64,000 nt of DNA from Scilla litardierei (lineage: Eukaryota > Streptophyta > Magnoliopsida > Asparagales > Asparagaceae), in assembly GCA_030789695.1 (NCBI GenBank), contig CM061136.1, positions 129,556,648 to 129,620,647 on the forward strand. Direction: 5' to 3'. Shown here piece by piece: positions 1 to 64,000 of this stretch (the first letter of the stretch is position 1; the number at the start of each line of letters is the position of its first letter). The notes under the pieces are model-generated. The model worked only from the letters and a program-made list of their open reading frames with translations, made no database searches and was not told the DNA's origin. Both the position numbers and the translations under genes were made by a program.

Positions 1-932
1 ACACCTCGTTAAAAGGGACAACTATAAAAATCAACTACTAACGTATACATCACTAAAATGGGGCCAAATTAAGGTTCACATTGGTAGATGCAAATCCAAG
101 ATACGGTGTAACACTCTTAAGTTGCTAAACAAAAGTGCAACTCAAGATGAAATGCAAGGTTAAAAGGTCCCTAAACTATAACAAGATTTCAAATTCAATC
201 CAGATTAAAATCAAATCATGTTCAAGCTCGAATGGTTCCTCATCCTTAAACTAGAATGAAAATAAAAATTCAATCAATTCAAAATCAAATCAAATTCTGC
301 TGAAGCCCGTTTTGACCACTAATTTCCTGAACTAAACAAATTTCAAATTCAATCAAGATACAAAGTCAAATCAAATTCCCTTTAAGCTCAAAATGACCAA
401 TTTTTCCAAACTAATATCAACGTGAAGATCGAGAATTTATACCTTTAATCGTAATGTATAAAATCAAGTTGGTTCAAATATAAAATGAGGGTATGAATTT
501 GGTGAATCTCAACAAAGAAATTGAGATAAATGGTGTTTTTTACTGTTGCATGATTTTCTTTTAATTGTTTACCATTGGTCAAAGGTTCCTCTAAAAAAGA
601 AGAATCTAAAATATTGGACTCTTGAGTCCATTTGACTCCTTGAACTCCAATAACACAATAACCCCAGTGGACAGGTGAATTACAGAGAGATGGATCATTT
701 TGGAGCATGCAATTCTCTTGTTCCTTACTAGCTTGAGGAATAGCAAACTTCTTAGCATATCACTACCATGTACTCTTTAAGACCCACAAGATCAAACAAT
801 CAAGTGTTATCCAAATATTTTTTGAGTCTGGGCGTATATGATTTTTAACAATCAATCATATTAAGGGTGATAGCCACATTAAATTGAGCTTGGCTCACAT
901 TATTTTAAGCCGATGTTTCGTTTGTTCTTCTC
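1..932. other. AT-rich stretch, no gene recognised
   Basis: The stretch is rich in short A/T runs and repeated words such as aaattcaatc and caaatcaaat. A minus-strand open frame at 445-708 has no recognisable domain. Because the host gene runs leftward, this is probably intron or 3' flank of that gene. No homeodomain exon was found here on the minus strand. Confidence 0.5.
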
Positions 933-1175
933 TCATTCAACCTCTTGGCAGAAAACCTGCAGTGTCCCTCTTAATATAGCCATATCAATGGTACATGGGA
1001 CTACAATTTTGGTTGGTCTGTCACCTTTCCCGGTTTTATCATAAATCCATTTTACCATTCTCATCTCTCTATTGATACTGTCTTCTTTGGCTCTTTTCTT
1101 ATCAACAATCCAAACCATATAATTTGGCCTTTTCAGCATATTGCTTATAACAATGTCCTTTTCAGCTGCCAGCAT
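933..1175 (-). CDS. Unrecognised open frame, possible exon
   Basis: About 80 codons are open on the minus strand. They are rich in Lys, Arg, Asp and Met and include the segment VKWIYDKTGKGDRPTKIVV. The base composition looks more exon-like than its surroundings, and a pyrimidine-poor but plausible acceptor (caattgacag) sits just upstream. I do not recognise the family, and it does not look like the homeodomain expected next in the host gene. It could be an exon of that gene, an exon of a neighbouring gene, or a transposon fragment. Confidence 0.2.
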   Translation of the reverse strand: MLAAEKDIVISNMLKRPNYMVWIVDKKRAKEDSINREMRMVKWIYDKTGKGDRPTKIVVPCTIDMAILRGTLQVFCQEVE

Positions 1176-1534
1176 CTGTCAATTGCACAAAAAATGAAAG
1201 CATAACCTATGGATACTGAACAAACAAGGAAATAGCTTGTGTTCACACATGGTAAAAGAAAGATTCCAGTGACATGAGTTGGTTTTCAGTCACTATATCC
1301 ATGTCTGACATTGTGGCAGATGCATCACTTAGAAATTTGTGTGCACGCATATTAGACCGTCCTTCCCAGTTTAGATATATCCTTTTTGTATTTATAAAAC
1401 TTCTCTAACATGTGTTTCCATCATTTTCTGAGATCTCTAATGTCCCAGAACGTGAGATGTGCTTCCAGTTTCAATTTACAAAAAGATTACAAGTACAAGA
1501 ATGATCAATTGCTACGTTACATAATACATTATAT

Positions 1535-2024
1535 TAGAGATGTAACTGTTTGAATATCGTTCGGATATGTGTTTTACCATATCTGTAACCGAAATCATTT
1601 ACCAAATACAGATGCGGATATGGATCCATATCCACAAAAACAGATATGAATATCTATCAGATATGGGGTGGATATGGATAAAAGAATCATGATTGCTATA
1701 AATTATACATATCATATGTCAATGTATGGATAAAAATGCATATAATACATAGATATTCAATTATATTATTGGGTTCGGACTAATCAAGCATCAAATATAA
1801 ATGGATGTATGATCATGAATGAAAGTAATAAAGTATAAATGAGTTGTGAGTATAGTATGTTATCGGCATATCAGATATCGTATTTGTATCCAAAAAAACC
1901 TAATTTTACTATCCGAACCTATATCTGTATCTGGCCGGATTGGAAGTTTTGATATTTGTATCCGCATTTGAACGGATGCAGATGCGGATCCGATTTGGAC
2001 AATCAGAATCCGTGGACATCCCTA
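1535..2024. mobile_element. Non-autonomous hAT-type element, perfect 8-bp TSD
   Basis: The ends are TAGAGATGTAAC and, inverted, TAGGGATGTCCAC, a terminal motif common among plant hAT elements. The 8 bases before the left end (1527-1534, CATTATAT) are repeated exactly after the right end (2025-2032), as expected for hAT transposition. The 490-bp interior is non-coding and full of degenerate GGATATGGATAT and CGGATCCG words in both orientations, giving subterminal repeats. No transposase is present. It lies downstream of the last identified host exon, probably in an intron. Confidence 0.88.
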
Positions 2025-2367
2025 CATTATATGGTATGTTAAAATACTAGAAGTGAGCTGTATATTTGTTTTATGGAATAGTGTAGGTGTGATGAAGGTT
2101 AAAGATGTGCCTCCAAGAATCATTCAAATATTAAATATTTTATCGAAACAACTATTTCTGTGTTTATCATGATAATTAAAATTTAGCAGTGGCGTGTTCT
2201 TGGCTTGCAACTTTCTTGGAGTGCCCATATACTGTACTTTTGATACAAATGATATCCGCAAAAGGACTACTGCATGGATCTAATTGGTTACCCAGTATAA
2301 CGATCATAGATTGACTATCTGTGTAAAATCAGGTTAGTTCACCTCTTAGCATATAATAAGTTCATGA

Positions 2368-2703
2368 CCCCCCCCCCCCCCCCCCCCACAAAAAAAAACA
2401 CCCGCGGCGGCAAAAAAAAAGAAAAAAACCCAAAAACACACGTGCATGCAGGCATGCATCAGGCGCCAAGAGTGGAACTGCCCCTTAGGTTGTGGGGACA
2501 CTGGCCCCCACCAAAATTTATAAAAATTTATAAGTATGTATGAAGGTCTATGTGTGTGTGTGTGTATATAGGTATGTATTAGGGCCCCTCTAAAAATATA
2601 TATAATTATATATGTATTGGGACCCCACCTAGCTAAAGGTCCGGTTCCACCACTGGTAGGCACAAACGAGCACCAAGGCACACCCCCCCCCCCCCTCCCC
2701 CCC
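2368..2703. repeat. Low-complexity block bounded by poly-C tracts
   Basis: A 20-base C run (2368-2387) and a second C-rich tract of 13 C, T, 7 C (2683-2703) bracket about 295 bp of A-rich and GT-repeat sequence, with (GT)n at about 2553-2566. The minus strand is therefore G-tract DNA that could form quadruplexes. No coding content was recognised. Confidence 0.7.
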
Positions 2704-2920
2704 AAAACCCCCACCACACAAACAAAGAAAGAAAAGAACAAATGAACTCATAACATTATTGCACTCTTTGAACAAATGATCTTCATGCTAACTAGTCTAC
2801 AAGTCTATGGTATCTTCGGGATTTCCTCTTTGTAATCAAAAAATCAGCTATGGAATAATCAAAAAGCAATAAAAGAATGCAATTAAATGAAACTTTTCCC
2901 AAAGAGCGTGAGAGAGATAC

Positions 2921-3133
2921 TTCCACTGCATCATGGGGTATCCGGAAAAGCTTTCTCCTATCGTGTGAAATATTCTCATGCACTACCACGTTGGAACATC
3001 CAGCCTCATCCCCACAATCTGCCATCATAGTGTCAGCACCCAATTCTCTACTTCTCTTTTTCCTCCTTTGTGGGCCCCAATCGTCATCTTCGCTCTGCTG
3101 TTCATTGTAATGCAGTTCCTTCCCAAACATTTC
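2921..3133 (-). CDS. HAT3.1-like exon 6 (acidic/basic linker before the homeodomain)
   Basis: 71 codons begin [20 protein letters not shown] and end RIPHDAVE. The acceptor is tattttaatag just right of 3133, and the donor GTATCT follows at 2920-2915. In relatives the segment DAVEKL starts the homeodomain region, so the donor falls just where the next exon should supply it. The SEDDDW acidic motif and the RRKKRSR basic patch (a possible nuclear localisation signal) are visible. Confidence 0.8.
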
Positions 3134-6100
3134 CTATTAAAATATTGTCAATAAACACGAAGGCAAGACGTTAGCTGCTTACTAAGAACTAGTTAGCTAG
3201 GAATAATACTTGCAGTAGAGACAATACTTAAAGAACAAAATAATAACTAACTATTGGCATATCCTAAACCTATACAATTTTTCTGCGGGTACATGATCTT
3301 TAGAACTGGTCATTAGTACTGAGACCAGAAGAGTGATAGAGAGAATTATTTCACCAAAAATATGTATTTGAATCATTTACTATGTTGAACATAGATGCAG
3401 CTTATTTGTCGAATTCATTGTTCCTCCAAAGCGTAAAAAAATATCTTCTGAGATATGTAGACAAATTTGGGGCTCCAGTGAAGGTTGTAGGTCTTTGTTT
3501 TTCTTTAAAATTATAGGAAAGGTATATTTTGAGTTCGTTACATAACCCACAACATTCATTTTTGACTTTATAGATGTACATGCTGGTTTTGGTTTCTTGA
3601 CTGAAAATTCTTGCTGAAAGAGAAAGTGGTTGTGTGTATTTCAGTAAAGCAATCAGAGACACCACATCATCTACAAACAGCATACTCAACATTACTTCAA
3701 AGGACTATTTTTAGTAAAACATGCAATGGTAGACATCGACTGACTAAGATTTAGTGTCTCCAAAGATCATAATAAAGCACAACATTCTTCAAAGATAAAC
3801 GACAGAAAATTCAAAACAATAGTAATTTGCTGAGCCTGCATTGCTTGACAATGTTAGGACCACAGGTACTGATTTATAGTTTCCAGAAGAGATGTGTATA
3901 GAGATCGAGGAATACTTCTTAGTTCTTTCCTCTCCAAATATTTAAATTCCCTCTAAGATTGGGAGAGGAAATTTTCTTTTATAAGATGATGAGACGATGA
4001 AGATCTATAGAGAAACAAAATCTCATTGCTCAGTTCATAACAAAAGAAGGCATCATGCATTTTATCATCCAACTTATGGACAGATTAGCACATAATAAAT
4101 TTTGGATGGTAGCAAGGGCTGAAGCCAGAAAGACAGCAACTTTTTCCTTCATGCTATGAGTGAGGGTGCCGTTACATGATCTTCTCAAAAAAATCTATTT
4201 AAAGGAAATATAAATTTATGGTTATTAATCCCTTAATTTGTTTAAAATAATAAGTAGTACTTTCAAAAATGTAACCCCCCTATTCAGATTCAAATGCAAG
4301 CCCAGTTTATCTTTCAACGTGTGCAAGATCTATATAATTGCATCCAAGAAGACAGCGCATAGTGAAAGGGAAGTTCAAGATAAGAATCCACAGGGAAAAA
4401 AGAAATGAACAAGAGAACTCATGTATTAATTCATGTTACTTACGTCATAAAGTTTCTTATAGTCCACATCTCTTCGCTGCCTGCGGTAGCCAGCAATCTC
4501 ACGATCACTGCACTCACCAGACTCAATGCTGATGACAGAATCAACAGGTTCAAACACTTTCTTACTTTTTTTATAATTGCCTAAATTCGAACATGGCGTA
4601 ACTTCATCAAATGAACAAAACAAGCTACTGAAGCTGCTAGCATCATCAGACATGCTTTCCTCTATGCACGTCCTGCTGTTGCTGTTTTCGATTGATTCTG
4701 GATCAAAATCTTCATCTTTTGAATCTTCAGATGGCCACTCTTCTTCGCAGTTAAGAATTGTATTTTCATGATTAGGACCGCTATTGACCTCATTAAAAAT
4801 GTCCTGTTAAAATATGGAACAAAAAGATTGATTGCTTCATATGGAAAACATCACATCAAAACTTAACATACTACCATCATCACCACAGCACACCAACCTC
4901 CCAACTACTGTTCACAGGAAAGCTGGTACCTATATGTGCATTGATCGCTTCTAGGATTTCCATCTTGCAGTCACAAATTTTGCAAATCCATCCTTGATCT
5001 GCAGGAGGAACTGAGATAAGACTGACATCAGTTTCATAACAATGTTACCCTTCCAGTGGAAATGGACAGCTCATTATTACAGTCGAACCAACATAAGACG
5101 GGAAGGAAAACCACTATTTGAATGTTTGCAAGATCTCAAAAAATTGGTAGAGCGGAAAAGAAAGCAGAAAGTAAGAAAATTTTCAAATGCATAATTAAAT
5201 CCTACAGCTGGGAAAAAACGTAAGTAATAAAGTACATCAGAACAAGATGTGCATTTATAAGAAAAGCTGATCTACATATAAAGACAATAATAGCATCTCA
5301 GCTGAATCGATATTTGAAGCATTGGATTAGACTTGTCTCTACACCACCCAATTGTTATAGGTTCTATAAAGGGTTTAGTTATGCTCACACCAAAATCCAA
5401 ATGGCAAACTTCTTGGATTCAATTTAATAGTCCAAATCAAAGTTCACTCTGAGTATACTTTATTATTAATCTTAATCTAGATATACTTCCAGAAAATGTG
5501 ATACTAAATTGTTTGACTTTGATTGTGTATCTCAACCAGTGATATCCATTAAAATTATCCTACTAAAAATGGGAACTTTGTTGTAGAGAGACCGAATTAT
5601 CTGAGTTTTGGTATGGCAGTGTTTCCGATGACCATCCATCTTTCTATTATAACAGAAAATGCAGATGGGTTCAATTTGAACAAACTAGATTTCAATTTGG
5701 TGTGAACCGTTTTCACCACTTATCTTTTCTTGTATGATTTCATGAAACAATGAAGGTGAAATTTAATGAGACTCTAATTAACTAAAACGTGACCAAAGGT
5801 TAGGTACAACATTAGTAAGGCCCTAGACATCTTCATCTTAATTCCTTGTGCATAATTCATGTGTAATTACGATCTAGTGAGAACTAGTGAGATCACTACA
5901 GAAAGCAACATTTGAAATACAATATTAATGCAAATGAATACCCAGACAAATACAATATTACTCCCTGTGTTGCACGTGAGAAATTAGGAAGCCTATAAAG
6001 ATATTTTCTCTTTGTACATCTCAATGTTCTTTTGTCTATACGTGAAAATATTCATTCCTCTTTTTTGAGTTTGGCAGCAGTGGAAGCCATCTCATTTTTC

Positions 6101-9100
6101 GTCTCTATTTTTTTAAAAGTTCGCCATCAAGCAACCATATCTGAGATTAACTTAAACGAGTTTGAAATATTTAGTAGACATTAGCATCAATTTGGGTATA
6201 TACGTGTGTAGCACATATACAATGTTAACTCTAGCATACAGGTCGATATATACACAATTATACAAATTTGCAAAATTGTGGAATGGGTCCCATCCTTGAA
6301 TATGTGAACCGAATATGAGTAACATCGAATGGAGGAAACACCAAAAAAAGACAATAACCACCAAGAAAAGGCTGACATACAATCAGCAATCTTCTCTAGA
6401 ATAATCCAATAATAATTCGTTGTTTCCACATTCGTTCAGGATCTGCATTGATGTATAGACTTTAAGACGGTGATTTCTCCATTGTGGTGCAGACTGATCG
6501 TAATGGAAATCTTGCCTCCAGCATAAAATGACTAACTCACTTACAAGACTTAAAAAACTCTCACTCGTATGGCCTAGGAACGCAATGATAGAGATGCCAT
6601 TTGAATTTCAGAGTCTTTTATTTTAGATTTTAGATGGAGATAGAGTTGAGTCTGTTAGTTTAAGTCTGCTAGTTATTTTATTTAAGATAGAGTTTGAATT
6701 CTTTCAAGTCTTTTATTTATTTTAGACCTTTAAGTTGTTTTATAAGTTTTATCACATATTAAATGTGAATTTTGAAAGCCAGGTTGTAAGCCTATATAAA
6801 TGCCACCAACTTGTTTGTTTGTAAATCAATGAAGAGCTGAATAAAAATTTTGGTTCGCATTTCTATTTCCTCCATAAAATCAAATCTTTTGTATTGGAAT
6901 GTACGATTTGGCTTGGTTGCCTGGTTAAGATGTCCAAAAATTCTTTGCATGTGAGGCATGCAAATCGGTGGCTGTTAGATCTCTGAAGTGCAAAACCCGA
7001 AATGTTATCAAATCTCTAATTTCCATCTTCCCCAAATTCTAACATCTATTCATGTTTCCGTCCTACGTCAAATTTGGCATCATGGCTAAAACCTAGTTTG
7101 TCTTCTTTTCTTCCTTATAAAACATTTTTTTCTTTAATTAGGTTTTTAATTTAAAATCCAAAAAAACTTTTCTTTTTATTTTTTTCATCATCTTCTTATC
7201 TTTAGGATTTTTAAATTCAAAAATCCTAACTTTTTCATCATCATTTTCCCTCATCATCAAAAAATACCCTCTTTTTCTTTTTCTTTTTCTTTTTCTTTGC
7301 GTCTAGTTAGGTTTGAATTTTTAAAAAGTGAGATCAAAAAAGAATGATTAAAAATAGATTTAAATGAAAAGAGAGATTAAAATGAAAAAAGAGAGATAAA
7401 ATGAAAAGGAGAGAGATCAACAAAAGGAAAAAAAATCAAAAGGGAGAGTAAAAGTAAAAAAGATATTTAAAACATTCAAGAAAAAAGAAAGAAAAGAATT
7501 TTTCCAAAAAATAGGAAAGAAGAAGAAAACTTTACTGTCACCGCCACCCTAAACCATAACTCCGCCACCATCCACATCTGTCATCACAGTTGTCACCCCT
7601 GACATGTTCATCCTTCATGTGATAAAATATGAAGAAATGATAGAAAAAGTTTATACATCTGAAAGTATTACCGATGCTAATGATGCTGATGAAGATTTAT
7701 ATGAACTAGTTCTCATGTCAATATCATTAGATATTTGCCAATAATACTTGAATATGAGGAAGATTGACGAAGAACGATTTTTTTCTTATTTACATCAACG
7801 TGATAAGTCTGACAGAGTAATAATTGATGAAGGTAGTTATGTTAATATCATCGCCAAATCAGACTTAGAAATAATGGGCCTAGCAACTAAGCCTCACCCA
7901 TAACCATATAACGTTACTTGGATTGATAAGACTGTGAATTCAGTTACCCATTAATATTTAGTGCACGTCCAGCTTGCAACATATCATGATTACATTTGAT
8001 GTGATGTTATATTTATGGATATCACACATATATGTTGCGTTTCTGGGAGTTTCGGCCACTAGGGGCATTTTTGTAATTTCAGAAATTATGGGGGGTTTTC
8101 CGTAAATTGATCAAATCTCTAATTTTCTTTTATTTATAGCTAGGGCCGGCTAGGGGGAGGGCTATGCGTGAATTGTTGATGAAAATCCCGAGTCAATTTG
8201 TCCACTGACTATTAGTTGGAGATCTTAGGCTTTGATCTCAAATCGAAAGTTAGGAGAAATGCATCATCTCGAATCGAGACTAGTTATCTTTTGTATTTCC
8301 ATTTCTACATCAATAAAATCCCCTTTTCTTTCCCAATCCTCTTCCACAGCCCTAAAATACCTCATTTCCGGTATAAAAAATCCCAGTTTTTACCCCAAAA
8401 CACATAAAAATCTCATTTTTATCCCAGATCCAGATCTGAAACGTATCAAAATGGTATCAGCGCAGGGATGCTTCATGAAAGGGTTGAAGCCGACTATCAG
8501 ATCAGAGGTGAGAGCCAATAGGCCGTGGAGTCTGCGAGAGTGCATTAGTTTGACAAGGATAGTGAACGACAGGCTGGACCAAGAGAGGAAGCCCCGAGGG
8601 GCGTGGGGAGGATTGTCTTTCAAGGAACATGCATCCGGGTAACAGAAGGTGCCCACAGCCACATGAGGAGTATCAGTTAGCACGGAGAAGGGGATAGAGC
8701 CACGACCTGGGGGGGCTCATGCGGCGGATGACGGAGGCTAAGATCCGTGATAAACGTGCCTAGTGTCTGTGCTTTAAGAGCAACAAGAAGTTTTCTTCAG
8801 GGTATCATTGCGGTGACCGTGCCTTACAGATTTTGATCGTGAACTATGAGAAGGAGGAGAACGTGATAATGCTGGAGGCTGGCGGGGAGGAACACCGAGA
8901 GCACTTGTACGTGGGGTAGCCCGTTTGCGCACTTCATGCACCACCTTGAGGACAAGGTGGTTCTTCGGGGGGCGGAGTAATGTGGCGTTTCTGGGAGTTT
9001 CGGCCCACTAAGGCCTTTTTTGTAATTTCAGAAATTATGGGGGTTTTTCTGTAAATTGACAAATCTGTAAATTTCTTTTATTTATAGCTAGGGCCGGCTA

Positions 9101-12100
9101 GGGGAGGGATATGCTTGATTTGTTGATGAAAATCCCTTAGTCAATTTGTCCACGGACAATTAATTGGAGATCTTAAACTTTGATCACGAATCGAAAGCTA
9201 GGAGAAAGGCATCTTCTCAAATCGAGGCTAGTTATCTTTGTATTTCCATTTCTACATCAATAAAATCCCCTCTTTTCGTCCCCAATGCCCTTCCCCAACC
9301 TTAAAAATCCATCATTTCCCGTAAAAATCCCATTTTTACCCCAAAACCCATAAAATCCCATTTTTATCCCAGATCCAGATCTGAAACGTATCAATATATT
9401 GATAGGAAGACCTTGGTTTAACAATTTAGATGTGACGAATTCTGAAAGATAAAACACACATTCATATTTAAAATGATGAGAATTATAGTGAAACATTCCC
9501 AGCTCAAGATTCGAGTTGATCAACAGAATAGAATGACAGTGAGCTGAGCATAAGGAAACATTTGAATGTTGAAGAAGAACTTAAACTAGATGTCAAGTCA
9601 GCCATTAAGTTCAAGCCACATGTTGATTATATACTAGCACTTAGCTTGGAAGCACCATTCGAGAAAATTGAGCACATCGAGTTTGTCATCACAGCTCCTT
9701 CACATCCTACCAACAAACAGGTTCGACATGCTTTCATTTCTTTTGAGTTGACTTTTCAGAAGACATTCATTTATAAATCTATATCATGCTGCACTTCAAA
9801 GTTCGTGGACGCATTTTCGATGATTTTTACCCAGGTATGCTACACATGTCGCTATTCACCAAGTAGTGAAGTTCTCAATCCGGGAAGAATGATAGAGATC
9901 CTATTTGAATTTCAGATAGAGTCTTTTTATTTTAAATTTTAGATGGAGAATGTGTTTGAATCCATTGAGAATTCTAGTTAATTTGAGTCCTACTTCACAC
10001 AAGTTCATATGGTTCAAAAAGTCTAAATATTAGTAAATGAAGTTAAGAGAAGCAGCAGCAATGGTTTCTTTTTTACTTCACAAACGCCATTTATTATAGC
10101 CTTGAAAAGAAACATCTATTCAAAACAGTCATATGACCATTAGGAACAGACGGCTACGCCAATTTAGTTTATATATTTATATATATATATGATAATAATG
10201 GGTATCATACGACAATGAAGGCTTAGCCTCATATATCAAGACACAAAAAAGTGGGCGGTTACAAACCCCACATGGACTTGTCCTTGTTGTACCGCCCACT
10301 TTTTTGTGTCTTGGTATATGAGGCTAAGCCTTCATTGTCGTATGATACCCATTATAATATATATATTAGAATATAACCATATAGTTTAATACAATCAACG
10401 GTCACTATAGTAGTTGAAACTAAACTCACGTCAATTTGTTTCTAATAGTCAGATGGCTGTTAGAATTAGCTAGAACTTTAATAGAAGAGAGCCCATAAAG
10501 AAGAAAGGAACTAACTTCTTCTCAACATAATTTTCTAACGCTAAAAACTTTCTTAATCATGTGTACTTAATTTCCGAGGACATAATAAAGCATAACTCTT
10601 AAAGATCTTGTGAAGACAGTTAGCATTATATCCAGGAAGCATATCTTCATTGAGACCAATTGTACCATCACTGTTTGACAGAGAGTACGCTGGCCCGTCT
10701 TGTTCAACGAAATTTCTCTCATCATTTCCATGTTTCTATAATATTTACAACAATTTCAACACATATAACTTCTCAAATGGATTTGTTTGGAATTATAAAT
10801 GCTTTATATAAGGTTCAGAAGTTCGAAAGGTTTCATGAGATAAACCTTAAGCAGTGGAGAAGTTGAGTGTTTCGACAGCATAATGATAGAGAGAGGAGAA
10901 GTTAGGAGCGCATGCAAATCAAAATAAAGACATGTGATCAGGTTCCTTCATTAGAATTTAGAACTAGTTGGAAATGGATTTCATCTCTTGGTGAGTCACG
11001 CACAAAAAGGAAACTAGTTTTGTTTCAACCAGTGTTTCAAAATTGTCATTTGCTCTATAATGCTTTTAAGGGCTATTTGATAGTGAGAAAATAGGCCAAA
11101 AATCTGAAATTTCTAGTGTTACACATTGGTATACACTGTAGACATTTTCGTTGGGGTTTTTCTCCACCTGATTTGTTTGGTTAGGCGAAAAAATAGAGCG
11201 CGAAAAAAGCTAAGGTGGTGCTAAGAGCCCCGTAAGCATTTTCTCTCCATTAAATTCCCCACAAAATGCGGGGAATTTGGCCCAGCAACTTAATGGGTGG
11301 GCCCCACAATAGTCAGAGACCCCCCTCCCTCCCTCCCTCCCTCCCTCCGAGGAATTAGACCTAGAAAGTTAATGGGCAGGCCCCCCACATCATTGGGAGA
11401 CCCCCCCCCCCCACAAAAAAAAATCTGCGGGGAATCTGGCCAGAAAGTTAATGTGCAGGCCCCACGTCATTGGGAGACCCTCCCCCCCAAAACACACACT
11501 CTCTCTCTCTCTCTCTCAATTATATTAAAAATAAATTAAATCCTAATTTCAACTCTAACAATTCCACCCAGCCAAACAAAAAATAGGTTAGGGCTTACAA
11601 AAACATTTTCCAACCAATTTTTCAAGTCTTGTTTTTTCAAAACAAACATAATTGAATTTATTTTCACACATCTATCTATATCATGTTAGGTCCTCCAACC
11701 GCTTTTCTCATGCCCAAACCGGCCCTAAACAAAAGTTTTAAATCTGCCAAGGATGACATATTTCCAGATTTTGTGTATGTGATACTTTCCTTTCAAATAT
11801 TCAAGTGTTTGCATTTAGCTTTGGAGCAATAATTTAATGATTATCCTTTAATATCTATTTAGTTTATTTTTCTCACCGTATAGGCTTATTGACTTATTTT
11901 CCATATCTCAGAACACTTGATAATCCGATAGCACAGGGCATACTTCAAATTCTCAAAAAATAATTAGTTATCAGTTGATCCATGTAAACGGAAATTAAGA
12001 AGCTAGTAGTGAATAGTCAATAATAGTATATTTTAAATTTTTACTGTAATAAATTTATCATTATTTAAGAATTATTAGTTTAAGTAGATTGACTGATGCG

Positions 12101-15100
12101 GAATGAGCATGGAGCACATGCAAAATTCTGTTAGAAATTGGAGCAAATCTAATAACACCAATGAGGGCTCAAGATCAAAAAAACAAGAAATTAGAGTTTC
12201 ATTAGGATTTTCGTTGGGGTTTTAATTCAGTTTAATATTTTGATTTTTGAGTCATTTTATGTCTCTTTTATTTGAGATTTTTGGTATTTCTCTTTTATAT
12301 CTTTTTAAGTTTCATTTTGACGAAGAATCTTTTATTTTATTCTTGAGTTTGAGTTTATTAGAAGTTCTCTTTTTATTTAGTTTCTTTTATTAGAGTTTAA
12401 GTCTGTTTAAGATTTTAATTTGAGTCTTTTTTGTAGCTTTAATTATAAAAGGTAAAAAAAATTAGAATTCGAGAGACAATTTCCTTGGAAGTAGATTTTG
12501 CTTTTTATATAAATGCATGTATACCTTCTTTGTAAGAAGAAAAAGAAAAATAAAGATAATTTAATTTGTAAACTTTGTGTTTGCGAAACTATTGAAATCT
12601 ATATGCATGCGGGGTGCGAGAGTGCGACGAATCCCTTTGGCATGATGTCTGAAGAAATCTTCAACGCGTGAGATGTTAAAATCATGATCGGCGTGAGATG
12701 TTAAAATCATGATCAATCTGATCTTCATGGTGAGAGACCTAAATATTATCTTTATCTTTATCGTTAGTTTAGAACCCTAATTTAGTTCTTTCCTAAATCC
12801 CACATCTAACCTAGATGTCAAATCCTTTCACTTTCATGTTCCCTGTCATTGAGCAAAAATCATGCATTTAGATTTTCCTGCATTAGCACATACCTTCTTA
12901 TTCTGATTTACGACATTCATGAATACTTAGGTCAACTGTTACGAGATGAAACAAGCATCAATATCTTTGTGTTTAGGTGACAAATGCTAAACTCAAACTC
13001 CTCTTATAATTTGTAATCTTGAGGTTGGCGCCTAAACTTGTTTCGACGTAGTTCCAATATTATATTTTGGTGAATAGAACAAATATATATTAGCTATTTG
13101 TGCTACTAGTTGACCGCGATACGATCCGCTTGGATCGATCAAGCAAATCAATTTAAAGGTGAAAAAATTAAAAGAGATGAATATTTTTAGGGTTTTAGAT
13201 TGAGAAAACAATGGAAAACAATTGATAAAAGCCTCTTTCGAGAGGAGACTTACTCTCCGAGCTTTTGATTGAACGGAACAAAAGCCTAAAGATCCTTCAC
13301 TAAGGATGCTCAAGAGTTTCTCAACAATCTAAGCATAAGCAAATACAATGGTGGCTAGCCCTAATAAAGAGAATGAGGGGATTTACTAATTTGGCCTAGA
13401 GCGACCAAAATACCCCCAAGGCTAATAATGACTAATTAACGCCTCCACGTCTCCTCCTGCGCACGTAAGTGATCTTGGGCGGTCTCTCCCCGTCCACCGC
13501 ACGTGGTGCGGCCTCCTCGGAGCGTGTGCCGGCTGAAGATGCGGCATGGTCCGCATCAATACCCCCGTAGAAGAGCCACCTTGTCATCAAGGTGGAAGTC
13601 TGGAAACTGCTCCCGAACAACGTCAAACGCCTCCCACGTGGCATCGCAGTCCGACAATCCCGCTCAATGTATCAATACCTCCTGCCGACGCCCCGGACGC
13701 ACCGCCCTGACGTCCAATGGCTCCATCATCACCTCCATGTCCTCTGTCAGTGTCGGTGGAAGTGTAGAGGACACCGTCTGCTCTCCAATAGCGTGGCGAA
13801 GCTGCGAAACATGAAAAACTGGATGGATCGTAGCCGTCGTGGGTAACCTCAGCCTGTATGCCATTTGGCCAATCTTGGCCTTAATCTCAAAGGGGCCAAA
13901 GAATCTGGCAGATAGCTTTTCATTCCTCCTCCTCGCCACTGATCTTTGTTTGTATGGCCGCAGCTTGAGATATACCATATCTCCCTCCTAAAAGCTCACA
14001 TCCCGTCGATGTACATCTGCCTTCGCTTTCATCACCTGCTGAGCCCGTAGCAAGTGCTTCTTCAGCTCCTCTAGCATCACATCCCTCTCCTCCATGTAAC
14101 CCTCCACCAACGAGACTAGTGTCTGTCTACTCCCGAATCGAATCAGCTCCGGTGGGTCTCTTCCATACAACACCCGGAAAGGGGTCGTCCCTGCTGCTGA
14201 ATGGTACGAAGTATTGCACTAATATTCCGCCCAGGACAACCAGCGGTACCACCGTCGCGGTGTCTCCGATGCAAAACATTGCAGATATGTCTTTATACTG
14301 CGATTAACCAGCTCTGCCTGCCCGTCTGTCTGGGGGTAATAGGTGGTATTCCTCTTCAACACTGTCCCCTGCACCCGGAACAACTCCCGCCAAAACCCGC
14401 TCAAGAACACCTGGTCCCGGTCAGACACTATCGAACCCGGAATCCCATGCAATCGTATCACCTCTCGAGTAAACGTTGTGGCCACCGAAACTGCTGTGTA
14501 CGGGTGTTTCAGCGGTATGAAATGTGCGTACTTACTCAGCCTGTCCGCCACTACGAAAATCACCGAGTACCCCTCCGACCTGAGTAACCCATCGATGAAG
14601 TCCATCGTCACCTCCTCCCACACCCGCTCAGGCAAAACCAAAGGCTGCAGCAACCCTGCATGTGCCATTGCCATGTACTTGTGACGATGGCAGACATCAC
14701 AAGCCGCCACTAAGAGGGCGATCGCCTTCCTCATCCCTTGCCAGTAAACCTCTCGGGCCATCCGCATGTAAGTCTGCTGCACCCCCGAGTGTCTCCCAAT
14801 CCTTGAACTGTGGAACTCCTGAAACAGCACTGGTATGAAGGCCGACCTCTGCGGTAAGACCAACCGTCCCTGGTACAACAGCCTGCGCCCCTCCAAAGAG
14901 TACCCCTTCGACGCCTCCCCGCCGCCCTGTAGTCGATCCCTGATCTGTCTCAACTCTGGGTCGGTCTCTGCCTCATGTAACATGGGCTCCCCGTCTAGCC
15001 ACATCGGTAACGAGAGCGCCCTCAGGTGCACTCCCTCCTCTCGTCGAGACAAGGCGTCAGCCGCCTTATTCTCCAACCCCGGCCTGTACTCAATGACAAA

Positions 15101-18100
15101 CCGGTATCCTACCAGCTTCGAAAGCCAACGCTGGTGCTCCTCAGTTACCAACCTCTGCTCAAGCAGGTACTTGAGGCTCCTCTGGTCTGTCCTGACCATG
15201 AACTCTCTCCCAAGTAGGTACGGCCGCCACTTCTGCACCGCCAACACTATCGCCACCAACTCTCTCTCGTACACCGACTTCAGTCGGGCTCTGGCAGAGA
15301 GCACATGGCTGTAGTAGGCTACGGGCCGCCCCAACTGCATCAACACCGCCCCCAATCCTACTCCTGATGCATCTGTCTCCACTACAAACACGATGCCGAA
15401 GGCAGACAGCGCCAGCACCGGGGCCGTAATCATGGCCACCTTCAAGGCCTCAAAGGCCTTGGTCGCTTCCTCCCCCCAAACGAACACATCCTTCTTCAAA
15501 AGGTCAGTAAGCGGCCGTGCAATCGTACTGTACCCCCTCACGAACTTCCGATAGTAGCCCGTAAGCCCAAGGAAACCCCGCAATGCCCTCAAAGAAGTAG
15601 GCACTGGCCAGTCCAACATGGCCTCTATCTTCGCCCTGTTCGCCGCTACTACTTCCGCCGACACCACGTGCCCAATGTACTCTATATTGCAGCTGGCCGA
15701 AGCTACACTTCTTCCGGTTCGCATACAACTGTTGCGCGTCCAGCTCCCGGAAGACTGTCTCCAAATGTCCCACATGATCCTCCATGGTCCTGCTGTAAAC
15801 CAAGATGTCGTCGAAGAAAACCAAGACGAACCTCCTCAAGTACGGCCGAAATACCTCGTTCATCAAGGCCTGGAAGGTGGAGGGAGCATTCGTCAAGCCA
15901 AAAGACATGACGAGAAACTCGTAGCGCCCCTCATGTGTGCGAAACGCCGTCTTCGGCACGTCCTCGGGCCTCATCAGGATCTGGTGATAACCCGCCTTCA
16001 AGTCGATCTTCGAGAACACAACTGCGCCATGCAGCTCATCTAGCAGCTTGTCGATCACGGGAATAGGAAATCTGTCAGCCACAGTCTCCTTGTTCAGTGC
16101 CCTGTAGTCAACGCAGAACCGTCAACTCCCGTCCTTCTTCTTCACCAACAGCACTGATGAAGAGAAAGGACTCACACTAGGCTGGATCACTCCCGCCTGC
16201 AACATCTTCCCGACCATCCTCTCAATCTCGTCCTTCTGCACATGAGGATATCGATACGGCCGCATGCTCACTGGTGATGCTCCCTCTCTCAAGACTATCG
16301 CATGCTCATGTCCCCTCACCGGTGATAGCCCCTGCGGGTCCTGAAAGACCTAAAACCGCTCCAGCATCTGCTCAACCACCTCGGGAACCTCTGCCAGCTG
16401 CTCCTGCTCAACTCCAACTGCACGGTACTCCACTAAGTACCCCTCCGAGTAATTGCCTTAAAGGCCATCAACGAAAAGCATAGGGTGGGGTCCCCGGTGA
16501 GTACCACCGTGCGGTCACCCTCCTCAAACTCCATCCTGAGACGTTTCCAGTTCACCCGCATGTCCCCCAACTTCTTCAGCCACTGCACACCCAGGATGAT
16601 ATCGACATTCTCCAACTCCAGGGGTAAGAAATCCTCCATAATCTGCACTCCTTGCAAGGTCAGACATAACCCTTGCAGAGCCCCTTGCTCTCCTCCATCT
16701 TCCCAGTCCCCAGCAAAACAGTAAACTTCTCCATGGTGCTCAACTGCAGCCCATGACGCTCCACCACTCGGCTAGAGATGAAATTGTGGGTGGCCCCACT
16801 TTCTATCAGCACTATCACCGCCATAATCATATCGCCCAACCGCCCTGACAACTTCATGGTGTGGTGCGGTGTGAACCCCACCACGGAGTTCAGGTAGACC
16901 TCCGCGAAGTCTAGGTGAGACTTCTCCTCCTCCTCGAATGGCTCCACCATGGGCTCCTCCTCGTCATCCCGACACTCCTTCTCATCCGGCACCATGGTAA
17001 TCTGTAGCAGGCGACTCGCACATCTGTGGCCAGGGGTGAACTTCTCATCGCAACGGAAACACAACCCCTTGACACGCATCTCCCTGGTCCCAACGCCTAT
17101 CTCCGTGGTTCCAGAGGGGATCGTAGTCCTCATCTGCATATTCGTCCTCAGGCTAAAAAGGTCTTCCGTCTGGTGCCAGCCCATGGGGTCCTCCTAAAGC
17201 TGTCGCAGCTGGCCGTTGTCCTCCTCGACTACCGAGATAGCCCCCCGGTCCCCGTCCTCGCCTCGGAAAAACCCCCGCGCCCTCCCGAAGGTCTCCCGCT
17301 GCTAGTCGCCCCCTGTCGGCAGCCCAAGGGGCCGGATCTGCCATCGCCGGGACCCTCAGGGGCCAAGCGGGGGCCCTGGGGTCCCGCCCGCCCCCGCCCG
17401 CCTGGGTGCGGCCCCCCAGCGGCCAATCGGGGGCCGCGCTGGGCCTCTGCCACTGCGTCAGAGCCTCGCCGCCCCCAGGCTGGGCTCACGGCCCCCCTGG
17501 GTGGTTCGCCAGGCCTGGCCGACCCCGTGGGGGTTCGCCGAGTCTGGCCGACCCTCCGAGAGGGTTCCCGGTCCCAGACGCCCCCTGCGCGCGCTTTCGT
17601 CGCTTGCCCGCTCGTCGCCGTCGCCCGGTTCCGTCGATACGACGACTTCTGATGTCCCAGCTGTTGCAAACTGCGCCGCCACCCTTGCATCTCGCGCCCT
17701 TAACTCCTGAACTTGGGATTCGAGTCATCTTCAACCTCCGCCCATGATTTCTTCCCCTTTCCCCTAACTAGGGTTTGCAAAATCTCCATGATTTTTTGTT
17801 GATTTGCTTCGCTTTTTGCATGCTTCTCTTCTTGGGCTCGGTTGTTTTCATCGATCTTCTCAAGCCGATCGCTCATCGTCTCCATCGTGGTTCCGATCTC
17901 CTTGGTGATTTCTTCATGTAGGGCTTGTAGCTTCTCCTCAATGGTGGCTCTCGTGCCTTGCGCCATTAGATCTTATGAGCTCTGATACCAATTTGATACG
18001 ATCCGCTTGGATCGATCAAGCAAATCAATTTAAAGGTGGAAAAATTAAAAGCGAGGAATATTTTTAGGGATTTAGATTGAGAGAACAATGGAAAACAATT

Positions 18101-21100
18101 GATAAAAGCCTCTTTCAAGAGGAGACTTGCTCTCCGAGCTTTTGATTGAATGGAACAAAAGCCTAAAGATCCTTCACTAACGATGCTCAAGAGTTTCTCA
18201 ACAATCTAAGCATAAGCAAATACAATGGCGACTAGCCATAATAAAGAGAATGATGGGATTTATTAATTTGGCCTAGAGCGACCAAAATACCCCTAAGGCT
18301 AATAATAATTAATTAACGCCTCCACGTCTCCTCCTGCGCACGTAAGTGATCATGGGAGGTCCCTCCCCGTCTACCGCACGTGGTTCGGCCTCCTCGGAGT
18401 GTGTGTCGGCTGAAGATGCGGCATGGTCCGCATCAGACCGCATATGCACTTAGGCTATCTGCTTAAGCAATTTTAGAACAGTAACCGCTTGGCGTAGGCC
18501 CAATTAAGCAGTTGGATGTTCTCATGCCATTTTTCTTCATTATGGTTGTAATACAAAAATAATTGGAAGCGGATCTAATATAATGTGGAGAATTAGAATT
18601 TAGTGGAAAAGGAGGTGATTAGGTTTTGTTTTTTGTTTTTGGCGATTTAGGAAAAAGCAAATATATGATTGAAGGTTTCACATCTTCGTGTTGGCTTGAC
18701 ACCGGATAAAGGCCATGCACTTTAACTCGGGACTCACACAAAAATCACATATCTTTGGTTTAAGAGGAAACAAATCTTGAAAAAAACAAATTTTACTTTA
18801 ATCGTCTGCCTACCTGCAAGAAAAGGTATACAGCCCTTTTATATCAAAGTTGGATTTAAAGGCCTAAGGAAACTAATTCTCTACTAATTAGACTTCTACA
18901 GATACTTACCTTTTATAGATAGATAAGGCACAAAAGGACTTCGCAATAAATGAAATTTTAAACACTTCTGCAAAATGCTTTGACCTTTGTAAATAAGGCT
19001 ACAAAGACACTTCAACATAAAGTAAAATTTTATAAGAATCTTTATTTTACTTGGACAAGAGGCAAATAATATTAAATTTGCGATCAGATCCTTAAATCCA
19101 AAATAATATAGCAGACGATCACGTGATCATTCCGCATCACAATGTACACCATGCATGTTGACTAGCAAAAATGTGAATATCCATGAACAATACATAATTG
19201 GGAGACGAAAATAGAATTAAGAGCAGGAGAAGTTATTTAGCCAGGAGTAGATAAACACTGCTACAATTTAGAAAACCAGATATTGACATTCTAGAATCAA
19301 AAATTCTTAGGATTCAACTAAAGCGCGGCATTTTCTCCTTATAATTGAGAGGGAAGCAAGAGTAGCAATGGATATAAAATTACTGAAAATAATGACCTAC
19401 TTGTCTCTAACGGAGGCTCCAGACATTTCTGGTGGAAACCACAATTGCAAGTCCCGTCACACAGTATGATGTCATTATCTGGAAAAGCTTCGCTTGATTT
19501 ACATTTTGCACAGAAGATCTAGCAATTGAGTTTCAAAATTTAAATATGAAAACAAAGGCATATAAAAAGTGTAAGTTCACCACTTGTAGTTTTATCAAAT
19601 CTTCTTAAATTTATACACCTTAAAATGGTACCCCATACGTACATGTTCATGAAAAACAGATCCATCTGGATACATCACAGATTCTGCAATGCTTCCTTCA
19701 GAGCTGAGCAAGTCCAACTGGCGAATTGTATCCCGAATACCAAGTTTACATTTCAGGATCTGCTTCCCAGCTCTTTGCAACTCCTTTTCTGGCTTGATTT
19801 TTTCCTTACTGTACATAAATGGCCGGTAAATAAATAAGCTTTGTGAATGTCATAAAAATTCACTCGTTGCACTCATATAGCACAGCATCATTAGACTTCA
19901 TCTGGTCATATTTATAAACTAACACGACGGCCATATTTAAATAGTAATAATCCTCCCATGACAACAAAACCCACAACAACAGCAAGTCTGTATGAAAGGA
20001 CGGAATCCCTAACATTATAGTTTAACAATATGACATGCAAACCTATTTATATTTGTCACAATTCAGAGAAGATGTGCCCGATAAATATTTGGGCTCCTAG
20101 ACAAGAAATATGATCATTTTATCTACTAAGCCTGACCATAGATGTAAGATCTAGTTTTTCTATAATTGCTATATAATAGTCTTGTGTCTAGATACTAGAG
20201 AATGAAGAAAGGCATAGCATCAGGATTCATATAGTAATGGCTAGGCTTGAACCTGAATGCAACCATTTCGGGGGAAAGGATGAAATTTAGGCAAAGTTCG
20301 GCTGGAAGATTATAGATCAAATGGTTTAGTGGCTGGGTGAGCACACAAATTTTAAGAGGACGGTGGCTGAAGTGTATGCAACTACAAGACCACAATAAAA
20401 ATATCCATAAATGCAAAGAATATTGGCGACATGTGCTTCAAATGAAGTAAAAATATAAACTTGGCTTAAATAAATGAATGGAATATAATAAAAGCTGAAG
20501 CATGGGTGTTGTTCAGACCTTACAATTTATTACAGTCTCGCAATAAAAATGTTAGGATATAATATACATATCTTCAGGGGTTTTATGTATAAAGGCATGT
20601 AAATTTATTCTATAAATAAGAATGCATGGGGAGAGGAGAACATCAACTGATTATATCCCTAGCCTTTCCCCAAATCTGCTAAAGGCTATTCACAGGCCTA
20701 CAGCATCGATTACCAGTAGATGTTCTCTCCAGTTACGAAGATGATCTTGATATCTCTGGTTACCACCCATACACCGGTTCTTGTATAAGTTGGATGTTAA
20801 GAATGTGTTTCTTAACGGTATGTTTAAAGAAAAAGTGTACATGAAGCAACCACCAGATTTTATTGCTCGGGTGGAATTAAGAAAGGTGTGCAAATTGAAA
20901 AATCATTGTATAGTCTAAAGCAATAAACAAAAGCTTGGTTTGGGTGCTTTGTAGCTTTTATGAAATGATATGACCTCGAAAGGTATCAAAGGATCATTCT
21001 GTCTTTTATCGGACCCATCAAGAAATATGAATTCTGTTAATGGTTTATGTTGATAAAACTATAATCAATATGGATGATGCTTCAGGAATTTGTAAGGACC

Positions 21101-24100
21101 GTCTATCATGCAATACTAAACAACAAACACTCTAGAGTGGGGTGAATAGTATAATGGCAATAATTGTGTAATTAAAAATTAAACTTGCAAATTCGAAATA
21201 ATAAGAGCAAGAGGAAGATAATTCACACAATCAAGCAAACGCAAACATAAGATATTTTACTCTGGTTCCTCAACTTGAGTACGTCCAGCCACACCAATAT
21301 TCATTATTATCCTACACAAGGTAGTGAATACAATCCCCACACAAGGAATATCCTACACAAGAACTCAACCAACCATACACAAGGGTTAAACTCACATACA
21401 GATTGTAACTAACTCCTACAAAAAGAATTAGGGTGACAACTCAACCAACCCTACACAAGAGTTAAACTCACACGAAGAGAGTAACTAACTCTCACAAAGA
21501 GAGTTAGGGTTTCAAGTAAAAGATGAAACAAATAGACTCTTACATATGCCTTGATGAAATGAACTTACTCAATAATGAATGCAAGACTTGGAAGAAGATC
21601 TCCAAGAGTTGAGATGTGCTTTGATTGCACTTGGAGGATTTCACTTGAGCTACCTTCAATGCATGAAGAGAAATGTGCTCTAAGAAGTGAAATTTGAGAG
21701 ATAGGAGTGGCTTTAAGATTCTTAATGATCTTCAATGTTAACCAAGTTTATCCCAGAGTTCTAATTGAACTAACAAATCTCCTATATATAGGAAGCCAAG
21801 AAAACCCAATAAAACCAAGCAAAAAGTCAAAAACGGAATTCTACAACGGCTAGAATTTGAACTGAAACATCATGGACAGGCGCCTGTACAAATGACAGGC
21901 AACTGATCAATGGCTAGATTTATCCCAACGGCTATAATTTGATCCAGGACAGGCGACTGTAGAAGACTACACAGACGCCTGTACAACTATGCAGGCGACT
22001 GTCACATGGTACGGAATGGAGCTGAGAAATGTCAACTTACGTACTTGTGCATTCAGTTGACTGATAAACAAAGTCCAAGCGCCTGAGAATTGACAGGCGA
22101 CTGTAAAATCTACATCAGTCGACTGACACACAAGATGGAGTGAAGCACATAATTGACAAGTTGCGCACGTCGGCACATAGGTGACTGCAGAACAATGTTC
22201 AGGCGCCTGATGGTTGACATGTGCCTGACAAATGTACTTCAGTCGCCTGCACCAAAAGCTCAAGATAGAGTCAATGAAATTTGACTTGAGCAAGTGCATC
22301 ACAGCCGCCTGTAGAAGGCTGGCTAGGTGCCTGGTGATCACCAGTCGTCTGTCCTGCCTTTAGAAGGCGCCCGTAGGAAAGCCAGAAACTCCAATTCGAG
22401 TTCTTGGCATGTGAAACATATTGGGTTGGATTCTATAATGATCCTAAAGTTCACTAAGATGGTAAATACATATGCATAAATGAATAAGACCATCTGATCA
22501 AGGCATTACAAATTCCTAAACTCAAAAAGAGAAAAGCAAGTAATAAGAGTTACAAGGATTACAATTTGCTTCTCTTAGAGTCTAAGTCCTCAAGCTAAGT
22601 AGCCTTGATCTCCCCATCATCTTCCAAGATTTGGCACCACTTGATGAGCTTCCTTTCATCAAATTCCAAGCTTTGGCAATGCTCCACTTGATGTCCATCC
22701 TTCATCAGGCTCTTAGTCTCCAAAATGTTATTCTTCAATAAATAAACATGAGACAAACATTGAGAGTCATTAGCAACAACATAACGTTGTGATCATCATC
22801 AAAACACTATCGGTCTAAATCACCAATACCTAACATTCTCCACTTTTTGATGATAACACACATTATGTAAAACATAAACAAATAAAGCACAATGCTAATG
22901 AGCTCCCTCTACTTATATGCACCAATTGAAAATAAATAAACCAACTAAGCTTTAAATCAATTAAGACATATAATATGTAAGGATTATAAAAACCATATAT
23001 GTATATCTCTCTCCGCATATATGTATATGAAAGATTTAGATAATCCATATCTCTCTCCCCTTGCCATTGTCAAAAAGGTGGACACAAGATACAAGAAATA
23101 ACTCTTGACATTGATTCCCTTTAATATGTGACAAACTCCCAGAGATAAAGAGATGTTTGATACCTAATTGTGAACTTAAGTGGGTATCAATCATTATCTC
23201 ATGCTCCTCCTAATTCATTGAAAAGGTCAAACTGTTGACGTATATAATCTAATATCAATTGTAAAATTCTTTACCAATCGAAAGTAATAATTGGAGCCAT
23301 GTGCCAAAATTATATCAATGCATGGATATAGAATGATCAAGCATTATTGATACAAATGATATTGCCAAGAGAAAATCTAGTATGAAAAATGTTGGCAACA
23401 TCAATGGTTTGAGTTTAAGACCACAATAACCAATAGTAAATAATGTAAGAATGTTCTCAAAAATAACCCAAAATGAGAGTTAAAATATGTTTTAATATAT
23501 TTTTAAACAAACATAACATACTAACTTCCCCATTGTCATACACATGGATCAACAAATACATGTATGACAATGAAATCTTCAAGGTCCCATTTTCATAAAA
23601 AATAATTTCAAAATAATTTCAAAATTATTAAAAACATCACACACAACAATGTGTATGCTAAGATATAGAAATGACAGCAAAATACACATACAATATGCAC
23701 ATGTGTGAGAGACCTAAACATTAGGGAACCAGACACAAGAAGAGTTTATTTCCTAATATAACCACCACATATGCACAAACAATATGAGAATGACATATGA
23801 ATGGAAAAACTAATGCTGGCAAGCAAAAATTTCATACTCCCATATAAACATACAAAACATGCAAAATTGGGAGTATGGAACACACTCACAAAAATATGGG
23901 TACAAAATGAAAACATACAAATAAAGTACCCAAGCAATGAATAACAATGTGAGTGAACTAGCAAGGTGGAAACCAAATAAAAGTGGAGTTTGGTTTCTGT
24001 ATATAGTCAAATGAAAAAATAACATTTCGAACATATGAATCTATATACGAGTTCTTATCTAACCTAGAAACATTCTTAGGAATCCACAAAAAAGTGATTT

Positions 24101-27100
24101 GGGATTCTTAAGAAGCGCTTTAGATACGGCACGAGTAGGAGGTGCGGGTGCACGCTTATGAGGTGGAACATAAACATTGGTGTGCCCTGTGTGTGAAACA
24201 TGCAATTTAGCATTAGAAGCATTCACACAAGCATTTCTACCATGCATAGGAACATATGAAGCATGCAAAGGATAGACATTAATTCTAGCATGCAAGCAAT
24301 GTAAATCAATCCTATGTGTAGAGTTATCATGCATATCAACATGTGAAGAAGCATTCACACCAATAGTTTTTTGAATAGGCTTCTTATGCAATGAAGTGTA
24401 CATATATGCATGATTCTTCTTTGGCTTATTAGTCGAAGTTGATGTTTGGCCAAATGAAGACTTGATTATGACACATCTCCTAGAAAGCTCCCCCAAAAAT
24501 TTGTTTAGGGTGTGCTTCTAGAGGTAGAGCTTGGTTTTGTTACCTTCAAAGATGAAGTTGCCAAAGGCTTGTCCTTACTCAAGTTGAGACTCTCGAGATG
24601 AGTTGACAATAACTCACATTTCTTCAAAAGAGAAGAAATGTCGTCATCCCTAATGGATAGGCGTGAGCTAAGCTAAAGACATTGAGATTTAAGAGCCATT
24701 GTCTTATTTCTCAAAGCATCACAATCGAAATTGTAAGTACGTTTAAATGAAACATTTTCATCACGTAACTCACGAACTTGAGAAAGAAAAACTTCTTTCT
24801 CGGCATGCAAAGATTCAATCATAGCAATATGAGAAGCATGCAATGAAGTGCAATCATGAGAGTCAACATGAAAAGAATGTGCACTAAACTTATGAGCAAT
24901 TAAAGAATTTTTATCACTAATATCATTATGCTCATAAGTCGATTGAGTTTGAGTTACCTCATTATCGCTTGACTCAATCTTATCACCTCCGGTGTACTTG
25001 GCCTCAAGGTAACTCCACATTTCGTGTGTCGTCACCAAGCCTCCAATTTCATGATTTTCATGATCCCAAGTGGAGATGCTCAAAGCCCTTTTGGCATGGA
25101 CGCCCATCACGAAATTTGAATCTGAGACATCCGAAGTCACCGCATCCAAGAGATCGTTCTTCTTGAGGTAATTGATCATCTTGCTCCTCTATCTTGGATA
25201 GTTTGTTTCGTTGAAGAGCGATAAACCATCTTTATGAGACGTAGATGAAGCGTTGAATGTCGTAGTTGTTTGTATGCTTCAACCTTGCTCTAATACCAAT
25301 TGTAAGGACCATCTACCTTGTAATACTAAACAACAAACACTCTAGAGTGGGGTGAATAGAGTAATGACAATAATTGTGTAATTAAAAATTAAAATTGCAA
25401 ATTCGGAATAATAAGAGCAAGAGGAAGATATTTCACACAATCAAGCAAACGCAAACACAAGAGATTTTACCATGTTTCCCCAACTTGGGTACATCCTGAC
25501 ACACCAATATTCACTATTATCCTACACAAGGTAGTGAATACAATCCCTACACAAGGGATACCCTACACAATGGATTTGTCCTACACAAGGACTCAACCAA
25601 TCCTACACAAGGGTTAAACTCCCACACAGAGAATAACTAACTCCCACAAACAGAATTGGGGTTACAACTCAACCAACCCTACACAAGGGTTAAACTCCCA
25701 CAAAGAGAGTAACTAACTTCCACAAAGAGAGTTAGGGTAGTAAAAGATGAAACAAATATACTCTTACATATGCCTTGATGAGATAAACTTACTCAATAAT
25801 GAATGCAAGACATGAAAGAGGATCTTCAAGTATTGAGATGTGCTTTGATTGCACTTGGAGGATTTCCCTTGAGCTAGCTTCAATGCATGAAGAGGAATGT
25901 GCTCTAAGAAGGGAAATGGGAGAGATAGAAGTGGCTTTAAGATTCTTAATGATCTTCAATGTTAACCAAGTTTATCCCAGAGTTCTAATAGAACTAACCA
26001 ATCTCCTATATATATGATGCCAAGAAAACCCAATAAGACCAAGCCAAAAAAGCCAAAAAAAACAGAATTCTGCAACGGCTAGAATTTGGGCTGAAACGTC
26101 ATGGACAGACGTCTGTAGAACAAATGGCAAGCGACTGATCAACGGCTAGATTTACCCCCAACGGCTATAATCTGAGCCAGGACAGTCGATTGTAGAAGAC
26201 TACACCGGCGCATGTACAACTATACAGGCGCCTGTAAAGACTTCGTCACGCGACTGTCACATGGGATGGAATAGAGCTGAGAAATGTTAACTTACACACT
26301 TGTGCATTCAGGCGACTGATAAACAAAGCTCAGACGCCTGAGGATTGACAGACGACTGTAAACTCTACATCAGTCGACTGACACACAAGATGAAGTGAAG
26401 CACAGAATTGACAAGTTACGTACTTTGGCACATAGGTGACTGCAGAATAATGTTCAGGCGCCTGATGGTTGACAGGCGCCTGACAAATGTACTTCAGTCG
26501 CTTGCACCAAAATCTCAAGATAGAGTCAATGAAATTTGACTTGAGCATGTGCATCATAGCCGCTTGTAGAAGGCTGGCCAGGCGCCTGGTGATCACCAGT
26601 CGCCTATCCTGCCTTCAGAAGGCGCATGTAAGAAAGCCAGAAAATCCAATTCGAGTTCTTGGCAAGGAAAACCTATTGGGTTAGATTCTATAATGATACT
26701 AAGGTTCACTAAGATGGTAAATACATATGCATGAATGAATGAAACCATCTAATCAAGACATTACAAAATCCTAGACTCAAAAAGAGAAAAGCAAGTAATA
26801 AGAGTTACATAGATTACAATTTGCTTCTCCTAGAGTCTAAGTCCTCAAGCATGAGTAGCCTTGATCTCCCCATCATCTTCCAAGGTTAGCACCACTTGAT
26901 GAGCTTTCTTTCATCAAGTTCCAAGTTTTGGTAATGCTCCACTTGATGTACATCCTTTCATCAAGCTCTTAGTCTCCAAAATGCTATTTTTCAATAAATA
27001 AACATGAGACTAAAACATTAAGAGTCATTAGCAACAACATAATATTGTGATCATCATCAAAACAATATTGGTTTAAAACACCAATACCTAACAGAATTCA

Positions 27101-29342
27101 GGATTTGAAGAAGTTTACTCAGAAAGAGTTTCATATAAATGATTTTAGACCACTTGGATATTTCCTTTGGATAGAGGTGACATGCTTGAAAAACGATATA
27201 TATTTATCCTAACAAAAGTATATTTTGAATATGTTATCAAAGACAATGATGTCAGGACGTACGCCTATTACCTTACCGATGGATCTAAACCCTAGATTTG
27301 CACCAGATCCGGAAAAGCCACTATATGATTCAATATGATACAGGAGACTGATTGGGAAACAGACGATCTTATTATGATATATCCTAGTATTGCTTTTTCA
27401 ATGAGGGCATTGGGTCAGTTTATATCTGATCTAAGGACTAAATACGAGAATGATGTGGTATGGTATGAGTCTTGAGATACTTAGAATCAACCGGTACTTT
27501 GATTATGGACATTGTAGAGTTATGGTTTTCTCATATGCAGACCAATCTAGCTCGCCCTTTGATTAACGATCGATGATTCACTACTGTGTTTTTGTAGAGG
27601 GAAATTTGATATTATGAAATAGCAAGAAACAACCAGTCGTTTCTCAATCCAGTACAGAATCAAAATTCAGAGCCATGTCTAATACCACATGTAAATTGTT
27701 ATGCATTTAGCAGTTACTTTTTGAGTTAGTATTTATGACATATACGCTTATGAGATTGTATTATGATAACAAGGATGATATATACATCACCAACAACCTG
27801 ATCTTTTATGAAAGGATCAAACATATTGAGATTGATTATCACATAGTGAGATAGCAATGTCAAAAAAAAAGGTGATAGACATGAGCTTGTCAAATCGATA
27901 AATCAACTGACGGATATACCCTCTAACCCTTTGGAAAAGGATAGAGTGTTACATTTGTTACAAGATGGACATGAGTGAGATCTATGGTCCGGGTTGAGTG
28001 GGGATTATTAAGATATAATATACATATCTTCAGGGAGGGTTTATGAATTAAGGGGTGTACATTTGTTCTATAAATAAGAGTGCTTAGGGAAATGAGAAAA
28101 TCAACTGATTTTCTCCTATTTTCTCCCTAGCATTTCCCAAAATTTGGCTCTGAAAACTTTCAAAAATAATCGATGATTTGTAAGCTTTGAGTTGTGCTTC
28201 ACATCAAATTCTGTTTTGGTGAGAAAGGGCATAGCTGACTGTTATAATGACAATGTCCATGATGATAGCGAACCCTGATAAGATAGTCCCCAAAGTTACA
28301 TTCAGCACGGCAGATTATATTTGGACAATATATAGTAAGCACTAAAGGAGTATGTATCATAAACTGGATGTCAAATGCTTACCAAAATAGAAATTACATA
28401 TCTTATCCAAGCTACGGTCACATTTAACTGAAGGCTGGCTTAAATTTGCAAGAATCATGACTGTTAAGAAATCTCATTTTCCAGATAAATTGCATTCCGG
28501 GCGGAGAAAATAAAGCAAATGAAATGGATATTTGACCATGACAATGATATTGCGATGAAATTTTAAGTCACTAATAAATTTTTATCATAAGACACAGGAA
28601 TTAGAAAACAAGATTGAGCTAAACATGTTGGAAAGATAAAGAAGACACAGCGCATGAAAAGTGAACAGATTGAGCTAAAAACACTATGCATATTTTAAAC
28701 CAAGTATGTTAGAGAAAATATTTCAGGATATGCGGATGGAAACATGAACAAGTTTCAAAAAGAACAAGTCAACATGACATGAATGGTGTTCATAGATGGT
28801 CCTGATAACAACAAAACCCACTCCCCTTTTAAGCATACGTGTTAGCTTCTTTTATGGAAATATATGTACCTCTGGCCTTTCCAACCATCTCCTGAGTAAG
28901 CAGCAATGAGGTTGAGCTCCAATTTCATTCTGATCAACATGTATCTTGCCCTTCTTTGCAGACAAGAGGCTTGATCTAACACAATGTTCTTTTTCTTCTT
29001 TTTCCGCCTTCTCCTCTTTCTTTCCATTGCACCATCACATGACTCGTTCTTCCAAATATTTCTGTTATCCAAATGAGAAGCCGTCTTTCTCCCAAGCTTA
29101 AAATTAGACTGAGATCTCGCAGAACTATGATCAGATATTTTCTTTAGACTTTCAATAAATTTGCCAAGTGTATCCTTCTTCTTTGTTCCTATTCTCTTCA
29201 TACAAGAATGCAGTTTAGAACTGCATAGCCTCTTTGAGACTTTGGGAGTATTCTTTTTCAAAGAACTCAGCTTAGAATTGATCTCCATGAGAAAGGAATG
29301 GCTGGATGAGCGGCATGTCAGCTTGTTTCCCTTGGTTCGCAT
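2921..29342 (-). CDS. HAT3.1/PRH-type PHD-finger homeodomain gene, split by giant introns (3' end missing)
   Basis: Six exons on the minus strand splice in phase to 1431 nt (477 codons): 29342-28870, 19808-19643, 19518-19401, 4998-4898, 4803-4444 and 3133-2921. Residues about 130-170 hold the family block ending AYSGDGWKG, followed by [13 protein letters not shown] complete C4HC3 PHD finger spans residues about 216-263, with CAKC, CDGTC, GFH, QKC and CKIC. An acidic stretch, then VDYKKLYD and the run into IPHDAVE follow, all in HAT3.1 order. Family members are nuclear proteins with a C-terminal homeodomain; Arabidopsis HAT3.1 is about 720 residues. The homeodomain would follow residue 477 but was not found in bases 1-2920. 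Exon sequence is intact, so the gene may be functional. Two introns (about 9 kb and 14.4 kb) are filled with retroelements. Confidence 0.82.
3134..4443 (-). other. Intron between exons 5 and 6
   Basis: This 1.3-kb interval has the donor GTAAGT at its right end and the acceptor tttaatag at its left. Small open frames inside (for example 3402-3692 minus) carry no recognisable domain. No transposon ends were seen. Confidence 0.65.
4444..4803 (-). CDS. HAT3.1-like exon 5 (acidic region to VDYKKLYD)
   Basis: 120 codons begin DIFNEVNSG and end with VDYKKLYD. The acceptor tgttttaacag... reads AACAG|GAC at 4803, and the donor is GAC|GTAAGT at 4444. The [13 protein letters not shown] stretch matches the acidic D/E-D-x-D-P motif after the PHD finger in HAT3.1 proteins, and [15 protein letters not shown] is the conserved block that precedes the acidic linker. 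The phase is 0 at both ends. Confidence 0.85.
4898..4998 (-). CDS. HAT3.1-like exon 4 (second half of the PHD finger)
   Basis: 101 nt encode [20 protein letters not shown] and end in NSSWE. ICKIC supplies the last cysteine pair of the C4HC3 PHD finger. The family motif GWxCPxCDCK followed by the SWE segment is recognisable. The acceptor is CTGCAG at the right edge; the donor is GTTGGT, slightly unusual but in phase with exon 5. Only 94 bp separate it from exon 5, whereas 14.4 kb separate it from exon 3, so the finger is encoded across a transposon-filled intron. Confidence 0.85.
4999..6585 (-). other. Left part of the 14.4-kb intron, nothing recognised
   Basis: AT-rich non-coding sequence. 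Overlapping minus-strand open frames at about 6152-6429 look like chance frames, with hydrophobic, low-complexity translations. No transposon termini were recognised before 6586. Confidence 0.5.
8033..8448 (+). repeat. 5' LTR of the gag-only element
   Basis: 416 bp, TG...CA ends. It is similar throughout to 8981-9393, with small indels. Confidence 0.88.
8452..8463 (+). promoter_or_regulatory. Primer-binding site, tRNA-Met type
   Basis: TGGTATCAGCGC lies 3 bp after the LTR and matches the usual plant initiator-Met site TGGTATCAGAGC with one change. Confidence 0.75.
8464..8980 (+). pseudogene. gag remnant fused to a pol C-terminal tail
   Basis: The frame [20 protein letters not shown] resembles the end of the Ty3/gypsy retrotrans_gag domain. 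A frameshifted piece near 8760-8830 resembles the CxRCDxKxxxGHxC zinc knuckle of chromovirus-like elements but has lost cysteines. The last codons read [13 protein letters not shown] and a stop. Protease, RT, RNase H and integrase are absent, so this is an internal-deletion derivative rather than a full element. Confidence 0.65.
8981..9393 (+). repeat. 3' LTR of the gag-only element
   Basis: 413 bp, preceded by the purine tract ggggggcggagtaa and followed by the ATATA duplication. Confidence 0.88.
10197..10353. repeat. Foldback (MITE-like) with 63-bp arms
   Basis: Bases 10197-10259 and 10291-10353 are inverted copies differing at one position, separated by a 31-bp loop. The flanks continue as AT-dinucleotide sequence that also pairs. 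No coding content. It would make a very stable hairpin transcript. The superfamily is unclear because no target duplication can be told apart from the AT repeat. Confidence 0.9.
11067..11727. mobile_element. Possible hAT-like non-autonomous element with internal tandem repeats
   Basis: The left end TAAGGGCTATTTGATAGTGA and, inverted, the right end TAGGGCCGGTTTGGGCATGA are similar, and the motif is common at plant hAT-type ends. The expected 8-bp duplication is not seen (aatgcttt versus aacaaaag), so the call is weak. Inside, about 80-bp units starting at about 11269, 11350 and 11427 repeat the words ggaat, gttaatg, gggccccac and attgggagaccc, with runs of C and (CCCT)n. Confidence 0.35.
13117..13558 (-). 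repeat. 3' LTR of the chromovirus-like element
   Basis: 442 bp, ending in CGCATCA on the plus strand, with about 95% or better visual identity to 17994-18435. The polypurine tract is the minus-strand ACGGGGGTAT just inside (13559-13570). Confidence 0.93.
13567..14173 (-). pseudogene. Integrase C-terminus and chromodomain-like tail
   Basis: Minus-strand pieces read from [16 protein letters not shown] through [19 protein letters not shown] and [14 protein letters not shown], the standard end of plant Ty3/gypsy integrases. After QEVLIH a TGA stop (13664) interrupts, and the frame continues with [19 protein letters not shown] to the end. The ATWE context is the chromodomain signature of chromoviruses. 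Another in-frame stop lies near 13979. Confidence 0.75.
14219..15775 (-). pseudogene. RNase H and integrase of the chromovirus-like element
   Basis: A 518-codon open stretch. The end of the RT and the connection carry [19 protein letters not shown]. RNase H carries [15 protein letters not shown], then [19 protein letters not shown] and [11 protein letters not shown]. Integrase has a zinc-binding part with CDVCHRHK and a DDE core with [15 protein letters not shown] and [11 protein letters not shown]. The open frame ends near 14219, and the integrase C-terminus continues in other frames to the left. Catalytic residues appear intact, but the frame is cut off from the upstream RT by a frameshift around 15,700. 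Confidence 0.88.
15504..16319 (-). pseudogene. Reverse transcriptase of the chromovirus-like element
   Basis: The segment runs from [18 protein letters not shown] through LLVKKKDGS, then a TGA stop (about 16119-16121) where relatives have Trp, then [22 protein letters not shown] and the catalytic FFDDILVYS. The catalytic pair is present. A frameshift near 15,700 moves the remainder into another frame. The stop is the TGG-to-TGA type expected from deamination of methylated cytosine on the other strand. Confidence 0.88.
16433..17184 (-). pseudogene. gag zinc knuckle and protease with a changed active site
   Basis: The frame reads [20 protein letters not shown], a zinc-knuckle-like CxxC...HxxxxC variant common in this group, then the protease segment [20 protein letters not shown]. 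Plant relatives carry DSGA as the catalytic motif; here Asp is Glu, which should abolish activity. Downstream, [18 protein letters not shown] matches the ILGxxWL motif after the flap. A frame break separates these two parts near 16,660. Confidence 0.82.
17185..17699 (-). other. GC-rich tract where the gag capsid should be
   Basis: About 500 bp of very GC-rich, proline/arginine/glycine-coding sequence lies between the gag N-terminus and the zinc knuckle. All frames give low-complexity proteins, and none shows the expected capsid motifs. Internal partial repeats occur around ggccgacc and gggttcgccgag. It may be captured sequence or an expanded low-complexity segment in place of the capsid core. 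Confidence 0.6.
17700..17966 (-). CDS. gag N-terminus
   Basis: 88 codons start [20 protein letters not shown], just 28 bp from the LTR and 13 bp past the primer site. The translation is a charged coiled-coil-like segment ([20 protein letters not shown]) typical of plant Ty3/gypsy gag starts. It ends at a stop after NPKFRS, where the GC-rich tract begins. Confidence 0.75.
   Translation of the reverse strand: MAQGTRATIEEKLQALHEEITKEIGTTMETMSDRLEKIDENNRAQEEKHAKSEANQQKIMEILQTLVRGKGKKSWAEVEDDSNPKFRS
17979..17990 (-). promoter_or_regulatory. Primer-binding site, tRNA-Met type
   Basis: The minus-strand TGGTATCAGAGC lies 3 bp inside the right LTR, a perfect match to the usual plant initiator-Met site. 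Confidence 0.9.
17994..18435 (-). repeat. 5' LTR of the chromovirus-like element
   Basis: 442 bp, plus-strand ends TGATACG...CGCATCA, followed by the GACCG duplication. Confidence 0.93.
18441..19400. other. Intron sequence, nothing recognised
   Basis: AT-rich host intron between the retroelement and exon 3. No transposon ends or coding frames were seen. Confidence 0.55.
19401..19518 (-). CDS. HAT3.1-like exon 3 (first half of the PHD finger)
   Basis: 118 nt encode [20 protein letters not shown], then [19 protein letters not shown]. The CxxC, CxxxC, H and C ligands of the C4HC3 finger are all present. The acceptor is TTGCTAG and the donor GTAGGT. Relatives have CDRGFHQ where this gene has CNCGFHQ. 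The next exon is 14.4 kb away at 4998. Confidence 0.9.
19643..19808 (-). CDS. HAT3.1-like exon 2 (KPEKELQRA block)
   Basis: 166 nt: a split Ser codon, then [36 protein letters not shown] and DGSVFHEH. The KPEKELQRA and IRDxxxxLDxLxxEG motifs are hallmarks of HAT3.1-type proteins just ahead of the PHD finger. The acceptor ATGTACAG and donor GTACGT give a 124-bp intron to exon 3. Confidence 0.9.
19819..20549. other. Intron sequence, nothing recognised
   Basis: Start of the 9-kb intron 1; AT-rich, no recognisable coding frame or repeat. Confidence 0.5.
20550..20680 (+). repeat. Truncated 5' LTR of the copia relic
   Basis: About 130 bp align by eye with 28006-28145, including tctataaataag and tttcccca. 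The sequence then jumps into pol, marking a deletion. Confidence 0.75.
20770..21085 (+). pseudogene. Copia RT, upstream half
   Basis: The frame reads [20 protein letters not shown], then PPDFIARVE, the LDVKNAFLNG and QPPGF landmarks of Ty1/copia RT. Further on, [19 protein letters not shown] corresponds to the catalytic YVDDI region with Asp replaced by Lys. Several stops interrupt it. Confidence 0.85.
21091..22835 (-). repeat. 3' LTR of the pol-less copia
   Basis: TGTAAGGACC...CCTAACA. It contains tandem-like stretches around ctacacaagg and caacca (21300-21500) and a cluster of CAGNCGNCTG palindromes. Confidence 0.92.
21870..22380. repeat. Cluster of CAGNCGNCTG palindromes
   Basis: About 15 sites occur in 510 bp. 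Perfect palindromes include ACAGGCGCCTGT (21876-21887), TCAGTCGACTGA (about 22117) and CAGGCGCCTG (about 22200). Others are half-matched (CAGGCGACTG, CAGCCGCCTG). The sites are separated by 15-40 bp of unrelated sequence, so this is not a tandem repeat. Confidence 0.85.
22836..24058 (-). other. Non-coding 3' internal region of the pol-less copia
   Basis: AT-rich with no RT or integrase motif; contains the polypurine tract next to the LTR. Scattered small frames show no domain. Confidence 0.6.
24059..24660 (-). pseudogene. Second gag-like frame, His-rich
   Basis: The frame includes [20 protein letters not shown] and a His/Asn/Tyr-rich stretch ending [16 protein letters not shown]. The upstream part (to about 24660) continues a coiled-coil reading from the gag frame after a stop. 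Related pol-less copia gags often end in low-complexity His/Lys segments, but no zinc knuckle is seen. The function is unknown. Confidence 0.4.
24673..25260 (-). pseudogene. Truncated copia gag (N-terminal domain plus coiled coil)
   Basis: Reading from about 25260: [12 protein letters not shown], a stop where relatives have Trp, then [16 protein letters not shown], the start of the copia gag (FNxxNYxxW...L...). Next comes [20 protein letters not shown], then a coiled coil ([20 protein letters not shown]). The capsid body is shortened. The stop is again a Trp codon change (TAG). Confidence 0.7.
25283..25298 (-). promoter_or_regulatory. Primer-binding site, tRNA-Met type
   Basis: The minus-strand TGGTATTAGAGCAAGG lies 2 bp inside the LTR at 25301; it is the initiator-Met type with one change from TGGTATCAGAGC. 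Confidence 0.88.
25301..27093 (-). repeat. 5' LTR of the pol-less copia
   Basis: TGTAAGGACC...CCTAACA followed by GAATT. It has its own palindrome cluster at about 26098-26630. Confidence 0.92.
26098..26630. repeat. Second copy of the CAGNCGNCTG palindrome cluster
   Basis: It corresponds to 21870-22380. The first site here is ACAGACGTCTGT where the other LTR has ACAGGCGCCTGT, so two symmetric bases differ and the palindrome is kept. Confidence 0.85.
27099..27990 (+). pseudogene. Copia RT end and RNase H, downstream half
   Basis: The frame resumes with [28 protein letters not shown] and [10 protein letters not shown], then [10 protein letters not shown] and YRRLIGK, and a degenerate [12 protein letters not shown] RNase H region around 27,620. 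The order matches Ty1/copia pol directly after the YVDD segment before the insertion. Stops and frame breaks are frequent. Confidence 0.8.
28006..28200 (+). repeat. 3' LTR of the copia relic
   Basis: It begins TATTAAGATATAATATACAT after a purine tract and contains tctataaataag. The right end is uncertain. Confidence 0.7.
28201..28869. other. Intron sequence, nothing recognised
   Basis: AT-rich remainder of the 9-kb intron 1, ending at the exon 1 donor GTACAT. Confidence 0.5.
28870..29342 (-). CDS. HAT3.1-like first coding exon
   Basis: 157 codons plus 2 nt from ATG at 29342 ([20 protein letters not shown]). A Lys/Arg-rich stretch ([12 protein letters not shown]) is a likely nuclear localisation signal. 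The exon ends with [20 protein letters not shown], then DGWKGQ, the conserved block before KPEKELQRA. The donor is AG|GTACAT, whose phase matches exon 2 exactly. The exon probably starts a little further right, near 29362, at an AG acceptor. The start codon is the first in-frame Met after that acceptor, but a Met further downstream (at SFLMEINSK) is also possible. Confidence 0.8.
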
Positions 29343-29362
29343 GCCTTCCTCCTTGCAATATC

Positions 29363-30178
29363 TTCCATATATTTGTGAAACAAATGAATCAAAACACCCG
29401 ATGATGATAAATATAAACACCTAGTAGAGCATTATAGATATATGACTTATGTAAGCAAATTAAAACAAAATACTCTAAGCAACAAACAAACAAACAAATG
29501 ATAACATCAGTAACAAAAAAGGTAAGTCCTGGAAAATTTCCAAAAGGTTCCATCCCAAAAGTGGAATCATACAAGTGAATCGTGAATGATCTAAGAAAGA
29601 ATTTTATGAGAGAAAAATTACACCATTTTCATTATTCAACATGGACAATTTGACATGCTAAAAGACCATGTTTTCCAACAAAAAAATTAATGGTTCCACC
29701 TTCCACTAAGATGCAATCTGCTATCTACATATGTTGAAACAAGTTGTGGGATAAAAATTCGGCTGCTTTTACATTTAAAAAAATCCTATCTTTTAAAGAC
29801 ATTTCACAGTATCCTATTTGGTATTATGCTTTCTTTGTGTAAAGATCAATAATGAAACTTGTAAAATAAATCAACCTACTGGTAATACTGCCAATCTTTG
29901 TTCATCTTGGCTTGTGGCTGTTCTTCGGAGACCCAACTGGGTGTTGACTTCTAGTTACCTTTCTTTAATCCTTACAATTAGATTGTTGGTCGACATTGGG
30001 ACATTGGGATTGATCACGATACAATCTCGTCCGCAAAAAACACAAAAATGCAGGCAAAATGTGATTATCAACACATACAGCGTTTGAATAAAGCTTACAA
30101 CGTCATCATGTAAAATGATTAAAAACTCTGAATCTTTGGTTCAAATAATTTAGAATTGAGATTTAAGAAGGTGATACC
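29363..30178 (-). other. Probable 5' intron of the host gene
   Basis: AT-rich, with only chance frames. A donor-like GAG|GTATCA sits at 30178 on the minus strand. Confidence 0.45.
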
Positions 30179-30350
30179 TCGAATAGATTCACTTGGAATC
30201 CCAGTCAAACCCCCTAATTTCCGCCCTCGTTCTCTGTCCTCGATGCTACGATTTGAGTTGCGATCGTAAGCAATGCGCTTTCCTGTTAACTTTGGACGAT
30301 GTTTTTGAAGCCTAAGCTGTGTCTCGGATGGCGGAAAAAAGAGACTGAAT
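30179..30350 (-). other. Possible 5' leader exon of the host gene
   Basis: The GC content is higher than that of the flanks, and one minus-strand frame is open but lacks a Met (KRIAYDRNSNRSIEDRERGR). It ends in the donor GTATCA. It is best read as untranslated leader or an upstream N-terminal exon. The MITE at 30361 sits immediately upstream, in the promoter or leader. Confidence 0.4.
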
Positions 30351-30360
30351 GAAGCTAGAG

Positions 30361-30659
30361 GAGTGTTGTTACCACATAAATTTATGAATACACCACACTA
30401 CTTGGTTCATCATACCTGTATCTTTAACATCAGATGTTCGGATTTGGAGATCCGAACGGCTCTAATACAATACATGTGTAAATCCGAACACAATACATAT
30501 TTTATTATATTGTTCAGCTTTGCAAGTCCAAACGGAAGAATAAAAGTATTAGAGCCGTTCGGATCTCCAAATCCGAACATCTGATGTTAAAAATATAGGT
30601 GTGGTGAAGCAAGAGGTGTGATGTATTCATAAATTTCTGTGGTGCGAATAACAACACTC
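30361..30659. mobile_element. Mutator-type MITE (long inverted repeat, 9-bp TSD)
   Basis: The ends GAGTGTTGTTACCACA and, inverted, GAGTGTTGTTATTCGC begin inverted arms of over 100 bp, including aacatcagatgttcgg and its complement. Flanking 9-mers aagctagag (30352-30360) and aagttagag (30660-30668) differ at one base, as expected for an old Mutator-like duplication. It lies just upstream of the presumed first exon of the HAT3.1-like gene. Confidence 0.85.
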
Positions 30660-30668
30660 AAGTTAGAG

Positions 30669-31129
30669 GGCTGGGTAAAGTTTTTTTTTGGAGGGGGTGC
30701 GTAAAGAGCGAATTATATTGGCTTGAAATAGTAACTTCTTAAAGAACCAATTACTAAATCAGTTTTTGCAAAATTGTCTTCTTTTCACCTTTTTTCACCT
30801 TTTTATGTTTCCCTTTTTCCATTTCTACAAGAGAAATGTCAAGTGTATCGTAGAGATTGTGGTGCATTATACTTTTTTATCCTTTTTGAAAAAAATATCA
30901 AATAATTGTCCCACCGATTTTCCCAGAAATAAGAAAAAATGTACAGTATACCGCACATGCGGTGCACTTAGCAATTCTCATTTCCAATGTTCTCATTGAG
31001 CTCTGCTTGACTCTTTTGGGGATGATTTACCTTGGATATTGACATTGTGTAGAACTAGTCTTTTCGGATCTTGCAAATTGCATACATTCTTAAAAAATTA
31101 TATAAAATAATGTATTTCTTATATTTTGT
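30669..31129. other. Gene-free stretch between the MITE and the nested retroelements
   Basis: AT-rich, T-tract-rich sequence. It could hold upstream regulatory DNA of the host gene, but no element can be supported. Confidence 0.45.
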
Positions 31130-31275
31130 GGTCCCAACAAAAAAACTAAATATAAAAATTGGGAAAAGGTAGGCTGTTTTGTGAAGTGCTTTCTGAGGGA
31201 GACACACAAGCCTTTATTTATAAGGGAATATGAAGAGTTCATACAATGGTAGAATACAATGTTTATGTAGGATAC
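31130..31275 (-). repeat. Probable continuation of the copia 3' LTR
   Basis: The minus-strand TATA-like cttataaataaagg followed by ggcttgtgtgtctccc looks like an LTR promoter. It is separated from 48865-48902 by the inserted Tat-like element. The left limit is approximate. Confidence 0.5.
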
Positions 31276-32045
31276 TGTTAAGGTCAAAAATGATCGAGAC
31301 ATTTGTCAGGTTGACGTGGGCTCTTCGTGCCGAGTCGGAGCCTCGTTAGCATGTGAAGTGGGACCCTATGTGGGAAAGAATTGGGTCGAGTGATGGAAGT
31401 TGATGATGATGTGGTGCTCGATCGACCCTCGATCAGCTTGTATATCGATTGCTCGAGGTTGGGAAGCTCGAAAGCGACCCTCGCAGAAGATGGAGACTCG
31501 TCGATCTACACCACAGAGACACGTTAGGGGGGATCGAATCTGGGTTTCGACGAAGTAAGGACCTATGGAAGTCGGGGCTCGTCCCCAATCGCCTCCGTTA
31601 CTTAAGTTAGTATGTGAACTTAAGGATGAGAGAGAGCTTGACGCAGCTGAGATCGACCCACGGAGGTTCGCCTCAGAGCTCGTCGCAAGCTCTTTTGTGT
31701 AAGAAATATTAGCTGAAAGAGTATAGTCTATGTCTTAAATCTCGTACCTTGAGAATTGAAACCCTTATGGTATTTATAGACCTCTGGGGTTTCTCCAGTG
31801 ACGTTGGAGAGATGACGGTCACCCATTATGATGCCACGATCTCACCCCTTTAATAAGAGTGAATGTTGCACACACTCCTGCTAATTACGAGCTCGTCTTT
31901 AATCACACATTCGAGTAAGGGGAATGCAACGGTTGACTTGCCAATGGGATTTGACCGAGTCGATAGCAGGCTTCTGTTGTGGGCCCGGTGGGCCTTAGGC
32001 ATCTGTCGGTCGAGTCATCTCGGGTGCCTGTCAAATGGTTCAACA
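31276..32045 (-). repeat. 3' LTR of the Tat-like element
   Basis: 770 bp with TG...CA ends. A minus-strand polypurine tract (GACGGGGGCCAT) lies immediately inside at about 32046-32057. Confidence 0.85.
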
Positions 32046-32342
32046 ATGGCCCCCGTCGCACGACCTCAAAGGGTCTACCTGTTGAAGTCAATCGACGTTA
32101 CATCGCATTAATGGGTCACGGCAGTCGAGAAAATAGCACTCAAGTTACAGGCGCCAAAACGCCCGCCTCGCTGATTCAAATGATTTGCTGATTCGAAGTC
32201 CAAGATACTCAGAGCCTTTGGATCTTCGACATGTGTTTCATCATGCGATTGTTGCCCTACCTATATAGGACGGTTCCAATGGTAGAACACGAAGGTATCT
32301 TCCTCATTCTATTTGATTTAGATTTTTCTTCCCTCGAAAGAA

Positions 32343-34444
32343 ATGGCTTCGTCCTCCGTCACTGCCTCTAAGAGTAGCTTGGTCACCGTCATGCAGAAGA
32401 ATAAGGAAGGGGTTATGGAGCCGGGTTTGCTCGTGAATCTGAGGTCCAAAGTTGAAGCTGACCAGATCCCTGAGCTTCAGAGGAATTACGTCTGTCTCGA
32501 TTACCAAATCAGGGTGCCTGAAAGGGACGAGAGGGTCCATCGTCCCAGCGATCGGGAAGTGAGTGTGTACGGCAAAGCCTTCCAACGAGGCCTTCGATTT
32601 CTCATACACCCCTTCATGCGGTACTTCTTGTATACCCGGAACATTTCCCTCTACCAGTTGATGCCAAACGACATTGACATGTTGACGGGCTTTATAGCTC
32701 TACGTGTGATGACAGGAATTGAACCGTCTATGAGAATGTTCAGTTATTTTTTCTCGATCCATCCCCTCAAGACCCCGGGCTGGTATATGATAATGGCCCG
32801 TTGAGGCAAGAAGCTGTTCGACGCCCTTCCCTCCTTTAATCCCAAATGGAAAGACGAGTTTGTATTTGTGGTCTTCCAAAAAGAGGCAAGCTTCTGCACC
32901 GGCTAGAGTGCCCTGACTCGGGCCCCACCGATGATAAACCACTGATTAGCGAGAAGAAAGAAGCCGCCGACACATTGACGAGTCTGCCAGAGAATATGAG
33001 GTCGGCAAAGTGGCTGTGGTCTGACGATGTGTTGCGTCGGACCGTGTGGACGAAAGGTTGGTTTGATCGTGCATGCCAACTGTTCGACCCTCGTTCTTTG
33101 GCTTAACTCGTTTGTTTCTTCTGCAGTCATGGTTGGTGTGGATTATCAGGTAGACCCAGTGTTGGGGGAGGCAGTTGAGTCTTCCATCAGAGAGGCCAAG
33201 ATAAGCATGTTATATCCTCAGGTGCCGACATTGGGGGGAGAGAACGGTCCAATTGTCGAAGGATCAACCGGTCATGTCGAGAGGACCGCTAAGGTTGGCC
33301 ATCTTCAACGAAAGAAGAAGGAAAAGCCTGCTTCCGAGATTGAATTGGTTGTACTTGAGGGGAATAAGAGGAGGCATCAACTTCTTCTCAGCGACTCTGA
33401 GCCGTCTGGGTCGAATGAAGTTGTAGAGCTGGTCTCTCAGCAAGAGAGGGGTACTTCTCTAAAGGGAGACTCGGGGAAGACCCAGGTCCCTCCGGAGCTC
33501 CATCTGCACGAGGATTCCTGGCCTTTGGGGAGGTCTGTTTCCTCCAGTAAAATTGTCTGGAGATATCCCTGATGAATCCAGGTCGATTTTACTGGAGAGT
33601 CGGTCTCCCCAGGCTCCATTCGACTGCTCTGAGGAGGAGCTCGTTCAGACGGAGTTTCCAATGAGGCAAGAAGATTTCGCTCTTCTTGATTACGGAACTG
33701 CCTCCCGCATTGCTGAAAATGCGACCCTTCCATGGGACATGGCTATCATATAGAGGGTCGACTATGAGCGGCTTGCGCCGATAGCCGTTCATGCCAGCAT
33801 CCAGGTAATTATTGCTCCAGCCTCCCTCGTAGGTGATGTCAACACGGATGTTGGCCATCGTATGGTGTTTGTAGGCTCTCGTGGCTACCGCAGCGTTGCA
33901 TCGTCACGCTCCGGTGGTATCCAATCATGAAGTCACCCTGGAGGCCGTTAGGTCGGCCGTGAAAAGATCTCAAGTTGAGCTGACCAGACTCGGCCTTCTC
34001 TTCGAAACGAGATTGAATCGCCTTGATCGGCTTGATCATAAGCTTCTGGAGGCTCGTAAGAGGGAGGTGGAGCAAACTGTTCTAAAAGAGCGGGTTAAGA
34101 AGGCTCTGTCGGAAGAGTGAGCCCGTGTTGAGATCGCAGTGGAGAGGGCGGTTCAGGAATTCAAGTATTTGTTCCCTGATTTCGACGAGCTATACAGGGA
34201 AGGCTACGAGCGATGTCTGTTAGAAATGAAAAACTGATTCTCTGACCTTTCTGCTGAGATCGAGCAGATCCCGATGATTTTTCCGGATTTTGGTGATGAG
34301 GAGTCGAGCCAAGGCACGAAGGAGGCTGCTCCCACTGACGAAGTTGTCACCATGGCTGGCGACGACGCAGGAGCAGATCCTTCGGGGGACCTGGAGTGCG
34401 CAGCCGTGTGGGAGGGAGATCAAGGACATAGCCAGCCGTTATAG
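32343..34444 (+). pseudogene. Antisense extra ORF with plant 'putative gypsy-type transposon' domain
   Basis: It starts MASSSVTASKSSLVTVMQKN and reads through an N-terminal globular part (FHPF-like LRFLIHPFMRYFLYTRNISL and MLTGFIALRVM), then a stop after MIMAR and a linker. A candidate splice acceptor tttcttctgcag precedes VDYQVDPVLGEA at about 33125. The C-terminal half is charged coiled coil (LTRLGLLFETRLNRLDRLDH) ending in an FPDFDELYREGYERCLLEM-like segment. This order resembles the antisense ORF known from Tat-lineage elements (Pfam PF04195 type), whose function is unknown. Frameshifts near 33,570 and 33,780 and several stops break it. Confidence 0.65.
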
Positions 34445-34741
34445 AATCTCGGCGCTCCTTTTGCTCCCGCTTTAGTACGTTTTGAATGTATATATAGGGG
34501 TAGTTTGGATGTAAATGAAAACAATTTTCGTAATAGAAGTGCCAGAAAATTCGGCTTGTATATTTTTGTTTGTCGTTGCATCTCTTTGCTTATTACCGCT
34601 TACGCCATGTGGTGGTTGCATTGGCTGACGGCCCTTTCGATGGGTTAGACCCTGCTTCAAGATGATCGAGGGTAAGCCATCGAACCACGTTAGAAATAGA
34701 ACACTACGTTCCATAGCGAGGGAGCAATTTTCTCGACTCAT

Positions 34742-35810
34742 GGCTAACGACACGGGAGTCGTTCAGTGACGAAGGGTGTCCCCTCGACTTACGGCTGACG
34801 ACACGCCTAGGATAGTCGATCAGTGGCAAAGGGGTAGCTCCTTTAACTTACGGCTGACGACACGTTAGGAGAGTCGTTCAGTGGCGAAGGGGTGGCCCCT
34901 TCGACTTACGGCTAACGACGCATTAGGAGAGTCGTTCAATGGCGAAGGGGTGGCCCCTTCGACTTACGGCTGACGACACATCTAGGATAATCATTCAGTG
35001 GTGAAGGGGTGGCCTCTTCAACTTACAGTTGACGACACGTCAGGAGGGTCGTTCAGTGGTGAAGGGGTGGCCCCTTCGACCTACGGCTGACAACACGTTA
35101 GGAGAGTCGTTCAGTGGCAAAGGGGTGTCCCTTCGACTTATGGCTGATGACACGTTAGGAGAGTCATTCAGTGGCGAATGGGTGGCCCCTTCAAATTACG
35201 GCTGACAACACGTTAGGAGAGTCATTCAGTGGCAAAGGGGTGGCCCCTTCAACTTGCAGCTGAAGACACGTTAGGAGAGTCGTTTAGTGGCGAAGGGATG
35301 GCCCCTTCGACTTGCGGCTGACGACACATCTAGGATAGTCATTCAGTGGCAAAGGGGTGGCCCCTTTGGCTTACGGCTGACGACACGTCTATGATAGTCG
35401 TTCACTGGCGAAGGGGTGGCCCCTTCAGCTTACAGCTGATGACACATCGAGAGAGTCGTTCAGTGGCAAAGGGGTAGCCCCTTCGGCCTACGGCTGACGA
35501 CACGGCTATGATAGTCGTTCAGTGGCGAAGGGGTGGCCCCTTCGGCCTACGGCTGACGACACGTCAGGAGAATCGTTCAGTGGGGAAGGGGTGGCCCCTT
35601 CGACCTACGGCTGACGACACGTTATGAGAGTCGTTCAGTGGCGAAGGGGTGGCCCTTCGACTTATGGTTGACGACACGTGAGGAGAGTTGTTCAGTGGTG
35701 AAGGGGTGGACCTTCAACTTACAGCTGACGATACGTCAGGAGAGTCGTTCAGTGGCGAAGGGGTGGCCCCTTCGACGTACGGTTGACGACACGTTAGTGT
35801 AACTCGCACG
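34742..35810. repeat. 58-59-bp tandem repeat, about 18 copies
   Basis: The consensus unit contains ggctgacgacacgttagga, gagtcgttcagtggc and gaaggggtggccccttcg. Copies differ at a few bases and occasionally by 1 bp in length. Each unit carries a 7-bp inverted repeat, GAAGGGG-tgg-CCCCTTC, so a transcript would form a row of hairpins. It sits inside the Tat-like element between the antisense ORF and gag. Confidence 0.95.
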
Positions 35811-36098
35811 GGTTTTCATCAAACATGAAATTCAGCTTGTCCAGGCTTCCCAAGGATCGGATCCTTTAAGTGGGGAGTTTGATGGGATAGCTTTTGTAAA
35901 AATCATGGAAGCTTAATTTCGAAAAGGAAGTGAAACTTTATTTGATGAAAAGATATGCTTTATTAGATGAAACGACAGAAATAAAAGGCATACAGGTGTT
36001 TCTGAACTTCATTGGAGCTGCTTTTACCCTCTGCCTCTTTATTTGACCCTGAACTTAGATGGGTTGCTTGTCGACCACCTTGGTGACATGTGACCCCG

Positions 36099-37650
36099 TC
36101 ATCTTACCCTTCTGCTTCGAGGATCCCTCCTTGCTGGGTTGATCGTTAGCCGGGTTTTTGGGGTGCCCTCGCTTGACCAGTGCATCGATCGCTTTTTGAG
36201 AGTCCAACCGTCGTTGGTATGGTGTCCATAGTCATTGTGATACTTGCAGAATTTGAGGTCATCCCTTTTCTCGCATTTGCCCTTCTTTGTTGTCTCTTGG
36301 ACCAGCTCATCTCGTGGGGCGTAAGCAAGGACCTCCGTCTTAGGAGCGCTTGGTTTTGGATAGGTAGGGCACTCCTTGCTTCGAGGGCTCCTCTCTCTAG
36401 GTCTCTTGTCTCGAGACTCCTGGCGAGGGGTTCCCGGGGTCAGCTTCTCTCGCCTAGTGTCTCCATGACGGACGGGAGTGCCATTCTCATTAGCTCCAGC
36501 CGATTCCTCTACTTCCTCGAAGATGGTGAACCGATCCGTTATGTTGAACATTTCTGCGACGTTGTTAGGGGGAACTGGTGGATGGCCCTTCGCAGGTGTT
36601 TGTTTCGGACTGCTTGAGTGAGCGTTGCTATGACGGTCACGTCCGGCGTCTCTTCTACATCGAGCCTCTCATCGTTGAATCTCTGGATGAAGGCTTGAAT
36701 TGATTCATTCTCGTTCTGTTTGAGCGAAAAGTAGTGGGAGGACTTCTTCTTAGGACGTCATCCCGCGACGAATTACTTGCAACACATATCCGCCATTTCA
36801 TCGAATGACCCGATACATCCGTTGGGTAACCCTTCGTAACAGCCTTCTGCCCTCTTGAATAGGGCAGTGTGGAAGGCTCGACAAAGGTATGGCTCATCAG
36901 CCCCGTGAAGCAGCATTACGTTCAGATATTTATGGATGTGCAACCACGGGTCGCCTCTGCCATCATAAGCTGGTAAGGCAGGGAGTTTGAACTTCAGAAG
37001 AGGGGGGCAGAAGTGATGTTCTCCCTCAGCGGGATTCGTCGAAGCACAGATTGGATGAGTAGAGATCTTCCCTCGCCGGCTTGCACGTAGTTGGCTCTTG
37101 AAGATCGATTTGGGATCTTTTCACTCCGTCCAAATCCACCTGCAAGATTGGAAGGGTTATAACCCAGGGGAGCCCTGTACATTACCTGGTCTATGATGTT
37201 GCGGGTCGCTTCCTTAAAATTGGAGTGGATGGGATCCCCTTATAGAACAAAAGCGCGATTATCAACCCCCATTCCGCCGTATTGGGGATACAGGGGGGTT
37301 GCGTTGTACGGGCCGATCTCTAGTCGATCTGCCCTCGGATCCCCCTGACCCCTGAGTAAGGTCGTGCCCCTAGTCGATGTTAGGGTCGGGTTTAGGGGCG
37401 GCAATTACTCATTTAAGAGCGATGGGCCACCCATGTTCTGGCGTGTCAAGGTTTCCAGAACACCGAGACTCTTGTCGACCCGATCCAAAAATTCGGTGAA
37501 GTCCTTCCTGGTCACTTCAGGCTCTTTGTGGCCTCGCTGGCTGCTTCGAGGGTGAGGTGGAATCCGTGGTGTCTTCTACCTCAACGCTATTCGCCTTTTG
37601 CTTCTCCTTCGGACCTTCGATCGGTCCGGTATTGATGGGTCCAACTGACA
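36099..37650 (-). pseudogene. gag fragments of the Tat-like element
   Basis: Minus-strand pieces include MSVGPINTGPIEGPKEKQKA near 37650 and RKDFTEFLDRVDKSLGVLE, and at the C-terminal end (36551-36099) LKFCKYHNDYGHHTNDGWTL. In Tat-lineage gag the zinc-binding motif is CxxHxxxGHxTxxC; here the last Cys is Gly/Trp. Frame breaks separate the pieces, and the central capsid is only faintly recognisable (36897-36655). Confidence 0.65.
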
Positions 37651-37693
37651 TAGCTTTTCGTTGGCTTCGGGATGTCAAGCTGGTTAATGCTTT

Positions 37694-37709
37694 CCCACAG
37701 ATGGAGCCA
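37694..37709 (-). promoter_or_regulatory. Primer-binding site of the Tat-like element
   Basis: The minus-strand TGGCTCCATCTGTGGG lies 3 bp inside the right LTR. It resembles the TGGCGCCGTCTGTGGG site of Tat-lineage elements with two changes. Confidence 0.65.
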
Positions 37710-37712
37710 AAA

Positions 37713-38432
37713 TGTTAAGGCCAAAAATGACCGAGACAGTTGTCAGGCTGACGTGGGCTCTTCGTGTCGAGTCGGAGCCTTGTCAGCAGGTGAAGTAGGA
37801 CCCTAGGTAGGGGGGACCTGGGTCGAGTGATGGAAGTAGATGATGAGGTGGTGCTCGATCGACCCTCGATCAGCTTGTATGTCGATCGCTCGAGGATGGG
37901 AAGCTCAGAAGCGACCTTTGTAGAAGATGGAGACTCATCGATCTACACCATAGAGACATGTTGGGGGGGTAGGATTTGGGTTCCGACCCAAATCCCCTCC
38001 GATGCTTAAGTTAGTATGTGAACTTAAGGATGAAAGGGAGATTTGAGCAGCTAAGATCGACCCACAGAGGTTCGCCTCAGATCTGTTGTCGCAAGCTCTT
38101 TTGTGTAAAAAATATTTGCTGAAAGAGTAGACTCTATGTCTTAGATCTCGTACCTTGAGAATTAGAACCCTTACGATATTTATAGACCTCTATGGTTTCT
38201 ACAGTGATGTTGGGCGATAACGGTCACCCATTATGGTGCCACGAACTCCTTTAATAGGAGTGAATGTTGTCCACGCTACGGCTAATTACGAGCTCGTCTT
38301 TAATCTCACATTTGAGTGAGGGGAATGCAACGGTTGACTGGTCAATGGACTTTGACCGAGTCAATATTGGGCTTCTCTTATAGGCCCGGTGGGCCTTAGT
38401 CATCCGTCAATCGAGTCATCTCGGGTGCCAGC
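37713..38432 (-). repeat. 5' LTR of the Tat-like element (left piece)
   Basis: It matches 31276-32030 and breaks at the CCAGC target duplication of the Athila element. Its last 14 bp reappear at 48851-48864. Confidence 0.85.
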
Positions 38433-38821
38433 TGATTTGGGTTCAATATTGCGTATTTGACCCCCCATTTAACCCTATTTTGTGCTCATGTGATGCTATA
38501 TTGGTCTCTAGTACGTACGTATTTTCTACACATTTATTTATTAGAGAAAACACACTATTTGAGCACAAAACAGCATTTAACGATGCAATTCTGCACATAT
38601 CATATTTTTCATAGCATCGTCTCGATCTCACGATTCCAACGACTATTTATTTGTATTTTTCTGAGATCTGTGCTAATTTCTATGATTTATTGAATGCAGA
38701 ATACCATTTATTGGAAATAAATTAAATGCGCACGAATCTTGGTGCATGACGTGGCGCGCATCCACGAAATCCCGCTCCCATCGGACGGCGCTCAGCAAGA
38801 GGCGACGCGGCGGAATCCCAA

Positions 38822-39093
38822 CCGTCGGATGATGATCCGACGGCCCACGAGCACAGCAAAACGCAGCGGAGAGCGGCGAATATGCGGGCGACGTGGCAGC
38901 TTCCTGAGCGTTCGATGACGATCGGACGGTGGAGATCGTTCCCGCCCGAAGAAATGCGAAGCGGTCGACGCGGCCTTGTTTCGACCGTCTGATTTCGATC
39001 GAACGGCCACAAAACATTCCGCAGACGAAGCGGCAACGGGGATTTGAGGCGGCTACGTGGCTAGCGGACGTTCGTCCGATCGAGATTGGACGG
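38822..39093. repeat. Four hairpins of consensus CCGTCNGAT-N4-ATCNGACGG
   Basis: Sites are at 38822-38843 (9-bp perfect stem), 38909-38928, 38985-39006 and 39073-39093. Each has a 4-nt loop (GATG, GACG, TTCG, CGAG), 76-88 bp apart. The stem sequence is conserved and the loop varies. The same set recurs in the 3' LTR (about 47475-47746). Confidence 0.8.
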
Positions 39094-39705
39094 CTGCGAC
39101 GCGATCCGAAGCGGATCCGGATGCGATGCGGGTTGCGCGCGATTTTTGGCGAACACGTGGCGAGCTCTGGCGCGATCCCGCTGCGATCGACGGCCACAAT
39201 TTGCCCCGCTCCAGATCTACGGCTGAGATCAATTCGGGTGCGATTACTGTGCGGGTTTGAACCCGTTAAGCCCAATAAACCCGCAATCTTATTATTTAAG
39301 CGTATTCTAGGGTTTTTGGGCGGATAATTGGCGTATTGGAGCACTTAGGAGCCGTATTTTCTTCTGCAAAAATTCTGTAAAATTCCAGAGCCTAGTTTCT
39401 AATTTCCAGAGAGTTTTGAAGACTTTTCAGAGAGAATTGGTGATATTTTCTTCAACTTTAGCTTGTATTTGGGTGTTTTAGCTTGTATTTTGCCTCTAAA
39501 CTTCCGTATTTTGCTATTAAACCTATGAATTCTGATCTGAAAATTGTTTATTTCTGCACCATGAGTAGCTAAATATTTTATGTGCATGGTATGGAGTAAT
39601 TAAGTGATGTGAATCGTATTCGTTGGTTGTATTATTGCGCTTAATCGCTATATTTGCTAAAGTTTTAATCGTCGCTCTTAAATCTACTTTTTCATATTCC
39701 AAAAG

Positions 39706-39866
39706 AATTGTTCTAGTAGATGATCCCCCCACAAGGGTGAGATTTGATCTCTCCAAAAGAGAGTTTCATACTTCATATATACGTTTACAACTTTAGCGAT
39801 ATATTATTAGAATTGATGCGTTAACTCCCAAAAGGACATCTTCCGACGATTCGCTCCCAAAAGGAG
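39706..39866. repeat. Small hairpins with a common CAAAA loop
   Basis: ATTC-CAAAA-GAAT (39706), CTCTC-CAAAA-GAGAG (39749), TCC-CAAAA-GGA (39826) and CTCC-CAAAA-GGAG (39854), plus CCC-CACAA-GGG (39727). Stems differ in sequence but remain complementary; several are only 3-4 bp. Repeated in the 3' LTR. Confidence 0.6.
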
Positions 39867-40198
39867 GTTTCGTTGTGTTATATTTGATCAACCAAAGCTT
39901 ACGATTCGCTGATCCTAATGAACCCATGCCATGTACATGCCTTTTATATCTATTTTTCACAAACTAGATTTCGTTGTTTGCATTGATCGCACGTAACAAT
40001 CCCATCACCACACACTTTTCATACCACTTTCACCGTCACTATTAAAGTGCTTAGATTTTATTCGTAGTTACTTTATTTGATTTGGACTTGTGGTTTCAAC
40101 AGATTCTCCCGAGGATTCGACATCTGGACTCCCAGATTTTACTACTTGAACGGACTCTTGCGCTTGAGAGAAGCACCTTTCGGAGCCCACCAAGTTTT

Positions 40199-40216
40199 TG
40201 GCGCCGTTGCCGGGGA
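40199..40216 (+). promoter_or_regulatory. Primer-binding site, tRNA-Asp type
   Basis: TGGCGCCGTTGCCGGGGA lies 6 bp after the LTR, the standard Athila-type site. Confidence 0.92.
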
Positions 40217-40331
40217 GAACGGTTTGTTACTACGGTTTATTTCATTCAGAGGACCTTCGGTGAGATCCTTCCACTTTATTGTATATAAACTTTTGTTTGC
40301 TTTCATATAAAAAAAATATTTATGCTAGTTT

Positions 40332-42260
40332 ATGTGGCATAGGACTCCTAGGACACATAGGTTGACTCGACATTTTGATATGGCTAATAATAATATGGAT
40401 GAAAACTTTAGCAACAACAACGAAAATAATGTGCAACCTGGAGTGCCTAGGACTTTAAAAGATTTACTTCGACCCACTAGGACTAGCACTGCTTCATGCT
40501 TTGTTTTACCTAACGATGCAAATTCTTTCAATTTTAAACCTGGGGTGATCCAACTCTTGCCCACCTTTCATGGGTTAGACAAGGAAAATCCATATCTTCA
40601 TATTAAAGGATTTGAGGAGGTTTGCTTGACATGCTTTGATGGGAAAACTAGCGAGGATACGGTATATCTTAAACTGTTCCCATTTTCATTGAAAGACAAA
40701 GCTAAGAATTGGTTGAATGCATTGCCATCACGTTCTATTACTACATGGATTGATTTGCAGGCTGAATTTCTAAAGAAGTTTTTTCCTATTCACAGGACAC
40801 AGGGACTGAAGCGGCAGATTATGAACTTTGCCCAGAAAAGCGAGGAAACATTCTACCAGGCATTTGAAAGGTTTAATGAGTTGCTGCTCGCATGTCCGCA
40901 CAATGGCTTCGATAAAAGCAAGATTATTGGCTTCTTCTACGATGGACTGCAGCCGCAAATGAAGCAATTTGTAGAGATGATGTGCAATGGAGGATTCTTT
41001 GATAAAGAGCCAGACGAAGCTTGGACGTACCTGGAGGAGATAGCAGAAAATGCGCAGACATGGGACACCACTTCAGACTACGAGAGAGGAGGCCATTCTG
41101 CACCATCCCAGCCTACGCGAGGAGTGGCTTATAATTTGAAGCAAGAGGATGCGTTGGAGGCAAAGATGGAGGCCATGATCTCAAACAAGCTTCATGCAAT
41201 GAATTTGAAAGAGGCCAAGGCAGTCGAGATAGAGAAAATTTGCGCACTTTGCGATGTTGGTGGCCACGACACTAGTGCTTATCCTACACTCCCAGCCTTG
41301 AAGAGCATGCTAGGAAATCCTACGGGGGTGAATCAAGTTTCTTCGAACTACCAGAACTTCAATTCCAACAAGGGGTGGCGCAACAATCCAAACTTGAACT
41401 GGGGCCCCAATCAGCAGACTCAGCAGCAGCAGGCTCCCCCTCCGTTCCGACAACCTCAATACAACAACAACAATTATCAAGGTGGGAACCAGAGGAGGGA
41501 CCATGAGCCAGTGCAACAACAGCAGATGCAACCATTTGGCGATGCGCTTCAGCAGCTTATCCAATTGCAACAAGCTCAGATGCAGCAGCAGCAGGCTCAA
41601 TTTCAGGCTCAGCAGACTCAGAATCAGCAGATGAGCGAGAGCTTGGCGAGGCTTACAGCGACATTAGAAAAAGGTAAGCTTCCATCTCAGTCAATTCCAA
41701 ATCCTAATATGGGCTCATCTTCTTCTGCAGGAAATAATATGAAGCCTTGCCAAGCGGTGTCCACTTTGAGGAGTGGAAAAGAGATTCAGAAGCCTGATCC
41801 ACCGAGCAAACAAGCTGAGCAGGAAGAGGAAATTCAGATCCAAGAAGAGGGAATTAAAGAACATGAGGAGGTGCAGGAAGAGAGCACGGGCGTGGGTATG
41901 AGCAAAAGCGTCATTAAAGAGAAGGAGCCCGCAGCATATGTACCTGCAGCACCCTACCCTCATCGGCTACTTCAGAAAAGCAAAGATAAGTATCAAACTG
42001 AGATTCGTGAAATTTTTCAGAAGTGCCAGATCAATATTCCATTGCTTGATGCTATTAATCAAATAACTACCTATGCTAAATTTCTGAAATATTTGTGCAC
42101 TGTTAAGAGAAAGCTAAATGTGAAAAAGAAAGCATTTTTGACTGAACAGGTTAGCTCTATTGTGCAACAAAATACACCACCTAATTTAGAGACCCTGGAT
42201 CACCCACCATCACTTGCACCATTGGCACTAAGAAAATTGGAAATGCTTTATTGGATTTAG
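40332..42260 (+). pseudogene. gag of the Athila-like element (runs to the protease frameshift)
   Basis: 642 codons. The N-terminus is Asn-rich; MANNNMDENFSNNNENNV is a likely start at 40380. The retrotrans_gag-like capsid spans residues about 75-260 (LFPFSLKDKAKNWLNALPSR, FLKKFFPIHRT). A zinc-knuckle-like CALCDVGGHDTSAYP near residue 304 has Tyr where the last Cys is expected. A Gln-rich stretch follows (residues about 350-450), then an acidic KEHEEVQEES part. The frame shifts at about 42,183, a single missing base just before the protease, so codons after that are out of frame. Confidence 0.9.
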
Positions 42261-44033
42261 GATCTAGTGTCAATATATTGCCATATCCTATTTTTGTGCA
42301 GCTTGGGTTAGGACAGCTAAAGCCTACATCTGTTATATTGCAACTAGCTGATAGGTCTATTAAAGTTCCAAAGGGATGCATTGAGGATGTCCTCGTTCAG
42401 GTGGACAAATTTTACTACCCCGCGGACTTTATAGTTCTAGACATCCAGGGACCCCAAACTGCCAATGCTACTCCTATCATCCTAGGTAGACCATTCCTAG
42501 CTACATGCAACGCTTTAATAAATTGTAGAGATGGTCAACTGAAACTAACTTTTGGCAACATGACTTTGGACTTGAATATTTTTAATACTTGCAAGTTGCC
42601 ACATGTAGATGATGAGATTGAGAGGGTGCATATGATTGATTCGTTGGTGGATGATTATATTTGTTCTGAATTTTGTGATGATGCTTCTATTGTTGAGACT
42701 TTTATTGGTGATTCTGATGACATGTCTTTTGTGCAGGAGAACGTGAAGGAGCTTAATGCGGTATGGGAGCCTAGGTTCGAGGCTTTGCCACCTAATGCAT
42801 CAATTCAAATTTCATCTGAGGTGGAGGATCCAAAGCCAGAGTTGAAGCCACTTCCTGACTATCTTAAGTATGCTTTTCTTGGCGATGAAAACAGCTTCCC
42901 TGTGGTAATATCTTCTAAACTTTCTTTAGAGCAGGAAAGCTCATTACTTGATGTGCTGAGGAAACATAGAGGTGCTATTGGTTGGTACATTGCTGACATA
43001 AAAGGTATAAACCCTATTGTATGCATGCATCACATTTATTTAGAGGATGACGCCAAACCCACTAGAGAAATGCAACGTAGGTTAAATCCAACATTAAAAG
43101 AAGTGGTGAAAGGCGAGGTACTAAAATTGTTAGATGCAGGCATTATTTATCCTATTTCTGACAGCAAGTGGGTTAGCCCTACACAGGTTGTTCCTAAAAA
43201 GTCTGGCCTCACCGTGGTTAAAAACGAGAATAATGAGCTTATCCCAGTTAGAGCCACCACAGGTTGGAGGATGTGTATAGACTATAGGAAGTTGAACTCC
43301 CGAACTAGAAAAGATCATTTCCCTCTTCCATTTCTTGACCAAATTTTAGAGAGGGTGGCTGGACATGAATATTATTGCTTTCTAGACGGTTATTCAGGTT
43401 ATTACCAGATTGAGATTGCATCTGAGGACCAGGAAAAGACCACGTTTACCTGTCCATTTGGTACTTTTGCATTTAAACGAATGCCGTTTGGTTTATGTAA
43501 TGCTCCAGCTACTTTTCAGCGATGCATGCTCAGTATTTTTGATGATATGGTTGAGAAAATCGTTGAGGTATTTATGGATGATTTTTCAGTATATGGTAGC
43601 TCTTTTCATGATTGTTTGGCTAACTTGGCTCTTGTTCTTGACAGGTGCATTGAAAAGAACATCCTATTGAATTGGGAGAAGTGTCATTTTATGACCACAG
43701 AGGGACTTGTCCTAGGTCACCTGGTTTCTAAAGATGGTATACAGGTAGACAGGGCCAAGGTAGCGGTAATTGAGAAGCTACCAAGTCCTAAATGCGTGAA
43801 GGACATCAGATCATTTTTGGGACATGCAGGATTTTATAGGCGGTTCATCAAAGATTTTAGCGCAATATCTCGCCCTCTTTGCAACTTACTTACTTTAAAT
43901 GTGGACTTTATTTGGACACCTGAGTGTCAACTTTCTTTTGAAACTTTAAAGAAGTTGCTGATTTCTGCTCCCATTTTGCAGGTGCCAGACTGGTCCCTAC
44001 CATTTGAAATAATGTGTGAGCAAGCAATTACGT
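42184..44033 (+). pseudogene. Protease and reverse transcriptase of the Athila-like element
   Basis: The protease has ALLDLGSSVNILPYPIF with the DLGS catalytic motif, and IILGRPFLATCNALI after the flap. RT has MCIDYRKLNSRTRKDHFPLP, FLDGYSGYYQI, FGLCNAPATFQRCM and the catalytic VFMDDFSVYG near 43,570. The connection has FLGHAGFYRRFIKDFSAISR. A single-base deletion at about 44,005 hits the RNase H catalytic Asp codon and shifts the frame to a stop at 44,033. Otherwise the domains look intact. Confidence 0.93.
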
Positions 44034-45666
44034 AGTTGGTGCAGTCCTAGGCCAAAGAAAAGACAAAGTTCCAGTCGTGATTTACTACGCCAGCAAGACA
44101 CTAAATGATGCTCAGAGGAATTATACGACCACAGAGAAGGAGTTGCTGGCTGTAGTATTTGCGTTGGAAAAATTCAGGAGCTATATTTTGGGATCACCAA
44201 TTTTGATATATACTGATCACTCTATTTTAAAATATTTGTTGTCTAAAAAAGATGCTAAGCCTCGATTGATACGATGGATTTTATTGTTGCAGGAGTTCAA
44301 TGTCACAATCAAGGACAAGAAAGGCGTGGAGAATCTAGTAGCTGACCATTTATCACGATTGACAGTAGGCCTTGATTCAGCAGATGTGCCTTTGAAGGAC
44401 TCCTTTCCCAACGAGCATCTTTTTAGCGTTTCCACCTCTCTATGGTATGCTGATATCGTTAATTATCTGGTAACTGGTAAGACCCCTGACACTTGGTCTC
44501 TTCAAGACTTTAAACGGTTTAAGTACGAGGTAAAATATTTCTTCTTTGATGATCCGTACTTATATAAATATTGTAGTGACCAAATTGTTAGGAGATGCAT
44601 TCCTGATCATGAAATAACCAGTGTGATACAATTTTGCCATGATGGAGTATGTGGTGGACACTTTTCAGCGAACAAAACTGTGGCAAAAATCTCGCAATGT
44701 GGCTTTTATTGGCCATCTATGTTTAAAGACACATTTCATTATTGCAAGACTTGTGCTGCATGCCAACAATTAGGGGGTATTACTAAACGTAACATGATGC
44801 CTTTAAACCCCATTTTAGAAATTGAAATATTTGATTGTTGGGGCATAGACTTCATGGGACCTTTCCCACCTTCATTTGGATATGCCTATATTTTGGTTTG
44901 TATTGATTATGTTTCTAAATGGGTGGAAGCTATTCCTTGCAGGTCGAACGACACTTCCGTTGTGCTTAAGTTCCTTAAAGAGAACATTTTCTCTAGGTTT
45001 GGAGTACCCAAGGCCTTGATCAGTGATGGAGGGTCTCATTTTTGCAACCGCATGTTCGCCACGTTAATGAAGAGGTTTGGGGTCACACATAAAGTTTCTA
45101 CTCCGTATCACCCCCAAACCAATGGTCAAGCAGAGTTAGCAAATAGAGAGATCAAAGGAATTTTGCAGAAAACGGTGAATCCATCAAGAAAAGATTGGAG
45201 TTTGCGCTTACCTGAAGCATTGTGGGCCTACAGGACGGCCTACAAAACAATTTTGGGGATGTCACCTTACCGTCTTGTATTTGGGAAGTCTTGTCACTTA
45301 CCTGTTGAGATAGAGCATAGATCTTATTGGGCTATAAAGAAAATGAATTTTGATACTGATGTCTCTTTTTCTTCTCGCAGGTTACAATTGTTGGAGCTGG
45401 AGGAGTTGAGGAGAAATGCGTACGACAACGCTAAAATATCAAAAGAGAGGATGAAATCCGTCCACGACATGATGGTCTTGAGGAGGGAGTTCACCCCAGG
45501 CCAAAAAGTTCTTCTATACAATTCTAGGCTACACATCTTTCCCGGGAAGCTTCGCTCTAGGTGGTATGGACCTTTCGTCGTCAAAGAAGTTTTCCCACTT
45601 GGCGCTGTGCTCTTACTAAATGAGAAAGATGGAAGCGAGTTCAAGGTGAATGGCCAGAGATTGTAA
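44034..45666 (+). pseudogene. RNase H and integrase of the Athila-like element
   Basis: Open to 45,666 in the third frame used. RNase H has [20 protein letters not shown] and [12 protein letters not shown]. The integrase zinc part has [15 protein letters not shown] and CKTCAACQQ. The core has [31 protein letters not shown] and [13 protein letters not shown], supplying D, D and E. The C-terminus carries [20 protein letters not shown] and [17 protein letters not shown]. No chromodomain follows, as expected for Athila. All catalytic residues are visible. Confidence 0.93.
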
Positions 45667-47084
45667 CATTTTCACGAGCCTTGGACCAAGGAAGCGAGCA
45701 CCATGGATCTCACAGACCCACCTTCAGGTGGGAACTAATCAGGTGTGTTCTTTCCATGATTCCCTCTTCCTAACATTGAGGACAATGTCTATTTTAAGTT
45801 GGGGGGAGGGAAATAACTTTTAGGATTTCTATTTTATTTTCTTTTCCTTTTTCTTTTATGATTTTCTTTTTCTTTTAGGATTTTATTTTTTTTTAGTTCC
45901 CTTTTTGCATTGAAAAAAAAAAATTTTTTTGAGTTAAGAAATATCACCAAAGTCTATCTTTGCCAAGAAATGACCCCTATGTGATGAAATTTCTCGTTAT
46001 TTATTCACCACCGTACACTCGTGATTTATTTTCCCCCACCACTATTGTTCAACATTTCAATCTCATTATACATGAATTTGAGTGCTTGTGGTGAATTTCT
46101 TTTTATACATCTCAATGGCAAGATTAATTGATGACTTAATGAATCTAGAAATTATGGATTAGCAAGTGGTATGCGTTCATTGGAACACACCAAAGTTCAT
46201 GCACCAATAATTCATAAATTAACTGGAGCATTGTTTTTTTATCTCGTATTCATTGCCATTTGCATGCTTGGTGTGATTCTGGGTAGAAAAACGTACCACG
46301 TCATTTGAAATGATTAGGATACCCATTCTTGTGAAAAATTAAAGAAGAGGAAGTTATCTTGCCACGTTGTTTATGCACACACAAAAGAAGAAAAAATGAG
46401 ATGAATGAGGAAGAAAAACATGAATAAATGTGCTATTAAAGAAATAACTTGGTTGGCTCGAGTAGTACAGTCCGAGGGGCCCTTCTTGGCCTAATGCCCT
46501 ATTATCGTCTGATTTGGGAGCCATTGACCGGAACCTCAATTATTTGATGGAGCGATCCAAGTTATATACTTTTCCGCGAATGTTGCTTGATGCGTGTTAC
46601 GCGGAACTATGGAAAAAAGCGAAAGAAAATAGAGAATAAGTGTGCATGATTAGCGAAGCAAGAAAACTTCCAAAGCTTAAAGAAAACGCAAGATGTGGTG
46701 TGAGTTCCTATGAATAAAGATTGACGTGTGTATGTCTTGATACCATCCTACTTTTGATGCTTGCTTTGCATGAACCATCTACGCTCCAAGTTAAAACATT
46801 TGATTGAACGGTGTGGGCCATTGATTTTGTGTACTATGAGCTATGAAGTAATTGATAGTGAATTTGAGTCTATTTTATAACCATTTGAGATGCTTGACTT
46901 TCATATTTTTTGAAAACCCAAAAGTACCATTACTTGATGAGTTTGAAATTTTGATATTAGTGTGCGGTTATCTCTTTTGTCGTTGTAGTATGGTGGTGAA
47001 TGATTTGAGATCTGATAAGGTGATCTAGGCGTATTTCTAATCGCTCTTTTTGCTAGAGACTAGCAAAACGCTAGTTGGGGGGTG
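45667..47084 (+). other. Non-coding 3' region of the Athila-like element
   Basis: It begins with the motif cctaacattgaggacaatgt and aagttggggggaggg, a purine tract commonly found downstream of pol in Athila elements. T-rich sequence follows and ends in the polypurine tract gttggggggtg before the LTR. No env-like frame exceeds 61 codons. Confidence 0.8.
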
Positions 47085-48845
47085 TGATTTGGGTTCAATA
47101 TTGCGTATTTGACCCCCCCATTTAACCCTATTTTGTGCTCATGTGATGCTATATTGGTCTCTAGTACGTACGTATTTTCTACACATTTATTTATTAGAGA
47201 AAACACACTATTTGAGCACAAAACAGCATTTAACGATGCAATTCTGCACATTTTATATTTTTCATAGCATCGTCTCGATCTCACGATTCCAACGACTATT
47301 TATTTGTATTTTTCTGAGATCTGTGCTAATTTCTATGATTTATTGAATGCAGAATACCATTTATTGGAAATAAATTAAATGCGCACGAATCTTGGTGCAT
47401 GACGTGGCGCGCATCCACGAGATCCCGCTCCCATCGGACGGCGCTCAGCAAGAGGCGACGCGGCGGAATCCCAACCGTCGGATGATGATCCGACGGCCCA
47501 CGAGCGCAGCAAAACGCAGCGGAGAGCGGCGAATATGCGGGCGACGTGGCAGCTTCCTGAGCGTTCGATGACGATCGGACGGTGGAGATCATTCCCGCCC
47601 GAAGAAATGCGAAGCGGTCGACGCGGCCTTGTTTCGACCGTCTGATTTCGATCGAACGGCCACAAAACATTCCGCAGACGAAGCGGCAACGGGGATTTGA
47701 GGCGGCTACGTGGCTAGCGGACGTTCGTCCGATCGAGATTGGACGGCTGCGACGCGATCCGAAGCGGATCCGGATGCGATGCGGGTTGCGCGCGATTTTT
47801 GGCGAACACGTGGCGAGCTCTGGCGCGATCCCGCTGCGATCGACGGCCACAATTTGCCCCGCTCCAGATCTACGGCTGAGATCAATTCGGGTGCGATTAC
47901 TGTGCGGGTTTGAACCCGTTAAGCCCAATAAACCCGCAATCTTATTATTTAAGCGTATTCTAGGGTTTTTGGGCGGATAATTGGCGTATTGGAGCACTTA
48001 GGAGCCGTATTTTCTTCTGCAAAAATTCTGTAAAATTCCAGAGCCTAGTTTCTAATTTCCAGAGAGTTTTGAAGACTTTTCAGAGAGAATTGGTGATATT
48101 TTCTTCAACTTTAGCTTGTATTTGGGTGTTTTAGCTTGTATTTTGCCTCTAAACTTCCGTATTTTGCTATTAAACCTATGAATTCTGATCTGAAAATTGT
48201 TTATTTCTGCACCATGAGTAGCTAAATATTTTATGTGCATGGTATGGAGTAATTAGGTGATGTGAATCGTATTCGTTGGTTGTATTATTGCGCTTAATCG
48301 CTATATTTGCTAAAGTTTTAATCGTCGCTCTTAAATCTACTTTTTCATATTCCAAAAGAATTGTTCTAGTAGATGATCCCCCCACAAGGGTGAGATTTGA
48401 TCTCTCCAAAAGAGAGTTTCATACTTCATATATACGTTTACAACTTTAGCGATATATTATTAGAATTGATGCGTTAACTCCCAAAAGGACATCTTCCGAC
48501 GATTCGCTCCCAAAAGGAGGTTTCGTTGTGTTATATTTGATCAACCAAAGCTTACGATTCGCTGATCCTAATGAACCCATGCCATGTACATGCCTTTTAT
48601 ATCTATTTTTCACAAACTAGATTTCGTTGTTTGCATTGATCGCACGTAACAATCCCATCACCACACACTTTTCATACCACTTTCACCATCACTATTAAAG
48701 TGCTTAGATTTTATTCATAGTTACTCTATTTGATTTTGACTTGTGGTTTCAACAGATTCTCCCGAGGATTCGACATCTGGATTCCCAGATTTTACTACTT
48801 GAACGGACTCTTGCGCTTGAGAGAAGCACCTTTCGGAGCCCACCA
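47085..48845 (+). repeat. 3' LTR of the Athila-like element
   Basis: 1761 bp, nearly identical to the 5' LTR. Differences seen include one extra C after gacccccc and G/A or C/T changes. Confidence 0.96.
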
Positions 48846-49366
48846 CCAGCCCAATGCTTCAACAGATTTAAACTCCTAATCCTACCATATCTATTCATAA
48901 CACTCCCTCTTATCCCGTCATAAGTGTGAACTCTGCTCATGAATACTTTGAGATTTTGAGCATCATTTGAGTATCACATTGGGTGGAAACTTCGGGATTC
49001 TGAGTTAATGAGATTTGCCTCGTTAAAACATTTTGCTTTAGAAAATCATGTAGGAAAACCCATATCTAAGGAAAATGAGTACAAATCTCCCTTTAACTAC
49101 CCCTGATCTGTATAAGCCATTAGGCTTTCAGATCTCTTAGGAGTTTTTGTATCAATCATATTTACAACATTTCGAAAAATATGTAAAAATTACAAATATC
49201 ACCATTGTTAGGCAACTGTTGTATCCAAAATAGCTCCGAAGAGGTGTGCTTGGTCTTATTTTCTATGATGTGGAGTAAGCATGTGGCATGGTCTTTAGAC
49301 CATGTGGTCAGCTCCAAATTACCAGTCTTTGACCCAGCCATCACTGGGATGCGAAATACCACTTAG

Positions 49367-49557
49367 CGCAACTATACACTCTCACGGCTTGCTTCTTGGA
49401 TTGTGAGGATCTCGAAATGATAGGAAAGTAATGCCTTCATAGTTTGCTTGCAAGTCTACAGTATATGGCCGTCCCATCGTAAGAACCCAGTTTGTGACTT
49501 CTCATTATGGGGGTCGGACCTGTAACCTGCATCTGTATAAGCATGGAGGATAATTCT
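49367..49557 (-). other. Copia relic 3' pol, unrecognised
   Basis: Stretch between the polypurine tract and the RNase H fragment; degenerate. Confidence 0.35.
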
Positions 49558-49866
49558 TTATAATATTAGCCCAAGATTTATCGACCCTTGGAGGTAGCAC
49601 AGAAGATGTTTAACTCCGGTCCAGGGGTGCTTTGTGAACGATGCACTATATCTGGCTATTAAATTTACTGCAAATGCTATATCGGAACGCGTGCAGTTAG
49701 CCAGAAATAGACGTGCTCCAATTGCACTTAGATAAGGGACTTCATGACCTAGAATATCATGCACATCTTCCAGTTGACGGAAGGGGTCTTTATGTACATC
49801 CATTGAACATATTACAATATGTGTACTAAGTGGATGACAATGGGCCTTTTGTAAATACTTCAACAC
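49558..49866 (-). pseudogene. Copia RT/RNase H fragment
   Basis: The minus-strand frame contains EVPYLSAIGARLFLANCTRS and DIAFAVNLIARYSASFTKHP, then CYLQGSINLGLIL, the well-known segment between RT and RNase H of Ty1/copia. The frame is open over 102 codons, but flanking frames are broken. Confidence 0.85.
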
Positions 49867-52418
49867 ACTCTGGGTGTATGAAGTTTAATGTAACATCATT
49901 ATATCTTTTAGATAAATCTTTGAGCTATGACATATCTTTATTTTGCGTAGGTCTTTCGTATTATATTTGATAGTCAGGCTAGAATAGATATTTTCGTTTT
50001 CTCTTCAGGAGATCCGATGAGATTTAAGGTGTTTACAATTGTGATCTCAAATCCCGTTCTTTGCTCTTTATGAAGATGCAAAGACAACCTTTAGTATGAA
50101 TCCTTGATTCATCAAGAGATTCAATTGGTTATATAATATTTTATTTTATTATTATTTCGATAGAATAGACGTTTAGAAGTCTATTCAGTCATTTTAAGGA
50201 AATGAGGAATGCATCTTTATCAAGATATCCTTAGAGGTATGTTATCACAACATCCAATAGCAGTATATCCAAAATTTCCTTTACCAAATCGTAAGGTAGT
50301 CGCAATTTATAACTAGGGATTCCGATGCATCATTTATATAAGTGAGTCATGCACATATTAATTGTTTATTCACCAGTTTCAACGAAAAAATCCTTAAGCT
50401 ATAGGCTGTATCTTATAGCATATGATTTTATACTTATTTATATTTATATAATACTCATTTATGTCCACAGGTTTAACACCTTTTTGGTGTCTAGACTTCA
50501 CATCCTTAACACTTCACATTTCAGAAGCGAGTCCACCTCTACTTTTATTGCATTGTTCTACATTGGCCAATCTCTACGTTTGCATTTTAGCAACGGAGTG
50601 TGGATCGATATTATTTAATTCTCGTTGCTTTTGCGATGTAAATGGCAATATGATACGTGAAGATATTGTTGACAATTGTGTTCTTTCTGTCTAACACCTC
50701 CCATATACGTACAAAATTTAATTATATCTCAGTTTCTCCCAGATTTTCCTCTTCATGGGATTCCGGGAGAGACGATGGTATAGACATGAGCTCATTCTCA
50801 TGTGGTAGTATTGTCTTAAGGCCTTCATGTGTTTTTCTATTTATGTGAATTTTATCCTTGGAGCCTGGTGGTCTGCCTCTTTCAGTTGAGGAATGACCAC
50901 TTCTGTTGTTTGTGGATTGCACCCATTTTCGGGGATGTCAATCCTAGTTGGAGTATTAACATCAGGGATGTGTGATCTGACAATTTTCTTGGTGTCAATA
51001 TCGATGTCTGATAACCGTTGAACAGTTTCTTGAATGTGAATGATCTTTAGGATCTCTTTTCACATTTCGTAATTTTTGGATCATAGATTTTTATTTATTT
51101 ATTATTATTATTTTAAATGGTCAATATTGCTTCATGCTTCAACCGAGTTGAGCCTAGTACTGGGAATGTGGACACATCTATGCACAGTCTTCGGGACATG
51201 CTTTTAACGCCTCACCCGTTTGGGGTGCAAGGTATCTAGGGTGAATTAAACTCTATATAGATTCCAATGCGGTGTTGAGGTCCTGATCTTATTCTATAAG
51301 GTGGTGCTATGGGGATGTAAAATGCGCAACAAAAATTCTCAATTAAGAGATTTTTGGTGGTTTTCTGTGTGCTAGTTGCATCGGAGAATAACTCTGATCC
51401 CCAGATGGTATGAGTCTAATTTATGAAGCAGCATGCAAGATTGCATGTCCCTATGTAGTCACCAACAACTGGAGTCAATGGATGTTTGATCCATTAGAGT
51501 CATTTAATAATTGACTTATCCAACCCTTATTGTGTGTTAACACATGCTTCATGGTGTTCAATTTTTTATTCTAGTTGCAAATTGTTATTTATATCCCAGC
51601 ATTATCCAATGTATCCGCAAATTTGATAATTTGTCCAGCTAGATTTTAGAAAAAACTGGACTACAGTTGGATGATAGGCCAATTTATGACAATTTAGAGG
51701 ATACAATGATAGGTACTGTAACGTACTTTATCAACCCTTTACATAGAGTGGATAAATCCACAAATATCCCTTAAGTACTCTCAAAAAGGCTTATTATTTT
51801 ATTTTATTTTTAAGGGATATACTTTCATAATTGGTTTTTACTCCATAAGTTAGATATTCACCCTTCTGAAGAATCTTCATGTTCTTCTTATATTTATGGA
51901 ATTGGAATATGATGGCGTGCATCATTACCGATCGTAGGTGTCTAAACCTACTTGTATCAAAGTATAAGCTTATATGAGTTCGGGCACATTTGTGTGCTCC
52001 GTAAATTTTGGTACATTCTTCGAATTTTGTGTTATACAGACCTTTTGAAGGTACATTCAAACGCTTAATTATGGTCTTCAAGCCATTAAAACTTTTCTTG
52101 AGTCGTTATATACGAATATTCGGAATTTATTTACTTTGTTAGTTTCACTGTGGATATCATATCGACGAATATCATTGAAACTTTTCTTTTTCTATATTTT
52201 TCGAGAGTACTGGGCATCCTCATATTTTGTTCAGGAGTTTACATACTTACATGCTTGATCCTCAAGTCAGCCGGCCCAAGATAGTACTTCGGGACTATCA
52301 TTGAGTGAGATGCTTTTAATAGCATGCGTCTGAAGGAATCAGGTGGATGGTAAAGTTATCCACAATTTGTTTGACAAGTCCACTTAGTGAAAATACATCA
52401 AACTTATAGCTAGTATAA
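49867..52418 (-). pseudogene. Degenerate copia pol including the RT linker
   Basis: At 50,922-50,640 the minus strand reads RGRPPGSKDKIHINRK and later IVNNIFTYHIAI, matching the linker between integrase and RT in copia elements (RGRPxGSKDxxPRKRK, VDNIFAYNVA). The rest is interrupted by stops and AT-rich drift; no clear integrase or RT catalytic motif could be read. Confidence 0.6.
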
Positions 52419-52688
52419 CTATTGCAACAAATACTTCAATGCAAAACATAACCATTTTATATCAAAATATGGCATGTGATGTATATCAGTGCATAGAAGT
52501 GCAATTTTATTGCAACCTACTTCATGTAGTGAAAAGTACTCTTGATTATATCTTGGTAACTGGTCAAACAAATTATTGTTTTCAAAATCTTTATGTGCTT
52601 GAAGAATAGCTAAGTTTACAATAGCTACATTTATTTCAGCTTTCGTCTTGAGAGTGGCTTTATATAAATCATGCAATTGTTTTGGCAT
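52419..52688 (-). pseudogene. Possible copia gag-pol linker fragment
   Basis: The minus-strand frame KQLHDLYKATLKTKAEINV resembles the segment after the gag zinc knuckle of copia elements (HLVDLYQASLKxKG). The similarity is short and the assignment tentative. Confidence 0.35.
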
Positions 52689-53326
52689 ATTATATTAATG
52701 ACCTGTATAGGTTTTGCCAGGCCTTACTGGACTTGGTTAGACCTTGCTACTTCTTGTCGAGCTATACTTTATTTTTCCTTCCCTTTCATTTGTTATTCCT
52801 TGTAATTTCTGTGTTCCCGATGTTTCTACTTTTCCATTTTATAACTTTTTTAGAAAGAAGAAACATTACCCATATTTAGGAGACAGATATAAAGGTGTGA
52901 GCTCTCCTGTTTATATCTTCTATTTTTTATGAATTTTTCTGGAAGAAGAAACATTAACCTCGCTACTGAAACCAATACTGTGTGAGAGCTCCCCTTGTTT
53001 ATATTCTTCCAGTTGTTATTTTTCGGCTATAGAAGAAGAAACATTGCTCAGTGGGACAAATGCAATGGTGTGATTGTCATTGTATGTTTCTCACTTATTC
53101 TGTCCAGTCACGACTTCAGGCATGTTCTTATTATTTATTATTTTTAGGACAGAATTATTGCTCATGGCTATATTCAAGAATCACGCCTCACGATGTGAGT
53201 CACTTGGTGGTGATATGTCATCCTTTTGGTGTCCATGTTGGTCTGTACTTGACCAAAGATCTGGTGGGATCTATTTACCGCAAGATGCTCATCTTTTAAG
53301 ACTTGTGTCTATAATATGGTAAACGT
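52689..53326. repeat. Degenerate ~100-bp repeats around gaagaagaaacatt
   Basis: Three partial copies (about 52,855, 52,935 and 53,033) share agaagaaacatt and the segment gtgagagctcccttgtttatat. It may be the remains of the copia 5' LTR, but no match to the 3' LTR was established. Confidence 0.4.
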
Positions 53327-55003
53327 TGTTGTGATATTGAGACCCACCCCAATGGATTTTGATGATGTGCACAATCGATATATGCACTAATATGTTTAAT
53401 CAAGTGTATATAGGTAACAAAGGATTATTTTATAACTATGAAGATTAAGCGCATTGTAAATGCAAATTGAAGGACTTTAGAGCCGCGATCGGAAGTCTAC
53501 CTTCGAGCCATGAACTGAAGCATATAAAGGCTCAGAAATATAAGGCACATGACTTAAGATCAAGAGGAGATGGCTCAAGTCGAAGATTGAAGAACAAGAG
53601 CTAGTGATGCGTGTCTAACTAAGTTATTTGCTTCGAAATGTAAAAGCCAAAGTATATCTTATATACACACACACACAAAATTTCTTGAAAAATCTATGTA
53701 AGCTACACTATATCATATAATAATTTAATAAAACTTTTATGAATTATTTTTCAAGTATTTTAAGTAGAAAAAATAAGAGTATCCAGAAATAGCCGACTAT
53801 TTGGGTCAGATAGTAAACTATTGTCAGTCAGATTTTATCTCCAACTCTCTGTCAAAATAATAGCCGGCTATTATAATAATAGCCTGCTATCTGGATGAAA
53901 TAGCTGGCCATTCCATAGAATAGCCGACTATCTGGGTCAATTTTTGCCAAATTTGGAAATTTGATTTGAATTTGTGCTAGTCGTTAATTAGCCATTGGAG
54001 AAACCTTTTTGAGACGATTTTGAGCAGATTTTATGCTATTATTTCTCTATAAATAGCTAAGTTTTCTGAAGTTTTAAAAAACAATTTCATATCAAAAGAA
54101 AACTCTCTCTTTGCTCCAAGTGCTCAAAGCTCTCAATTATTCTTCATATTTTGAAAAAGGCTACTGTTTTTAACTTATTTCATACTAAAGTTTCTAGGTT
54201 TATTTTCTAATTATTTTTAGCCATTGCAAAACTTGTTTTGATCTCCATGCTTATAGCTTTTTGTATTGAGATTCAAAATAGAAGTTTTTCGTTTAATCTT
54301 TGTGCTCTTAAAGTTATATTTTTTTTATCAAAGATTAAAACTTGATCTTTGATTTATAAAGCCTAAGTGCATATTTTAGAGAATCAACTTTCTAGACAAC
54401 TTTTTTGATCAAATCGTGTTCACCTATATCATTTATTTGATCAAAAGGTTTTTCGATTTCTCAAGCACATTTCACACTTATATACTCTTGGCTTTAAGAA
54501 ATCATTGTATACAAATCTATATTTGTTGTAAAGTCTTTGAAGAATACTTGGTAATTGTAATTCCCACGTGTAGGGAAAGTGTGTTGGAAAATCCTAGTTG
54601 GTTGTAACTAAGTAAGTGTGTTGAAATTCTTGGCTGGAGGAAGCTAGGTGCATGTACGAAGTCCTCTTCGATTGTATTGAGGCAAGTTTACTCTTGTGGA
54701 GGGCTAGTGGATCGGTTGTTAGACATAGGCCAAGGTTGGGCCAAACCATGGTTAAAGCTATGTGTTTGAGCTGTGCATCTATTCTCTCTCTCTCTCTCTC
54801 GCGTTATTATTGCTTGAATTATTTATTTCCACTGTAACTCCTTATTTTTCTCAAGCATATAGTATTTGTGTTGATGAAGTACAAATTGAGGAAACCCTCA
54901 TTTGACACTTATGCAACAAGAAGGGTTCAAATTTCTCGAAGAATTTTATTACTTTGTGTACAACACTATTCAACTCCCCTTCTAGTATTGTCTGCCATCC
55001 ACA
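53327..55003 (+). repeat. 5' LTR of the SIRE-like element
   Basis: It begins TGTTGTGATATTGAGACCC and ends TGCCATCCACA just ahead of the primer site. The start is inferred from TG and the position of the preceding element. It contains palindromes of type TAGCCGGCTA and a (CT)n run at about 54,783-54,800. Confidence 0.6.
53785..53940. repeat. Cluster of TAGCCGGCTA-type palindromes
   Basis: ATAATAGCCGGCTATTAT at 53857-53874 is an 18-bp perfect palindrome. Variants are atagccgactat, atagcctgctat, atagctggccat and atagccgactat. More sites lie near 57,069 (atagccgactat) and 57,109 (agtcgact), in the internal region. Confidence 0.85.
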
Positions 55004-55015
55004 GTGATCCAACGC

Positions 55016-55031
55016 TTGGTATCGGAGCAAG
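55016..55031 (+). promoter_or_regulatory. Primer-binding site, tRNA-Met type
   Basis: TTGGTATCGGAGCAAGG begins 12 bp after the LTR end, one base from the usual TGGTATCAGAGC. Confidence 0.75.
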
Positions 55032-55081
55032 GATTGAAAGCGATGGCATAAACATCACACCACTCTGAAGGACTCAACACC

Positions 55082-56740
55082 ATGCGAGCACCACTATTCA
55101 ATAGAACCAACTATGTCAGTTGGAAGATCCGCATAAAGACACATCTATAATCCATGGACATTGACACGTGTACAGTTACAAAAGAACAGTACAAACCACC
55201 TACCGAGGTGGACACCGAAAAATGGTCTGCTGATGAAAAGAAGAGAGGTAATCCAAACGCTAAAGCTATGAATGAATTATTTTGTGCAGTTAGAGGTAAT
55301 GAATTCAACCGTGTGTCACAATATGAGACTGCACCTCAAATATGCCACACTCTCGGGTAAGCCACGAAGGAACGGAAAAGGTAAAAGAATCTAGAATCAA
55401 TATGTTGCATTATAAATTTAAAAGCATTAAAATGGAAGAAGGGGAGAATATTCGAGATGTTAATACTCGATTTACTAACATCACTGATGAGCTTGCAGGA
55501 TTAGGCAAGAAAACTTCTGAATATGATCAGGTGATGAAGATAGTTCGATCACTTCGACCAGAATGGAAAGGAAACACCATCACCATTCGAGAATCACACA
55601 ACATGAAGACAATCACCTTGGAAGAACCGACATGAGATCTCATGGCTTGGCTTATTAGATAGAGCTAGAGGAAGACAAGAAAATCGAAGAAAAGCCAAAG
55701 AAGAAAAACTTGGTATTCAAAGCCAACGAAGAAAGTTCAGACTCATAATACTCCAAACGGGACGAAAGAGAGAATGCATTTATATCGAGGAAATTTAAGA
55801 AATTTCTCTGATGTAAGTTCAACAAACGGCGATCTCATTCTACTAACGATATTATTTGTTTTGGATGTAACAAACCAGGACATGTTCAGAGAGATTGCCC
55901 CTTGGAGAAGAATCGCGACCAAGGAAAAGGCAAAGAAAAGGAGAAAGATAAAAGAAGGAGCCATAATGACAAAAGGTTCGTAAAGCCAAAGAAAAATGTG
56001 TTTGCAGCCTTCGAGCAAAGTGACGTATCGAGTTCCGATGAAGAAGAACAACGGGAAGAACGGGCGCACATGTGTTTCATGTCGTCAACGTCATCAATGG
56101 TAAGTAATCCTACACCTCCTTCGCATCACTATAGCGACAACTAGCTCCATAGTAGTAGTGATATCGATGATGACGGTGATAGCGATTGTGATTCCAAAAT
56201 TAAAGGTGCTTATAAGAATTATGTAATGCCCATGAAAAACTCATTAGAGAATATCATAGGTTGGACAAAAAATTTAGGACTTGCACCAAGAAAAGAGAAG
56301 AGATCAAAAAAGAAAATGAGGTATTAATCAATAAGAATAAATCTCTCTTTGATGAGGTCAATGGTATGAAAGTGAGGATAAATGACCTAGATGATATTGC
56401 GACCACCACAAAGAAAAAATTTGATGATCGCTCAAAGGTTGTTGAAAATTTTAATAAAGTAAAAGGGAAGCTTGATGATATAATTGATACACAAAAGGCT
56501 TCGGGGAGTAGAACCGGCCTAGGATATGAAAAATCCAACCATATGCATGTAGAAAAGAATTTTAAGGGTGCTAACATGAGAAATAGGTACATTAAGATGT
56601 GGATAGCAAAAAAAGGCACGAACAAAGCAAAAGAAAGGTACGTACGTGATTTTATGCGTAAATTTCATTTTAATAAAAATTATATTTATGTTCATAATGG
56701 AAGTACTAAACTGTATTGGGTTTGGCTTCCAATAAAATAA
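55082..56740 (+). pseudogene. SIRE-type gag with zinc knuckle and coiled coil
   Basis: It starts MRAPLFNRTNYVSWKIRIKT (55,082). A stop follows after THL, then NAKAMNELFCAVRGNEFNRV, the SIRE capsid motif. A frameshift near 55,355 leads to VKESRINMLHYKFKSIKMEE and LRPEWKGNTITIRES. The zinc knuckle CFGCNKPGHVQRDCP (from 55,857) has all four ligands. Lys/Glu-rich, then acidic sequence (FEQSDVSSSDEEEQREE) follows. A third frame (56,261-56,740) is a coiled coil ending WVWLPIK, a motif that precedes the protease in full elements; here pol does not follow. Confidence 0.82.
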
Positions 56741-57463
56741 GATTTTATCTCGACTAATCCCTCGAACCCAAATGAAATGGGTACCAAAAAACTTTGCTTA
56801 CTTTACAGGTACCAACAGATAAAGGGACTAGCTTAAAGAACTTCCCTCAAAGAATTGATCGCACACATGATTGGAGAGAAGATAGAAAGGCAAAAATCAG
56901 TAAGAAAATTATTTTAAATATTATAAAATAAATAATTATGTTCAAAACTGTTTCTTATGCATTAGAATCTTGTTTGAATAATTAGAATTGATTAAAAATC
57001 AGTTTGATGCAAGATAAAATGATTTTATTTGAAAATTGCTCAAATTGGCAGAACCTGACTATCTGGGTGGATAGCCGACTATGTGGGTGTTTTTCTGTAT
57101 CAGAAAACAGTCGACTATTGGGTTTTGGATTTCGGGTTTCATGGTTTCTTAATGGATATTTATGCTGCCACTATTTACTCATACCCACTAAGAAAATTAG
57201 ATCCTCACCCTTGATTCTTATCCTAAGGCTAGGACCAATTGCTGAGTAGTAAAAACCATAGATTTTACCCTATTTCACCTCATTCTCATCTTATAGCTGA
57301 CTATTTTCATTTCCCACTCAAAGATTGCAAATTTCAAAAGTTTTTCAAGAGGATAAAGGATTTGGAAAAGGGATTTTTGAAGGAAGACTCGTCTACACTC
57401 TAGGTATATCATCCTTCATCAATTTTTTTTATGTTTTTAAGTTTATTCTCTCGTCACTTAGAG
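56741..57463 (+). other. Spacer in the SIRE-like element
   Basis: It holds a further gag-like NPSNPNEMGTKK, then AT-rich non-coding DNA with palindrome sites at about 57,055-57,120. No protease or integrase motif. Confidence 0.5.
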
Positions 57464-58375
57464 CCATGGTTGGAGGAACTCAAATTAAGAAGAAACGGTG
57501 GAAGATTCTTCATCCCAACTCTTATCTGAAAAGGAGCTTATTGCCCCTTATCTTCGTAATCCCGATTTGATCTCAAGCTTTGATCTCAATGCACATAAGA
57601 CTATCCTCCAAGAGAGGTATGTCAAAATCAATGATTTGGCAAATTATGGCATAGACTCCATATTTCAATTTCAAGGGCTAACCGATTGTTTTCACATCAA
57701 AATAGGTGTAGATGTTATCATAGGTTAATAAACCTATTCTACACAAATATGATTGTGAACACCTCCACTTCCACTGAGACACCTAAGATTTCCACAAAAG
57801 TTTTTGATGCTACCATTATTCTTGAAACAGAAGGTTTGGGACTAAGACTTGGTATTCGAAGCACTGGGACACTTCTCCGTGAAATTGAAATGAAGAACAA
57901 GGATGTTCTCAAGCTCAACCTTCTGAGCACTCTCCTGCTTACGACAATCCTTATGCTTGTTTAGAGTCTCCTAAAGATCCCCTTGAGTTCATCAGAAACA
58001 TGTTGATTTTCTAGTCAAGAGTTCCTGCCATTAGGACAATGATCTGATTTCCCTTCGCGTCAATCTAGAATTGTTCAGTCTATCGTCTCTGGACATGGTC
58101 AGGATCATCGTCAAATTAATACTCTTCTCTGACAAGTTCAGGACAATATACGTCCTCCCTCTGATCCTTCTTCTTCTTCACATCCTCCTGAGGTTTTATC
58201 TCAGCGGTTGGGAGAATTTGAGTACAATCTCTCCAACATCTGGACAGTACTCGCTCAAATGCGTAACGAATTCACGACCTTGAAGGACACTGTCTCAAAC
58301 ATTCAGGAGAAATTAGAGACGATGGTGCCTACTCCTAGAGACATCCATGCTCTTGACCATCTATAGCCTAGTCCA
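57464..58375 (+). pseudogene. Second ORF, resembling the plant 'putative plant transposon protein' domain
   Basis: The frame carries LRNPDLISSFDLNAHKTILQ, ERYVKINDLANYGIDSIFQF, then (shifted) FYTNMIVNTSTSTETP. In relatives such domains (PF20167-like) show ER...L...L...W and a FYANL segment, then VRG...I...LG. A later part (58,170-58,370) is coiled-coil-like. The family assignment is by eye only and the frame is broken at about 57,725. Its role is unknown. Confidence 0.45.
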
Positions 58376-59243
58376 ACTCCTCCAGCTATTTGATGACATA
58401 TCTAGAATACCACAAGCCTATCTCCATCCTCAAAATGTACTTTTGAACTTTGTTTGAGAAGATTTCTTGTGAAGAAACATTTTGATGGTTTTGTTTTAAT
58501 TAGGATATGTAGTTATTTTTGGATCATGGGTGGTATACTTGTAAGTATATATTTTACTTGTGAATGGTGTCACATTTTGTTGCATGTGACATATAGATAT
58601 ATATTGTTCTTCGATGAGCGATGAAGATTTTATTTTGTACTATCGCCATCATTATATTTAAATGAAAGCTTTACCTCTTATTGGAAATGTGCCATTGTAT
58701 TGCTAATTATTTTATTTATGCACTTCCAATATGAATGTTGAATACTATTCTCCTTGTGTGTTTTGAAGCTATAAGCTTAGACAAATGGTTAAATGAGAAC
58801 ACCCTCACTTATGTGTTTTGGTATCATCTTGTCCATCACATAGTTGTATTTTATAGTAGCACTAATTTATAGTAGCACTAATTGTTGTTGTTCTATTCCT
58901 TCCATCCTTTTAGATTATGCCAAGGGGGAGAGAGATAACCATATGAGAGCTTTTAGAGCTTACTTGGAGTATTTTTGATTTTGAAATTTTGAATTTCATC
59001 TCTCAAATGAATCATAAAGGGGGAGAGCCATATGTGAATTTCATGCACTATCAATGAAAGTATCATAACTCCATGAATCATAGCATGTCCAAAATAGATT
59101 TGAAACTTTTGTATGATTCACGGGGAGTTTTGAAATTCATCCTTCACTTTATTCTTAAAGTTGATTTCCATATAGTTGATTGACTTGATCTCTTTTTTCA
59201 TGCTTCAACTTTCCCTATGTGTATCACCATATGCTTCATGCCG
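58376..59243 (+). other. 3' non-coding region of the SIRE-like element
   Basis: Two purine-rich tracts (aagggggagagag near 58,923 and aagggggagagcc near 59,018) are typical of SIRE/Maximus 3' ends. No 3' LTR was identified before the Athila junction. Confidence 0.5.
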
Positions 59244-59547
59244 TGTGTATTTGATCACTCCATATTTTACACCTTTTTTTCTGCTTGTTTGCATGCCATT
59301 TCGATCACCCATATCGCGTTTTTCACGATTATTCGACAATATTGCGATGCTATTCACGATTTCTTGTTTTTGTCGTATTTCAGGAGATTTGGAGCGATTT
59401 GGAGTGATTCTGAGATGCACCCACTCCAGAGTGTCACCCGTGACTCTTTTGAGGGGAATTCTGCGATTGGAAAGGAGTGGAATAAGAAAGAACGTCGTAG
59501 GAGCGACGAGGAAGCAAAAATACGAAGATTGGGCATTTTCAGCATGC

Positions 59548-59915
59548 CACTCGGCCGAGTGAAGGAGTCACTCGGTCGAGCATCGACAGCCCGCTCGGCC
59601 GGCCAGATCGGACACGCAACAGATTGAGTATCAGCGTGCACTCGGCCGAGCATTGCCAGCCCACTCGGCCGAGCACGTAGACACCACTCGTCCGAGTGGT
59701 ATCACGACGACGACAAGCAAAAATCCCGAAGTTACTGTAATCCGTCAGTCAGCTGCCGAGTTCCGTCTCGGCCGAGTGGATAAATCCGCCCTCGGCCGAG
59801 TGAAGAAAGACGCTCGCCTGAGTGACTCCCGAGGAGACGACCCCCAAAAGTCCAGACTTACTGGAATCCGTCAGGGTCCGTCACTCAGCCGAGTGACATT
59901 GGTCACTCGTCCGAG
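59548..59915. repeat. Cluster of CTCGGCCGAG palindromes
   Basis: About 11 sites. CACTCGGCCGAGTG at 59,548-59,561 is a 14-bp perfect palindrome. Variants keep CTCG and CGAG arms and change the two central bases (GT, TC) or one arm (CTCAGCCGAG). Two 125-bp sub-blocks share ctg(g/t)aatccgtcag. Confidence 0.88.
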
Positions 59916-60237
59916 TGAGCCGCGCTGCCTGTCACAGTTTTTTGGGCGATTTTGGGGGGTATTTAACCCCAGTTTTTAACCTAGTTTAGAGAGCTTTTTC
60001 TCATACTATTGGCAGCCCTTTTTAGAATACTTTTTAGGAGATTATATTTGGTTCTTTGGAGAGAGATAAAAGTGTTAATTTGTTGGATGCTATTGAATCT
60101 TCATTGGTTTGTCTCTCTTTCTATCAAAAACCTCATTTTTATTGATATATTTTCTATTGCAATGAATTCTATTGTTTTTATTATTGAATTTCTAATGATT
60201 TGCATTATAAATTGTGAGTAGTTTTATCGTCTTAGGG

Positions 60238-60656
60238 CGTAGGGATGAACCCTACGAACCCTATTTCTAATTTGTGATGAATTGGTGAAATTCTTGCTAG
60301 AATTGATTAGGGTTAGTTTGGGATTGATTTAATACGAATAGCTAGGGATTCATACCGATTGGGATTTGCAAGAGATTGGATCCCAACTCGATAGGAAGCC
60401 CTAGAAATTCGAATTGGGTTACAATTGGGTTTCTCTGGAATTGGTTTGCAAGAGATTGGACCGAAACTAGGGTTTTCGATTGCAATTCAATACCAATACC
60501 CGTTTGCAAGAGATTGGATGGGTAGGAACTATCCCAACCTAGGTCGTAGCTCGAGTTTGCACGAGAGTGGGCTCGAGATACGATTGAACGATGATGTTGT
60601 TCTTCACGCTAGCTTGCCTAGGTTAGGGTTTGCAAGAGATTGGACCCTACCCTAGG
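60238..60656 (+). repeat. Array of hairpins with one conserved 14-nt loop
   Basis: Five hairpins have the loop TTGCAAGAGATTGG (one variant TTGCACGAGAGTGG) at 60,366, 60,446, 60,504, 60,557 and 60,630. Stems are respectively TTGGGAT/ATCCCAA, TTGGT/ACCGA, TACCCGT/ATGGGTA, CTCGAGT/GCTCGAG and a 13-bp stem CCTAGGTTAGGGT with one mismatch. G:U pairs occur where bases do not match Watson-Crick. A further hairpin CGTAGGG-ATGAA-CCCTACG precedes them at 60,238-60,256. Confidence 0.85.
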
Positions 60657-61019
60657 TTTGCTATAGACCGGCAATAGCGAGAGAGCGTGGCTTGGTTCTA
60701 CATTTAGTTGCAACTAGTTCACCTGAATTTATAGTCTAGCAATTGTGAAACCTACGAATCACAATGACGAGATACGGTTTGTAGCGGGGATTCCCTATCC
60801 CTAGGCGTTTTATTAATTTGATATATTCTTTATACAACTGAACGACTGTGACCGCTTTATTGCGAATATTTCTCGACTGTTCTTATAGCCAGGTGAATTG
60901 AAGAAGACACCGTCATTTGCCCTCCTCGTGTTCGATACCCGCTCGCCGCTACACCGTGCGCTTGCGGTAAGACTAGCGAGTCTCGTCCCGGGTGTGTATC
61001 CGGGGCGCGATCAAGTTTT

Positions 61020-61036
61020 TGGCGCCGTTGCCGGGG
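61020..61036 (+). promoter_or_regulatory. Primer-binding site, tRNA-Asp type
   Basis: TGGCGCCGTTGCCGGGG, identical to that of the 38,433 Athila over these bases. Confidence 0.92.
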
Positions 61037-61084
61037 ATTTATCTCCGTGTATTTGCGCCATACTAGGTTGTGCTCTTGGGTTAC

Positions 61085-61848
61085 ATTTTGGATCGATCAG
61101 TATTCACATATGTTGATGGCTTTAATGAATAATATACATAACTCATGTGATACACATATCATTAATTAGCATTGATAATCCATTATTCACATGATTATTT
61201 GGACAAAAATGTTTGGCATCAATGCAGAGGAGTAAGTATTTTTATATTCGAGCACAATTATTGATTATGGTTATGATTGTTTGTCATCATCAAAAGGGGG
61301 AGAATGTTGAATGTTGGTTTCCCCAATGTGGTTTTAATGATAAACAAACATAATCAATTGTGTCAAACCCCCATGTTTGTAGTTAATGAAATCATCGTCA
61401 ATATAGACAAAGTCATATCAAATGAAGATGATGACTCGGATCAGTGATGCAAGGACATCAATCAATGAAGTATGGAAATCCAGGAGCGAACGCAAGGAAA
61501 TCAAAGCGTTGGACTCAACTTGCTCAATGGGAGTCTTCAAGCAATTCAATAGAAAGTGAAGAGGATAAAACATGTATATCTTTCTTTCTTTACTTATTAG
61601 TTGAATTAGCATGTTAAGCCTTGAATAGACTTGATAGAATATCACTCATAACACTCACAAAACTTTAGATCATATATCATTGACTGTCATAGTGTTAGAA
61701 CTTGCATCAACTCAAAGTAGAGTTTTAAGCCTACCCCCTGGCGCCTGGTTGTTGATCTCCAGACGCCTAGTGCTAATGCATATTCAGTTCTCCAAAACCC
61801 TACCCAATACAAACGCCTGAAGTTCTCATTCCAGATGTCTGCACAATG
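61085..61848 (+). mobile_element. Copia (SIRE-like) 3' end and LTR fragment inside the Athila
   Basis: The sequence catcatcaaaagggggagaa followed by TGTTGAATGTTGG (about 61,304) is a copia polypurine tract and LTR start. The fragment carries palindrome-like sites ctggcgcctgg, ccagacgcctag and ccagatgtctg near 61,738-61,838, matching the CAGNCGNCTG set of the 21-27 kb element. It ends abruptly at the Athila gag. No 5' half or target duplication was found. Confidence 0.55.
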
Positions 61849-63126
61849 AGTCAGGCCGCTAGAAACCATCCGGGTTTTTCCTATGCTAATAATGATGGTG
61901 CCTTGAACCCCCCACCACAACAACCTCCTCAAGCTCGGGCTCCACCACCACAGCCGAATTATCAACCAAGGGGGCCACCGCAACAAAACTTCCCACCTAG
62001 GCAACAAGTGGGACCTTATAGGCCACCCGGGTATAATCAAGGTTGGAGAAATCCCAACCCTCCGCAAGCTCAACCACGTTCGGATTTTGAAGCTAAGGTG
62101 GATGAGTTTATGGTGGAGCAGAGAAAGATTAACACCACGTTGAAGGCGGGACAAGATTCTCTTACCACCGTCGTCACTCAAATTGGGGAGCAACTTGCGT
62201 TGCTCAATAGAAACAACCAAAAATTGCCGGCTCAACCCGAGCCAAATCCACGGGGCAACACCGGCCATATCAACGCGGTTGTTGCGGTTACGACAAGGGG
62301 CGGGAAGGATACCACTCCCGTCATGACTCAAGTCAAGGAACCCGTGGTGGAGATTCTAGAAGAGAGCGAATCGACGATTGAGGTGGAAAAAGAGAAGGAG
62401 CCGCAAGAAGGAGCAAAGTCTAGAGTGGAGGAACCTATTGATGAGCGCTGATTCATGCCACCGGTGCCTTTCCCTCAACGGCTAGCTAGAGCCAAGATCG
62501 AGAAGAGGCTAGCCAAGTTCCTCGAATACTTGAGAGGGGTGAGCCTCAATATCCCTTTCCTTGATGCCATAGTGGAAATCCCATCCTACGCGAAGTTCTT
62601 AAAGGACTTGATTACGGGATGGAAAAGGAAAGAGAAGATCATGCTCGCGGAACAAGGAACTTGGTTCACTAGGAAGGAAAAGGAGCCCGCCAAATTTAAA
62701 GATCCCGGGAGTTTCCGGATTCCTTGCACACTAGGAGGCGTCCCCTTACAAAAAGCATTGGTTGATTTGGGTGCTAGTGTGAGCCTCATGCCTCTCACCA
62801 TGTTCCGAAAGTTGAACACCGGCACCGATTTAAAGCCGACCGACATGAGGATTCAACTCGCGGACGGTCGGATTACTAGGCCGGTTGGGATCGCGAAGAA
62901 CATCCCACTCCAAGTTCCGGGAGGCATATACTTGCCTTGTGATTTTGTGATCATGGATATCAAGGAGGAGGGTGACACATCGCTCATACTTGGACGCCCA
63001 TTCCTCGCCACCGCCGGTGTAATCGTCGATGTGCGGGAATGGACTCTTACCTTGAATGTCGGCAACATTAAAGTCGAGCTCCATATACCAAAGGCTATGA
63101 AGCACATGCCATATCATGAGGAGCTA
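61846..63126 (+). pseudogene. gag C-terminus and protease of the second Athila
   Basis: The Pro/Gln-rich gag end (PPPQQPPQARAPPPQPNYQP and NQGWRNPNPPQ) lacks its capsid. After a TGA at 62,450 the same frame continues with PFPQRLARAKIEKRLAKFLE, FLDAIVEIPSYAKFLKDL, then the protease with KALVDLGASVSLMPLTMFRK (DLGA catalytic motif) and TSLILGRPFLATAGVIVDV. It stops at TAG after EELD. The frame is otherwise clean, suggesting moderate age. Confidence 0.88.
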
Positions 63127-63647
63127 GATTAGGTGGACCTCCTTGACGAGGTTATAGAAGAGGCTATCCCCCACTCCATCGGTGCACTCCACGATGATGG
63201 CTTTGAAGAAAGCCAAGATTTGGGCGAAGAAGAGACATTGGAGGACTCTCCCAATAGCTCCATAGCAAATGATGATGGCGACACTGAAGTCGCAAAAATT
63301 CAAGAGCTTTGCAAGCTCTCGACATTGAAGAATCCAAAGAAAGCTCCACCGATTCGAAGATCGGTGTCACCGGCGAAGTCAAGGACCGGAACACGCTCAA
63401 GCTTGGGGAGCCATCCCCCAACATTGCCCATGATGAAGGGGTGCTGAGGAAGGCCACGCACCACCATGATCCAAATCCGAGCGGTCTTCCCGGTAAATTC
63501 GACGGGTGCATCTCATACGCACCCAACATCCCTACGCTAACTTGTAAATCCAAAGGGGTCGAGCTCAAGACCTTAAACGAGCGCTTGTCAGGAGGCAACC
63601 CGATGGTTTTTGCATTATTTTTATTTTGGTTTTTATTTTTGTTTTAG
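63127..63647 (+). pseudogene. Acidic post-protease segment joined to a 3' piece
   Basis: The same frame continues VDLLDEVIEEAIPHSIGALH and a Glu/Asp-rich stretch. A second frame ends GVELKTLNERLSGGNPMVFA, which resembles the pol C-terminal LLGxGNP-like tail of Athila elements. The RT-to-integrase region is therefore deleted between about 63,300 and 63,560. Confidence 0.55.
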
Positions 63648-64000
63648 ACTTTATTAATGTTTTGAGTCAATTGCCTATAAAAATCTTGACAACGGGTCTT
63701 AATTTCTATGACAGGAGAGGAGAAAAGGATATCTCTCATATGGAGGATGACCGAGGCAAAGAAGAGCGCTCCATGAATGCGCTCGAGGCTTAGGAAGAGG
63801 AAGAAACCAACTGGAGGAAGAAAAACAGAGAGTAGAGCGAAAACGGAGCCCCGAAGCAGTAAACAGCACGTCACTCGGCCGAGTATCATTTGCCACTCGA
63901 CCGAGCAAAGGACCCAACTCGGCCGAGTGGGACACCAACCAGGGAAGTCTGCGGAACCAATTCTCTTTCCTTTTTGTGCATTTTAGTATTAATTGCCACT
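63648..64000 (+). other. 3' non-coding region with CTCGGCCGAG sites
   Basis: After T-rich sequence, three palindromic sites (63,872, 63,894, 63,917: cactcggccgagt, cactcgaccgagc, actcggccgagt) repeat the motif of this element's 5' LTR. Surrounding sequence does not match the LTR, so the sites seem to be in the internal 3' region. The window ends here. Confidence 0.65.

Follow-up and report, generated by a model that had tools for sequence, protein, structure and literature searches.

Packaging stem-loops of the 5' leader are represented in HIV-1 by SL1–SL4. RNA elements that bind proteins commonly take the form of one loop repeated on hairpins with different stems; in the transferrin receptor mRNA a single protein reads five iron-responsive elements, hairpins which share loop and bulge and differ in their stems. 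Retroviral packaging signals, including those of MLV and the purine loop of MMTV, likewise consist of several leader stem-loops, some with purine-rich tips, and in MLV one tetraloop (GACG) is placed on two stems, SL-C and SL-D (PMC5874298, PMC8096270, in the text searched). Satellite tobacco necrosis virus 1 (STNV-1) has five 5' hairpins, PS1–PS5, with a shared AxxA loop, putative packaging signals which act as such in vitro and are dispensable in planta (PMC6475782, text searched). Among retrotransposons, BARE2 of barley has no Gag but retains signals for packaging and dimerisation, and BARE1 packages it (PMC3735527, text searched); the genomic RNA of Ty3 has a structured 5' end and a dimer palindrome, and its cis packaging sequences are described in the searched text as not precisely defined (PMC11381356). 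No description of hairpin arrays of the kind reported below was found for Athila-like elements in the open-licence PMC literature, nor was a defined packaging signal for a plant Ty3/gypsy element found in the portions of the literature searched.

The array described here lies in an LTR of the second Athila-like element of the window, that is, of the whole stretch of 64,000 nt of Scilla litardierei DNA that was analysed, G000:C7:129556648-129620647. It differs from the retroviral signals in having five copies of a 16-nt tip, located before the primer binding site (PBS) of a plant Ty3/gypsy element, with putative binding of Gag. STNV-1 is similar in presenting five hairpins at the 5' end of an RNA with a short loop motif on different stems, but its AxxA motif, as given in the text searched, is far looser, and kinship by descent is not expected. 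BARE1 and BARE2 are comparable as a pair in which a Gag-less element with cis signals is packaged in trans; unlike the present element, they belong to the Copia superfamily, and no hairpin array is described in the text searched. Ty3 shares a Ty3/gypsy leader with a structured 5' end, but no repeated tip is mentioned in the searched part of its description. Iron-responsive elements, in contrast, are located in the 3' UTR of a host mRNA and have another loop and another protein.

The initial annotation had noted a 14-nt loop occurring five times, once with two changes, on stems of different sequence that nevertheless match. Indeed, the 14-mer TTGCAAGAGATTGG is found exactly at the tips of hairpins H1, H2, H3 and H5, and the fifth copy, TTGCACGAGAGTGG, with two changes, at the tip of H4 (Table 1). 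All five flanking stems pair, with 7, 5, 7, 7 and 6 contiguous pairs (G:U allowed), while arms exchanged between hairpins give no more than four; when contiguity is not demanded, native arms are paired at 7 to 11 of 12 positions and swapped arms at 2 to 9 of 12. The stem of H5, described earlier as 13 bp with one mismatch, pairs at 12 of 13 positions. The product of the five stem-pairing chances is 2.4e-13, calculated from the window's own frequencies, assuming independence and taking the loop as given. The folding energy of the 351-nt array is −131.1 kcal/mol on the plus strand (z −7.39 against shuffles) and −106.3 kcal/mol on the minus strand (z −5.21).

Table 1. Coordinates of the hairpin arrays and associated features in the window
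Feature	Position	Strand	Remarks
Hairpin H1	60346..60400	+	tip 60366-60379
Hairpin H2	60422..60482	+	tip 60446-60459; outcompeted in long-context folding
Hairpin H3	60493..60526	+	tip 60504-60517
Hairpin H4	60542..60585	+	tip 60557-60570, with C6-G11 replacing A6-U11
Hairpin H5	60610..60663	+	tip 60630-60643; longest stem of the five
LTR carrying the array	59250..61012 (ends approximate)	+	blastn and 5'/3' LTR pairs
TATA-like box TATTTAA	59960..59966	+	406 nt before the first tip
Primer binding site	61020..61037	+	type used with tRNA-Asp by other Athila-lineage elements; direct read
Element 1 hairpin a, loop CAAAA	39700..39704	+	does not fold alone in the energy model
Element 1 hairpin b, loop CACAA	39730..39734	+	
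Element 1 hairpin c, loop CAAAA	39754..39758	+	
Element 1 hairpin d, loop CAAAA	39829..39833	+	3 bp; not folded in isolation by the energy model
Element 1 hairpin e, loop CAAAA	39858..39862	+	
Element 1 TATA-like box	39293..39299	+	first loop of the element about 406 nt downstream
Element 1 primer binding site	40199..40216	+	

No match to Rfam 15 at the gathering score was found in the window; near the array the closest hit, with E 0.34, falls well short of its cut-off and overlaps H1 on the opposite strand. The hairpin model R1, trained on the window's five hairpins among others, so that its E-values for them follow from its construction, recovered in the 64-kb window these five training hairpins and nothing else below E 0.05. 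Two weak R1 matches on opposite strands, at 30434-30459 (+) and 30555-30580 (−), have E 0.052 each. Below H5, at 60660-60678, is located the sequence GCTATAGACCGGCAATAGC, found with at most two changes in 71 of 72 arrays of the same family (F1); this region is possibly a sixth small hairpin with another tip.

The start of the LTR was placed by blastn against related copies, which begins at position 59251 in three of them, and its end by the 5'/3' LTR pairs of related elements, which cease matching just before the PBS. The PBS begins about 7 nt past the LTR end and is presumably of the tRNA-Asp type of the Athila lineage, other elements of which use tRNA-Asp as primer (PMC1142308, text searched). 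Measured to the PBS, the array begins 654 nt and finishes 377 nt upstream, in agreement with the 360–650 bp noted earlier. A TATA-like box is present 361–425 nt upstream of the first tip in 32 of 33 F1 loci, against a background of 0.0006 per nt for the pattern, both the pattern and the search range having been fixed after the first cases were viewed. Because the TATA-like box lies upstream at a fixed distance class and the PBS downstream, the array is probably part of the genomic RNA's 5' leader, some 375 nt from the transcript start, which agrees at the sequence level with the leader position suggested by the initial annotation.

The PBS and the gag genes of relatives suggest that the array-bearing element is Athila-like (Ty3/gypsy). 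The gag products of two F1 loci, L085 and L093, are 36% and 32% identical to that of window element 1, and gag of a third, L109, matches PF03732 at 1.6e-11, while no match to the front part of gag was found in the window's own F1 copy. Nine copies (at least 76% identity) of the palindrome-like CACTCGGCCGAGTG are located in U3, at 59548-59917, upstream of the TATA-like box. A further LTR, L080 (G000:C7:129625500-129632500), which has a PBS of its own, is located about 9.5 kb downstream; its internal DNA is 99.3% identical to that of the window element over 1.55 kb, and it also gives no match to the front part of gag. The two may be parts of a tandem arrangement. Elsewhere in the window, at 34756-35797, a tandem array of about 18 copies of a 58-bp unit was found.

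When at most one mismatch is allowed, the 3.68-Gb assembly contains 97,113 + 95,881 copies of the 14-mer (about 193,000), compared with 179 + 244 for the reversed 14-mer used as a control; the exact 18-mer of the PBS gives 11,078 + 11,026 matches. In the 31 LTR copies first compared, including that of the window, five hairpins were present in 31 of 31, with tip spacing near 80/58/53/73 and one exception, L064, with 45 between H3 and H4. Loci L001–L030 and L060–L079 were picked by the loop. A loop-blind sample was obtained by the exact-PBS search: 90 loci (L081–L170) from the first 100 matches listed, and of the other ten of these matches one is L079, one shares L124 and eight were left out. 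The F1 array was found in 60 of these 90 loci (33/50 and 27/40), a CAAAA array in seven and a weaker GCGA pair in two; with the detectors used here, 21 loci contained no array of any kind. Searches outside the host assembly gave no relatives: the 16-mer in IMG/VR yielded 29 single matches, judged to be about chance, the double-tip pattern was absent from genome and viral contigs, and gag profile searches of the same contigs found no relative.

For comparison of the stems, 72 distinct complete arrays, all from one host assembly, were aligned, and nine incomplete or cut arrays were dropped. The 57 proposed pairs are occupied by standard pairs in 98.3% of 4101 cells, a percentage favoured, more than the change-based measures, by the selection of these pairs after 31 copies had been viewed; when the 3' partner is slid by 1–3 columns, 10–55% are paired. 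At the same five positions, swapped arms are paired at 59% and native arms at 96%. Variants found in at least four copies keep the pair in 18 of 20 cases (7 double Watson–Crick changes, 11 G:U, 1 A:C and 1 other), variants in two or three copies in 13 of 23, and private variants, present in one copy, in 20 of 58 (G:U 12, A:C 15). The contrast between the shared and private extremes (Fisher P 1.7e-5, with variants treated as independent) is what selection during the activity of the elements and decay after insertion would give.

As a null model, 150 simulations were used in which the real copies evolved independently along the same tree. The simulated paired cells amounted to 89.6 ± 2.4% (maximum 94.8), compared with 98.3% observed, the fraction of shared variants that keep the pair to 0.57 (maximum 0.81), compared with 0.90, and the double-kept variants to 1.7 (maximum 5), compared with 8. 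The observed values were reached in 0 of 150 simulations; the selection on RNA structure proposed by the initial annotation is supported by all three measures. The covariation test on the copies of this assembly gave a divided answer: within the proposed pairs, the tip pair 6–11 was significant in H4 (E 0.0005) and H5 (E 0.003), while the all-pairs test was not significant alone (best pair 6–11 of H4, E 0.52), because the copies fall into few clades. A set of 29 distinct single hairpins that combined orthologues and paralogues had a covariation score of 0.568 against 0.192 ± 0.019 in shuffles, with 85 double-changed cells against 26, and two of the five measures were weak against shuffles (double-change pairs, 109/500; pair types, 17/500). 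In the independent-pairs test, changes in the same direction amounted to 8.3, opposite to 0.5 and with the partner unchanged to 11.2, no single pair having enough contrasts. Evidence of strand polarity, namely an excess of G:U on the sense strand, is moderate, G:U against A:C giving P 0.10 for the difference, 0.015 for the joint criterion and 0.04 for cells. The five sites are RNA-type hairpins, the stems of which were kept paired in the lineages giving rise to the copies.

The shared motif of the tip was described initially as a 14-nt loop; the motif itself stands, but an open loop is disfavoured, since positions 4–6 and 11–13 can pair (CAA/UUG) around GAGA and pair 6–11 covaries. The two changes in the tip of H4 are one compensatory change of this pair, from A-U to C-G. 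Accordingly written, the shared 16-nt tip is UUUG-CAM-GAGA-KUG-G-R, comprising a U.G pair, a UG bulge, 3 bp and the GAGA tetraloop. The "loop" probably has a structure of its own, with GAGA of the GNRA type capping a stem of 3 bp; as in GNRA tetraloops, GAGA is closed by a base pair, here 6–11. This pair occurs as A-U, C-G and U.G, with both sides changing together, and changed its state on the tree at least four times in H4, where C is the commonest state at position 6 (50/72 copies), and at least five times in H5. Covariation is uninformative on pairs 4–13 and 5–12, because no variant of them is common to at least four copies. The tip is near-invariant among the sampled copies, an invariance overstated by the F1 filter, which requires several near-exact tips; U was found at −1 and at positions 1 and 2 in 360 of 360 hairpins.

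When single hairpins were folded, the outer stem formed in all five and the tip as drawn in four; for H4 alone, the energy model favours another register with a 6-nt loop. In the 314-nt context, the stem of H2 is outcompeted (probability 0.02), and the probability of inner tip pairs is 0.48–0.62 in H1, H3 and H5 and 0.23–0.24 in H4. A search of L080 for a partner complementary to the tip found none, the 3 matches (at most 5 mismatches of 16) comparing with 2.6 expected.

Window element 1 represents a second Athila-like family (F2), a sister of F1, with five hairpins carrying another loop, CAAAA (CACAA in one), at the same distance below the TATA-like box. Gag, RT and INT of this element were identified by Pfam. 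Seven related loci contain 5–7 hairpins of the form C[CAAAA]G, and copies differ in a compensatory manner at the same ordinal hairpin, for example, CTCTC/GAGAG to CTCCC/GGGAG. In each of the eight F2 leaders with an array, the shared-loop score was reached by 0 of 40 shuffles, and the TATA-like box was found at −405 to −427 in four of the four F2 loci looked at. L128 and L129, which cluster with F2 by DNA similarity, have no CAAAA array. The gag of element 1 contains a zinc-knuckle-like segment with one ligand replaced (41211-41303); the full zinc-knuckle pattern is present in relatives of the F2 Gag.

In a further family, F5, the tip CC[GCGA]GG occurs on two hairpins each in L094 and L130, located 523 and 466 nt before the PBS, with the TATA-like box at −418 and −420 in these two of two loci; this tip is weak, the score being reached by 2 of 40 shuffles for each locus. 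The R1 model, applied to 27 of the 30 non-F1 loci, gave a single match (E 0.0042), in antisense orientation in L089 and about 1.1 kb upstream of the PBS. Conserved GAGA hairpins noticed by eye in F3 and F4 gave no covariance-model match there and are not claimed.

The gag genes were surveyed in 30 PBS loci with 1.5 kb below the PBS, 20 of which have the F1 array: nine match gag, nine give no gag match but have another ORF, and two show neither. That gag-less F1 elements carry the array is partly circular, F1 being defined by the array; the F1 array was absent from 2 of 11 loci with the gag-less ORF (L088 and L089) and from 6 of 15 gag-bearing loci. The informative part is not the presence of arrays in the gag-less form but that they are equally well paired: with 30 stem pairs tested per array, 266 of 270 pairs are kept in the gag-less form and 263 of 270 in the gag-bearing one. 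Both main stem types of H3 occur with and without gag. For two gag-less elements, a piecewise search of the entire internal part found no match to gag, RT or INT at E 1e-3; there was one 32-aa match at E 4.4. By analogy with BARE2, the gag-less arrays fit a cis signal for packaging in trans. They may instead have a role in translation, because gag-less elements have an ORF of their own. This ORF, just below the PBS (L083, L082, L105 and others), contains a conserved unit of about 62 aa, present twice in L105, and spans several LTR types, namely, F1, F3 (L088) and F4 (L089). No Pfam match above the cut-off was obtained for the three such ORFs tried, and a 300-aa piece of one had no relative in the protein database.

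The array is most likely a family-specific docking array for Gag and RNA packaging, to which a probability of about 0.45 is assigned. It would present five equal docking sites, the stems merely holding up the tips; the reader of the tips would most likely be the family's own Gag, and the job most likely cooperative recognition of the RNA and its packaging into particles. Gag of the family is the likely reader because each of the two families has a tip of its own in the same location and because well-paired F1 arrays are found in many elements whose gag is not recognisable. A conserved structured element probably lies in the 5' leader, as expected of a packaging signal, the leader position being deduced from TATA-like boxes. 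The shared-loop hairpins of STNV-1, which proved dispensable in planta according to the text searched, call for caution in this respect.

The strongest of the other explanations, though an unlikely one, is that the tips bind not Gag but a host protein controlling export, stability or translation of the leader RNA, for which iron-responsive elements and constitutive transport elements are models. It agrees with the repetition of one loop on several hairpins that is common in protein-binding RNA, and with the need of gag-less elements to express their own ORF; however, two related families in one host have different tips at the same place, whereas recognition by one and the same host protein should keep the tip unchanged. 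Dimerisation by loop contact, one of the roles listed by the initial annotation, is not favoured and is considered improbable. The tips of two genomic RNAs would kiss, or GAGA loops dock into receptors: the tip contains a 6-nt palindrome, TTGCAA, the energy model has the inner tip stem formed only about half the time, and MLV with its two GACG tetraloops (PMC5874298) and Ty3 with its palindromic dimer site (PMC11381356) offer precedents in the text searched. However, half of the palindrome lies within the inner stem backed by the covariation of 6–11, the variant TTGCAC, with the C that is commonest in H4, is not palindromic, and CAAAA, the F2 loop, is not self-complementary.

Quasi-palindrome correction by template switching, an established mechanism at the DNA level, can produce double changes in one event and would match the arms without selection. 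It is very improbable here: pairing is lost in 38 of 58 private variants, so no continuing correction of inserted copies takes place, G:U states persist among shared variants (10 one-sided G:U against 1 A:C), and the conservation of the tip is left unexplained. Just as improbable is a link to silencing in which the hairpins serve as Dicer-type substrates or as siRNA decoys, for which the long stems of H1, H2, H4 and H5 and the very high copy number would speak, since a near-fixed tip on free stems is the reverse of microRNA precursors and Rfam gave no match at the gathering score.

The docking of Gag on the array can tentatively be extended to a more general proposal, in which Athila-like families mark their genomic RNA by a repeated family-specific tip, a "password" that Gag would read cooperatively. 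The mark would be a single short apical module, repeated about five times on stems that are free to drift and placed at a constant distance from where the RNA starts; a family changing its password would part its RNA from the Gag of other families, and gag-less elements would live by keeping that of their helper. A repeated tip that can be found by its pattern, with about 193,000 near-exact copies, would offer direct access to the way in which these elements select their RNA, to the spread of gag-less relatives and to the separation of families sharing a nucleus. If the proposal is true, packaging specificity in plant retrotransposons would be readable from sequence.
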